NCBI GenBank assembly: GCA_029862925.1
Contig: JAOTWJ010000016.1
Coordinates: forward strand, 1 to 37,836
Direction of reading: 5' to 3'
DNA length: 37,836 nucleotides
Origin: Gemmatimonadota bacterium
GTDB lineage: Bacteria; Gemmatimonadota; Gemmatimonadetes; Gemmatimonadales; GWC2-71-9
Of the stretch, positions 1 through 37,836 are shown one piece after another; positions within the stretch are counted from its first letter, which is position 1; each line of letters opens with the position of its first letter. The notes beneath the pieces are model-generated. The model was not told where the DNA came from. It did not search any database and worked only from the letters and a program-made list of their open reading frames with translations. The position numbers were made by a program, and so were the translations under genes.

Positions 1-698
1 GCGGCGTCGAGCGCATCGTACTCCTGGATCTTCATGTCGGTGGCGATCGGCAGCCCGAGCGCGCCCGCTTCGGCGGCGAGCGCCTCCCACACGTCGGGCC
101 GATTCTGGAACACCTTGAGGCCCTGGGCGCCGCGCCGCTTCACGTCCCGCACCCGTTGGCGGGCCTCGGCGGGGGTCGCCGCGAACACGCCGGCGTAGGG
201 CACGATCGTGGGCGCCGCGATCCGGTTCTCTGCCGACAGCCGGGCTTCCGCCACCATCGTGTCGAGACCCTCCCCTGAGCCGGGATCCCGGATCGTCGTG
301 ATCCCGTGCGCCAACCACAACTTGTAGACGTAGTCGCGCGGGAGCGGTTGCCCGTTCGAGCTGAACATCGTGTGCCCGTGCAGGTCGATGATTCCGGGCA
401 TCACGATCATGCCCGTCGCGTCGATCACACGGTTCACCGTCCGCGCGCCGACCACCACGCGTCCGTCGCGCAGCGGCTGTGCGGTTTCGGATGCGCGATG
501 CGGCGACAGTCCGGCGATCCGGGTGCCCTCGACCAAAATGTCGTACGGCCCGCGGGCCGGATTGCCCGTGCCGTCGATCACGAGCGCGTTGCGGATGAGC
601 AACCGGTCGACCCGGACACCCGTACTGCCGGTCTGAGCGTGGAGCGGGGAGACGGCGAGCGCGCCCGTGGCTACGAGCGCGACGAGAGCGATCCGCAT
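1..698 (-). CDS. Amidohydrolase family protein, partial (C-terminus beyond the left edge)
   Basis: Reverse-strand reading from ATG at 698: MRIALVALVATGALAVSPLHAQ... signal peptide, then LLIRNALVIDGTGNPARGPYDILVEGTRI...VIDATGMIVMPGIIDLHGHTMF...GITTIRDPGSG, typical of metal-dependent amidohydrolases. Open at the window edge, so absent from the ORF track. Confidence 0.85.
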   Translation of the reverse strand, partial: MRIALVALVATGALAVSPLHAQTGSTGVRVDRLLIRNALVIDGTGNPARGPYDILVEGTRIAGLSPHRASETAQPLRDGRVVVGARTVNRVIDATGMIVMPGIIDLHGHTMFSSNGQPLPRDYVYKLWLAHGITTIRDPGSGEGLDTMVAEARLSAENRIAAPTIVPYAGVFAATPAEARQRVRDVKRRGAQGLKVFQNRPDVWEALAAEAGALGLPIATDMKIQEYDALDA

Positions 699-797
699 GC
701 TGGACCTCGACGCAAGGGGCTGGGAGTACCGGCAGGTAAGATACGGAAGGGCGCCGGTGAATCCAGGGGGTTGTGCCGAGGAGTTACCTTGCACGAC

Positions 798-1688
798 ATG
801 GGACGGCATTGGCTGCGAACGGGGTTGCTCCTCCTGCCGCTCGGATTCGGCGAGCTCGCCGCGCAGGCGCTCGACGTCGCCTGGCATGGCGAGGCGCCTC
901 AGCAGGGCACGCTGGCATATCTCGTGGTGCGCGGCACGGGGCTGGCGGTTGCGGTGGATGGCGATCTTGGCCGCACCGCGCTCCGGTTCGAGCCCGTAGG
1001 CAATGGCGCCTTCGTCGCGTTGGCCGGCGTGCCGATCGATGCCGCCGACACGGTCCACCCGACCATTCGCGTGCGGTATGCCGATGGCCGGGTCGTCCGG
1101 GCGACCCCGCGGCTGCCCGTCGTCGGCGTGCGCTTCCCGTCGGAACGGCTCTCGGTGGCGCCGGAGTTCTCGCGACCGCCCGATTCCGCGCTGGCGGTGC
1201 GCATCGCGCGCGAGAACCGCCTCGCGCGTCGCGTCTCCGAGCGCGCCCTCACGACGCCGCGGTTGTGGCGCGGCGCGTTCGTCCCGCCGCGCGACGCCGC
1301 CGTGACCAGTCCCTACGGGACCGGTCGGGTGTTCAATGGGGCGGTGCGGAGCCGCCATCTGGGCACGGACTTCCAGGGACTGCTCGGCGATTCCGTCCAG
1401 GCGACCAATCGCGGGGTCGTCGCCCTGGTGGGTGATTTCTATTATGCGGGGCGCATCGTCTATCTGAATCACGGCGCGGGCCTCGTCACGGCCTACCTGC
1501 ACCTCAGTGAGACGCTGGTGCAGACCGGCGACACCGTGGAAGTCGGGCAACTCATCGGCCGCGTTGGCCGGTCGGGCCGGGTGACCGGCCCGCATCTGCA
1601 CTGGGCCGTGAAGCACGGACCCTACGCCCTCGACGGCCGCTCGCTGCTCGCGCTGCCGCCGATCGAGACGATCGGCGCGGACCGCTGA
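798..1688 (+). CDS. M23 family metallopeptidase (LytM-like), secreted
   Basis: In-frame ATG at 798 gives a signal peptide (MGRHWLRTGLLLLPLGFGELAAQA). C-terminal SPYGTGRVFNG...SRHLGTDFQG...GAGLVTAYLHLSETLVQTGDTVEVGQLIGRVGRSGRVTGPHLHWAVKHG matches the M23 HxxxD / HxH pattern. Confidence 0.9.
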   Translation: MGRHWLRTGLLLLPLGFGELAAQALDVAWHGEAPQQGTLAYLVVRGTGLAVAVDGDLGRTALRFEPVGNGAFVALAGVPIDAADTVHPTIRVRYADGRVVRATPRLPVVGVRFPSERLSVAPEFSRPPDSALAVRIARENRLARRVSERALTTPRLWRGAFVPPRDAAVTSPYGTGRVFNGAVRSRHLGTDFQGLLGDSVQATNRGVVALVGDFYYAGRIVYLNHGAGLVTAYLHLSETLVQTGDTVEVGQLIGRVGRSGRVTGPHLHWAVKHGPYALDGRSLLALPPIETIGADR

Positions 1689-1814
1689 GACGAACGAGCG
1701 TTCGGTGCGACAGGCGCGACGGTGGCGTCCCGCGGTCCCGCGGTCGCTTGCCCCTGCCGGGCACGCGTGTTTATCATCCGGCGTCCTCACCCCATCACTG
1801 CTGACGGAGCGGCA

Positions 1815-2492
1815 ATGCGCCGGGTCGCCGCATTCTATCAGAGTACGGTCGGCAAGAAGGTCGCGATGGCGATCACGGGGTTCATCCTCGTGGGGTTCGT
1901 CATCGGCCATATGCTCGGGAACCTGAAGGCGTTCCAGGGCGCCGAGAAATTCAATCACTACGCCGAGGGGCTCCGCGAATTGGGAGCCCCGTTTTTTGGC
2001 CACGGACAGGTTCTGTGGCTGGTGCGGATCGCGCTGATCGTGTCGGTGGGCGCGCACGTGCTCGCGGCGGCACAGCTGACCCTGCGCTCGTGGCGTGCGC
2101 GGCCGGCCAAGTACCACGCCGCGCCGCACCTCGAGCTGAGTTACGCATCGCGCACGATGCGATGGGGCGGGGTCATCATCGCGGGGTACGTGGCCTATCA
2201 CCTGATGCACTTCACGTTGGGCAACGCCCATCCCGACTTCCTTCCCGGCGACGCCTACCACAATCTGGTGGTCGGCTTCCAGTCCCCGTGGGTGGTGGCG
2301 GTGTATCTCGTGGCGGTGGCCATGCTGACGTTCCATCTCTATCACGGGATCTGGAGCGCCCTACAGACCCTCGGCGCGAGCCATCCCGCGGTGAACCGGT
2401 GGCGGCGCGGCGCGGCGGCCGCCCTGGCGCTGGTGGTGCTGACGGGCTTTGCGGCGGTGCCGGTGGGTGTGTTCGCCGGAATCATCCGGTAG
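1815..2492 (+). CDS. sdhC: Succinate dehydrogenase cytochrome b subunit (b558 family)
   Basis: [37 protein letters not shown]..., multiple TM helices with His residues; directly upstream of sdhA and sdhB. Confidence 0.92.
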
Positions 2493-2511
2493 GCGCGGAG
2501 CGAGACGACGC

Positions 2512-4424
<1,913 letters not shown>

Positions 4425-4425
<1 letters not shown>

Positions 4426-5204
4426 TGAACCTGACCTTGCACGTGTGGCGGCAGACCGGGGCGGCGGCCGCCGGCCGCTTCGAGCGGTACGACGCGCGCG
4501 ACGTGAGCGAGCACATGTCCTTTCTCGAGATGCTCGATGTCGTCAACGGCCGGCTGATCGAGGAGGGGAAGGACCCGATCGCCTTCGAGCACGACTGTCG
4601 GGAGGGGATCTGCGGGTCGTGCGGGATGGTGATCAACGGCCGACCGCACGGCCCGGTGCCGCGGGTGACGGCCTGCCAGCTGCACATGCGCAGCTTCACG
4701 GACGGAGATCAGATCTGGATCGAGCCCTGGCGCGCGCGCGGCTTTCCGGTGCTCAAGGACCTCGTCGTCGACCGGAGCGCGTTCGACCGGGTCATTGAGG
4801 CGGGCGGCTACGTCTCCATACGCACCGGCGCGGCGCCGGACGCCAATGCGGTGCCGATTCCCAAGCGCGACGCCGAACGGGCCATGGACGCCGCCGCCTG
4901 CATCGGCTGCGGGGCCTGCGTGGCAGCCTGTCCCAACGGCAGCGCCATGTTGTTCACCGCCGCGAAGGTCGCGCACCTCGGCGCGCTGCCGCAGGGCCAG
5001 CCCGAGCGCTACTCCCGGGTCCGCTACATGCTGGCCCAGCACGACGACGAAGGGTTCGGCAGCTGCACGAATCACGGCAACTGCGAAGCCGCGTGCCCCA
5101 AGGGGATCAGCATCGACTGCATCGCTCAGCTGAACCGCGACGCGATTCGCGCGGCACTGGGGAAGGGCACCGAGTACGCCGGCGCGGCTGGAGGCGGCGC
5201 GTAG
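4425..5204 (+). CDS. sdhB: Succinate dehydrogenase / fumarate reductase iron-sulfur subunit
   Basis: [23 protein letters not shown] [2Fe-2S] motif; [17 protein letters not shown] and [20 protein letters not shown] Fe-S motifs. Start overlaps the sdhA stop (TGATG). Confidence 0.95.
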
Positions 5205-5228
5205 GGCTCCCGCGGATCCAGCGTGACG

Positions 5229-5260
5229 GAGGGGCGGTGATCGCGCGGTCGCCGCCCCTC
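5229..5260. terminator. Hairpin between convergent sdhB and uppS, putative terminator
   Basis: gaggggcgg ... ccgcccctc inverted repeat in the short convergent intergenic space; no strong U-tract. Confidence 0.4.
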
Positions 5261-5289
5261 GTCGTTGCGCCCCGGGACCCCGAGCCGGT

Positions 5290-6009
5290 CTACCCGGCTG
5301 CCCGCACGGCTTCCGGGGTCGTAACCCCCACCAGCGCCACGAGGCCGCCAAAGCGGCGCTCGCGACGTCCGAAGTCCGCCAGCGACGCCGCGAGATGCTC
5401 GCGGCGGAAATCAGGCCACAGCACGTCCGTGAAGAACAGCTCGGCGTAGGCCGCTTCCCACAGCAGGAAGTCGGATAGCCGCTGCTCGCCCCCCGTCCGG
5501 ACGAGCAGGTCCACCGGCGGAACGCCGCCCGTGAGCGCCCGCTCGAGAGCCGACCGGGTCACCGTGCCGACCTCGCGGGCCACCTCGCCCGCGGCCTCCG
5601 TGATGGCCCACTGCGCGCTGTAGTCGATGGCGAGACGCAGGTGCAACCGCGAGCCCCCGGCCGAGGCCTGCTCCAGCCGTTCCAGCTCGGCTCGGGCCGA
5701 GGCGGGCAGCCGATCACGGCGTCCAATCGCCGTCACACGGACCCCGTTCTCGATCAGCTCCGCCTGCTCGCGCCGACAATACTCGCGCAGCAGCCAGAAC
5801 AGCCGACCGACCTCGGCCGCCGGCCGTCGCCAGTTGTCGGCGGAGAACGCGTACAGGGTGAGCGTCGTGACACCCAGGTCGGGGCACGCGCGCACCGTGT
5901 CGCGCACGCTCTCGACCCCGGCCACGTGGCCTCGCCAGCGGGGACGCCCGCGCATCCGTGCCCAGCGCCCATTCCCATCCATGATGATCGCGACGTGTGT
6001 CCCGGTCAT
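5290..6009 (-). CDS. uppS: Isoprenyl transferase (undecaprenyl diphosphate synthase family)
   Basis: VAIIMDGNGRWARMRGRPRWRGHVAGVESVRD..., LTLYAFSADNWRRP, LLVRTGGEQRLSDFLLWEAAYAELFFTDVLWPDF. Confidence 0.95.
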   Translation of the reverse strand: MTGTHVAIIMDGNGRWARMRGRPRWRGHVAGVESVRDTVRACPDLGVTTLTLYAFSADNWRRPAAEVGRLFWLLREYCRREQAELIENGVRVTAIGRRDRLPASARAELERLEQASAGGSRLHLRLAIDYSAQWAITEAAGEVAREVGTVTRSALERALTGGVPPVDLLVRTGGEQRLSDFLLWEAAYAELFFTDVLWPDFRREHLAASLADFGRRERRFGGLVALVGVTTPEAVRAAG

Positions 6010-6329
6010 GATCGCTCCAGCGCCTCGCGGGCGGCGCTCAAGATCTGTTCCATGTGTGCCAGGTAGGTCTCCAAGGCCCTTCTTCCCTTCGCCGTCAGCC
6101 GATACTCGGTGCGCGGTTTCCGGTCCTCGAACCCCTTGAGCACGCGGATGTACCCGGCCTCCTCGAGTTTCCGGGCATGCACGCTCAGGTTCCCGTCGGT
6201 TGTGCGCAGCACGTCCTTCAGGTCCGCGAACGACAGGCTGTCGTTGGCTGCCAGTGCAGAAACGATGCCGAGCCGGATCCGCTCGTGGATGAGCCGGTCG
6301 AGATCCTCGGCCGCGAGACTACCCGCCAT
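6006..6329 (-). CDS. Winged-helix transcriptional regulator (single-domain, MarR/ArsR-like)
   Basis: MAGSLAAEDLDRLIHERIRLGIVSALAANDSLSFADLKDVLRTTDGNLSVHARKLEEAGYIRVLKGFEDRKPRTEYRLTAKGRRALETYL. Confidence 0.85.
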   Translation of the reverse strand: MAGSLAAEDLDRLIHERIRLGIVSALAANDSLSFADLKDVLRTTDGNLSVHARKLEEAGYIRVLKGFEDRKPRTEYRLTAKGRRALETYLAHMEQILSAAREALERS

Positions 6330-6900
6330 GACGGGTGAGGACGAGGATCCCGAAGATGAGGTGGATGGCGCCGAACCCGGCGGCAAGAAGCATGGAGCCC
6401 CATTGCGGCGCGAGCAGCGCGGCGGCCCCGAACGCGAGGAGCACCAGGCCCATGCCGCGAATTGCCCGGACCGACAGCGTGCCGCCGGCCGTGACCCCCG
6501 CGCCGTAGAGTGCGAGCCACAGGCCCGGGAGCAGGGCCCGGGCCCCGGCGCCGGCGAGCGCGTAGGTCAGCACTGCTCCGGCCACGACGACGGGCGCCAT
6601 GACCCAGACCAGCTTCCGGAATGAGCCGGACCACAGGGGCACGTCCAGGCGGCGCGCCTTATAGGCGTTGGCCACGCCGGCCACCACCACCGCCAGCGCG
6701 GCCGTCGGGATCCAGACGCGGAGCGTCGTGGGATCCTCCAGCCGCGCCGCGACACCCGAGGCGACAAGGCCGAGGACCCCAACGCCGAGCAGCCCCCAGC
6801 CGGAAATGGCGGTGAAGCTCGACGCGGACTCCATGGTCTGGCGGATGAAGGCCAGTGTCGCCTTGACCTCTTCACGTTCTTCGTGCGTGGGGATGCTCAC
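6319..6900 (-). CDS. Putative integral membrane protein
   Basis: Several hydrophobic segments; 3' end overlaps the downstream regulator start, suggesting co-transcription. Confidence 0.7.
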   Translation of the reverse strand: MSIPTHEEREEVKATLAFIRQTMESASSFTAISGWGLLGVGVLGLVASGVAARLEDPTTLRVWIPTAALAVVVAGVANAYKARRLDVPLWSGSFRKLVWVMAPVVVAGAVLTYALAGAGARALLPGLWLALYGAGVTAGGTLSVRAIRGMGLVLLAFGAAALLAPQWGSMLLAAGFGAIHLIFGILVLTRHGG

Positions 6901-6969
6901 GCGTCGGCCTCGTCGTCAAAGTGCTTTGCATCATAAAGTATGGACCCTTGGGATCGGCGGCAAGAGCCA

Positions 6970-6989
6970 AATGTGACCCGGATCACATT
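6970..6989. promoter_or_regulatory. CRP/FNR-family-like palindromic operator (AATGTGA-CCCGGA-TCACATT)
   Basis: aaTGTGAcccggaTCACAtt matches TGTGA-N6-TCACA with extended flanks, in the divergent intergenic region 6901-7125. Confidence 0.55.
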
Positions 6990-6992
6990 CCC

Positions 6993-7056
6993 GATCCGTC
7001 GATCCGTCGATCCGTCGATCCGTCGATCCGTCGACCTCTCGATCCGTCGATCCGTC
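6993..7056. repeat. 8-bp tandem repeat (GATCCGTC)x8, 7 exact units and one degenerate (gacctctc)
   Basis: Read directly: gatccgtc x5, gacctctc, gatccgtc x2. Confidence 0.95.
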
Positions 7057-7125
7057 GTCCCGGCCCTTGCCCGACACCGCGGGCTGCGCGAACGTGCGGC
7101 GTCCCTTCCTGTCGCGGAGTCGGCC

Positions 7126-8436
7126 GTGCGCGTGTTGATCTCGCTGTGTCTTGGATCCTACCTGTGTCTCCCCGTGCCGCTGTGCGGCCAGAACCTCTCG
7201 CCCGTCGAGGCGCGGATCGTCCGGGCCGTCGACTCGCTCGGGCCCGGTGCCATCGGGTTGCTGGAGCGGACGGTGAACGTCAACAGCGGCACCTTCAACC
7301 CGGTCGGTGTGCGCCGGGTGGGGGAGCTGTTTCAGGCCGAGTTGGACGCGCTGGGGTTCGCGACCCGGCTGATCCCGATGGACTCGGTCGCGCGCGGCCC
7401 CCACTTGTTCGCCGAACGGACCGGCCGCGGGCCGCGGCTGCTGCTGATTGGACACCTCGACACCGTGTTCGAGGAGGACAGCCCGTTCCAGCGCTTCGAG
7501 CGGCTCGATGCCCGTGTGGCCCGAGGCCCCGGTACGGAGGACATGAAGGGCGGCAACGTGGTGGTCATCCTGGCGCTGCAGGCTCTCCGGGCCGCGGGGG
7601 TGCTCGACGGCGTCAGTGCGACCGTCGCCTTCACCGGCGACGAGGAAGACACGGGCGATCCGCTCACCATCAGTCGGCGGGACCTCGTGGAGGCGGCGCG
7701 CCGCAGCCGCTACGCGCTCGGGTTCGAGGGCGGTGTCGGCGGCACCGGCACGGCCACCGTGGCGCGCCGCGGGTTTACGGGCTGGCGGCTCTCCGTGCGA
7801 GCGACGACCGGACACTCCTCGCTGATCTTCCGGCCGGAATTCGGCTACGGCGCCCTGTTCGAGCTCGCACGGATCCTCGACGACTTCCGGACCGAGCTGG
7901 TGGGCGAAGCGTATCTCACGTTCAATCCCGGGGTCGCGCTGGGGGGGGCCAGCGCCGAGTTCGATCCCATGGGGGGACGCGGGTCGGTCACCGGCAAGAC
8001 GAACATCATTCCAGAGACGGCGGTCGCGATCGGCGATCTCCGGACCGTGTCGATTGCCCAACGCGAGCTGACCAAGGAGCGGATGCGCGCGATCGTCGCG
8101 CGGCATCTCCCGGGAACGGCGGCGGACATCGAGTTCGAGGACTCCTCACCGCCGATGGACCCGAAGCCGGCCAACTACGAGTTGCTGGCCTCGCTGAATC
8201 GGGTCAGCCTCGATCTGGGCTACGGGCCGGTCGCGGCCGTGGACCCCGCCCAGCGCGGCGCGGCGGACATCTCGTTCGTCGCGGCGGACGTGCCCGCGGC
8301 GCTCGACGGCTTGGGGGTCGTGGGCGACGGCGGGCACACCGTGACCGAAACGGTCGATCTCACGACCATCCCCTTCATGGCGAAGCGCGCGGCGCTGTTG
8401 ATCTACCGGCTGAGTCGGGAAGGGGAGATGCCGTAA
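7126..8436 (+). CDS. M20/M25/M40 family metallo-hydrolase (peptidase M20), exported
   Basis: GTG start at 7126 gives a signal peptide (VRVLISLCLGSYLCLPVPLCGQ). LLLIGHLDTVFEEDSPFQRF, GPGTEDMKGGNVVVILALQAL, FTGDEEDTGDP, GKTNIIPETAVAIGDLRT are M20 motifs. The track ORF starts earlier (6940) and reads through the tandem repeat. Confidence 0.88.
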   Translation: MRVLISLCLGSYLCLPVPLCGQNLSPVEARIVRAVDSLGPGAIGLLERTVNVNSGTFNPVGVRRVGELFQAELDALGFATRLIPMDSVARGPHLFAERTGRGPRLLLIGHLDTVFEEDSPFQRFERLDARVARGPGTEDMKGGNVVVILALQALRAAGVLDGVSATVAFTGDEEDTGDPLTISRRDLVEAARRSRYALGFEGGVGGTGTATVARRGFTGWRLSVRATTGHSSLIFRPEFGYGALFELARILDDFRTELVGEAYLTFNPGVALGGASAEFDPMGGRGSVTGKTNIIPETAVAIGDLRTVSIAQRELTKERMRAIVARHLPGTAADIEFEDSSPPMDPKPANYELLASLNRVSLDLGYGPVAAVDPAQRGAADISFVAADVPAALDGLGVVGDGGHTVTETVDLTTIPFMAKRAALLIYRLSREGEMP

Positions 8437-8452
8437 GACGTGAAGCGTGAAA

Positions 8453-8516
8453 CGTGAAACGTGAAACGTGAAACGACGTCCCTAGGGATCGTTCGTTTCA
8501 CGTTTCACGTTTCACG
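8453..8516. repeat. Large inverted repeat with (GTGAAAC)n arms and a TCCCTAGGGA apical palindrome, in a convergent intergenic region
   Basis: cgtgaaacgtgaaacgtgaaacg (8453-8475) and cgtttcacgtttcacgtttcacg (8494-8516) are exact reverse complements separated by 18 nt. Confidence 0.9.
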
Positions 8517-8518
8517 CA

Positions 8519-8710
8519 TCACGACTCCCCCACGCCTGCCTTTCGCAGGATGTCCTCCATCAGGCACCAGCGCGTGAAGCTCGACTGGAGCAGATTGAGG
8601 CCCACGAACGCGGTGAACAGGTACCACCAGGGACTCACCCAGTAGCCCAGCGCGAGCGACGCCAAGATAAACACGCCGGCGATCCGCCGGATCACGTAGT
8701 GCATCGTCAT
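8519..8710 (-). CDS. DUF2892 / YgaP-like small membrane protein
   Basis: MTMHYVIRRIAGVFILASLALGYWVSPWWYLFTAFVGLNLLQSSFTRWCLMEDILRKAGV. Confidence 0.85.
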   Translation of the reverse strand: MTMHYVIRRIAGVFILASLALGYWVSPWWYLFTAFVGLNLLQSSFTRWCLMEDILRKAGVGES

Positions 8711-8997
8711 AGTACCTCCATGGTGTCCAGGATGTAGGCCTTGAGGCCCTCTTCGGGACCGCGCTGCGCCCGCAGCGACTTGAGGGCGTCACACAGGCCG
8801 GCACAGTCGCCCTCCGACAGGGCCACGAAATACAGCGTGCTCGACCCGGGGAAGGCACGCGTGCCCAGTTTGCGGCCGGTCACGCCCTTCCCGAGCACGT
8901 TGGGGAACGCGCTGTAGCCGCGTACCGCGTGGTCTTCCAGCAGCCGCTCGACGTCGTCCGCGTGATCCGCGTCCACGAAGATCAGGAGCACTTTCAT
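8707..8997 (-). CDS. PII-like small protein associated with an RND efflux pump
   Basis: 96 aa MKVLLIFVDADHADDVERLLEDHAVRGYSAFPNVLGKGVTGRKLGTRAFPGSSTLYFVALSEGDCAGLCDALKSL; overlaps the RND stop codon (ATGA) and the DUF2892 start. Confidence 0.7.
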   Translation of the reverse strand: MKVLLIFVDADHADDVERLLEDHAVRGYSAFPNVLGKGVTGRKLGTRAFPGSSTLYFVALSEGDCAGLCDALKSLRAQRGPEEGLKAYILDTMEVL

Positions 8998-11900
8998 CGG
9001 CTCATCTCGTAGTAGAGCAGGGGAATCGCGACCAGTGTCAGCGCGGTGGACACCACGGCTCCGCTGATCAGCGCAATGCCGAGCCCCTGGAAGATGGGAT
9101 CGGAGACCATCACCCCGCCGCCGATCACAACGGCCGCGGCCGTGAGGATGATCGGTCGGGACCGGATCAGACCCGACGCGATGACGGCGTCGCGCACCGA
9201 ACGCCCGCGCGCGCGGCCCAGCTCGATGAAGTCCACCAGCAGAATGGAATTGCGGACGATGATCCCGGCGAGCGCGATCATGCCGATCATCGACGTGGCG
9301 GTGAAGAACGCGCCGCTCGCGGCATGCGCCGGGAGGATGCCGATCAGGGTGAGCGGAATCGGCGCCATGATCACGAGCGGGACCGAGAAGGACTGGAACC
9401 ACGCCACCACCAGCACGTAGATGAGCACGAGCACGGCGGCGAACGCGATGCCGAGATCGCGGAACACCTGCACCGTGATCTGCCATTCGCCGTCCCACAC
9501 GAGGAACGGCCGTTCGGTGAGCGTGGGCGAGGCGGCGTAGTAGACGGCGAATTCGTCGCCGATCGCCGCCAGATCGTCCCGCATCGCCAGCATCGCGTAG
9601 GCCGGGCTCTCCAGCCGGCCGGCGACGTCGCCGGTCACGTACACGACCGGGCGCAGGTTCTTGCGGAAAATCGGTGTCCATCCGGCGACACTGTCGAGTG
9701 TGGCAAGCGATCCGAGCCGCCGCGCGCCGCGCGGCGTCGCCACCGGGAGCGCCGCGAGGTCGCCGATCCCGGCCGTCGCCGAATCCGGCAATGCCACGCG
9801 GATGGGCACCGGTTCCGCGGCCCGCTCGTCGTGTAGCAGCCCGGCGCTCGCCCCGCCCATGGCCGCCGCGATCGTCTGCGCAACGTCTCGCGTGGTCGTT
9901 CCCGCCCGCAGCGCCTCGGCCTGGGCCACGGCCGCCCGGACCTGCGCGTGCGGCGCCGCCACCGACCAGTCGACGTCGACCACGCCCTCGGTCCGTTCGA
10001 ATACCGCCTTGACGCGCTCGGCCGCGGCGATCTGCGCCTCATAGGTCGGACCGTAGACCTCGGCCGTGAGGGTCGAGAACACCGGCGGCCCCGGCGGGAT
10101 CTCGGCGACCTTCACGGCGGCGCCGTACGCCCGGGCAAGGGAGTCGACGATCGGTCGGACGCGCAGGGCGATCGCGTGGCTCTGCGCCGACCGCTCGTGT
10201 TTGGGCTGGAGGTTCACCTGCACGTCGGCGACCGTTGGACCACGCCGCAGGAAATAGTGCCGCACGAGTCCGTTGAAGTTGAAGGGCGCGGCAATGCCGG
10301 CATACGTCTGCACGTCGTGAACCGCCTCGTCCCGTGCCACGGCGCGCGCGAGCGCCTGCGCGGCTTCCGCCGTGCGTTCGAGCGACGTCCCTTCCGGCAT
10401 GTCCACGATCAGCTGGAATTCGCTCTTGTTGTCGAACGGCAGCATCTTCACCGTCACGAGCTTGAGCGGCACGAGCAGCACCGACACCAGCAGCAGGCTC
10501 ACCACCCCGCCGTACGCAGCCAGGCGTCGCGGGCGGCTGGCCAGCAGTCCCTCCAGCAGCCCGCGGTACCAGCGCGCGAGTCGCCCGTCGGGCAGCGCCT
10601 CCTCGGTGCCGCCCCCGACCGGGTGGGCGGCGTGGCCCTTGAGCAGCCGGACGGCCAGGTACGGTGTCACGATGAACGCGACGCCGAGCGAGAAGACCAT
10701 GGCGACGGACGCGCCCACGGGAATGGGCCGCATGTAGGGACCCATCAGGCCCGAGACGAAGGCCATCGGCAGGATGGCCGCGATCACCGTGAGCGTCGCG
10801 AGGATCGTGGGGTTCCCGACCTCGTCCACCGCGATCACCGCTGCCTCGTCGGCATGACGCTGTCCGAGGCCGATGTGGCGCGCGATGTTCTCCACCACGA
10901 CGATGGCGTCGTCGACGAGGAACCCGATCGCAAAGACCAGTGCGAAGAGGGTGATGCGGTTGAGGGTGTAGCCATACAGCCGGTAGACCAACAACGTGAG
11001 CGCCAGCGTGACGGGCACCGCCACGAGCACGACCACGGCTTCGCGCCACCCGAGGGTGGCCCACACCAGCACCGCGACCCCGAGCGTGGCGATCAGGATG
11101 TGGAGCAGGAGTTCCCGCGACTTCTCGGTGGCCGTCTCGCCGTAGTTCCGGGTGACCGTCAGGCGGACGTCGTCGGACAGCAGGACGCCCCGCAGCTGCT
11201 CCACCCGGTGGAGGACCTGGTCGGCAATCGTCGCGGCGTTCGTGCCCTCGCGCTTCGCGATCGCGAGTGTGACGGCGGGCTCGAAGGCGGTCCCCCTGCC
11301 GGGTAGAAACGCGACGTACTGATCCGGCTCCGCCGGTCCGTCGGTCACGGTGGCCACATCGCGCACCCGAATGGCGCGCTCGCCCTGCACGGCAACCACG
11401 ACCTCCCGCACCTGGTCCACATCACGCAGCAGGTGGCCAACCCGCACGGGGATGGACCGGTTCCCGCCGAGCAGGGCGCCCGCGGGGAGTTCGGCGTTGG
11501 CCACGCCCAGGGCGTGGAGCACGGCGGCTGCGGAGAGACCGCGCACTGCGAGGGCCTGCGGATCGAGCGTGACGCGCACCTCGCGTGGGGCGCCGCCCAC
11601 GAGCCAGCTTTCCGCGACGTCGGGAATCCGCTTCAGCTCGGCGCCCAATTCCGCGGCCTGCTGGCGCAGGAGGTAGCCATCGCCGGCGTCCGCGCCGCCC
11701 GAGAACGTGAGCGTCAGAATCGGCACCTCGTTGATGCCGTGGAGCGTCACGAACGGCGGAGTGGCACCGGCGGGCGCCCGGTCCGCGGTCGCCAGCAGCT
11801 TGCCGTACAGGCGCGTGAGCGCCAGTTCGGGTTCGGTGCCGACCACGAAACGGGCCGTGATCAGCGCGCCGTCGGCCTGCGCGATGCTGTAGAGGTACTC

Positions 11901-12146
11901 CACCCCGGGGACCTCCCACAGGGCACGCTCGAGTGGTTCCACGACGCGGCGCTCGACTTCCCGCGGCGATGCTCCCGGGAGGCCGACTGCCACGTCGATC
12001 ATCGGGACCCGGATCTGCGGCTCCTCCTCGCGCGGCGTGGTGAGCAACCCCCCGACCCCGGCGGCGAGCGAGGCCCCGATCAGGAGCGGCGTGAGTTTCG
12101 AGTTGAGGAATCGCTGGGCGATACCGCCCGATAGGCCGGTCTTCAC
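8994..12146 (-). CDS. Efflux RND transporter permease subunit (AcrB/CusA superfamily)
   Basis: GTG start at 12146 overlapping the MFP stop (GTGA). REEEPQIRVPMIDVAVGLPGASPREVERRVVEPLE, FLVDDAIVVVENIARH, final TM block ALTLVAIPLLYYEMSR. Confidence 0.93.
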   Translation of the reverse strand: MKTGLSGGIAQRFLNSKLTPLLIGASLAAGVGGLLTTPREEEPQIRVPMIDVAVGLPGASPREVERRVVEPLERALWEVPGVEYLYSIAQADGALITARFVVGTEPELALTRLYGKLLATADRAPAGATPPFVTLHGINEVPILTLTFSGGADAGDGYLLRQQAAELGAELKRIPDVAESWLVGGAPREVRVTLDPQALAVRGLSAAAVLHALGVANAELPAGALLGGNRSIPVRVGHLLRDVDQVREVVVAVQGERAIRVRDVATVTDGPAEPDQYVAFLPGRGTAFEPAVTLAIAKREGTNAATIADQVLHRVEQLRGVLLSDDVRLTVTRNYGETATEKSRELLLHILIATLGVAVLVWATLGWREAVVVLVAVPVTLALTLLVYRLYGYTLNRITLFALVFAIGFLVDDAIVVVENIARHIGLGQRHADEAAVIAVDEVGNPTILATLTVIAAILPMAFVSGLMGPYMRPIPVGASVAMVFSLGVAFIVTPYLAVRLLKGHAAHPVGGGTEEALPDGRLARWYRGLLEGLLASRPRRLAAYGGVVSLLLVSVLLVPLKLVTVKMLPFDNKSEFQLIVDMPEGTSLERTAEAAQALARAVARDEAVHDVQTYAGIAAPFNFNGLVRHYFLRRGPTVADVQVNLQPKHERSAQSHAIALRVRPIVDSLARAYGAAVKVAEIPPGPPVFSTLTAEVYGPTYEAQIAAAERVKAVFERTEGVVDVDWSVAAPHAQVRAAVAQAEALRAGTTTRDVAQTIAAAMGGASAGLLHDERAAEPVPIRVALPDSATAGIGDLAALPVATPRGARRLGSLATLDSVAGWTPIFRKNLRPVVYVTGDVAGRLESPAYAMLAMRDDLAAIGDEFAVYYAASPTLTERPFLVWDGEWQITVQVFRDLGIAFAAVLVLIYVLVVAWFQSFSVPLVIMAPIPLTLIGILPAHAASGAFFTATSMIGMIALAGIIVRNSILLVDFIELGRARGRSVRDAVIASGLIRSRPIILTAAAVVIGGGVMVSDPIFQGLGIALISGAVVSTALTLVAIPLLYYEMSR

Positions 12147-13138
12147 GGCAGGATGCGCTCCCCGGGCTCGAGTCCGCTCAGCACCTCGACCCGGTCGTCG
12201 GGGAGCGTGCGCCCAATGCGGACCCACCGAACCTGCTCGCCATCACCCTGCACGACCCGGACACCCGTGAGTTGGCCCCGCCGCACGACCGCGGACGCGG
12301 GTATGGCGATCCCCGCCCGGACGCCGGCCGGCACGAGCCCCGTGACCGACACACCGGTGGGCCAATCGGCCGGGACGTCGACCCGCACCTCGACCGTCCG
12401 CGTCATCGGATCGGCGCCCCCCGCGACGGCGCGCACCGAACCATCGGTCGCCTGCCCGTCGGCGGTGAGTCGGATGTGGGTTCCGGGTGCGAGCCCGCGG
12501 GCCAGATCCGCCGGCACCGCGAGCACGGCCTCCCGCGGCCCGGCGCTCTCGAGCACGAGCAGCGGCATGCCGGGATTCGCGAGGTCGCCGGGGTCGACGG
12601 TCCGTGCGGCGACCACGCCATCGAACGGCGCGGCGATGCGCGCGTAGCCGGCGGCGGCGTCCACCTCGGCCAGCGTGGCCCGGGCCACGGCCAGATGCGA
12701 CGCCGCTTGCGCGAGCCCGAGGTGGGCCTGATCGCGCTGCACCTGCGACACGACGTCCATCGCGAAGAGGGTATCCATCCGCGCCGCGTGCCGAGCGGCC
12801 TCGTCATGCGCCGCGCCGCCGGCCGCCACGGCCGCCTCCGCCTTGGCGCGATGAGCGGCGATGTCGTCGAGGCCCAGACGGATCAGCGTCTGCCCCGCGC
12901 GCACCGCCGAGCCCAACTGTACCGGCACCTCGGTCACCCGGGCCATCAATCGCGTCGAAATCTCCGCCCGGTGGCGGGCGGTGATGGTGCCCGCCACGGG
13001 CAGCAACACCGGTAGCGACTCGGCCCGGACGAGCAGGCCCGTCGGCACCTCGCGGGGCGTCGCCGGCGGAGTGGAGTTTCCATCGGCGCACGCCAAGGTC
13101 CCCGCCAGGGTGAGCGTCAGGACGGCAAGCGGTCTCAT
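12143..13138 (-). CDS. Efflux RND transporter periplasmic adaptor subunit
   Basis: Lipoprotein-like N-terminus (LAGTLACADG), GTITARHRAEISTRLMARVTEVPVQLGSAVRAGQTLIRL..., YARIAAPFDGVVAARTVDPGDLANPGMPLLVLE. Confidence 0.92.
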   Translation of the reverse strand: MRPLAVLTLTLAGTLACADGNSTPPATPREVPTGLLVRAESLPVLLPVAGTITARHRAEISTRLMARVTEVPVQLGSAVRAGQTLIRLGLDDIAAHRAKAEAAVAAGGAAHDEAARHAARMDTLFAMDVVSQVQRDQAHLGLAQAASHLAVARATLAEVDAAAGYARIAAPFDGVVAARTVDPGDLANPGMPLLVLESAGPREAVLAVPADLARGLAPGTHIRLTADGQATDGSVRAVAGGADPMTRTVEVRVDVPADWPTGVSVTGLVPAGVRAGIAIPASAVVRRGQLTGVRVVQGDGEQVRWVRIGRTLPDDRVEVLSGLEPGERILP

Positions 13139-14445
13139 TGGTCGTGCACTCCGTAAGCGAATTCGAGCGCCGCCTGCGCGATCAGCAGATCGCGGCGCGC
13201 AGTGAAAAAGTTCACGGTCGCGTTCGTGGCCGCGGCCTGAACGTCGAGGAGTTCGGTGATCGGGGAGGTCCCGGTGCGGTAGCGCGCCTGCGCCTGCTCG
13301 AGCGCCACCCGTGCCTCCCGGTCAGCCCGGGCGGCGACGGCGGCGCCGGCGCGCGCGGCGCGGAGCCAGCGCTCGGACTCGAGCACGTCCACGTCGGCCT
13401 GGCGACGGGCGGCCTCCAGCCGCGCCTGCGCGGCCTCTCGCTCAGCCGTCGCCCGCCGCACGGCGGCGACCCCGCCCAACGCGGGGAACACGTTCCACCG
13501 GAGCGCCACCCCCACCGTCCAGTCCCCGCTGCCGTCGCTCCACGGGGCGTCGTGCCCGTGGTAGGAGAGAGCGCCGAACGCGCCGAGCTGCGGGAATTGG
13601 GCGGCCCAGGCGCTCTTCCGTCCCAGGTCGGCCGCCTCCAACGCCGCCGTGAGTGCCCGCAGATCACCGCGCTTCTCGACGGTGCACCCGCCGGTGTCGC
13701 CGCACTGCACGGGCTGCTCGACCGTGAGCGAGTCGGTGAGCGCAAGCGGGGTCCCCTCCGGGAGCGCGAGCATTGCGCGCAGCCGCGAGAGGGCGTTTTC
13801 GGCCTCCGCCCCGGCGGCTAGCCGCCGGACTTCGATGTCCGCCGCGTGAAGCCCCGCCAGCCGCGCGTCCAGCCCCGTCACCATCCCCTGCGCGTGCAGG
13901 GCCTCGGCCTGTCGAACGTGTGCCCGGGCGGCCGCGAGCGCGGTGTCCAGCGCGCCGAGGCGCCGGCCGGCGAGCTGGGCCTCCAGATATGCGCGCGTGA
14001 CCATGAACGCCGTACCGCCGCCGGCCCGCTCGGCTCCGGCCGCGGCCGCACCGGCCGCCTGCCGCGCCGCCGCGTACCCGAACAGCCCTTCGGGAGCGAA
14101 CAGGGGTAACTCGGCCACTGCCATGCTCGTGAACCCGCCGAAGGCGGCCGGACTGTTGAGCGCGTCAAGCGCGAGATCGGAGCCGGCAAAGACGCCCTGC
14201 CGGAGCTTCAGGCCGAACACCGCCACCGGGTCCGTGGTGCGAACCCCCTGCACCTCGGCCCTGATACTGGGGAGGAAAGCCCGGGAGGCCTCACGCGGGA
14301 GCTGCGCCTTACCCCGCGCCGCCGCGCGCTCGGCGAGCAGCGCCGGGTTGTGGCCCAGCGCTCGCACGACCGCGTCGTCCAGGGTGAGGACGACGGTGTC
14401 CTGAGGCGCGGCGGCGGCAAGGGATGCTAGAATAGCAATAATCAT
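13135..14445 (-). CDS. TolC family outer membrane efflux protein
   Basis: VVLTLDDAVVRALGHNPALLAERAAARG..., ARVALEQAQARYRTGTSPITELLDVQAAATNATVNFFTARRDLLIAQAALEFAYG. Confidence 0.9.
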   Translation of the reverse strand: MIIAILASLAAAAPQDTVVLTLDDAVVRALGHNPALLAERAAARGKAQLPREASRAFLPSIRAEVQGVRTTDPVAVFGLKLRQGVFAGSDLALDALNSPAAFGGFTSMAVAELPLFAPEGLFGYAAARQAAGAAAAGAERAGGGTAFMVTRAYLEAQLAGRRLGALDTALAAARAHVRQAEALHAQGMVTGLDARLAGLHAADIEVRRLAAGAEAENALSRLRAMLALPEGTPLALTDSLTVEQPVQCGDTGGCTVEKRGDLRALTAALEAADLGRKSAWAAQFPQLGAFGALSYHGHDAPWSDGSGDWTVGVALRWNVFPALGGVAAVRRATAEREAAQARLEAARRQADVDVLESERWLRAARAGAAVAARADREARVALEQAQARYRTGTSPITELLDVQAAATNATVNFFTARRDLLIAQAALEFAYGVHDQ

Positions 14446-14474
14446 ATATTACGGATCATAAAAAAACCTCACCA

Positions 14475-14780
14475 CTACATGTCACAGGTCCGGATGCAAT
14501 CGAGGATGTGGTGGACCTTCTGATCCTGCACCCGATAGTGCACGTGGACGCCTTCGCGCCGCGCACTGACCACATTCGCCCCGCGCATCTTGGCCAAGTG
14601 CTGCGACACGATGGCCTGTGGCAGGTTCAGCTTGTCCTGGATGTCCGACACGGTCGCCTCGCCGCCCTCGAGCACCTCCACGATCTTCAGGCGCTCCGGG
14701 TGGCCCAGCAGCTTGATGATCTCGGCGGCCCGCTGGAGCACCTCGGGGGTGACCGAGCGGACGAGTTGTTTGCGTGCCAT
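14475..14780 (-). CDS. ArsR/SmtB-family transcriptional regulator
   Basis: EIIKLLGHPERLKIVEVLEGGEATVSDIQDKLNLPQAIVSQHLAKMRGANVVSARREGVHVHYRVQDQKVHHILDCIRTC. Confidence 0.9.
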   Translation of the reverse strand: MARKQLVRSVTPEVLQRAAEIIKLLGHPERLKIVEVLEGGEATVSDIQDKLNLPQAIVSQHLAKMRGANVVSARREGVHVHYRVQDQKVHHILDCIRTCDM

Positions 14781-14791
14781 GAGCTTAGTGT

Positions 14792-14815
14792 ATAGCGATA
14801 CTTCTATGTGCGCAA
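14792..14815 (-). promoter_or_regulatory. Candidate promoter/operator of the ArsR-efflux operon
   Basis: Minus strand reads ttgcgc-acatagaagtatcgc-tatac with an ATAG-N8-CTAT imperfect dyad (14792-14807) directly upstream of the ArsR start. Confidence 0.35.
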
Positions 14816-14831
14816 GGGGGACCCCCGAAAA

Positions 14832-14862
14832 CGCCCCGCCCCCGCCTGGATTGGGCGGGGCG
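14832..14862 (-). terminator. Intrinsic terminator downstream of gyrB
   Basis: Minus strand: cgccccgccc-(11 nt)-gggcggggcg followed by tttt; 10-bp perfect GC stem plus short U-tract. Confidence 0.7.
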
Positions 14863-14889
14863 GGGGGAGGCACGGGGCTGGGGGAGAGG

Positions 14890-17022
<2,133 letters not shown>

Positions 17023-17349
17023 CTACCGTCGGCCCGCCCGTCCGCTGTCGATTTCCCCCACCCGCCACACGATGCGCCGGATCTTCTTGGCCCGTTCGCC
17101 CAACCGACGGAGAATGTCGGGGCTCATCAGCTGGAGCTCCTGCATCCACGGCGCGGTGGTCACGCGCACGAACAGGATCCCGTCTTCCGAGACCCCCTCG
17201 GCCCGCGTCACGCGGGCGATCTGGGGGCCGACGAGGTCCGGCCAGGCCTCCACCACGCTGGCCTGATCCAATCGCGTCTTGAGGCCGGTGCGCTTGAGGT
17301 ACGCGGCCAGCGCCTCGTGGATGCCGACGGCGGGGCCCTCACGCGGCAA
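17023..17349 (-). CDS. DUF721 (DciA-like) protein
   Basis: Short protein ...VVEAWPDLVGPQIARVTRAEGVSEDGILFVRVTTAPWMQELQLMSPDILRRLGE... between recF and gyrB. Confidence 0.8.
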   Translation of the reverse strand: MPREGPAVGIHEALAAYLKRTGLKTRLDQASVVEAWPDLVGPQIARVTRAEGVSEDGILFVRVTTAPWMQELQLMSPDILRRLGERAKKIRRIVWRVGEIDSGRAGRR

Positions 17350-18406
17350 GGCGGCCTCCCTGCATCTGCCAGCGCGGCCGGTCGAACAGCGCCGCCGGCA
17401 CCTCGGCGTCGCGCGGCGCCGTGATGATGGCCTGCCCCGGCAGGGTCTCGCCGATCAGGCTCAGCAACCGTTCCTGTCGGCGCGCGTCGAGCTCGGCAAA
17501 GGCGTCGTCGAACAGCGCGATGGGGTTGGTGCCGTGGATGCGGGCGAGCGATTCCGCTTCCAGCAGTCGCAGGGCGAGCGCGGCGGTGCGCTGCTGCCCG
17601 GCCGAGCCGACCCAGCGGGTTTCGTGCCCCGCGAGACTGAGTCGCAGTTCGTCCCGGTGCGGCCCGATGGTCGTCATGCCGCGCCGGAGATCACGCTCGC
17701 GCGCGCCGGCCAGCCCCGCGGCCACGGTGGCGGCGTCCACGGCGCCGCCGCGGTGCAGGTGATAGGCGACCCCGGGTTCATCCGCTTCGCCCAGGGCGGC
17801 GCACAGCTCGCCGAAGCGGGCGGCGTGCCGTTCCACCCACGCGAGACGTCCGGCGGCCACCGCGGCGGCCGCGTGCGCCAGCGGCTCGTCGAAGGCCCAC
17901 GCGGCCTCCGCCAGCCCGCGCCGGAGCGCGGCGTTCCGCTGCCGCAAGGCTGCCCGCAGCGCCGTCAGGGCGTCGAGGTAGCGGCGGTCGCTCAACGCCA
18001 GCAACACGTCGAGATAGCGGCGCCGTTCCGCTGGTCCACCGGCCACGAGCACGCGGTCCGCGGGGGAGAAGCTCACCGCCAACAGCCGCCCCACCGCGTC
18101 GCCGAGCTTGCCCACGGGGGCGCCGTCCACGGTCACTTTCTTCCGCGCCCCGTGGACCTCGTAGCCCGCGGTCACCCGATGGCCGGCCGAGCCCGCCACG
18201 AAGAAGCCCGCCTCGGCGAACCGGACCAACTCGCGGTCCTTCACGCCGCGAAACGATCGGAACAGCACGAGATAGTAGATCGCCTCGAGCAGGTTGGTCT
18301 TCCCCTGACCATTGTCCCCGATGATGACGGCCCCTCGCTCGGGCCACTCGACGTCGAGCGCGGCGAGGTTGCGGAAGTTGCGGATCGTGAGTGCGGTCAG
18401 CTCCAC
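17339..18406 (-). CDS. recF: DNA replication/repair protein RecF
   Basis: MELTALTIRNFRNLAALDVEWPERGAVIIGDNGQGKTNLLEAIYYLVLFRSFRG Walker A; GSAGQQRTAALALRLLEAES, PIALFDDAFAELDARRQERLL. Confidence 0.94.
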   Translation of the reverse strand: MELTALTIRNFRNLAALDVEWPERGAVIIGDNGQGKTNLLEAIYYLVLFRSFRGVKDRELVRFAEAGFFVAGSAGHRVTAGYEVHGARKKVTVDGAPVGKLGDAVGRLLAVSFSPADRVLVAGGPAERRRYLDVLLALSDRRYLDALTALRAALRQRNAALRRGLAEAAWAFDEPLAHAAAAVAAGRLAWVERHAARFGELCAALGEADEPGVAYHLHRGGAVDAATVAAGLAGARERDLRRGMTTIGPHRDELRLSLAGHETRWVGSAGQQRTAALALRLLEAESLARIHGTNPIALFDDAFAELDARRQERLLSLIGETLPGQAIITAPRDAEVPAALFDRPRWQMQGGRLAA

Positions 18407-18449
18407 GCGTGTTCGAGTTGCGGGAGGGAAGCCCGCCGGACGGTCCGAG

Positions 18450-18866
18450 TCACGGGCGGCGGCCCAGACCCAGGGCAGGCGGGGCGACGACCGTGACGGA
18501 CGCGGTGGCCGTGGTCCGGTCGCCGACGAGGTCCTTGGCGAACGCGGCGATCTCGATCACTTGTCCGGGAACGAACCCCGCTGGGATCGGCCAGAGGAAG
18601 ACCCCTTCGGCCTCGATGCGATCGAACGCGTCGATCTCCTCGGTCCGGCCGAGAATCGTGACCGTGACCGAATCGAGCCCGTTGTCATCGCGAGCCAGCA
18701 CGATGATGAGTGCGGTGTCGGGACTGGTGACGACGTTGCCCGGCGGTGGTGCGATCGTGAGCGTGGGGGGGCCCGGGCGCAGCCGGTCCTCCGCGCAGCC
18801 CGCCGCGATCGCGAGCAACGCCAGCGCCACGGCGCCTGCCGCCGGCGGCCGCAGCCCTCGCCTCAC
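18450..18866 (-). CDS. Putative lipoprotein of unknown function
   Basis: GTG start at 18866; VRRGLRPPAAGAVALALLAIAAGCAEDRLRPGPP lipobox, then a beta-sandwich-like sequence. Confidence 0.55.
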   Translation of the reverse strand: MRRGLRPPAAGAVALALLAIAAGCAEDRLRPGPPTLTIAPPPGNVVTSPDTALIIVLARDDNGLDSVTVTILGRTEEIDAFDRIEAEGVFLWPIPAGFVPGQVIEIAAFAKDLVGDRTTATASVTVVAPPALGLGRRP

Positions 18867-19006
18867 CGGCCGCCGAACCCGATCGAGTGGGTTGCCCGAT
18901 CGAGCTCTGCGGCGCCAGTGGCATCGAGCGCGTTGAGCTCGTCGGGACCCACGGTGACTGTGGCCACCCGGCGGGTCACCCGAAACAGCGGCTGTTCGTA
19001 GAGCAT
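18863..19006 (-). CDS. Small ORF (47 aa), uncharacterised
   Basis: MLYEQPLFRVTRRVATVTVGPDELNALDATGAAELDRATHSIGFGGR; stop overlaps the GTG start of the downstream lipoprotein (GTGA). Weak. Confidence 0.3.
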   Translation of the reverse strand: MLYEQPLFRVTRRVATVTVGPDELNALDATGAAELDRATHSIGFGGR

Positions 19007-19170
19007 TGGGAGGAAAACTAATCCGCCGTCGCCGCGGTGGGGGGACGGGTGGCGCCACGCGGGTCTGGGTGCGAACTTGGGAACCTGGCCCGCGTCGGGC
19101 CGTATCACGTCCAGCGGGGTGCGGCTCGCGGAGCCCCCGAATCCCGGCACGCCACGAGGAGGCATACCTG

Positions 19171-19638
19171 ATGTCCCGTTCCTGGACCGCGCTTGGCCTC
19201 GTCGGCCTGGCGCTCACCGCCGGCACGGTCGCTGTGACCGGCGGCTGGACGCAGGCCGTCAAGCCCACGGTAACGGTGTACAAGACCCCCACGTGAGGGT
19301 GCTGTTCCGAGTGGGTGGTTCACCTGCAAAAGCACGGATACAAAGTCGAGGCGCGTGACGTGGACGAGCCGGCCCTCATGGACATGAAGGCCGCGTCCCG
19401 CGTCCCGGGGGAGTTGGAATCCTGTCACACGGCCGTCGTGGACGGGTACGTGGTCGAGGGCCATGTCCCCGCGTCCGATATCGACCGGCTGCTCAAGGAA
19501 CGGCCATCCGTGGCCGGGCTGGCGGCCCCGGGGATGCCCATCGGGTCACCCGGCATGGAGCAGGGCGATCGGCGCGATCCCTACGCGGTGCTCACGTTCG
19601 ATCGGGAGGGACGCACGACCGTGTTCGCGCGTCACTAG
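19171..19638 (+). CDS. DUF411 family protein, putative selenoprotein (in-frame TGA codon 42 read as Sec)
   Basis: ATG at 19171 with SD-like gaggaggc. MSRSWTALGLVGLALTAGTVAVTGGWTQAVKPTVTVYKTPT-(TGA 19294-19296)-GCCSEWVVHLQKHGYKVEARDVDEPALMDMKAASRVPGELESCHTAVVDGYVVEGHVPASDIDRLL... Frame continues without other stops. The TGA sits on the first Cys of the DUF411 PT-CGCC motif. The track splits it into 19006..19296 and 19315..19638, same frame. Confidence 0.85.
19299..19335 (+). promoter_or_regulatory. Candidate bacterial SECIS (bSECIS) hairpin
   Basis: Inner helix GTGGGTG (19311-19317) / CACCTGC (19321-19327), 7 pairs including two G-U, apical loop GTT starting with G, 21 nt after the TGA. Outer helix GTGCT (19299-19303) / AGCAC (19331-19335). 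Confidence 0.65.
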
Positions 19639-19662
19639 CGCGGCGCGGAGAGCCGGGAGGTC

Positions 19663-20919
19663 ATGACGCCCCGCACGCCACTCCTGCTGCTGCTCGTCGC
19701 GGGGGCCGCCGCCTGCAGCGACGGTCCCTCGGCGCCCCAGGCCGTGCCGATGCCGGTCCTGTCGGTCGGGGGCGTCTTCACCTGCCAGCTCGACGCCGAC
19801 GGACAGGCGACGTGTTGGGGGGCCAATCTGTGGGGACAGCTGGGCGACGACACGGGGGTCGAATGCGATCAGAACCCGTGTACGCCGCTGCCCACGCCCA
19901 TCGCCCCGGGGGTGCAGTTCCGGGGACTGAGCGCCAGCACGGCCTCCAGCATCTGGTCGGGACACGTCTGCGGCATCAGCACCGACTTCACGGCGCTCTG
20001 TTGGGGCGTCGATCACACACAGCTCGGGCAAGAGCTGGAATCCCCTGAATACTGCGTGGCCGTCAACGGCCTCGTCGGCCAGCCCTGCAGCCGGACGCCA
20101 CTCGCCGTCCCCGTCCCCGGCCGCGCGGTGGGGATTGCCTCGGGCGACTTCCACACGTGCGCGCTCACGGCCGATGGAGCCCTGTGGTGCTGGGGCTCCG
20201 ATTCCAACGGGCAGCTGGGGTCGACGGACGACGAGTTGTGCGGGCTGTACGACTTGCCCTGCAGTTTCGCCCCGGTCCGCGTGAGCGTGGACCTTCCGTT
20301 CGTCCAGGTCGTGGCGGGCGCCCTGCACACCTGCGCGCTCGCCGTGAACGGGACGGCCTACTGCTGGGGCCGCAACGACCGCGGGCAGTTGGCGCACTCG
20401 GGCGTCGAGGGTGGAAAGGTGCCGGGCCAGGCGGCGGGCGGGATGGGCTTCGTGACGCTCACCGCGGGGCGGCGGCACACGTGCGGGCTCACGCGGGACG
20501 GCGCCGTGTGGTGCTGGGGCGACAACTCGGGTGGCCAGCTCGGCAACGGGACGACCGTGCCCACTGCGCTGGAGCGCCGGGTCCCGGTCTCGACGCGGTT
20601 CACGCAAGTGTCGGCGGGCTGGTGGCATACCTGCGCCCTGGCGGAGACGGGGATCGCGTACTGCTGGGGCAGCGATGTCTTCGGACAGCTGGGGAGCACG
20701 CTCACCGAGCCGGCCACCTGTGCGGAGGCCGATCCCTGCAATACGCGGCCCCTCGCGGTCGCGGCGCCGACCCGGTTCATGGCCATCGGCGCCGGGGGCG
20801 CGCACACGTGCGCCGTGGACCGGAGCGGTGCGACGTACTGCTGGGGGGACAACAGCCTCGGACAACTGGGCACCGGTGACGGGCAGAGCAGTTCCCAGCC
20901 GGTCCGCGTGCGGGGCTGA
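19663..20919 (+). CDS. RCC1-repeat (beta-propeller) lipoprotein
   Basis: LLLLLVAGAAACSDGPSAP lipobox; repeated HTCALT.DGALWCWGSDSNGQLG / AYCWGRNDRGQLA / VWCWGDNSGGQLGNG / YCWGDNSLGQLGTGD units. Confidence 0.88.
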   Translation: MTPRTPLLLLLVAGAAACSDGPSAPQAVPMPVLSVGGVFTCQLDADGQATCWGANLWGQLGDDTGVECDQNPCTPLPTPIAPGVQFRGLSASTASSIWSGHVCGISTDFTALCWGVDHTQLGQELESPEYCVAVNGLVGQPCSRTPLAVPVPGRAVGIASGDFHTCALTADGALWCWGSDSNGQLGSTDDELCGLYDLPCSFAPVRVSVDLPFVQVVAGALHTCALAVNGTAYCWGRNDRGQLAHSGVEGGKVPGQAAGGMGFVTLTAGRRHTCGLTRDGAVWCWGDNSGGQLGNGTTVPTALERRVPVSTRFTQVSAGWWHTCALAETGIAYCWGSDVFGQLGSTLTEPATCAEADPCNTRPLAVAAPTRFMAIGAGGAHTCAVDRSGATYCWGDNSLGQLGTGDGQSSSQPVRVRG

Positions 20920-21077
20920 CGTGGGTGGCCCCGGGGCGGTTCCCTGGGTATAGTCCGGGCGCCGGCCTCCCGCCGGATTTCACGATTACCTCGCAGGAGC
21001 AGTGCGCGGGTCCCGCTGGCCGCTTGTCCGGTCGGGTGGGAACGGGCGACACTGCGGAACCAGAGACCAACCATCAC

Positions 21078-22217
21078 GTGACGGACACAGCCAGCGGATA
21101 TCTCGGCGTTCTGGAGGTGACGGGACGGGGCGTAGGCTTCATCCGGCGCCGCGACGCGAACTACCTGCCGTCCAAGCAGGACGTCCATGTCGGCCCGAAA
21201 CAGATCGATCGGTTCGGGCTGCGCACGGGCGACGAAATCGAGGGCGAAGCCAACCGGGCGCCCGGCCGGGGCCGGAGCATGTCGCTGCGGCGCGTGACCG
21301 CGGTCAACGGCCAGCCGCCGGAGGCGCTCCGCGGCCGGCCGCAGTTCCAGGAGTTGGGTGCGACGCACCCCAACGAACGGCTCGTGCTCGAGTGCGGGCT
21401 GACGCGCAACGGTCGGCCGGATCCGACCAACCGCGTCATTGACCTTCTCTGCCCCCTCGGCAAAGGCCAGCGCGCGCTCGTCGTGGCGCCGTCGAAGGCG
21501 GGCAAGACGATGGTCCTCCAGGCGATCGCCGAGGGCATCGTGCGCAACTACCCCCAGATCACGCTCTTCATCCTGCTCGTGGACGAACGCCCCGAAGAAG
21601 TCACCGAAATGGAGCTGTGCGGGTTCGGCGAAGTGATCGCGTCGAGCTTCGACCATCCCCCCGATCGGCACACGGCGCTGGCGGAGCTCACGCTCGAGCG
21701 CGCCCGCCGCCGCGTCGAGATGGGGCAGGACGTGGTGCTGATTCTCGATTCGATCACGCGGCTGGCGCGCGCGTACAACACGGTGGAGAAGGGGAGCGGC
21801 CGCACCCTGACGGGCGGACTCGATGCGTCGTCCATGGAGGAGCCGAAGCGCTTCCTGGGGAGTGCGCGCCGGATCGATCCCGCCAAGGGCGGGGGGTCGC
21901 TCACCATCATCGGGACCGCGCTGATCGACACCGGGTCCAAGATGGACACGGTGATCTTCGAGGAGTTCAAGGGCACGGGCAACAGCGAGCTCGTGCTGAG
22001 TCGGGAGCTGGCCGACCGCCGGATCTTTCCGGCGATCGACATCAGCGCCAGCGCGACGCGGCGCGAGGAGTTGCTGCTCCCGCCCGAGGAGCTGGCCCTG
22101 TCGCATGCGCTGCGGAACCGGTTGGCGCGGCAGCAGCCCACGGATGCCATGAACGATCTACTCACGCTGTTCCGGCGATCGGAGAGCCTGGCAGAGCTCG
22201 CGAAGCAGGTCGCCTGA
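21078..22217 (+). CDS. rho: Transcription termination factor Rho
   Basis: GTG start at 21078; MTDTASGYLGVLEVTGRGVGFIRRRDANYLPSKQDVHVGPKQIDRFGLRTGD, GKGQRALVVAPSKAGKTMVLQAIAEGI, LLVDERPEEVTEM, LDSITRLARAYNTVEKGSGRTLTGGLDASSMEEPKRFLGSARR. Confidence 0.95.
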   Translation: MTDTASGYLGVLEVTGRGVGFIRRRDANYLPSKQDVHVGPKQIDRFGLRTGDEIEGEANRAPGRGRSMSLRRVTAVNGQPPEALRGRPQFQELGATHPNERLVLECGLTRNGRPDPTNRVIDLLCPLGKGQRALVVAPSKAGKTMVLQAIAEGIVRNYPQITLFILLVDERPEEVTEMELCGFGEVIASSFDHPPDRHTALAELTLERARRRVEMGQDVVLILDSITRLARAYNTVEKGSGRTLTGGLDASSMEEPKRFLGSARRIDPAKGGGSLTIIGTALIDTGSKMDTVIFEEFKGTGNSELVLSRELADRRIFPAIDISASATRREELLLPPEELALSHALRNRLARQQPTDAMNDLLTLFRRSESLAELAKQVA

Positions 22218-22219
22218 CC

Positions 22220-22399
22220 GTGCAGCAGGCGGTCGAGGTGGCGTGCCCCCATTGCGGCGCTCCCACCCTCGTCGTCATTGACCCCGCCAACGGCAATGCC
22301 CAGGAGTACGTCGAAGACTGCGCCGTCTGCTGCCGGCCCAACGTCGTGGCCGTCGTTCTCGGCCCCGACGGGCCCCGCGTGTCGCTCCGGCCCGAATGA
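22220..22399 (+). CDS. CPXCG motif-containing cysteine-rich protein
   Basis: VQQAVEVACPHCGAPTLVVIDPANGNAQEYVEDCAVCCRPNVVAVVLGPDGPRVSLRPE. Confidence 0.8.
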   Translation: MQQAVEVACPHCGAPTLVVIDPANGNAQEYVEDCAVCCRPNVVAVVLGPDGPRVSLRPE

Positions 22400-23625
22400 T
22401 CCCCCGCCGGCGCACGGCGGTCATCACCTCGACGACGCTGGCCGCGCTTGCCGCCGCCGCTCCGTCCGCCGCCCAACCGGCGCCACTCGCGGTCGGCGCG
22501 CACGCCGTACTCGGGTGGTCCACGCTCGACCCGGCGCCCGGTGGCGCCCGAGCGAGCGCGGTCGCGGCCGAGCAGGTGTTCGCGATGGCGATGCTGCGGG
22601 CGGCGGGCGGGCGCTTCCGCGTCGTGGGCATGGTGAATCTCGAGGGCGCGACGATGCCGGGCGGGGTGCTGGCCCCGGGGGCCTTCGGCGAAGGGTTCAT
22701 GGATCGCCGGCATCCGCACACGTATCTCCATGAGCTCGTCGCGACCGGCGTGTGGCCGGGGCGACCAATGGGCATGTCGCTGACCGTTGGCAAGGGGTTC
22801 GCGGCCTTCGGCAGCGACGATCCCACGAACCGGCCCGCGCTGCGGTTCCCCGTCAACCATCATTGGGCGCAGATCCTGGAACGGCTCACCGCCGTGCTGG
22901 GCGTCCGCGCCGGTCCGCTCGTGGTGGAGGGTTCGCTGTTCAACGGGGACGAACCGGATGCTCCCGACGCGTGGCCCAACGCCACCCGGTTCGGCGACTC
23001 CTGGGCGCTGCGCATGACCCTCCAGCCGGCGCGCGGACTCGAGATGCAGGGATCGCGCGCGCGCGTGGCGTCCCCCGAGCACCGCGAGGGGAGCGGGCCG
23101 ACGTCATGGAAGTGGAGCGCCTCGGCGCGGTACCTGCATCGCTGGTCGGGCGGGCCGGAGCTCTACGGGCTGGCCGAATGGGCGCGCACCACCGAGGCCG
23201 AGGGCTTCTTCGTGTTTCCGTCGGCGCTCATCGAGGCGCAACTGCGGGCCGGTCCGCACCGGCCGTACGTGCGTCTGGAGTGGACGGACCGCCCCGAGGA
23301 GGAACGCACGCTCGATCCGTATCGCTCGGTGCGGCCCCACCTCGATGACGCCCTGCTGGGCATCACCCGCTGGCGCATCCAGACCGTGGGCTATGGGTTC
23401 TCGGTGCGCGTGGCGGGTACCACGCTGGAGCCCATCCTCGAAGTCGCCCGCGCAGCCGTCGGTATCGTGGGAGGCGGCGTGTTCACGCCGGCCGATTTCT
23501 ACGGCGGTGCCACGCTCTGGTCCGCGACGGCCGCGCTCCGGGTGCGCGTGGGGACGCCGCACCGGATGGGTCGGTATGGGGTATTGGACGAGTCCGGCGA
23601 TGCGACGGCCCACTCCGGACATTAG
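22396..23625 (+). CDS. Putative outer-membrane/secreted protein of unknown function
   Basis: Signal peptide TLAALAAAAPSAAQP; GEGFMDRRHPHTYLHELVATGVW; alternating aromatic/polar beta-strand-like C-terminal half. Overlaps the CPXCG gene stop. Confidence 0.65.
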   Translation: MIPRRRTAVITSTTLAALAAAAPSAAQPAPLAVGAHAVLGWSTLDPAPGGARASAVAAEQVFAMAMLRAAGGRFRVVGMVNLEGATMPGGVLAPGAFGEGFMDRRHPHTYLHELVATGVWPGRPMGMSLTVGKGFAAFGSDDPTNRPALRFPVNHHWAQILERLTAVLGVRAGPLVVEGSLFNGDEPDAPDAWPNATRFGDSWALRMTLQPARGLEMQGSRARVASPEHREGSGPTSWKWSASARYLHRWSGGPELYGLAEWARTTEAEGFFVFPSALIEAQLRAGPHRPYVRLEWTDRPEEERTLDPYRSVRPHLDDALLGITRWRIQTVGYGFSVRVAGTTLEPILEVARAAVGIVGGGVFTPADFYGGATLWSATAALRVRVGTPHRMGRYGVLDESGDATAHSGH

Positions 23626-23640
23626 GGTTCGGGCCCCTCG

Positions 23641-25434
23641 GTGACGAAAGGACCCGGTGTGCGCTTCTTGCGACCGAAGACCGCTCGTGTGCTGGTGGCG
23701 CTCGTCTGCGGCGGGCTCGGCGCGGCGTGCGACGAGACGCCGACCGCGGTGGTGGAGCCCTCGCTCGAAGGCGTGAGCGGGGCCGGGCAGTCGGCCGTCG
23801 TTGGCGCGATGCTGGCCGAGCCGCTGGTCGTGCGGGTGCGCGACGCCGCCGGTGCGCCGGTGGCGGGGCAGACGGTTGCCTGGCGGGCGGCCCCCGGAGG
23901 GATCGCGCCGGCGTCCTCGCCGACTGACGCCGACGGGCTGGCTCGCGCGACAGTCACGCTGGGGCCCGCAGCGGGAACCCAGACGTTCGTCGCCCGCCTC
24001 GGCAGCGACTCCGTGACGTTCGCCGCCATCGCCCGCCCCGACGCGCCGACGGCGCTCGCGATTCGCGGTGGCACCGGGCAGGCGGGCCGGATCGGGCAGC
24101 CGCTCGGCGCCCCGTACGTGGTGGAAGCCCGCGATCGATTTGGCAATCCGGTGCCCGGCGCGGAAATCGCGTGGCAGGCGGCGTCCGGGGAGGGCACCAT
24201 CATCCCGGCTGGCACCACCGGGCCCGGCGTCACGGCGTTCTTCCTGCTGGCCGATGGCACCGGCCGCTCGGCCGTCGTGCATACGCCGGAACGCGTGGGA
24301 CCCAACAGCGTGCGCGCGGTCGTCGGCACCAATCAGGCGACGGTGATCTTTACGTCCACGGGGACCAACACGCCGACGCTCGTGGCGACCGTGCCGATCC
24401 CTCCCAGTTACGGCATCCACGACACGTTCGTGCGCGACGGGATCGCGTTCGTGAGCGCCTGGAACACGGGGCTTATTCTCTACGATGTGGGCAACGGCAT
24501 CGCGGGCGGCAGTCCCGCCCAGCCCGCGGAGATCAGCCGCATCGTCACCGGGTCGGCGGGTCTGAGCGGCGCGCGGGTGCACAACGCCTGGTGGTTCCAC
24601 AATCCGGTGACTGCGGAACGGCGGTACGTCTTCGTGGGACAGGAGGGGCCGGGGATCATCGGCTCGTCGTCGTCGGGCGACATTCACGTCGTGGACGTCA
24701 CGAATCTGGCGCAGCCCGTCGAGGTCGCCTTCTACCACCTGAATGGCGCCGGCACGCACAACTTCTGGATGGACGAGCCGGCCCAGATCCTCTACGCGGC
24801 CTATTACAACGGGGGCGTCGTGGCGCTCGACGTGTCCGGCACGCTCTCCGGCGACCTCGCGCCCCGGGAAATCGCCCGTACGACTCCGGGCGGCGCTACG
24901 ACGTACGTCTGGGGCGTCCAGCTGAGTGGCGGCGCGCTCTACGCGACGGACATGCTGCACGGCCTGTACCGCCTGGCACTGACCGGCGGGGCCTTTGCGG
25001 TCAGTGGGGGCGACAACGTGCCCGAGCGGTACTCGTCCGATCTCTGGGTGCACGGCACGTACGCCTATACGGGCACGTGGGGGACGCGGGCCGCGGCGGG
25101 GCACGCGCTCAAGATCTGGCAGCTGCCGGCGGTCGGGGTCCCCACGCTGGTCGACTCGCTGATCGTGGCCGGCATCGGGACGGTGAGCGACGTGGAGGTT
25201 AGCGCTGACGGTCGACTGCTCCTCTTCAGCGCCGAGAACGGCCCGGCAGCGGGAATTCACCTCTACGATGTGGCGACCAACCCCGCGCGCCCGCAGCTCG
25301 TGGCGGCGATCCCCGTCAGTACCGGTGTGCATACGGCCACCCTCGCCGACATCGGCGGGCGGCGGTACGTATTTGCGGCGCGCAACCCGTCGGATCCGGC
25401 GCTCCGCATCTACGATGTGACCGGACTACCGTAG
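23641..25434 (+). CDS. Lipoprotein with Ig-like domain(s) and LVIVD-type beta-propeller repeats
   Basis: LVALVCGGLGAACDETPT lipobox; AGAPVAGQTVAWRAAPGG / RFGNPVPGAEIAWQAASGEG Ig-like repeats; GDIHVVDVTNLAQPVEVAFYHLNGAGTHNFWMDEPAQILYAAYYNGGVVALDVSG LVIVD-like. Confidence 0.75.
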   Translation: MTKGPGVRFLRPKTARVLVALVCGGLGAACDETPTAVVEPSLEGVSGAGQSAVVGAMLAEPLVVRVRDAAGAPVAGQTVAWRAAPGGIAPASSPTDADGLARATVTLGPAAGTQTFVARLGSDSVTFAAIARPDAPTALAIRGGTGQAGRIGQPLGAPYVVEARDRFGNPVPGAEIAWQAASGEGTIIPAGTTGPGVTAFFLLADGTGRSAVVHTPERVGPNSVRAVVGTNQATVIFTSTGTNTPTLVATVPIPPSYGIHDTFVRDGIAFVSAWNTGLILYDVGNGIAGGSPAQPAEISRIVTGSAGLSGARVHNAWWFHNPVTAERRYVFVGQEGPGIIGSSSSGDIHVVDVTNLAQPVEVAFYHLNGAGTHNFWMDEPAQILYAAYYNGGVVALDVSGTLSGDLAPREIARTTPGGATTYVWGVQLSGGALYATDMLHGLYRLALTGGAFAVSGGDNVPERYSSDLWVHGTYAYTGTWGTRAAAGHALKIWQLPAVGVPTLVDSLIVAGIGTVSDVEVSADGRLLLFSAENGPAAGIHLYDVATNPARPQLVAAIPVSTGVHTATLADIGGRRYVFAARNPSDPALRIYDVTGLP

Positions 25435-25481
25435 GCAGCGAGCCGGTGGGCGTCGCGCGCTCCGCGGCGTAGATTCGGCGC

Positions 25482-26975
25482 ATGCCCTCCGTGCTGGCGC
25501 TCGATCAGGGGACCACGGGGTCCACCGCCCTACTGTTCGGGGACGACGGCCGCGTGCGCGGGCGCGGCTACCGGGAAATCCGGCAGTACTACCCGTCGCC
25601 CGGATGGGTGGAGCACGACCCCGAGGAGATTCTGGAAACGACGCTCGCGGCGGCGCGCGACGCGCTGGCGGGCGAAGTGCCCGCCGCGATCGGCATCACG
25701 AACCAGCGGGAAACCGTGGTGGTCTGGGACCGGGCCACTGGGCGGCCGCTGCACCGCGCCATCGTGTGGCAGGACCGTCGCACCGCGGCGCGGTGCCGCG
25801 CGCTCCGCGCCGAGCACGGGGCCGAGTACGTTGCGGAGCGCACCGGCCTCGTCTGGGACCCGTACTTCTCGGCCTCCAAGATGGAATGGCTGCTGCGCGA
25901 AGTGCCCAACCTCGCGCGGCGCGCGGCGCGCGGCGAGGTGGCGTTCGGCACGGTGGACAGCTGGCTCGCGTTCCGACTCACCGGCGACCGTGCGCACGTC
26001 ACCGATCACACCAACGCCTCGCGCACCCTCCTGTACGACCTCACCGTGAAGGACTGGAGCGACGAGCTGTTGACGCTGTTCGGCGTGCCGCGCGAGGCGC
26101 TGCCCGCCGTGGTGCCGTCGAGCGGCGTCGTCGGCGTCACGCCCCGCGCGCTGCTCGGCGCGGAGATCCCGGTGGCGGGACTGGTCGGCGACCAGCAGGC
26201 GGCGCTGTTCGGGCAGGGGTGTCACCGTCCGGGCGAAGCGAAAAACACGTACGGTACGGGTGCGTTTCTCCTGATGCTCGTCGGTGACCGGGCTGGCCCG
26301 GCCCCTGGCGGCCAGGTGCTCACCACCGTGGCGTGTGACGCCCACGGCGCGCCCACCCTCGCGGTCGAAGGCGCCATCTTCATCGCCGGCGCGGCGATCC
26401 AGTGGTTGCGGGATGAGCTCAAGGTCATCCGCTCCGCCACGGAAACGGAGGCCCTCGCCCGCTCGGTTCCCGACACGGGAGGGGTGTGCTTCGTGCCGGC
26501 GCTCGTCGGTCTGGGTGCCCCGTACTGGGAGGCAGAGGCGCGTGGCACGATCGTCGGTCTCACCCGCGGCACCGGCGTCGCACACCTGGCACGGGCGGCG
26601 CTGGAAGCGATGGCCTACAGCACGCGCGATGTGGCCGATGCCATGGTCGCGGCGACCGGCGTGCCACTCACCTCCCTGCGAGTGGATGGCGGCGCGGCCG
26701 CGAACGACTGGCTGATGGAGTTCCAGGCGGCCGTGCTCGGCGTTCCGGTGTTGCGGCCCGACGTGGTCGAGACCACGGCACTCGGCGCGGCTGGCCTCGC
26801 GGGGCTCGCGACCGGCGTGTGGCCGAGCGCCGACCGGTTTTCCGCCACCCGGACGTATCGCCGGTTCGAGCCCGGGACCGGAGCCGCACGTGCGGCGGGT
26901 GAGGTGGGATACGCAGCGTGGCGCCGGGCGGTTGACGCGGCCCTGCACTGGGCCCGGGCCGAAGCGCCTTCATAA
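25482..26975 (+). CDS. glpK: Glycerol kinase
   Basis: [116 protein letters not shown]. Confidence 0.95.
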
Positions 26976-27148
26976 GCCGACGCAGGACTCGCAAGCCCTG
27001 GATTTGCCACCGACCTTCTCTGAATTCTCTTACGTACGCTGGTCCTTCAGTCCCTATTAATCACTGGTTCATCATCGCGAGCTACATTCTGCTCCAGCGT
27101 GTAGTTACCAGGAGTGCGCGCGCTGTACTACTACCGAGGAGTGGCGTT

Positions 27149-28765
27149 GTGAAAAGCCTGATTCGCTGGACCACGACGGCCGCCTTCGCGGCCCTGCTCG
27201 GGGTCGGCTGTACTGAAACGGAAATCCAGTTCGTCGATCGCGAGCCATTCAATCCTCCGCCCGACGCGGCGGCGGGCTACCTCGGCTATTACACGCCGGG
27301 GACCAAACAGACCACCTGCGGCAACTGCCACGCCGGCGGACAGGGCGCGTGGGCGCAGACGAGGCACGCGGGTGCCTGGGTCACGTTGCAGAACTCCGGC
27401 TCCGCGCAGCCCTTCTGCGCTGGGTGCCACAACGTGAGCGAGCTGGGCAACGCCGTGGACTCGGCGGCCGGGTACAACAAGGTGGCCGACTCCGCGTACT
27501 TCGATGTGCAGTGCGAGAGCTGCCACGGGCCCGGCCTCAACCATGTTGTATCCGTGTCGGCCGGCAGTGTGGTGCGCCCGTGGGCGTCCGTCGCCGTGGA
27601 CACGGTCGGCACGAACGGCTGCGCGGGCTGTCACGAGGGCACGCACCATCCGTTCGTGGAGCAGTGGTCGGCATCGAAGCATGGCTACGGCGCCGACCAC
27701 TACGTGTCGTACGGCGGACGATCCCCCTGCAACCAGTGCCATGAGGGTCGGACGGCCATGCGGCTGCAGTTCGGCGAGAACGCGAGCTATGTCGAGAGCG
27801 ACAGCGCGAACTTCCAGCCTATGATGTGCGCCACCTGCCACGATCCGCACAGTGCCACCAACGAAGGGCAGTTGCGGGCGCCCCTCGGCGAGCCAAGCCG
27901 CAACCAGCTGTGTGTGAAGTGCCACTCGCGCGAGGGCCACCCGGAGCCCGGCTCGGCCACGCGTCGCGGTCCGCACGCCGCGCAGGGGCTGCTCGTGATC
28001 GACGAGGACGTGGGGTGGATTCCGCCCAACTTCCAGTACGACGCGACGAAGATCGTCGGGTCGCACGGGACGGCGGCCAACACGCGCCTCTGTGCTTCCT
28101 GTCACGTCTACAAGTTCGACGTGAACGACGCGGCAACCGGGGACTTCCTGCTGACCAGCGTCGGCCACACGTTCGAGGCGATTCAGTGTCTCGACGCGAC
28201 CGGCGTGCCGGTGCCGGGCCCGTGCGCCCTCACCGAGCGGCAGTTCGGCGGCTGCGCGGTGTCCGGCTGCCATACCAGCGTTGACGGCGCCCGGTCGGCG
28301 TTCGTGAGCGCCCGGTCGCGGATGAACTTTCTCACCGACCAGTTGTGGACCGACGACGGCGACGCGGTGCTGGAGCCGACGGACGGTGGTGCGCTGCCGC
28401 GGGTGCTGGTGCAGGCCATCGCGGCGAACAACCTGAATGAGATCAACCTGTACGACAACGTGCTCACGCCGGCCGAGGGCGCCATCTGGAACGCGCAGCT
28501 CGCCTACACGAGCGAGCGCACCTACTGGTCGGGGTTCACGGTTCAGGGGCAGAAGAGCTGCACGCCCACGGCCACCTGCACCACGCAGGGATCCTCGAAC
28601 ACCGCGCACAAGTCGAGCGGCGAGGGCACGCACAACCCGTTCCTGCTCGAGGCGCTGCTGATCAGCTCCATCCAGTACCTGCAGTCGTTCTACGGCTTGC
28701 CGGCACCGCCGGCGCAGCTGCAGGCCCAGATGACCGTCCCGCCGGGCGTGCGGCGGGTGAAGTGA
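27149..28765 (+). CDS. Multiheme c-type cytochrome lipoprotein (8 CxxCH + 1 CX4CH), paralog A
   Basis: Lipobox LLGVGCTETE; CGNCH, CAGCH, CESCH, CAGCH, CNQCH, CATCH, CVKCH, CASCH, CAVSGCH; C-terminal GEGTHNPFLLEALL motif. Confidence 0.92.
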   Translation: MKSLIRWTTTAAFAALLGVGCTETEIQFVDREPFNPPPDAAAGYLGYYTPGTKQTTCGNCHAGGQGAWAQTRHAGAWVTLQNSGSAQPFCAGCHNVSELGNAVDSAAGYNKVADSAYFDVQCESCHGPGLNHVVSVSAGSVVRPWASVAVDTVGTNGCAGCHEGTHHPFVEQWSASKHGYGADHYVSYGGRSPCNQCHEGRTAMRLQFGENASYVESDSANFQPMMCATCHDPHSATNEGQLRAPLGEPSRNQLCVKCHSREGHPEPGSATRRGPHAAQGLLVIDEDVGWIPPNFQYDATKIVGSHGTAANTRLCASCHVYKFDVNDAATGDFLLTSVGHTFEAIQCLDATGVPVPGPCALTERQFGGCAVSGCHTSVDGARSAFVSARSRMNFLTDQLWTDDGDAVLEPTDGGALPRVLVQAIAANNLNEINLYDNVLTPAEGAIWNAQLAYTSERTYWSGFTVQGQKSCTPTATCTTQGSSNTAHKSSGEGTHNPFLLEALLISSIQYLQSFYGLPAPPAQLQAQMTVPPGVRRVK

Positions 28766-28777
28766 CCCTGCGAGGCG

Positions 28778-28804
28778 TACGGGCCCGGCGCTGCCGGGCC
28801 CGTA
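28778..28804. terminator. Perfect 12-bp hairpin after multiheme paralog A
   Basis: tacgggcccggc-gct-gccgggcccgta; no U-tract, so terminator or mRNA 3'-end stabiliser. Confidence 0.55.
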
Positions 28805-29024
28805 GGTCCCGCTTGATCCCATCGCTCGCGTCGCTGAAGCGGTGAGCCGGCTCCCCCTCCTTCGGCAGACGAGTCGCCGGCTACCCAAGTGATGATTTGC
28901 CAATGGCTTAAACAATTGCGGAGGCACCGAGGCTCCTTCAGGCGCTCTTAACAACTCCTTCATGGTTTCGGGCTAAGATTCCAGTCCAGTCTGTAGTTAC
29001 CCGCAGCGCGCGCGTGGTACTACT

Positions 29025-29046
29025 ACCGATACCGATACCGATACCG
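29025..29046. repeat. 6-bp microsatellite (ACCGAT)x3+ACCG immediately upstream of the paralog B SD
   Basis: ctactaccgataccgataccgataccgaggagtggcgtGTG; paralog A has a single accgag at the equivalent place. Confidence 0.9.
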
Positions 29047-29057
29047 AGGAGTGGCGT

Positions 29058-30731
29058 GTGAGACACCTGATTCGTTGGACTGCAACTGCCGCCTTCGCGG
29101 CCCTGCTCGGGATCGGCTGTACCGAAACGGAAATCCAGTTCGTCGATCGCGAGCCGTTCAATCCTCCGCCGGACGCGGCAGCGGGTTTCCTCGGCTATTA
29201 CACGCCGGGGACAAAGCAGACCACGTGCGGCAACTGTCACGTGGCCAAGCAAACCGAGTGGCGAGCGACCAGGCACGCATCGGCGTGGGATGACCTCCAG
29301 GCGTCCGGGAACGCACAGCCGTTCTGCAACACCTGCCACACCGTGACCGAGTACGGCAACGCCGTGGACTCCGCAGCCGGCTTCAACCGGGTGGCGGATA
29401 CCGCCTACCAGGACGTGCAGTGCGAGAGTTGTCACGGGCCGGGGCTGAATCACGTGACGCTCCCGGAGGGCACACAGCCACTCGCGTCCATCGCCATCGA
29501 CCCGCTTTTGGGTGCGGGCACGAACGGCTGCGGCGAATGTCACTCCAGCGCGGATTATCCCTTTGTCGAGGAATGGGCCGGGTCGAGGCACGGTTTTGGG
29601 GGTGCCACGTACGATTCCGCGCTTGGCGGCTCGAGGTATTACAATCGGGACCCCTGCAAGAATTGCCACGAGGGCCGCGAGGCGCTCCGGATCAACTTCG
29701 GCGGGCTCGATCCGCGCGTGTCAGGCCAAGCGGGTGGCCCGCTCGGGACCTACTTGGAGGCGGGTATCCCGGACGCGGCCCAGCCGACGGCCGCCTGCGC
29801 TGTCTGCCACGACCCGCACGACGCGACCCACGAAGCCCAGCTCCGCGCCCCGCTCGGCGAGCCGACGGAGGAGCAGGTGTGCGTGCATTGCCACCGCCGG
29901 GAGGGAGAGCCCGAGGAAGGCTTTGCGACGAGACGCGGCCCGCACGCGGCGCAGGGCCTGATCGTGATCGCCGAGGAGGCCGGCTGGCACCCACCGAACT
30001 GGCCGTACGTAGGGCCGGTGCGGGGCTCGCACGCGACCGCGAACCCCCGCCTGTGCGCATCCTGTCACATTCTGGCCTACGAGGGCACGGACGCGCAGGG
30101 CAACCGCGTCGTCAGCTCGGGACACACGTTCAAGGCGATCCCCTGTATCAGCCAGACTACGGGCCTCCCGAGCGGGGCAACGGACTGCGAGCTGACCGAG
30201 CGGCGCTTCGAGGGGTGTACCGCCTCGGGGTGCCACGGCAACGTCGAGGCCGCGCGGACGGCGTTCCAGGTGGTGCGGCAGCGCATGGACGTCCTCACCG
30301 ACGCGCTGTGGACCGACACGGACGGGGACAGCGTCATGGAGGCGACCGACGGTGGGATACTGCCGCAGGTGCTGGCCCAGGCCATTGCCGCGAACAACCT
30401 GAACGAGATCAACATGTACGACACCGTGGAGACGCCCGCGGAAGGAGCCATCTGGAACGCGCAGCTTGCCTCCACCCGCCGCCGTGATAACTGGAGGAAT
30501 TTCAAGGTGGCGGGCCAGAAGAGCTGCACGCCCACCGCGACGTGCACGACGCAGGGCGGGTCGAACACGGCCCACTACTCGAGCGCCGAGGGGGTGCACA
30601 ACCCGTTCCTCCTCGAGGCGCTGTTGCTCACCTCGATCGAGTACCTCAAGACGTATTACGGGGTCTCCGCGCCGCCCGTCGACCTGAGTGTCCACGTGAC
30701 CGTGCCGCCCGGCGTCCGGAAGTTGCGGTGA
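29058..30731 (+). CDS. Multiheme c-type cytochrome lipoprotein (8 CxxCH + 1 CX4CH), paralog B
   Basis: MRHLIRWTATAAFAALLGIGCTETEIQFVDREPFNPPPDAAAGFLGYYTPGTKQTTCGNCH... near-identical N-terminus to paralog A; CGNCH, CNTCH, CESCH, CGECH, CKNCH, CAVCH, CVHCH, CASCH, CTASGCH. Confidence 0.92.
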   Translation: MRHLIRWTATAAFAALLGIGCTETEIQFVDREPFNPPPDAAAGFLGYYTPGTKQTTCGNCHVAKQTEWRATRHASAWDDLQASGNAQPFCNTCHTVTEYGNAVDSAAGFNRVADTAYQDVQCESCHGPGLNHVTLPEGTQPLASIAIDPLLGAGTNGCGECHSSADYPFVEEWAGSRHGFGGATYDSALGGSRYYNRDPCKNCHEGREALRINFGGLDPRVSGQAGGPLGTYLEAGIPDAAQPTAACAVCHDPHDATHEAQLRAPLGEPTEEQVCVHCHRREGEPEEGFATRRGPHAAQGLIVIAEEAGWHPPNWPYVGPVRGSHATANPRLCASCHILAYEGTDAQGNRVVSSGHTFKAIPCISQTTGLPSGATDCELTERRFEGCTASGCHGNVEAARTAFQVVRQRMDVLTDALWTDTDGDSVMEATDGGILPQVLAQAIAANNLNEINMYDTVETPAEGAIWNAQLASTRRRDNWRNFKVAGQKSCTPTATCTTQGGSNTAHYSSAEGVHNPFLLEALLLTSIEYLKTYYGVSAPPVDLSVHVTVPPGVRKLR

Positions 30732-30742
30732 TCATCGGCAGT

Positions 30743-30785
30743 GGGGCCTGGCGGGCCCGGGGCACCCCTCGGACCCACAGGCCCC
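30743..30785. terminator. Imperfect hairpin after multiheme paralog B
   Basis: ggggcctg ... caggcccc outer stem with an imperfect gggcccgggg / ccctcggaccc inner stem; no U-tract. Confidence 0.4.
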
Positions 30786-30921
30786 CGAAGTTCGCAGGTC
30801 GTTGATCGGTTAGCCGGCTCCCCTTCCCCCCGGAGGGCGGAGCCGGTTCCCGCGTCCGGCCGTGAGCCAGGCGCGGGGTCGCCGTGAGGACCCTTGGACT
30901 GCCACAGGAGGGATCGCGACG

Positions 30922-31380
30922 GTGTCGGGCGCGCCCAGCAGTGATCGCCGCTCCGGAGAGCTCGAGCTGAACCGGTTGCTGTTGCTCGGGGTGCTCGGGT
31001 TTGTCGCCGTGATCGTCGCCTTGGTGGTGATGCTCTATCTGCTCCCTACGGAGCGGCTCCACATCCCGGAGTTGCAGCCCGCGGTGCGGGTGGCGCGGGT
31101 CGTCGACTTTCCGGTCGGAACGGGGCGCGTCGTGAATTGGGGCGACCAGGTCATCCTGGTCGTGCGGCGTTCGGAGACGGGGTTCTTCGCCGTACAGGGG
31201 TCCGCGCCCACAGATGGCTGCCTGCTGCGCTGGGACCGCGAGGCGCTCCGCATCGTGTCGCCCTGCGACCATCTCATCTATGACCTTCGCGGTAACGTCG
31301 TGACGGGACTGTCCACTCTGCCGCTCCGGCGCTACGGCGTGTACCAGCGCGACAGCGTGCTCTACGTGACGGGGTCCTGA
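30922..31380 (+). CDS. Rieske-like membrane-anchored protein apparently lacking the [2Fe-2S] ligands
   Basis: GTG at 30922 with SD aggaggg; single N-terminal TM (LNRLLLLGVLGFVAVIVALVVMLYLL); Rieske-type tail ...FFAVQGSAPTDGCLLRWDREALRIVSPCDHLIYDLRGNVVTGLSTLPLRRYGVYQRDSVLYV; directly upstream of a cytochrome b gene. Confidence 0.65.
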   Translation: MSGAPSSDRRSGELELNRLLLLGVLGFVAVIVALVVMLYLLPTERLHIPELQPAVRVARVVDFPVGTGRVVNWGDQVILVVRRSETGFFAVQGSAPTDGCLLRWDREALRIVSPCDHLIYDLRGNVVTGLSTLPLRRYGVYQRDSVLYVTGS

Positions 31381-31381
31381 G

Positions 31382-32620
31382 ATGCCGCGACGCGTCTGGC
31401 GGTGGCTGCGGGAGTTCTGGGACGACGTGCGGGAGAGCATGGACGCCAGCCTCCTGGGCATCGCGCGCTTTTTCGGACTGCTCTACGGGCCGATCGACCG
31501 CTCGCTCCGGATCGACCAGGCGTTGAAGAAGGCGCTCGCCTACCGCCTGGCCCCGCATGTGACCTGGCGCCACGCCCTCGGCGGCATCACCTACCTGCTG
31601 CTGATGGTGCTCGTCGTGACGGGCGTGCTCTTGGCGTTCTACTATCGCCCGTCGGCCCAGGAAGCCCACGCCAGTATCCGGTTCATCGTGTCCGAGGCGC
31701 CGTTCGGCTGGCTGTGGCGCGATCTGCACGTCTGGGCCGCGAGCCTGATCGTGGTGGTGCTGCTCGCCCATATGGCGCGGGTCTTCTTCACGGCCGCCTA
31801 CAAGCCGCCACGCGAGACCAACTGGCTGCTCGGCTTCGGGCTGCTGGTCGTGGTCCTGGCGTTCGGTGCGTCGGGGTACCTGCTCCCGTGGGATCAGTGG
31901 GCGTACTGGACCGTCACCGAAGCGCTCGCCGTCATCGGCCGCGTGCCGCTGCTCGGGTGGTTCACGGATCTGGTCAAGGGCGACGACATTGTCTCCGGCG
32001 CGACCCTGAGCCGCTACTTCGCCATTCACGTCATCCTCCTCCCGTGGCTCCTGTTCGCGCTGGTCGGGCTGCATTTCGGCCTGGTGCGCCGCCACGGCGT
32101 GGCCCCGCCGGTCGAGCCGCCGGCGGCCGCGAAGGGCGGGGAGCCCTTCTACCCGAATCACCTCATGCGGCTGCTCATGGCCGCCGCCGTCGTGCTGGCG
32201 GTCGCCATCAGCGCGGCGGCGCTGTGGCCCCGCCCCGTGGGCCCCGTGGCCGATCCCGCCAGCCCGCCGGCGGCACTGGTGAGCACGTGGGTGGCGGTGG
32301 ATGTTTGGCGGGCATTGGCCCACTTCACCGGAGCAATCGGCATCGTGCTGTTCGGAGTGCTCGGGCTCGCGATGGCGGCCCTGCCGCTGTTCGACCGATC
32401 GCCCGAGCGACGACTCCGCCACCGGCCGGTGGCGGCGGGGCTGGGCATTGCGTTCTTCGCGGTGATCATCCTGGCGTGGGGGATGGGGCGCTGGCTCAAC
32501 GTGCGCACGACCAAGGAACCCGCATCCCAACCGGCGGCGGCCGCCACCGCGTCTCCTGTGGGCGGCCCGGCGGTCTTGGCACCGGCGGCTGAGCCGTCGA
32601 TTCCCCAGGAGGGCCGGTGA
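31382..32620 (+). CDS. Cytochrome b (b6-type heme-binding core, divergent C-terminal part)
   Basis: HVWAASLIVVVLLAH and HVILLPWLLFALVGLH paired heme ligands; GASGYLLPWDQWAYWTVTEALAVIGRVPLLGWFTDLVKGDDIVSGATLSRYFAIH typical of cyt b/b6. Confidence 0.88.
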   Translation: MPRRVWRWLREFWDDVRESMDASLLGIARFFGLLYGPIDRSLRIDQALKKALAYRLAPHVTWRHALGGITYLLLMVLVVTGVLLAFYYRPSAQEAHASIRFIVSEAPFGWLWRDLHVWAASLIVVVLLAHMARVFFTAAYKPPRETNWLLGFGLLVVVLAFGASGYLLPWDQWAYWTVTEALAVIGRVPLLGWFTDLVKGDDIVSGATLSRYFAIHVILLPWLLFALVGLHFGLVRRHGVAPPVEPPAAAKGGEPFYPNHLMRLLMAAAVVLAVAISAAALWPRPVGPVADPASPPAALVSTWVAVDVWRALAHFTGAIGIVLFGVLGLAMAALPLFDRSPERRLRHRPVAAGLGIAFFAVIILAWGMGRWLNVRTTKEPASQPAAAATASPVGGPAVLAPAAEPSIPQEGR

Positions 32621-33861
32621 CCCTCGTGCGCCCCTGGATAGCCCTCGGGGTGGTGGGGATGGCGGCCGCGCTGCCGGCGGACGCCCAGGTCCCGGCTCTG
32701 GGCATGGACTCGAGCTATGGGTGCACCGTGTGCCACGCGGAACACCGGCGCGCGTTCTTCACGGGCGTGCATGCCGAGCGCGGCATCCGCTGCCACGACT
32801 GCCATGGGGGGAATCCCACGGCGCTCGAACGACCGGCCGCGCACACGGGCCGATTCCTCGGGCACCCCACCAAGCGGCAGATTGCCACGTTGTGCGCGTC
32901 CTGCCATTCCGACCCCGACCGCATGCGCCAGTACGGGCTGCCCACGGGCCAGCTGGCCGAGCTCCACACGAGCCGCCACGGGCAGTTGCTCGAGCGCGGC
33001 AATCCGGACGCACCCACCTGCACCGACTGTCACGAATCCCACCTGATCCGCCGGACCACCGACGCGCGCAGCAACACGCATCCCTTGAACATCCCGGTGT
33101 TGTGCGCGCGCTGTCATACGGACCGGACGCTCATGGGCAAGTACGGACTGCGGACGAATGAGTTCGCGGAATTCGCGGCGAGCGCCCACGGGGTGGCGCT
33201 GTTCCAGCAAGAGAACTTCGCCGCCCCGACGTGTGTGGGGTGTCACGGATCCCACTCTGCCCTGCCGCCCGGGCTGACGCAGGTGACCGACGTCTGCGGC
33301 CATTGCCACACGCTCGTGCGCGATGCGTTCGCCCGTGGGCCGCACGGGCCAGTGGCGGCGCGCGGCGCCATGCAGGGGTGTCTCGCGTGTCACGGCAACC
33401 ACGCCACCGTCGTGGTGCCGTCCGACTCCTTGGCGGAGACGTGCACCAGATGCCACGCCGCGGGGACGGCGCAGGCGACCCTCGGCGTGCAGTTGGAAGA
33501 GCGGCTCGTGCGCGCCGAAGGCGAGCTGCACGAGGCGGAGGCCGCCATCGCGTCGCTGGTCCGGGCGGGTCGCGACGTCGTCGACGCGCGCCTGCGGCTG
33601 CGCACGGCCCGGACGGCCTACCTGCAGATCGCGCAGGTGGAGCACAGTCTCGACCTGGACGCGCTCGATGACCTCGGCTTGGTGGTGGCCACGGCCACGC
33701 AAGCGATCGGCGCGGCCGAGGAGTCGGCATTGGAGCAGCGTTGGGAGCACAAGCTGCTGCTCGTGCCCGTCTGGTTCCTCGCGTTGGCGGTCGTGGTGCT
33801 GGCCTGGTTCCGCCTCAGCGAGGCGCAGCGGCCGGCGGGACCCGAAGGGCGGTCCAGATGA
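32617..33861 (+). CDS. Nine-heme c-type cytochrome with C-terminal helical segment and TM anchor
   Basis: CTVCH, CHDCH, CASCH, CTDCH, CARCH, CVGCH, CGHCH, CLACH, CTRCH; GTG start overlaps the cyt b stop; C-terminal LLLVPVWFLALAVVVLAWF TM. Confidence 0.9.
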   Translation: MTLVRPWIALGVVGMAAALPADAQVPALGMDSSYGCTVCHAEHRRAFFTGVHAERGIRCHDCHGGNPTALERPAAHTGRFLGHPTKRQIATLCASCHSDPDRMRQYGLPTGQLAELHTSRHGQLLERGNPDAPTCTDCHESHLIRRTTDARSNTHPLNIPVLCARCHTDRTLMGKYGLRTNEFAEFAASAHGVALFQQENFAAPTCVGCHGSHSALPPGLTQVTDVCGHCHTLVRDAFARGPHGPVAARGAMQGCLACHGNHATVVVPSDSLAETCTRCHAAGTAQATLGVQLEERLVRAEGELHEAEAAIASLVRAGRDVVDARLRLRTARTAYLQIAQVEHSLDLDALDDLGLVVATATQAIGAAEESALEQRWEHKLLLVPVWFLALAVVVLAWFRLSEAQRPAGPEGRSR

Positions 33862-35840
33862 CGGCCGGCGGGCGCCGCTGGCTGCGCCTCCTCGTCCAGA
33901 TCGGGATCGCGGGCGTCATCCTCGCGACGATCGGGTCGGTGGGGTTCATCGAGTACAGCGCGCAGCCGGGATTCTGCGACAACTGCCACATCATGGAGCC
34001 GTACTACGAGTCGTGGAAGACCTCGAGCCACAAGGACGTGCCCTGCATTGACTGCCACTACGCACCCGGGATCAAGGCCGAGGCGATGGGCAAGTTCCAG
34101 GCGGCGAACCAGGTCGTGAAGTACGTGACGGGTGCGTACGGTGGGAAGCCGTGGGCCGAGATCGATGACGCCGCCTGTCTGCGCTCGGGGTGCCACGTCG
34201 AGGCGCGGCTGTCCGCGGAGATCGATTTCAAGGGCGTCCGATTCAGTCACGTCCAGCACTTGGGTCAGCTGCAGCGTGGCAAGCAGCTGCGCTGCACGAG
34301 CTGCCATTCGCAGATCGTCCAGGGCGCTCACGTGGCCGTGACCGAGGAGACGTGCTTCCTCTGCCACTTCAAGGATCGCCGCGCGGCGGAGCCGGTCGGC
34401 GGCTGCGTCGGGTGCCATCCGACGCCGCCGCGGGTCGAGACGGTCGGGGGTGTCGTGGTGAATCACGACCAGTACGTCCGGGACCTGGTGTCGTGCGTTT
34501 CCTGTCACCAGCAGGTCGTACAGGGCAGCGGTGCGGCGGACCAGTCCCGCTGCTTCAACTGCCACAACGATCCGGAACTCGTCAACGCGTTCGACAACAC
34601 GACGCTGCTCCACCGCGCGCACATTGCGGAGCGCAAGATCGAGTGCACGCAGTGTCACCTGCCGATCGAGCACCGGGTGGTAGCCCTGCGCGTCTCGCAA
34701 GACCAGCTCGACTGCGCCCAGTGTCACCAGAACGTGCACGCGGCGCAGCAGCGGATGCTCGCGGGCGTCGGCGGTCATGGGACGGACACCCTCCCGAGCG
34801 CGATGTATCTCGCGAGAGTGTCCTGCAAGAGTTGTCACGAGCTGCAACGGCAGGTGGCCGGCCACGAGCAGGTCCTGGTGGCCGGGGAAGCCGCCTGCCT
34901 GTCATGTCACGGGATCACGTACGCGAACATCCTGCCGGCGTGGCAGCGGGAGATGGAGCGGCGCCTCATCCGCGCGACCGACGTCGTGCGGCGGGCGGAA
35001 GGGGTGCGCGGACGGGCGCCGCTGCGGGCGCGCGCGGCCGTGGACAGTCTCCTGGGGCTGGCACGCGAGAATCTGGAGTTGATCCGGGTGGGTCGCGGGG
35101 CGCACAACGTGGCCTACGGCGACCAACTGCTCCGCGCCGCGATCGAGCTGACGCGGCAGGCGGTGGCGCAGGGCGGGCTGCCCTACGACGTGGGCCGCGT
35201 GGACCTGGGCCCGGCGCTCGATGAGAACGTGTGCCTGCAATGCCATTTGGGCGTCGAGCGCCAGGTGGGCACGTTTGGCGGGCGGCGGTTCGACCACGAG
35301 CCCCACGTGTTGGGGGGCGGACTCGGCTGCGCAACGTGTCACTCGCCGCTCGCCGAGCATGGCGCCGTCACGCTCCCCTCGGGGGCCGCCTGTGACGCCT
35401 GCCACCATCCGGCCATGGAGCCGATGAACTGCGCGCGCTGTCATGCCGGTCCCGGCGGCGCCCCGGAACGGCCGATCGCCCACGCCACCGGCGACTTCCC
35501 CCATGCGCCGCACCGGGCGGCGGGCTTTGTGTGCAGCACCTGCCACACGCCGCCCGCCATGAGCGCGGCCGAGCTCCGCTGCGAGAACTGTCACGGTCCG
35601 CACCATGTCTCGACGGCGAACTGCCTCGCGTGCCATCGGGGCGGCGTGCAGGCGAAGCACCCGAAAGCCATCGCGCATGGCGACTGCTCGCGGTGTCATG
35701 GAGAGAAGGTGGCGGGCATCACGGAGTGGTCGCGCAACGTCTGCACGGTTTGTCACACGGATCGGATCGCGCACAATGCGCCGGTGTCGTGCGAGTTGTG
35801 CCATCAGCAACCGGCCCCGGGGAAGCCGCCGGGCGGATAG
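33858..35840 (+). CDS. NapC/NrfH-like membrane-anchored giant multiheme cytochrome, 22 heme motifs
   Basis: ATG overlaps the upstream stop (ATGA); N-terminal TM plus IEYSAQPGFCDNCHIMEPYYESWKTSSHKDVPCIDCHYAPG (NapC/NrfH signature); 21 CxxCH plus one CLRSGCH (CX4CH). Confidence 0.9.
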   Translation: MTAGGRRWLRLLVQIGIAGVILATIGSVGFIEYSAQPGFCDNCHIMEPYYESWKTSSHKDVPCIDCHYAPGIKAEAMGKFQAANQVVKYVTGAYGGKPWAEIDDAACLRSGCHVEARLSAEIDFKGVRFSHVQHLGQLQRGKQLRCTSCHSQIVQGAHVAVTEETCFLCHFKDRRAAEPVGGCVGCHPTPPRVETVGGVVVNHDQYVRDLVSCVSCHQQVVQGSGAADQSRCFNCHNDPELVNAFDNTTLLHRAHIAERKIECTQCHLPIEHRVVALRVSQDQLDCAQCHQNVHAAQQRMLAGVGGHGTDTLPSAMYLARVSCKSCHELQRQVAGHEQVLVAGEAACLSCHGITYANILPAWQREMERRLIRATDVVRRAEGVRGRAPLRARAAVDSLLGLARENLELIRVGRGAHNVAYGDQLLRAAIELTRQAVAQGGLPYDVGRVDLGPALDENVCLQCHLGVERQVGTFGGRRFDHEPHVLGGGLGCATCHSPLAEHGAVTLPSGAACDACHHPAMEPMNCARCHAGPGGAPERPIAHATGDFPHAPHRAAGFVCSTCHTPPAMSAAELRCENCHGPHHVSTANCLACHRGGVQAKHPKAIAHGDCSRCHGEKVAGITEWSRNVCTVCHTDRIAHNAPVSCELCHQQPAPGKPPGG

Positions 35841-35903
35841 GGGACGCCCGGAGTCGGGGCGTGGTTGGGGAGCCGTTGGGGTGGGGGAATGCCAGGAGGA
35901 GAT

Positions 35904-37836
35904 ATGAGGGTGCGATGGGGCGCGCCGTCGCTCACGGCGGCCGCGCTGTGGTTCATAGCCGCACCCGCTTCCGCGCCGGCGCAGGACGAGCCCTGTCTCA
36001 TGTGCCACGCGGAAGCCTCGTTCTTCAAAGGGAAACCCGACTCGGCCTCCCTGGTCGTGGCCGGGGCGACCCTGCAGGGGTCGGTGCACGGCCCGGCGGG
36101 CCTGCGGTGTGGGACCTGTCATCCCGGGATGGCGGGGTTTCCCCACCCGGCCGATGCCAAGCTGCTCGCGTGCGGCGCCTGCCACCCGCAGGTGGAAGCG
36201 CAGTACGAGAAGAGCCTGCACGGCTACGCGCTCCAACGCGGGAATCCCCGGGCGCCCACCTGCAAGAGCTGTCACGGGGCGCACGACGTGCTCTCGAGCG
36301 CGAATCCCAAGTCGCCGACGCACAAGGTGCGCCTGCCATCCACGTGCGCCACGTGCCACGGGGCGGCCGGGCTGCTCACCGACCAGATCGTGAAGCTGCC
36401 GCAGTCCTTTACGGACTACGCGCAGTCGATTCACGGGCAGGGGACGGAGCGGGGCATCGCGGCGGCCGCCTCCTGCGCGGACTGCCACGGCGTCCACGAG
36501 TTGCTCGGGTCCGCCGATCCGGCCTCGCGCATCAACCCGCGGAATGTGGCGGCGACCTGCGGGCAGTGCCATCCGGACATTCAGCTGGAGTACGATCGTT
36601 CCATCCACGGCCGCGCGCTCAATGCCGGCGTGACGGACAGCCCCACTTGCACCAACTGTCACGGGGAGCATCACATCCTCTCGCCGCGCGACCCGGAGGC
36701 CACGACCTATGCGGCCCGCCTCGCGGTCGAAACCTGCGGCCAGTGCCACGACGACCCGCTGATCAACGCGAAGTACAACATGCAGGGCGGCGTTGTGGGG
36801 TCGTATGAGGACAGTTACCACGGATGGGCGACGCGACGGAACTATGTGCGGGCGGCGACCTGCGTGAGCTGCCACGGGGCACATTCCGTGCTCCCCGCCG
36901 CGGACTCGTCGTCGAGCATCAGCGCGGGCAATGTCGTCGCCACGTGCCAGCAATGCCACACGAGGGCAGACGCGGCGTTCGCGACGAGCTACACGCACGA
37001 GAAGGCGTCCATCAGCGCCAATCCGGTGAACAAGGCCATCCGCAGCATCTACATCGTCGTGATCATCGGCCTGATCGGCGGCATGGTGCTGCACAACCTC
37101 GTGATCATGAACTACTTCATGATGCAGCGGCGCAAGGAGGAGCAGAGCTCGGAGTGGATGCTGCGGTTCGACAAGTCGCAGATCGTGCAGCACCTGGTGT
37201 TGACGCTCACGTTCGTCATCCTCGTCATCACCGGGTTCGCGCTGCGCTTTTCGGAGGCTTGGTGGGTGCGGGGGCTCACCGACCTCGGAATGACGGAACC
37301 GGTGCGGCTCAACCTGCACCGGGTGGCGGCCGTGGGCATGATCCTCGTGGGCCTGAGCCACGCGTACTACATCTTCCTGACCCATCGTGGGAAGAAGGAG
37401 TTCCGCTCCATCCTGCCCTCGTGGCAGGATGTGAAGGACCTTGTCCAGAACCTTCGGTATTTCACGTGGCGGAGCTCCAAGAAGGCGCGGTTCGGCCGCT
37501 ACGACTACTCCCAGAAGGCGGAGTACTGGGCGCTCATCTGGGGCACCGTGCTGATGATCCTCACGGGCCTGGTGCTCTGGTTCCCCGTGCAGGCGACGCG
37601 GTTCCTGCCGGCGATGGTTGTGACGGCGGCCCAGACGATCCACTACTACGAGGCGTGGCTTGCGACACTCGCCATCCTCGTCTGGCATTTCTTCTTCGTG
37701 ATCTTCCATCCCGAAGAGTACCCCATGAGCTGGACGTGGCTCACGGGGCGGATCAGCAAGACGGCGGTGCAGCGGCACCACCCGAAGTGGTACGAGGAGG
37801 AAACGGGTGAGACGGCGGCCGAGGGGTCGCAGCCAT
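35904..37836 (+). CDS. 11-heme c-type cytochrome fused to a b-type cytochrome membrane domain, partial (runs off the right edge)
   Basis: MRVRWGAPSLTAAALWFIAAPASAPAQDEPCLMCHAEAS...; CLMCH, CGTCH, CGACH, CKSCH, CATCH, CADCH, CGQCH, CTNCH, CGQCH, CVSCH, CQQCH; then TM block IVVIIGLIGGMVLHNLVIMNYF..., QHLVLTLTFVILVITGFALRF..., LNLHRVAAVGMILVGLSHAYYIFL, ILVWHFFFVIFHPEEYPMSWTWLTG. No in-frame stop before 37836, so absent from the ORF track. Confidence 0.9.
   Translation, partial: MRVRWGAPSLTAAALWFIAAPASAPAQDEPCLMCHAEASFFKGKPDSASLVVAGATLQGSVHGPAGLRCGTCHPGMAGFPHPADAKLLACGACHPQVEAQYEKSLHGYALQRGNPRAPTCKSCHGAHDVLSSANPKSPTHKVRLPSTCATCHGAAGLLTDQIVKLPQSFTDYAQSIHGQGTERGIAAAASCADCHGVHELLGSADPASRINPRNVAATCGQCHPDIQLEYDRSIHGRALNAGVTDSPTCTNCHGEHHILSPRDPEATTYAARLAVETCGQCHDDPLINAKYNMQGGVVGSYEDSYHGWATRRNYVRAATCVSCHGAHSVLPAADSSSSISAGNVVATCQQCHTRADAAFATSYTHEKASISANPVNKAIRSIYIVVIIGLIGGMVLHNLVIMNYFMMQRRKEEQSSEWMLRFDKSQIVQHLVLTLTFVILVITGFALRFSEAWWVRGLTDLGMTEPVRLNLHRVAAVGMILVGLSHAYYIFLTHRGKKEFRSILPSWQDVKDLVQNLRYFTWRSSKKARFGRYDYSQKAEYWALIWGTVLMILTGLVLWFPVQATRFLPAMVVTAAQTIHYYEAWLATLAILVWHFFFVIFHPEEYPMSWTWLTGRISKTAVQRHHPKWYEEETGETAAEGSQP

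Follow-up and report, generated by a model that had tools for sequence, protein, structure and literature searches.

In known selenoproteins, selenocysteine (Sec) takes the place of a motif cysteine. CopG is a periplasmic thioredoxin-like protein that contributes to copper resistance, and it binds a tetranuclear copper cluster through a CxCC motif and two methionines (PMC7558416). Sec itself has been proposed or suspected as a metal ligand in the SO_0444 Cu/Zn efflux transporter, in a CopZ-like (2Fe-2S) protein, in SaoB/SaoC and in MbdU (PMC13188914). The gene described here lies in a window of 37,836 nucleotides, the whole stretch of DNA analysed, from a draft genome of Gemmatimonadota, and it encodes a Sec-containing variant of DUF411/CopG that departs from the standard members of the family.

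The gene and its homologues

A sequence-only reading of the window had proposed an open reading frame broken only by one TGA, which would replace the first motif cysteine of DUF411, and both points were confirmed. Codon 42 is the sole in-frame TGA (Table 1), and the protein obtained by reading through it matches PF04214 (DUF411) with 98.1 bits (E 2.3e-28; gathering score 27). Residues 41-45 read TUGCC, the TGA being the first Cys of the CxCC motif; a test of the protein for CxCC therefore returned UxCC, with the other two cysteines present. The motifs CHT and GMPIGSPGME are found at residues 85-87 and 121-130, respectively, and the hydrophobic N terminus predicts an export signal or anchor at about residues 1-30.

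Table 1. Features of the Sec-containing DUF411/CopG gene, in window coordinates
Feature	Position	Strand	Basis
GAGGAGG, Shine-Dalgarno-like	19156..19162	+	Sequence; 8 nt 5' of ATG
Sec-containing DUF411/CopG gene, 155 aa (ATG 19171) plus TAG stop (19636-19638)	19171..19638	+	Pfam, PDB sequence match, structure model
In-frame TGA, Sec42, first Cys of CxCC	19294..19296	+	ORF reading, homologue comparison
Cys44 and Cys45 codons (TGC TGT)	19300..19305	+	Invariant in all Sec forms
bSECIS-like hairpin: 5' arm 19311-19317, loop GTT 19318-19320, 3' arm 19321-19327	19311..19327	+	Folding, pairing comparison
Cys85-His86	19423..19428	+	Invariant in both Sec and Cys forms
Met122 to Met129 (MPIGSPGM), putative copper ligands	19534..19557	+	Conservation; ligand role from PMC7558416 plus inference

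Homologues were collected by a scan of genome contigs and by searching relatives and two phyla, and both states of codon 42 were found among them, the comparison that the earlier reading had put forward as a check. A cysteine codon occupies this position in 142 of 175 distinct homologous loci (114 TGC and 28 TGT), and TGA in the remaining 33, in each of which it is the only in-frame stop; the Sec form thus appears to exist in at least 32 species besides the host. The TGA forms occur in Gemmatimonadota, in Acidobacteriota including Vicinamibacterales, and in Rokubacteria (L031), and they appeared in 15 of the 42 DUF411-bearing genomes of an acidobacterial sample. Most of their hosts are uncultured MAGs, and two single-contig chromosomes (G235 and G375) are also among the TGA-form assemblies. 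Two genomes, G025 and G060, each carry one Sec and one Cys copy (L161/L168 and L170/L164, respectively), providing natural pairs for a comparison of the two forms. At G041:C26:12122-12337, DUF411 is matched weakly and in part by a stretch with TAG in frame, probably a decayed copy.

Sec and Cys forms are mixed in the protein tree, with 13 changes on the best tree against a mean of 31 when the states were shuffled, and its strongly supported branches force only two Sec/Cys changes. Since the 119 alignment columns are too few for that purpose, no number of origins is claimed. One Cys form (L188, in G610) from a genome that contains selA is nested in the acidobacterial Sec clade, a possible case of reversion from Sec to Cys.

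Fold, copper ligands and gene neighbourhood

The only match in a search of PDB sequences was 6wis (E 9e-34). A structure model calculated from 59 sequences with Cys in place of Sec (pLDDT 90) fitted the solved CopG structures 6wis and 6wje with an rmsd of 1.5 Å and 44% identity over the model, the TMt for 6wis being 0.91. All Sec forms share Cys44, Cys45, Trp48, Cys85, His86, His98, Met122 and Met129 without exception, so that the candidate copper ligands C44, C45, M122 and M129 are all kept; the two methionines, conserved in 33 of 33 Sec forms, are identified as probable ligands by their correspondence to CopG. Because homologous CopG binds copper through its CxCC motif and two methionines, Sec would stand at a copper ligand position. 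Hence a role of Sec CopG at a copper site, with copper binding deduced from CopG homology and fold, is the function towards which we lean.

Gene neighbourhood was uninformative in this respect, since no conserved operon around the Sec forms was found among 20 neighbours at other loci and 20 ORFs of the window. The neighbours vary, including kinases, citrate synthase and dehydrogenases among others, and an RND pump directly adjoins the Sec form at a single locus (L204). The copper role therefore rests on homology, a conserved copper operon not having been found around the Sec forms. The window itself holds, some 4-10 kb from the Sec gene and on the minus strand (8994-14957), genes for an ArsR-type regulator, an outer-membrane efflux protein, a CusB-like adaptor and an RND pump, a CusCBA-like set that may be a metal-efflux operon. 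On the plus strand, a cytochrome b gene followed by a multihaem cytochrome c gene (31382-33861) likely constitutes an electron-transfer operon.

The protein might instead be a selenol/thiol oxidoreductase, such as a glutaredoxin-like reductase or a peroxidase, in which Sec would serve as redox nucleophile together with Cys44 or Cys45. This reading, which we regard as unlikely, would agree with the thioredoxin fold and a weak similarity to Glutaredoxin and Uxx-star (13.5 bits with NF041212, below its cut-off of 66), with the failure to find conserved copper neighbours, and with the redox nature of most selenoproteins described so far (PMC13188914). However, CopG is by far the best structural match, and a plain oxidoreductase would have no need of Met122, Met129, Cys85 and His86, which all Sec forms possess.

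Decoding of the UGA

A search of the host's draft assembly, which has 3.49 Mb and is 90% complete, recovered all of selA, selB, selC and selD, whose absence from a complete genome would have told against the sequence-only reading. The tRNA-Sec scored 69 bits and was called SeC with anticodon tca by ARAGORN, selA reached 481 bits, and selB, cut by a contig end, reached 316 bits with its EF-Tu domains and SelB beta-barrel domain. The host selD (369 bits; L128, C45:1130-2062) contains an in-frame TGA of its own, with Sec in GAGUACK; it is a selenoprotein itself, and the tip of its downstream hairpin carries GGTG. Among the 33 genomes with TGA forms, selA was found above the cut-off in 30 and as a fragment in one (G068), two having none, versus about 54 of 101 Cys genomes by a hand count that left fragments out (Fisher p about 1e-5, an optimistic value since the genomes are related and not independent). 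One TGA genome without selA, G031, has a clear tRNA-SeC; in the assembly of another TGA genome, G066, neither selA nor a true tRNA-Sec was found.

A bSECIS-like hairpin behind the TGA had also been noted in the sequence-only reading; its two arms do pair, and its signal proved specific to the TGA forms as a group. Its folding was compared with that of synonymously recoded sequences. The element lies between 13 and 39 nt from the U of the UGA, and in the window the hairpin starts about 18 nt on. Two registers could be distinguished, one with arms at 18-24 and 28-34 and a three-base loop that is mostly GGN or GTN (20 loci, including the window), the other with arms at 15-22 and 32-39 (8 acidobacterial loci). 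Full pairing was seen in 21 of 33 Sec forms versus 4 of 142 Cys forms, and the mean folding z against synonymous recoding was -1.4 for Sec forms and 0.0 for Cys forms. The contrast between the Sec forms and the Cys forms of the two phylum surveys gave p 7e-9, and p 2e-5 over 16 clade means, the clades being drawn by hand from the tree; in the same folding comparison, the signal was gone in a control stretch downstream. At two loci, a G-C pair at the top of the stem is replaced by A-T (GTG..CAC to GTA..TAC), with the pairing kept and His changed to Tyr. Most Cys forms have Glu or Asp at codon 50, which lies in the loop, but Sec forms mostly have Gly or Val (GGN/GTN) there, and the RNA requirement appears to override the usual residue at this position. 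The hairpin would thereby reshape the protein and illustrate clearly how an RNA signal can constrain an amino acid.

Taken singly, the folds are less telling. The hairpin of the window alone is not significant (local fold p 0.23 against synonymous recoding). When a wider stretch of 48 nt was folded, the signal of many individual sequences fell below that of the local hairpin (p 0.42 for the window), and in three Sec forms (L118, L203 and L202) folding is poor where the hairpin would be expected. As many single-sequence folds are weak, that of the window included, the RNA argument holds for the group and does not prove the point for the window gene. An Rfam scan of the window gave no match.

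In the closest Sec pairs, dN/dS 3' of the TGA ranged from 0.15 to 0.47, and the downstream part is therefore under purifying selection. Given the conserved TGA, the Sec machinery, the RNA element and this selection, we conclude that the UGA at codon 42 is almost certainly decoded as Sec, the insertion itself being deduced from these lines of evidence. With the CopG form indicated by homology and fold, the window gene is very probably a genuine selenoprotein form of CopG.

It is highly improbable that the gene is a pseudogene in which a nonsense mutation ends a non-functional 41-residue peptide. A single base separates TGC from TGA and the host is a draft MAG, but TGA stands at this codon in 33 loci with no other stop, dN/dS past it is well below 1, and the hairpin and the Sec machinery are linked to it; an inactivating mutation, already thought unlikely from the window itself, appears even more so in the light of these loci. 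Just as improbable is that the UGA is read otherwise, by global reassignment or by near-cognate readthrough giving Trp or Cys, for which nothing specific speaks. Since TGA ends 8 of the 12 window genes checked, it is not globally reassigned, as the sequence-only reading had argued, and the position at a motif cysteine, the SECIS-like element and the co-occurrence with selA all point to Sec. The weakest explanation, a sequencing or assembly error at the TGA, could invoke the single-base difference and the draft state of the genome, but it is next to impossible with the codon recurring in 33 assemblies, single-contig chromosomes included, and the hairpin found mainly in TGA forms; recurrence in 33 distinct loci excludes such an error as well as a chance nonsense mutation.

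Proposed function and comparison with described systems

For the selenoprotein form of CopG we tentatively suggest that Sec might ligate a polynuclear copper cluster held by the protein. In Gemmatimonadota, Acidobacteriota and Rokubacteria, this exported Cu-selenolate centre and the Cys form would have replaced one another on at least two occasions. SelB and tRNA-Sec would decode the UGA under the direction of the hairpin, whose apical loop is placed about 25 nt from the U, and the mature, presumably exported protein would present a Sec-x-Cys-Cys site and two conserved methionines. Copper would most likely be bound as in CopG, with the selenolate replacing one thiolate ligand, and might be sequestered or have its oxidation state changed outside the cytoplasm. 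Selenium could contribute tighter binding of Cu(I), a lower pKa and reversible oxidation.

The sequence-only reading did not place DUF411 among the standard named selenoprotein families, and published inventories agree with it. The inventory published in May 2026 (PMC13188914), with 119 prokaryotic selenoprotein families, contains neither DUF411, PF04214 or CopG nor a UxCC motif; DUF411 is not listed by deep-Sep (PMC12013277), and no matching DUF411-based selenoprotein model was found in NCBIfam. Full-text literature searches yielded nothing for DUF411 with selenoprotein or selenocysteine, and no title bearing on a Sec CopG for CopG with selenocysteine; subscription journals and preprints lay outside these searches and an earlier report is possible. 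We class the Sec form of DUF411/CopG as a new selenoprotein family, and with it the prokaryotic selenoproteome gains a family tied by homology to copper handling, not to ordinary redox catalysis. The family is common and hidden, as standard gene callers either end the gene at the UGA or begin it beyond that codon. What selenium contributes at a copper site could be tested directly on the natural Sec/Cys pairs, among them those in which one genome has both forms.

Compared with CopG/CutG (DUF411, PF04214; PDB 6WIS and 6WJE), the window protein shares the whole domain with its thioredoxin-like fold, the position of the CxCC motif, both conserved methionines and the CHT motif. It differs in having Sec as the first Cys of CxCC, with the attendant need for selenium and a SECIS hairpin, in residue 50, which is altered to fit the loop of the RNA, and in the lack of a directly adjoining copper operon. 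The Uxx-star/glutaredoxin-like selenoproteins (NF041212 and NF041114) likewise carry Sec for the first Cys of a thioredoxin/glutaredoxin-fold motif, possibly as a metal ligand, but they form a different family, without the DUF411 part and with no UxCC motif listed. The SO_0444 transporter, the CopZ-like protein, SaoB/SaoC and MbdU are, like the protein proposed here, metal-handling selenoproteins, whereas their domains are unrelated to DUF411 and their listed motifs are others.
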